Below, piece by piece: positions 1 through 8,063 of a stretch of 8,063 bases of DNA (position 1 is the first letter of the stretch; each line of letters starts with the position of its first letter). Source of the DNA: Bacillota bacterium (lineage in GTDB: Bacteria > Bacillota_E > Sulfobacillia > Sulfobacillales > Sulfobacillaceae); assembly GCA_021802375.1 (NCBI GenBank), contig JAKAAL010000154.1, positions 1-8,063 on the forward strand. The letters are read 5' to 3'. The translations under genes were made by a program, and so were the position numbers. The notes under the pieces are model-generated. The model had not been told where the DNA came from. It ran no database searches and saw nothing but the letters and a program-made list of their open reading frames with translations.

Positions 1-150
1 ACATCATGAACTTCGCGTTGACGATGATGCCAAACATTCGGTCGCGGTGGGAGAAGTCATCAAGTCTCCAAAATTGTTCTGACCCCGTAGGAGAGGTTGT
101 CCCAGGCTTCGTAGATTTTCCTACCGCCTATTTTCTTCCGATTACGCGGT
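1..150. other. Left-edge stretch without a supported gene
   Basis: This stretch lies downstream of the regulator's stop codon. I see no strong terminator: the best minus-strand candidate is a 5-bp ACCGC/GCGGT stem with an 18-nt loop and no good U tract. A minus-strand frame stays open from a TAG near position 127 to the window edge. Its distal part (residues such as FWRLDDFSHRDRMFGIIVN) looks protein-like, but it has no convincing start with a ribosome binding site and I do not recognise it. It may be the start of a gene or a gene remnant continuing outside the window. Confidence 0.3.
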
Positions 151-825
151 TTATGGCCTCCCGTTAATCTCAACAGCTCTCTGGGATTGCTGAGGCAGGC
201 GTCGCGCGAGTGCCCTGGTTCCCGCCGGAGTCAGGATGAGACTACGGGAGGGGCCACGGATAACCCATCCAGAGGAATTGAATGTGGACGCAAGGGCTGC
301 CCCCAATTGGCCACCCACATGATAGGATTTTTCCGTCCAATCGAGGCAAGCTCTGACCAGCGGGCGGTGAGAATTAGGTAGTACCAGCCTCCAAGCGCGG
401 ATCTGCTCGTGCCCTAAATCCGTGACGGTCATCGCCTTGGTCTCGGTATCCCACAAAAGCCAATGGCGGGTGATCCACTCGTGGGTGATGCACACGCCCA
501 GATAACCCGCCAAATGGTCATAGCACGTGCGCGCTCGACACAAGGCTTCAATTTCAGAGTCCGTAGGGAGGTTGAGGCGCCTGAGGGCCGTTAGCAGGTC
601 GGCCTTCGCGATTCGCCGGTAGTATACGCGACCGCGGTATGTGATTTTCCGGGCGTACCCATTAGCAATCGCCTGCTGGAGGATCGCGTCGCGCGCACGC
701 GGAGGCCACCCAAAATGCTGGCCTAAATCGCGTGCCGTGCAGCATTCACGGGACTCCAAGTAGGCCATCGCTGCAGACAATGCCGTGTCGGGATGCATAC
801 TGGGAACTCTCTGCGAAGCGTCCAT
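151..825 (-). CDS. ArsR-related winged-helix transcriptional regulator with atypical N-terminus
   Basis: Predicted 224-aa cytoplasmic DNA-binding regulator. The C-terminal two-thirds carries hallmarks of a large ArsR-type subfamily: RTCYDHLAG at about residues 99-107, CLDWTEK at 160-166 followed by HVGG, and a second winged-helix-like segment ending in LTPAGTRAL. The N-terminal domain (about residues 13-72) looks like a helix-turn-helix with a YRGRVYYR wing, but lacks the usual ArsR opening (the IGDPTRxxIL-type segment), so it may be a diverged or swapped DNA-binding domain. I chose ATG at 825: it is preceded by GGGAAG and lies 7 nt after the exporter's stop codon. A longer frame reaching to 945 would lie inside the exporter gene. 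ATG at 798 is a shorter alternative. As the last gene of the putative microcin C-like operon it probably autoregulates the cassette, although its ligand and operator are unknown. Family assignment is fairly secure; the role is inferred from position. Confidence 0.8.
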   Translation of the reverse strand: MDASQRVPSMHPDTALSAAMAYLESRECCTARDLGQHFGWPPRARDAILQQAIANGYARKITYRGRVYYRRIAKADLLTALRRLNLPTDSEIEALCRARTCYDHLAGYLGVCITHEWITRHWLLWDTETKAMTVTDLGHEQIRAWRLVLPNSHRPLVRACLDWTEKSYHVGGQLGAALASTFNSSGWVIRGPSRSLILTPAGTRALARRLPQQSQRAVEINGRP

Positions 826-832
826 TCTTCCC

Positions 833-2089
833 TTAATCTCCTTTCGCATCGCGCACACGGGCATTCCAGAGTGGACTCCACCGGCCAATCGCCGCCATCG
901 CGAGCTGGGCACCACCACCAATGACTGCCAGTGGCCACCAAGCATTCACCATACTCACGAGTAATCCGCCAAGGATGGCTCCCAACGGGATCGCCGCATA
1001 CGAGATGGCTCGGCCCATGGAGGCAACCGCCCCTAATAAGGGGCCGGGGACCGTCGCTTGTTGAAAGGTAAACCACGATACGGCCATCACCGTCACGAAG
1101 CCCGACACTCCGAGCCAAGCCACGGCCATGATGGGCCAAAGCGGGAAGACCATACCCAACGTCAGAAGGCCGGCGAAGCCCATCGTACCTACGATGATGA
1201 CACCTGTCGACCAGCGGCGTGCGATCCGGGGTGCCATCAGTGCCCCGAGAATTGATCCGGCGCCGCCAGCGCCGAGAATAATCCCGGCATACACCATGAA
1301 CAGGTGGAGCTGGTGAATGACTAAATAGATAAGATTGGCTTCGACGATCATCAGTCCAAAACTCGTACCACTAAAGAGGAGAACGCCAAGAAACACCTCG
1401 AGTTGCGCACGAAAATACGTGGTGACAGCCCGCCACCCGACTCTGTCGATGTCCGACGCATCATCGGGGCGCATCGGGACGGAGACCCGACCAGGTAGAA
1501 ATAATCCTGCCAGAAACAGGCCCGCAATACCAAAGGAGAGGGCATCCACCCCAATGGCGCCAGCCACGCCCAGATTGCTCACGACCAGCGTCCCTACAGC
1601 TGGCCCCAGGGCGCCGAACAGACTGTTAAACAGTTGAAGTCGTGCATTCACCTTGATGTACCAATCGCCCGACACGGCCACCTGGATCGTGCGCTGAAAC
1701 ACCGGATAGAACACCGTTTGACTACTCGATAGGGCGAAGCCCAACGCGAGGAACGCCCAAAAATCCACATGATGCGCGTGCTCCAGCAGAGCCAGTATCC
1801 CCGCGATGACGGTGGCCATGGCTTGCGTGCCGACCAGTACCGAGCGACGGCGGGGGGTATTGCCCAATGCCCCCACAAAGGGACCCCACACGATATACGG
1901 CACATATTCGAGGGCATACATCAACGCTGTCGCATCGGCCGACCGGGTGAGGCGCAGTACGGCGATGGGGAGCGCGAGGCGATACGTCCAATCACCAAAG
2001 CTTGAAATACCCATGGCCGAAACAATGATCCGATAGTTCCAACCCGCGCGGGTCCCGACGGGCCTGTCGCTCGTCGCCGATTGGCTCAT
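833..2089 (-). CDS. MFS exporter, MccC-like (peptide-nucleotide efflux)
   Basis: A 418-aa integral membrane protein of the major facilitator superfamily, the usual size for 12 transmembrane helices. The opening (NYRIIVSAMGISSFGDW) and first helices resemble the EntS/MFS_3 drug- and siderophore-efflux group. The loop between helices 2 and 3 (GPFVGALGNTPRRRSVLV, about residues 69-86) is the motif A region, with the usual acidic residue replaced by Asn and an RRR cluster retained. Its ATG overlaps the TGA of the upstream enzyme gene as ATGA, which implies translational coupling and a shared mRNA. In E. coli the microcin C operon encodes an MFS pump, MccC, that secretes the mature product and contributes to self-protection; the same gene order here suggests the same job. 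Family call is strong; substrate is inferred from context, and a generic drug exporter remains possible. Confidence 0.85.
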   Translation of the reverse strand: MSQSATSDRPVGTRAGWNYRIIVSAMGISSFGDWTYRLALPIAVLRLTRSADATALMYALEYVPYIVWGPFVGALGNTPRRRSVLVGTQAMATVIAGILALLEHAHHVDFWAFLALGFALSSSQTVFYPVFQRTIQVAVSGDWYIKVNARLQLFNSLFGALGPAVGTLVVSNLGVAGAIGVDALSFGIAGLFLAGLFLPGRVSVPMRPDDASDIDRVGWRAVTTYFRAQLEVFLGVLLFSGTSFGLMIVEANLIYLVIHQLHLFMVYAGIILGAGGAGSILGALMAPRIARRWSTGVIIVGTMGFAGLLTLGMVFPLWPIMAVAWLGVSGFVTVMAVSWFTFQQATVPGPLLGAVASMGRAISYAAIPLGAILGGLLVSMVNAWWPLAVIGGGAQLAMAAIGRWSPLWNARVRDAKGD

Positions 2090-3243
2090 ACAGGCTGACC
2101 GACCCAGGCAACGGTCTCGGGCAATCGCTCAGCGCGGGCGCCACCGCACGTGGGACACGTGACGTCCCGGGACCACCGTTCCGTTTCGTGTGGAACGAAA
2201 TCATCGAACCCTGTGGCGATCATCCGGCCGGCGGTCATACTGGGCGCTAGGCGACAAATAAACCGGATGACCTCGGCGGTGATAGCCGCCGCTTGTAGGG
2301 CCACGAGGGGGTAAATGGCCGCCCGATCTTCGCCAAACCGCCGTCCGCTCATCTCCAAGGCGACCATTTGCTCGCGCAGTTGGGGCGCCAAGGGATCGGT
2401 CTGTTCGACTTGGCGGGTCCAGCAGTCCACACAGCCCGTGACACCGGGTATGATCGAATAGATAAAGGCCCGATCACGGTCGACCCCACCGGTTAGGAAC
2501 GGAACATTCGCGTTGACACAGCCTTGATTGACCCAGGACACGATGCGCGTTTTCGGCCGATCAACGGCGGCAATGACCAAATCGTGCGCCGCGACAACGT
2601 CGTGCACCGCGGCGGCGCTATCGATCTGTTTCTCATGAGCCGTGATTGTCGTGCGGGTCCCGAATTGGGCGAGCCGTTTCGCGGCCAGCTCCACTTTAGA
2701 ACGACCCAAGTCCTCCTCGGAATAGAGAATCTGGCGATTGAGATTGGACAATTCGACGGTGTCATAGTCCAAAATCGTGAGATGTCCGACGCCCATGCCG
2801 ACGAGGCTCAAGGCCACGTGGCTTCCCACGCCTCCCAACCCCAGGACAGCAATACGGGCATCAAATAACCGCTCTTGAAACGCGTACTTACTGTCCTCCA
2901 AGGTCGCGTACAGTTCAAAAAATCCCAGATTTCTGGAATATCGGTCAATTTGATAGGGATCCCACGACGGAGAAGAAGAGCTGGTCGTCTCGAGTAGCCC
3001 GAGATGGAGGAACTCCTTCAGAGCCTCCTCGACATCGGCCGTCGTCGTGGATTCAAAGCGGGATGTCATGGTGTGGATAATTTCTTCTGGGGTATAGTCT
3101 CCGTTCAATAGCGTTAACAGTGTTTCGGCGATCCCATCAGGATCCGCGATGAGATGCGATTTGCCTTGACGACCTTGGATAATCACCGTGGATTCGACCT
3201 TATACCACGGGCACACAGATTTCATTTGGATCCGCCGCGCCAC
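2086..3243 (-). CDS. mccB-like: MccB-like ThiF/E1-fold peptide nucleotidyltransferase with N-terminal peptide clamp
   Basis: A 385-aa enzyme. Residues about 15-85 form a small domain with beta-strands then helices (VESTVIIQG ... EEALKEFLHLGLLE), like the RRE/peptide-clamp domain that binds precursor leaders in RiPP enzymes and in MccB. RYSRN (101-105) opens the E1-like domain. A Rossmann GLGGVG (135-140), DYDTVELSNLNRQ (159-171, with the Arg that contacts nucleotide phosphates), Lys183 and AAVDRP (Asp228) are the expected ATP-binding and adenylation elements. CVDC (271-274) and CPTC (363-366) form the structural zinc site. MccB converts the C-terminal Asn of a short peptide, through a succinimide, to a nucleotidyl phosphoramidate; ThiF, MoeB and UBA enzymes share the fold, but the clamp and the Asn-ending mini-gene upstream favour MccB. 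I chose GTG at 3243: GGGAG lies 7 nt upstream. The next in-frame ATG is at 3225. AMP versus CMP use cannot be read from sequence. Confidence 0.85.
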   Translation of the reverse strand: MARRIQMKSVCPWYKVESTVIIQGRQGKSHLIADPDGIAETLLTLLNGDYTPEEIIHTMTSRFESTTTADVEEALKEFLHLGLLETTSSSSPSWDPYQIDRYSRNLGFFELYATLEDSKYAFQERLFDARIAVLGLGGVGSHVALSLVGMGVGHLTILDYDTVELSNLNRQILYSEEDLGRSKVELAAKRLAQFGTRTTITAHEKQIDSAAAVHDVVAAHDLVIAAVDRPKTRIVSWVNQGCVNANVPFLTGGVDRDRAFIYSIIPGVTGCVDCWTRQVEQTDPLAPQLREQMVALEMSGRRFGEDRAAIYPLVALQAAAITAEVIRFICRLAPSMTAGRMIATGFDDFVPHETERWSRDVTCPTCGGARAERLPETVAWVGQPV

Positions 3244-3250
3244 GACACAT

Positions 3251-3255
3251 CTCCC
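3251..3255 (-). promoter_or_regulatory. Ribosome binding site deciding the GTG start of the mccB-like gene
   Basis: GGGAG within AGAGGGAGA on the minus strand, 7 nt before the GTG at 3243. It supports this start over the in-frame TTG at 3342, which would overlap the precursor gene, and over the ATG at 3225. Confidence 0.6.
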
Positions 3256-3272
3256 TCTTTCTATAAATGAAT

Positions 3273-3311
3273 AAGGGGGCGGTCTCAGCCAATTGGCAGG
3301 CACGCCCCCCT
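3273..3311 (-). terminator. Intercistronic terminator-like hairpin between precursor and mccB-like genes
   Basis: On the minus-strand RNA, AGGGGGGCG pairs with CGCCCCCUU (9 pairs including one G-U). It encloses a loop containing the palindrome GCCAATTGGC (3288-3297) and is followed by UAUUCAUUUAUAG, which is only moderately U-rich. It starts about 15 nt after the precursor stop and ends about 30 nt before the enzyme start. In the E. coli microcin C operon an intercistronic terminator lets most transcripts end after mccA, giving excess precursor over enzyme. The position and structure here suggest the same leaky attenuation. Confidence 0.65.
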
Positions 3312-3325
3312 CGGTCGGTTTGGTC

Positions 3326-3382
3326 TTAGTTGGGCACACCAAAGCCGGCGATGCTTCGGTCAGTCGTCTGAATGCGAATCAT
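3326..3382 (-). CDS. mccA-like: MccA-like precursor peptide, 18 aa ending in Asn
   Basis: A tiny gene encoding MIRIQTTDRSIAGFGVPN followed by TAA. Three things support it: a perfect AAGGAGG ribosome binding site 8 nt before the ATG; position immediately upstream of a MccB-like enzyme, separated by a terminator-like hairpin; and a C-terminal asparagine, the one residue that MccB-type enzymes require and convert into the nucleotide-linked, non-hydrolysable aspartyl-AMP mimic. Known microcin C-type precursors range from seven residues (E. coli MRTGNAN) to a few dozen, and their sequences are otherwise not conserved, so homology searches easily miss them. The basic, hydrophobic start (MIRI) could engage the enzyme's clamp or help uptake by target cells. 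The same frame is open further upstream, to about 3616 inside the transposase gene, but the SD marks this ATG. Production and activity are inferred. Confidence 0.8.
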   Translation of the reverse strand: MIRIQTTDRSIAGFGVPN

Positions 3383-3390
3383 GCGTTCCG

Positions 3391-3397
3391 CCTCCTT
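3391..3397 (-). promoter_or_regulatory. Perfect Shine-Dalgarno of the precursor gene
   Basis: AAGGAGG on the minus strand, 8 nt from the ATG at 3382. It is the best SD in the left cassette and fits a highly translated mini-gene. It is also the main evidence that this short frame is real. Confidence 0.75.
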
Positions 3398-3408
3398 CCA
3401 CAGTTGGC

Positions 3409-3415
3409 ATATATA
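3409..3415 (-). promoter_or_regulatory. Candidate -10 box of the microcin C-like operon promoter
   Basis: TATATAT on the minus strand. It would place transcription start near 3402 and give a short leader of about 20 nt with the SD just inside it. The -35 position at a 17-bp spacing (TCCGTA, 3433-3438) matches TTGACA poorly, so the promoter may be weak, activator-dependent or altered by the neighbouring insertion sequence. Confidence 0.4.
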
Positions 3416-3443
3416 GGGATTTCGAGTCGTGTTACGGAATCCC
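3416..3443. promoter_or_regulatory. Inverted repeat GGGATT-N16-AATCCC, possible operator
   Basis: Six-base arms at 3416-3421 and 3438-3443 lie directly upstream of the candidate -10 box, where a dimeric repressor would block RNA polymerase. The ArsR-related regulator of the same operon is the obvious candidate binder. The right arm also falls within the proposed end of the insertion sequence, so it could be coincidental. Confidence 0.3.
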
Positions 3444-3445
3444 TC
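3431..3445 (+). repeat. Putative left terminal inverted repeat of the IS256 element
   Basis: GTTACGGAATCCCTC pairs with the right end at 4897-4911 at 11 of 15 positions. It is followed inward by GGTAACGCAGAAAATTT, a layout common at IS256-family ends. The match is imperfect, so the boundary is approximate. Confidence 0.4.
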
Positions 3446-3536
3446 TTTTTGGTAACGCAGAAAATTTCTACTCCTTCTTCCGCCAAGGGGTAGAGCGGTA
3501 GAATGGGACCGGGGAGCGGTGCCGGCCGCATCGACC

Positions 3537-4838
3537 CTATGATGCCGCCGACCCAACCAGACGCTCCCCACCATTGACCATGCCCCGGAGTCGCTTCTGG
3601 AGCACCGGGAGATCACGATATCCGGTCAGCCGATGTAGACGATCTTCCATGAAAAGGCTCGCTGCTGCAAGCCATCGCAACACCTGGTCGCCATTGGACC
3701 ACCGCTTGACATTCTTCGCATGGGTGCGGAACTGGCCGTTGACGGATTCCAACGCATTGGTCGTCGCCAGGGACCGACGTAGCGTACCGGGGAGCTCCAG
3801 TCGCTGGACTGTCACCGTCTCTTCCATCCCCTCACGGAGGCTCTTGGCTGCTTGGGGATAATCGTGTTCCAATTCTGCGGCGAGCGCACTGAGCGCCTGC
3901 AATGCTTCCTTGGCGGTCGGCTCTTGGTAGGCTTTTCGGAGGCGCTGGCGGACACGGGCTTGGTCGGAATCGGCCACGTGATCTAAGACGTTCCGTTGTT
4001 TATGGACCGTGCACCGTTGAATGGCCATGGTGTCGCCGAAGACCTCGCGGAGCGCTTTGGCCAAGGCTTTCGCTCCATCAATCACCGCGAGCGCCCCCTC
4101 TGGGACGGCGAATCCCCGATCGACCAAGTCCGTGAGGAGGCTTTTCACGACGGCGCTGTTTTCCGTCGCCCCGTCGGCGAGCCCGAGGATCTGCTTGCCG
4201 CCATCCCGATCAATGCCCAAGGCGACCACGACCAGGTGGCCCCCGACGTGGATTCCATCGACCATCAGCACGACCCACGTGTGCGTATCCAGACGTCGGG
4301 CGAGAAATGTCTCCAGCGCTTGGCGCGTCGCGCGAATGAACCGGCGGCTGACCGTGCTTTTACTAGGGACTGCGTCTAACGCCGCGTTCAGCCCCGGATC
4401 GGCATGATGCTGTTGACGACTCGCTAAACCAAATAACATGCGCTCCAGGGCGGCCTGCGTGACGAGCGTGGGGTCTTGGAAGGCATGGTAAGTCTCGAGC
4501 GGCACTTCCTCCCCAGTGACGGCTCGCACCCGGGGGTGCGTGACCGGCACGCGGCGGTCTCCCACATAGACGTACCCTTCCTCGACCCCATGGCGGACCG
4601 CGGTCCGTTCCGGATTGTGATGACCTTTCGGGCCGGCGAGGGCGTCCACCTCGCTCGCCATCAACTGTTGCAACGTCTGGAGACCGATACGCACCGAAAG
4701 CGCTAGGAGTCCCTCATGAGCTTGGCGCAAAACATCCGCCAAAGGTTCCGGAACTAGGGGGCGGTCCGCGTTTTGGACCACCGGAGATGGTCGCTTCTTC
4801 TGGGATTTCGGCATCGACTTCTTTATACTGGAGCGCAA
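3537..4838 (-). CDS. IS256-family DDE transposase
   Basis: A 433-aa transposase of the IS256 (Transposase_mut) family, cutting and rejoining the element's ends. Counting from the TTG at 4838, the catalytic triad is visible: Asp194 in LMVDGIHVGG, Asp254 in AVIDGAKAL and Glu364 in TTNALESVNGQFR. The family signature QRCTVHKQRNV (about 274-284), with its C-x2-H pair, is also present. The N-terminal part with LMASEVDALAG is typical. TTG at 4838 has AGGAGGA 7 nt upstream; ATG at 4814 (protein starting MPKSQKK) is the alternative and has only a weaker AAAGAAG. No frameshift or internal stop is seen and the length is usual for an intact member, so the element could be active. It reads in the same direction as the microcin C-like cassette, so transcription leaving it could reach the precursor gene. 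Confidence 0.93.
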   Translation of the reverse strand: MRSSIKKSMPKSQKKRPSPVVQNADRPLVPEPLADVLRQAHEGLLALSVRIGLQTLQQLMASEVDALAGPKGHHNPERTAVRHGVEEGYVYVGDRRVPVTHPRVRAVTGEEVPLETYHAFQDPTLVTQAALERMLFGLASRQQHHADPGLNAALDAVPSKSTVSRRFIRATRQALETFLARRLDTHTWVVLMVDGIHVGGHLVVVALGIDRDGGKQILGLADGATENSAVVKSLLTDLVDRGFAVPEGALAVIDGAKALAKALREVFGDTMAIQRCTVHKQRNVLDHVADSDQARVRQRLRKAYQEPTAKEALQALSALAAELEHDYPQAAKSLREGMEETVTVQRLELPGTLRRSLATTNALESVNGQFRTHAKNVKRWSNGDQVLRWLAAASLFMEDRLHRLTGYRDLPVLQKRLRGMVNGGERLVGSAAS

Positions 4839-4896
4839 GGCGATTCCTCCTGTGGCTGAATATTGTGGTTGGCACCTTTTATTCAACCAGACTCTC

Positions 4897-4911
4897 GGGG
4901 GAATCGCTAAC
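4897..4911 (-). repeat. Putative right terminal inverted repeat of the IS256 element
   Basis: On the minus strand this reads GTTAGCGATTCCCCC, matching the left end at 11 of 15 positions. It lies about 60 bp upstream of the transposase start and 28 bp past the stop of the neighbouring gene. Confidence 0.4.
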
Positions 4912-4939
4912 CTCAAATTCCACGAAATTCGGGACTATC

Positions 4940-5290
4940 TCAAGTTATGATGTCCACGGGGATTTGTAATCTGGCTGCGTGCGCCAATTCACCCTGCATG
5001 CCTGAGCTCGCAGGTACATCAAGCTTCCACAACGCGCGGCAATCGCCCATCCATTCCAATCCCCAGTCCAGCGCCAAACGCCTCTCGGCGGCGACATCAT
5101 CTCGCACAAAGGTTGGAAGATAGAGGTGCGGAGTAACTGGGAAGAAGCCCTCCTCAAATGCCCGACGCGACATAGCGATTGCCCAAGCAACGTGAAGCTG
5201 ATGCTGGCGAAGTGTGGCCCGGGCCCCGCGCTGGCGGATGTGGTCCGGAACACGAAACGGAGAGCAGATATATACCTTGTCGCGTTCCAT
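4940..5290 (-). CDS. Nucleoside 2-deoxyribosyltransferase-like (DUF4406-like) protein
   Basis: A 116-aa soluble protein. VYICSPFR (6-13), the helix with AMSRRAFEEGFFPVTPHLYLP (about 39-59), DD/ER (64-70), DCRALWKL (83-90) and SSGMQGELAHA (95-105) follow the order of motifs in the small DUF4406/YtoQ-like branch of the nucleoside 2-deoxyribosyltransferase fold. Glu101 sits where the family nucleophile is expected. Such proteins bind nucleosides or nucleotides and may cleave or transfer N-glycosidic bonds; the true substrate is unknown. Length is full for the family. ATG at 5290 is preceded by GAGGGAT. It follows the macro-domain gene by 40 bp in the same direction, which suggests joint work on a ribosyl nucleotide or NAD-derived compound. 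The IS256 element lies 28 bp beyond its stop codon. Confidence 0.7.
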   Translation of the reverse strand: MERDKVYICSPFRVPDHIRQRGARATLRQHQLHVAWAIAMSRRAFEEGFFPVTPHLYLPTFVRDDVAAERRLALDWGLEWMGDCRALWKLDVPASSGMQGELAHAARLQIPVDIIT

Positions 5291-5330
5291 TGTTATCCCT
5301 CACTATAAACTGTAGTTGACCTTATTCGCC

Positions 5331-6035
5331 TTAACGCCACCGTAAGCGCCGTTCCGCGAACCATTGCTTTGTCATTGACGACGGTACGGACTGAACTTGA
5401 AGAGAATCCCATGCCGCACGCATTTGGAGTGCGGCCCGCCGCACCGGAACGTGACCGACTCCCGTCCCGAGTCCCGGACAAGCAAGACGGTCAATTCTCT
5501 GATCCGGATTACACTGGTTCCAATCGGCCACCGCAAGCAGAACGGCTCGGAATGCTAAATATGGATTCATCGAGTGTGCTATGGACTGGGGCGTCCGCAT
5601 TGTGGGGGCGACGATCAGGAAGGGGTGACTAGGATGTTCAGGCGTCGGTACAACAAGGGCTTGACCTACTGGCAATTCGCCGTGAGCTCTATTACTAATG
5701 GCAGTCATCACGCGATCCTCGATGTCAACACTATGGTCGCGATACGTCTTGGCATATTGCTTGTCCAAACCGCCTCGCATCACGCCAAAGCTGTTAGCCG
5801 GCGACACCAGCGCGGTGCCTGGTAGCTGCCCTAAAATGTCGCCATTAATGACCGCAACCTCAGGCGTACTACGAAACGTTACCTTCCATGCCTGCGCCAA
5901 GCGCCGCGGGCCAACGAGTACGATATCGGGTAGTAATGCAGAGATGGGTGTAGGGGACACAATTGAATCGTTCTGTGCGCCAATGAAATTATGCAAACGG
6001 AGATTAAGATATGGCCACCAATCACGAATACTCAT
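5331..6035 (-). CDS. Macro-domain protein (ADP-ribose-binding type)
   Basis: A 234-aa soluble protein. The macro domain begins around residue 55 with EVAVINGDILGQ (INGDI at 63-67), then ALVSPANSFGVMRGGLDKQY (PANSFG 79-84, MRGGLDK 86-92), GELPVGQALVVPT, FLIVAPTMRTP and ACPGLGTGVGHVP (GLGTGVG at 188-194). These correspond to the Asp-containing strand, the adenine and distal-ribose loop and the diphosphate-binding glycine loop of macro domains. MRGGLDK in place of the common GGGVDGAI places it in a divergent branch that I recall from phage and mobile-element proteins. The first 50 residues, WPYLNLRLHNFIG, are not a domain I recognise. Start ATG at 6035 shares one base with the TGA of the membrane protein gene upstream and has GGAGGAG nearby. 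Likely role: binding or hydrolysing ADP-ribose or a related metabolite, possibly removing ADP-ribose marks; the ligand is inferred. Confidence 0.8.
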   Translation of the reverse strand: MSIRDWWPYLNLRLHNFIGAQNDSIVSPTPISALLPDIVLVGPRRLAQAWKVTFRSTPEVAVINGDILGQLPGTALVSPANSFGVMRGGLDKQYAKTYRDHSVDIEDRVMTAISNRAHGELPVGQALVVPTPEHPSHPFLIVAPTMRTPQSIAHSMNPYLAFRAVLLAVADWNQCNPDQRIDRLACPGLGTGVGHVPVRRAALQMRAAWDSLQVQSVPSSMTKQWFAERRLRWR

Positions 6036-6535
6036 CACGCATCGGCCTCCTCCGCAGGGTGAGGGCGCTTCAAAAGGGGCATCACATGCCATGCGAGTCG
6101 CACGAAGATCTGCGCCAATCCCAACGTAAGGATCTGGACGATAAACCCGAAAAACACACCCAGTCCCATAAGGAGAGCGTCGACACCATTAAGCGTCATG
6201 TGTAGGGGCGTCAGGCCATGGATAATTCTATGGGTCAGCGCCATTCCAACGACCGTTACCAGCAAGCTTCCGGCAGCGAGGGAACGACTGTGAGGTTTCA
6301 TCGCTACAATGCGCCACGAGCCCGTTGCGGCCCCAACCAATCCAACCGCCATCCCGAAAATAAGCCAGCCAACCCGCAAGCCCACCAGATACACGGGAGG
6401 CATGGATGAAGCTATTCGCTGGAAGGTCAGCCAAACAAACAACGCCAACAGAATAGCCATGGTCAGAAAACCAAACAGCAACTTTAGTCCGGTCCGTTGA
6501 TATATTTCTTTGTAATTTGCAGGTCCGCCAATCAT
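6035..6535 (-). CDS. Four-helix membrane protein, paralogue of the next upstream gene
   Basis: A 166-aa protein of unknown function with about four predicted hydrophobic segments: LKLLFGFLTMAILLALFVWL, VYLVGLRVGWLIFGMAVGLV, SLAAGSLLVTVVGMAL and ALLMGLGVFFGFIVQIL. It has a short basic start and a charged tail (LKRPHPAEEADA). It aligns along its whole length with the protein at 6581-7087: both have (N/H)Y..(I/V)Y.R.G before helix 1, PP.YLVG before helix 2, HM.L.G before the last hydrophobic segment and LAWH near the end. The start is uncertain: AAAGGAGA fits TTG at 6538 or 6541 as well as ATG at 6535. The stop overlaps the macro-domain start by one base, indicating coupling. I recognise no family. 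Position next to a VirB11-like gene makes an accessory membrane part of a transfer or secretion module possible. Confidence 0.7.
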   Translation of the reverse strand: MIGGPANYKEIYQRTGLKLLFGFLTMAILLALFVWLTFQRIASSMPPVYLVGLRVGWLIFGMAVGLVGAATGSWRIVAMKPHSRSLAAGSLLVTVVGMALTHRIIHGLTPLHMTLNGVDALLMGLGVFFGFIVQILTLGLAQIFVRLAWHVMPLLKRPHPAEEADA

Positions 6536-6580
6536 CAACAATCATCTCCTTTCAACGTTTCAGACGACACAACCGCACTG

Positions 6581-7087
6581 CTATGGGTGACGCAAAGAAG
6601 CATGGCGTGAAGCCAAAACGCTTTGGAGGCCATGCCAAGCCAAATTGATTAGTGCAGACATCACGAGGTACGAGGCCTCTTGAATAGCCATTCCACACAA
6701 CGAGCCAACCACCAACGTAACGACTCCGCCGCCGGTGAGCATCATGTGTACGGAAGACGCAGCATGCAGAATGGGGCGACTCCAATAAATGGACACGAAC
6801 AACAAGGTCAAACCACTACCGATGACAGCGCCAGGCAAATGATCTCCGCGGAACGTCACCACGCCTGCTTGAACAGCCGCCCAAAGACCATAGAGAAACC
6901 CGACGATGAACCAACTGACCCAGACGCCGACAAGATAGGGGGGCGGAAGCTGGGCAGGGAACCATCGGAATACTACCCACGACGCGAACGCCAAGAGCGC
7001 CGTCCGACCAATCCACTGCGCCAACAACTGAATTCCGGGCCGACGATACACCGTTCGATAATGATCAAGCCGTTCCGTGACCGACAT
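6581..7087 (-). CDS. Four-helix membrane protein, tandem paralogue
   Basis: A 168-aa integral membrane protein of unknown function. Hydrophobic segments are seen around AQWIGRTALLAFASWVVFRW, PYLVGVWVSWFIVGFLYGLW, AVIGSGLTLLFVSIYW and VVTLVVGSLCGMAI, with a basic C-terminus. It shares the HY..VY.R.G, PP.YLVG, HM.LTGG and LAWHGL landmarks with the protein encoded 45 bp downstream, so the two arose by tandem duplication and have since diverged strongly. I chose ATG at 7087 (MSVTERL), which has AGGAG 9 nt upstream; ATG at 7093 would place the SD too close, and a frame to 7150 has no SD. The 63-bp gap to the previous gene holds no clear promoter. Being kept as a pair suggests a hetero-oligomer or two related roles. 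Confidence 0.7.
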   Translation of the reverse strand: MSVTERLDHYRTVYRRPGIQLLAQWIGRTALLAFASWVVFRWFPAQLPPPYLVGVWVSWFIVGFLYGLWAAVQAGVVTFRGDHLPGAVIGSGLTLLFVSIYWSRPILHAASSVHMMLTGGGVVTLVVGSLCGMAIQEASYLVMSALINLAWHGLQSVLASRHASLRHP

Positions 7088-7150
7088 TGCCATCCTCTCC
7101 TCTCTCAGAACTAACCGCACGGACTGAAAACCCCGGACGATGATGAGCAT

Positions 7151-7543
7151 TCACTGCAGGAAATGGTGGTAGAGCCATAGAAACGGCAGGATGTATCCAT
7201 GCAAGTTTGCATGCCATGCTAAAAATCCGTGAACAACGGCGGGCCATGCCACGGCGTGACGTGCGATAGGCCGCGGTGCCATCGTGACCCGGAGGAGAAA
7301 TCCCCCATAGTTGACCACGAAGGCTGTGCGCACGATGCCAGCAATCCCATTAAGCCCTTGTTTCCACCATGGTTGAGGTGACATACGCAGCGGCGGTCCC
7401 CAACACCTTATTGCCGCGAGTGCAATAAGGGTCCATGAGGGGTTCTTCGATGGGCCCATGTAGAACCGGCGCTTATCCATGGCTATATAGATGTCTCGGA
7501 TATCCTCGCCCGTAGCCTTCGTCGGGTCAGTCCGTCCGCTCAT
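7151..7543 (-). CDS. Hypothetical small hydrophobic protein, 130 aa
   Basis: A 130-aa protein I do not recognise. The first 30 residues are polar (MSGRTDPTKATGEDIRDIY); then come DKRRFYMGPSKNPSWTL, a short hydrophobic stretch ALAAIRCWG, and a Trp-, His- and Pro-rich C-terminal half with a possible helix near GIAGIVRTAFVVNYGGFLL and another hydrophobic end (VHGFLAWHANLHGYILPFLWLYHHFL). It is probably membrane-associated. ATG at 7543 overlaps the upstream gene's end by 17 bp and has GGAAAGA 8 nt upstream. A longer frame to 7606 has no SD and lies inside the upstream gene. The overlap places it in one operon with the VirB11-like fragment, which makes a small component of the same transfer machinery plausible but unproven. 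Confidence 0.6.
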   Translation of the reverse strand: MSGRTDPTKATGEDIRDIYIAMDKRRFYMGPSKNPSWTLIALAAIRCWGPPLRMSPQPWWKQGLNGIAGIVRTAFVVNYGGFLLRVTMAPRPIARHAVAWPAVVHGFLAWHANLHGYILPFLWLYHHFLQ

Positions 7544-8063
7544 GATGCGTCTTTCCACTGGCGTTCCGCCCATCCGCCAAACCTTCGAGTTCCTTAAGAT
7601 AATCACGTAAGGTCACTATCCCGGTCGGCTCTGCGGGCAAGGCCAGTTCCATCATCCTCCGGTACATCGGTTCTAGTTCTCGCTTTTGCTCATCGCCGCA
7701 ATGAATCGTGGTCATCAAGCAAGGATGCCCCTTGATGATGGCTTCAAGAAACGGGACTGTATCCTCACTCGTTCTCAATTTACCAATGCCCGAAGCGCGA
7801 GCTACCCCAAATATCGGGTTCAGACGATCCGACTTATCTACGGTATGAGTAAAACGCCCGCCTCCGGAGACCACGCGCTGACCATCCTGATTACTAGAGT
7901 CCAAGACCAATCCATCTGTCTCTGGCATAATGACACTCCTTTCCATGAAATCTTCTAGCAGTGGTCGTTGCGTAGCCGTTATGTCTAGTCGGCGAACCGC
8001 GCGCCGCAACGCATCATCAACGCAACCTTGACTAGCAACCAACGACCTTCTTCGGTCTTCATC
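7527..8063 (-). CDS. Partial protein with VirB11/DotB-like secretion ATPase signature
   Basis: The reading frame is open to the window edge: seven more codons precede the TTG at 8042, with no stop, so the N-terminus probably lies outside. The recognisable part is IGKLRTSEDTVPFLEAIIKGHPCLMTTIH (about positions 7695-7790 on the minus strand). It resembles the GE(L/I)RxxEA...GHPGSxTTIHA block of VirB11/TrbB/DotB ATPases that power type IV secretion or conjugation. Two things are unusual: Lys replaces the conserved Glu of GE(L/I)R, and the residue after TTIH is Cys, not Ala. The preceding 90 residues do not align with ATPase motifs that I can identify, and the Walker A motif, if present, must be off the window. 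The protein then ends in a charged tail that overlaps the next gene. It could be a degenerate or specialised member, or a chance likeness. Confidence 0.45.
   Translation of the reverse strand, partial: DEDRRRSLVASQGCVDDALRRAVRRLDITATQRPLLEDFMERSVIMPETDGLVLDSSNQDGQRVVSGGGRFTHTVDKSDRLNPIFGVARASGIGKLRTSEDTVPFLEAIIKGHPCLMTTIHCGDEQKRELEPMYRRMMELALPAEPTGIVTLRDYLKELEGLADGRNASGKTHHERTD

Follow-up and report, generated by a model that had tools for sequence, protein, structure and literature searches.

A minimal RRE-ThiF peptide cassette that resembles microcin C operons in layout and probably belongs to another group of RiPPs

We asked whether a small cassette in a Bacillota contig is an operon of the microcin C type. 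It lies in a stretch of 8,063 nucleotides, here called the window, and a sequence-only reading had seen in it the microcin C layout on the minus strand: an Asn-ending mini-gene, an MccB-like enzyme with a peptide clamp and an MFS exporter, with an ArsR-like regulator added. All four genes are there and their reading frames are intact, in the order 18-codon mini-gene, GC-rich hairpin, enzyme with an RRE and a ThiF/E1 domain, MFS exporter and ArsR-related regulator:

3537..4916, minus strand: IS256-family transposase, directly upstream of the cassette (NCBIfam IS256, 9.3e-71)
3391..3396, minus strand: ribosome-binding site AGGAGG of the mini-gene (sequence reading)
3326..3382, minus strand: precursor mini-gene of 18 codons, product MIRIQTTDRSIAGFGVPN (sequence and translation)
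3273..3311, minus strand: GC-rich hairpin between mini-gene and enzyme gene, a possible attenuator (ViennaRNA fold)
2086..3243, minus strand: RRE plus ThiF/E1 adenylyltransferase, 385 aa (Pfam, PDB sequence search, AF2 model)
2986..3243, minus strand: N-terminal RRE (PqqD-like) of the enzyme, about residues 1-86 (sub-cut-off Pfam match, model, structural alignment)
833..2089, minus strand: MFS exporter, 418 aa (Pfam MFS_1, 2e-18; tblastn in relatives)
151..825, minus strand: ArsR-related regulator, 224 aa (tblastn matches in the loci of relatives)

The Shine-Dalgarno sequences, the overlap of the enzyme stop with the MFS start as ATGA (2086-2089) and the intercistronic stem were likewise found as described. 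The gap between mini-gene and enzyme gene is 81 bases long (3245-3325) and folds to -23.9 kcal/mol, and the gaps of the relatives tested also fold into hairpins. The enzyme gene starts with GTG preceded by GAGGGAG, at the same position as in P0001, the closest protein, which matches with 98% identity along its entire length and represents 18 member sequences. Neither a sigma-70 promoter nor a T-tailed terminator came out of a consensus scan over 3200-3560, and an Rfam search returned nothing informative. Because the mini-ORF, the hairpin and the RRE-E1 enzyme recur in relatives, the layout is more than chance.

What kind of protein is the enzyme? It matched the Pfam ThiF domain (7.2e-48), and its N-terminus, which an AF2 model of the protein (pLDDT 90.8) builds as strands followed by three helices, matched PqqD below the cut-off (E 0.0051). 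MccB was the closest solved relative in a PDB sequence search (126 bits, compared to 90 for ThiF and 86 for MoeB) as well as the best fold match, aligned from residue 3. R170, K183 and D228 are the same in all 36 rows of alignment A1 and have the spacing of R167, K180 and D225 in EnfB (positions from PMC12250964). The window therefore contains the features that define the RiPPs of ThiF-like adenylyltransferases (TLATs): a fusion of a ThiF/E1 domain with an RRE, the latter recognised from the model and the structural alignment, conserved Arg-Lys-Asp ATP/Mg residues, and a short precursor gene adjoining the enzyme and a transporter. The profile comparison with MccB, ThiF and MoeB that had been proposed as a check was informative in part. 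The PDB search favoured MccB over ThiF and MoeB. In NCBIfam, neither the window enzyme nor E. coli MccB came anywhere near the cut-offs of the ThiF and MoeB models, and the hits of E. coli MccB, the control, included no model named for MccB; hence this library has no discriminating power here. A housekeeping ThiF or MoeB enzyme is ruled out by the RRE, by the top PDB score of MccB and by the position of five ThiF/MoeB-type rows elsewhere in the tree. An anti-phage E1 system was also rejected, as in PADLOC the enzyme matched the ThiF domain only and the seven other scanned window proteins had no match.

We placed the enzyme in a tree of 93 rows, which was midpoint-rooted, has several long branches and was built without long-precursor MccB enzymes and without IndF and EnfB themselves. 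The window enzyme fell inside a 39-row clade (100/94) with enzymes from Nonomuraea, Salmonella and Pantoea, and this clade is enclosed in one of 45 rows (100/96) that adds Macrococcus bovicus, a WWIII-type Niallia enzyme and three WYFI-type enzymes. The IndF-, EnfB-, PaaA- and GrcB-like labels, and the label MccB for L. johnsonii, are our own assignments, based on precursor motifs, a review or general background. The 23 MccB rows formed a clade apart from the window enzyme (100/93, with long-precursor MccB enzymes left out), and an AU test rejected a single clade of MccB with the window enzyme, P0001 and P0002, a close relative at 51% identity (p 0.0046; 23 MccB rows, the group being named post hoc). 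Grouping with another RiPP E1 family, which the sequence-only reading had named as the outcome that would speak against it, is thus largely what the tree and the AU test show. Outside the 45-row clade were the enzymes of L017, L033 and, on a long branch, L044, a locus whose peptide resembles that of the window. The enzyme of genome G407, on a long branch, lay outside the supported clades; L024 and L025 were weakly supported neighbours of the MccB clade, and P0208, retrieved via MccB, grouped with L026/L029 instead. A quick tree of 140 rows also kept the window enzyme separate from E. coli MccB and joined it with L013-L015; there the Macrococcus and NWYFI enzymes branched deeper, with unsure placement. 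A word-filtered search with E. coli MccB gave 88 proteins at E<=1e-15, none of them identical to a protein among the 120 relatives listed for the window enzyme.

Parts of the cassette recur in Nonomuraea, on Pantoea and Salmonella plasmids, in Macrococcus and in genome G407, and the peptides of these relatives (MIKKSTKRYSVAGGTQKG, MIKKSTKRYSIAGGVQKA, MKFTKFNASNATLAAVG, MKFTKHATSNAKLALVG, METIKNKAALLGGVPG and MRLRPTNAGSVFGSVPG) end in Gly or Ala, never in Asn. Precursors were called in 31 distinct loci by picking candidate mini-genes by eye from the strength of the Shine-Dalgarno sequence, the position and a hairpin after the gene; a candidate was found in 17 of the 31, tentatively in three (L025, L028 and L043), and no trusted mini-gene in the other 14 (L022, L024, L026, L029, L030, L031, L036-L040 and L069-L071). 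By locus, the last residue is Gly or Ala in L013, Gly in L014, L015, L016 and L044, and Arg in L017 and L033. A peptide was called in ten loci of the 45-row clade: the window peptide has Asn as its last residue, and the other nine have Gly, Ala, Ile or Thr; beyond the window, Asn-ended candidates among the 17 loci were confined to L021 and L023, both microcin C loci, and the tentative L025. The window 18-mer ends in AGFGVPN and contains no Cys, Trp, Glu or Lys. When it was compared to 16 peptides, the best alignments were with the two Nonomuraea peptides (shuffle p 0.0028 and 0.0002, uncorrected), followed by those of L044 (p 0.018) and L016 (p 0.025; both uncorrected over 16 comparisons). A Ser at -9 is common to the peptides of the window, Pantoea and Salmonella and to both from Nonomuraea, while the L044 peptide has Ser at -8 and -4 and the short reading of L016 has none; a shared internal Ser nucleophile is only a lead.

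By tblastn, homologues of the window MFS protein were present in 4 of 12 loci (L013, L014, L015 and L016), with no match at E<=1e-3 in the other eight, including the mcc loci of E. coli and H. pylori. The regulator, whose best start is at 825 (a 264-aa ORF from 945 overlaps the MFS gene and has no Pfam match), has homologues in three of the 12, L044 (44% over 117 aa), L015 and L014, and these carry HTH_5/HTH_20. Since they sit beside the enzymes of three relatives, the ArsR-type regulator is not, as had been proposed, an addition to a microcin C operon. Neither MccD/E/F, a HIT protein, a carboxymethyltransferase nor MccS was found among the ten window ORFs tested with Pfam and NCBIfam, the window ending 150 bases beyond the regulator; minimal mcc clusters with A-B-C only have been reported.

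We regard the four-gene cassette as mobile. In the phylum of G001, three of 299 genomes matched at 1e-30; in that of G407, where 398 genomes were searched, matches at 1e-55 occurred in G407 and G001 only. The viral contigs scanned contained no relative, no phage record had a place covering 80%, and DNA-level searches gave nothing informative, either in plasmids or, with the Salmonella relative as query, in E. coli genomes. The IS256 element ends near 4941: numerous matches in other genomes break off there or close by.

Taken together, we consider it probable (about 0.7) that the cassette is a minimal TLAT RiPP operon, that its subgroup does not include the microcin C enzymes sampled, and that the C-terminal carboxylate of the peptide is activated and cyclised. 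The computed basis consists of the genes themselves, the fold predicted for the enzyme, its conserved residues at the ATP site, its phylogenetic placement, and the finding that regulator, peptide, enzyme and MFS protein recur in relatives; ATP-driven C-terminal cyclisation is the likeliest chemistry. EnfB and IndF have been reported to cyclise after ATP-dependent activation, and the 45-row clade is shared with enzymes of such precursor ends (NWYFI for IndA, whose product is indolylamide; WWIII type for EnfA, enterofaecin), which likewise combine a short precursor with one RRE-E1 enzyme and a transporter, although the window peptide has neither Trp nor an aromatic end and the clade enzymes are labelled by precursor motif. 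GrcB thiolactone RiPPs share the RRE-E1 activation of a precursor carboxylate; unlike in those, the 18-mer has no Cys and no radical SAM gene was found in the window. Pantocin A (PaaA) differs in that the putative PaaA row, L022, lies elsewhere in the tree and in the missing Glu. In the proposed pathway the RRE would hold the 18-mer by its N-terminal half, the E1 domain would turn the C-terminal carboxylate into an acyl-AMP, and a nucleophile inside the peptide would displace AMP to give a dehydrated (-18 Da) cyclic product, which the MFS protein may export under regulation of the operon by the ArsR-type protein. In the nearest relatives the last side chain is not the nucleophile, because the last residue is Gly or Ala. 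Against cyclisation, the 18-mer lacks Cys, Trp, Glu and Lys, which take part in known TLAT cross-links, the window has no peptidase gene for trimming a leader, the Ser position is not constant, L044 with its window-like peptide is outside the 45-row clade, and MccB remains the best fold match. A more specific form is doubtful: that mobile elements have spread a class of RiPPs whose RRE-E1 enzyme closes a ring between the C-terminal carboxylate, in peptides of 17-20 residues, and an internal Ser some nine positions earlier, whether the last residue is Gly, Ala or Asn. No such ThiF-made macrolactone was described in the literature searched. Whether the product is antimicrobial or a signal is a guess.

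In the window member, Asn18 could alternatively capture the acyl-AMP as a succinimide, so that the enzyme would stop halfway through the MccB chemistry and leave an aspartimide end. The first step of MccB proceeds in this way (PMC12250964, PMC13255007), the peptide is Asn-ended and a second ATP would be unnecessary, but the Gly- or Ala-ended relatives are incapable of it, and a chemistry special to one member seems unlikely, even if the real C-terminal Asn makes some Asn-specific chemistry possible. A true microcin C-type operon, with AMP or CMP joined to the Asn by a phosphoramidate and a processed product that blocks aspartyl-tRNA synthetase, is decidedly unlikely. In its favour are the terminal Asn, a very short precursor with a strong Shine-Dalgarno sequence, whose 18 aa fall within the 17-56 aa of the smaller, long-precursor MccB clade (PMC6495379), the hairpin before the enzyme gene, an RRE plus ThiF/E1 enzyme of the same predicted fold with MccB as top PDB match, and the MFS gene behind it, as in E. 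coli mcc. The enzyme nevertheless lies outside the sampled MccB clade by tree and AU test (long-precursor MccB enzymes left out), none of its 120 listed relatives is identical to a protein from the word-filtered E. coli MccB search, and it is encoded beside an 18-mer rather than a 7-mer; an ArsR-type regulator is present and no tailoring or immunity genes are seen in the ten ORFs tested; and the MFS protein has no BLAST-level match to the two mcc loci. Moreover, Asn is the reported last residue of every microcin C precursor (PMC6495379), and Gly in its place halts MccB at the acyl-AMP (PMC13255007), whereas the relatives' peptides end otherwise. We therefore reject membership in microcin C, within the MccB set sampled, and the synthetase-blocking mechanism is likewise unsupported; the sequence-only reading holds in part. 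That the cassette is degenerate or silent on a mobile element is highly unlikely: a relic in a Bacillota MAG (L001), where a deletion has joined the enzyme and MFS genes, the L044 enzyme gene interrupted by foreign sequence and the adjacent IS256 copy would fit, but the four window ORFs are intact and P0001, which stands for 18 member sequences, is 98% identical to the window enzyme from end to end.

New peptide chemistry is increasingly being found with RRE-ThiF enzymes, and a short Asn-ended ORF adjoining an MccB-like gene is insufficient alone to identify microcin C. The relatives of this cassette point to a peptide natural product of a different kind. As the cassette is very small and recurs in distant bacteria and on plasmids with peptides that vary at the last residue, it would allow a clean test of what determines the product of E1-type RiPP enzymes, the enzyme itself or the last side chain of the peptide.

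We read the cassette as a TLAT-type RiPP operon outside the sampled microcin C enzymes, a reading to which we assign a probability of about 0.7. The genes and motifs named in the sequence-only reading of this DNA were all found in the sequence, and only the start of the regulator gene had to be moved. On the minus strand they follow one another in the order mini-gene, hairpin, enzyme, MFS protein and regulator:

3382-3326, minus strand: 18-codon mini-gene, with AGGAGG at normal spacing
between mini-gene and enzyme gene, minus strand: hairpin
3243-2086, minus strand: enzyme of 385 aa, GTG start behind GAGGGAG
2089-833, minus strand: MFS protein, ATGA junction with the enzyme gene
825-151, minus strand: regulator, start corrected

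Relatives of the enzyme were collected with a word-filtered search of proteins, in which 7999 candidates were scored and 310 passed E<=1e-20; among the best 120 of these 310, the nearest were P0001 and P0002, with 98% and 51% identity to the window enzyme. Neighbouring DNA was read for some of the relatives more distant than these two. A tblastn search of plasmid records gave matches that include Nonomuraea (41%), Pantoea piersonii (35%), Salmonella plasmids (34%), Niallia (32%), Macrococcus bovicus (29%) and Sporosarcina (29%). In the class of the Bacillota genome G001, 9 of 154 genomes had an enzyme match at 1e-35.

The loci of Nonomuraea, Pantoea, Salmonella, Macrococcus, Sporosarcina and Niallia all (6/6) carried a short ORF that has a Shine-Dalgarno-like motif and stops 61-118 bases upstream of the enzyme start, with a stable hairpin in the gap. 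The Nonomuraea peptide is MIKKSTKRYSVAGGTQKG, with a second copy, MIKKSTKRYSIAGGVQKA, downstream of the enzyme gene. Candidate peptides are MKFTKFNASNATLAAVG for Pantoea, MKFTKHATSNAKLALVG for Salmonella, METIKNKAALLGGVPG for Macrococcus (which may start four codons further upstream), MKIRKLSNKQVSKTAVEPR for Sporosarcina and MKKVTVRRATKVEATTWWIII for Niallia. Within the class of G001, they are MRLRPTNAGSVFGSVPG in genome G407, MTIRKVAVIRNSTNPR and, as a separate entry, MELKRVTASPDDTIWYII in G401, MEIRRVTAGPDDTIWYFI in G415 and MELKRLTMNPDDVNWYFI in G001 itself. The control mcc loci returned MRTGNAN (E. coli) and MKLSYRN (H. pylori). Ind-like loci of G001, G415 and G401 (L010, L035 and L041) have, ahead of an RRE-ThiF gene, 18-mers that end in NWYFI, IWYFI and IWYII; close to the G415 and G401 copies are long ORFs that by eye resemble MFS proteins. 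A ThiF gene on a Priestia koreensis plasmid is preceded by one mini-gene (MKKIVVRKLATVTVPQLRPGT) in three tandem copies, each behind a GGAGG (L027, 2525-2801).

We then compared the window 18-mer with other peptides, taking p from shuffled versions (16 comparisons, p uncorrected). It aligned with the two Nonomuraea peptides (p 0.0028 and 0.0002), the G407 peptide (0.018) and the Macrococcus peptide (0.025, or 0.0096 with the longer start). Alignment was not significant with the peptides of Pantoea (0.077), Salmonella (0.14) and Sporosarcina (0.10), with the WYFI and WWIII peptides (0.29-0.81) or with the microcin C heptapeptides (0.51 and 0.35). Opposite the window's Asn, the aligning peptides end in Gly or Ala. 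The window peptide shares a Ser at -9 with those of Nonomuraea (both copies), Pantoea and Salmonella; in the G407 peptide (L044) Ser stands at -8 and -4, and the Macrococcus peptide has none near there.

The window MFS protein and regulator were also compared with 12 loci at E<=1e-3. The MFS protein matched those of Nonomuraea (34%) and of the Pantoea, Salmonella and Macrococcus loci (25-26%). For the regulator, matches were to L044 (44% over 117 aa), Salmonella (L015, 33%) and Pantoea (L014, 28%), whose regulators all carry ArsR-type HTH domains. The remaining loci, among which are L010, L017 (with an R-ended peptide) and the mcc loci of E. coli and H. pylori, gave no match at this threshold. 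Macrococcus has a regulator of the HTH_3/RNPP type in place of the ArsR-type one, and an ABC transporter and an M3 peptidase are encoded at the Sporosarcina locus. A gene for an S9 prolyl oligopeptidase in Nonomuraea (L013, 2526-4871) overlaps the start of the mini-gene (at 4868-4924) by ATGA; its product may act as leader peptidase or as immunity protein. At about 7560-8170 of L044, the 3' end of the enzyme gene is replaced by other sequence, which by eye looks like part of an opposite-strand transposase.

Could the cassette be a microcin C-type operon? According to PMC6495379, every microcin C precursor found has a C-terminal Asn, needed for the N-P bond, the precursors of the two MccB clades measure 7-8 or 17-56 aa, and the mccA-mccB gap holds a terminator hairpin. 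In a tree of 93 proteins, the 23 sampled MccB rows (21 obtained via E. coli MccB and two plasmid proteins, from E. coli and H. pylori) formed one clade (100/93). The window enzyme fell outside it, in a 39-row clade (100/94) with Nonomuraea, Salmonella and Pantoea, nested in a 45-row clade (100/96) that also takes in Macrococcus, a Priestia enzyme, the Niallia enzyme of the WWIII type and three enzymes of the WYFI type. Forcing the window enzyme, P0001 and P0002 into one clade with the MccB rows, a group chosen once the tree had been seen, lowered the log-likelihood by 63.6 (p-AU 0.0046). The 45-row clade has ten loci with a called peptide, and the window's alone ends in Asn. A rapid tree of 140 rows likewise separated the window enzyme from E. 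coli MccB and linked it to L013-L015 (Nonomuraea, Pantoea and Salmonella), while disagreeing with the 93-row tree on some deeper branches. We therefore consider a microcin C-type operon unlikely. L044 and the loci with R-ended peptides (L017, L033) lay outside the 45-row clade with weakly supported positions, and that of L044 slightly lowers our confidence in the TLAT-type reading and slightly raises it for the microcin C and degenerate-cassette readings.

Still less probable, in our estimate, is a degenerate or silent cassette on a mobile element. Such decay is seen in a Bacillota MAG (L001, 2645-3867), where a collapsed relic, 94.5-97.3% identical to the window in DNA, has a deletion fusing mid-enzyme to mid-MFS gene; in the window, the genes and their signals are in place. 

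Across window 4942-8063, identity to a contig from genome G412 is 100%; this contig has neither the IS256 nor the cassette and runs on into other sequence from the same point. Relative to the element in G412, the IS and the DNA left of it thus represent an insertion or a rearrangement. Together with the relic, this supports mobility of the cassette, and from these matches the host probably belongs to the class of G001. Window 93-136 has 27-45-base matches near IS256-like copies in four loci (L051, L052, L053, L058), and the cassette may thus be bracketed by IS256-family ends. The element backbone encodes a macro-domain protein (5331-6092) and a DUF7768 protein (4940-5290), which are probably unrelated to the cassette because G412 has them without it. 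An ORF that runs past the window end (7527-8063) weakly resembles a VirB11-type ATPase (E 0.036), a hint that the element may be conjugative or serve secretion.

For the TLAT-type operon, family evidence supports a first step in which the enzyme would adenylate the C-terminal carboxylate of the peptide. As the last residue in the nearest relatives is Gly, with no side chain, or the inert Ala, another nucleophile would have to take the acyl group. PMC12250964 and PMC12150305 describe RRE-ThiF enzymes (EnfB, IndF, GrcB, PaaA) that cyclise peptides after adenylation, and by analogy with EnfB and IndF the most likely outcome would be intramolecular closure of the acyl-AMP with loss of water. The shared Ser at -9 is no more than a lead as to the nucleophile; the window's Asn could instead trap the acyl-AMP as a succinimide. 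As reported in PMC13255007, MccB acting on an Asn-to-Gly peptide yields an O-AMP intermediate that thiols can trap. From gene position and family, the MFS protein would export the product and the ArsR-type protein would control the operon. We found no description of this combination of features in the parts of the open-licence literature covered, and the cassette group may be among the unannotated RRE-ThiF clusters in the supplement of PMC12150305.
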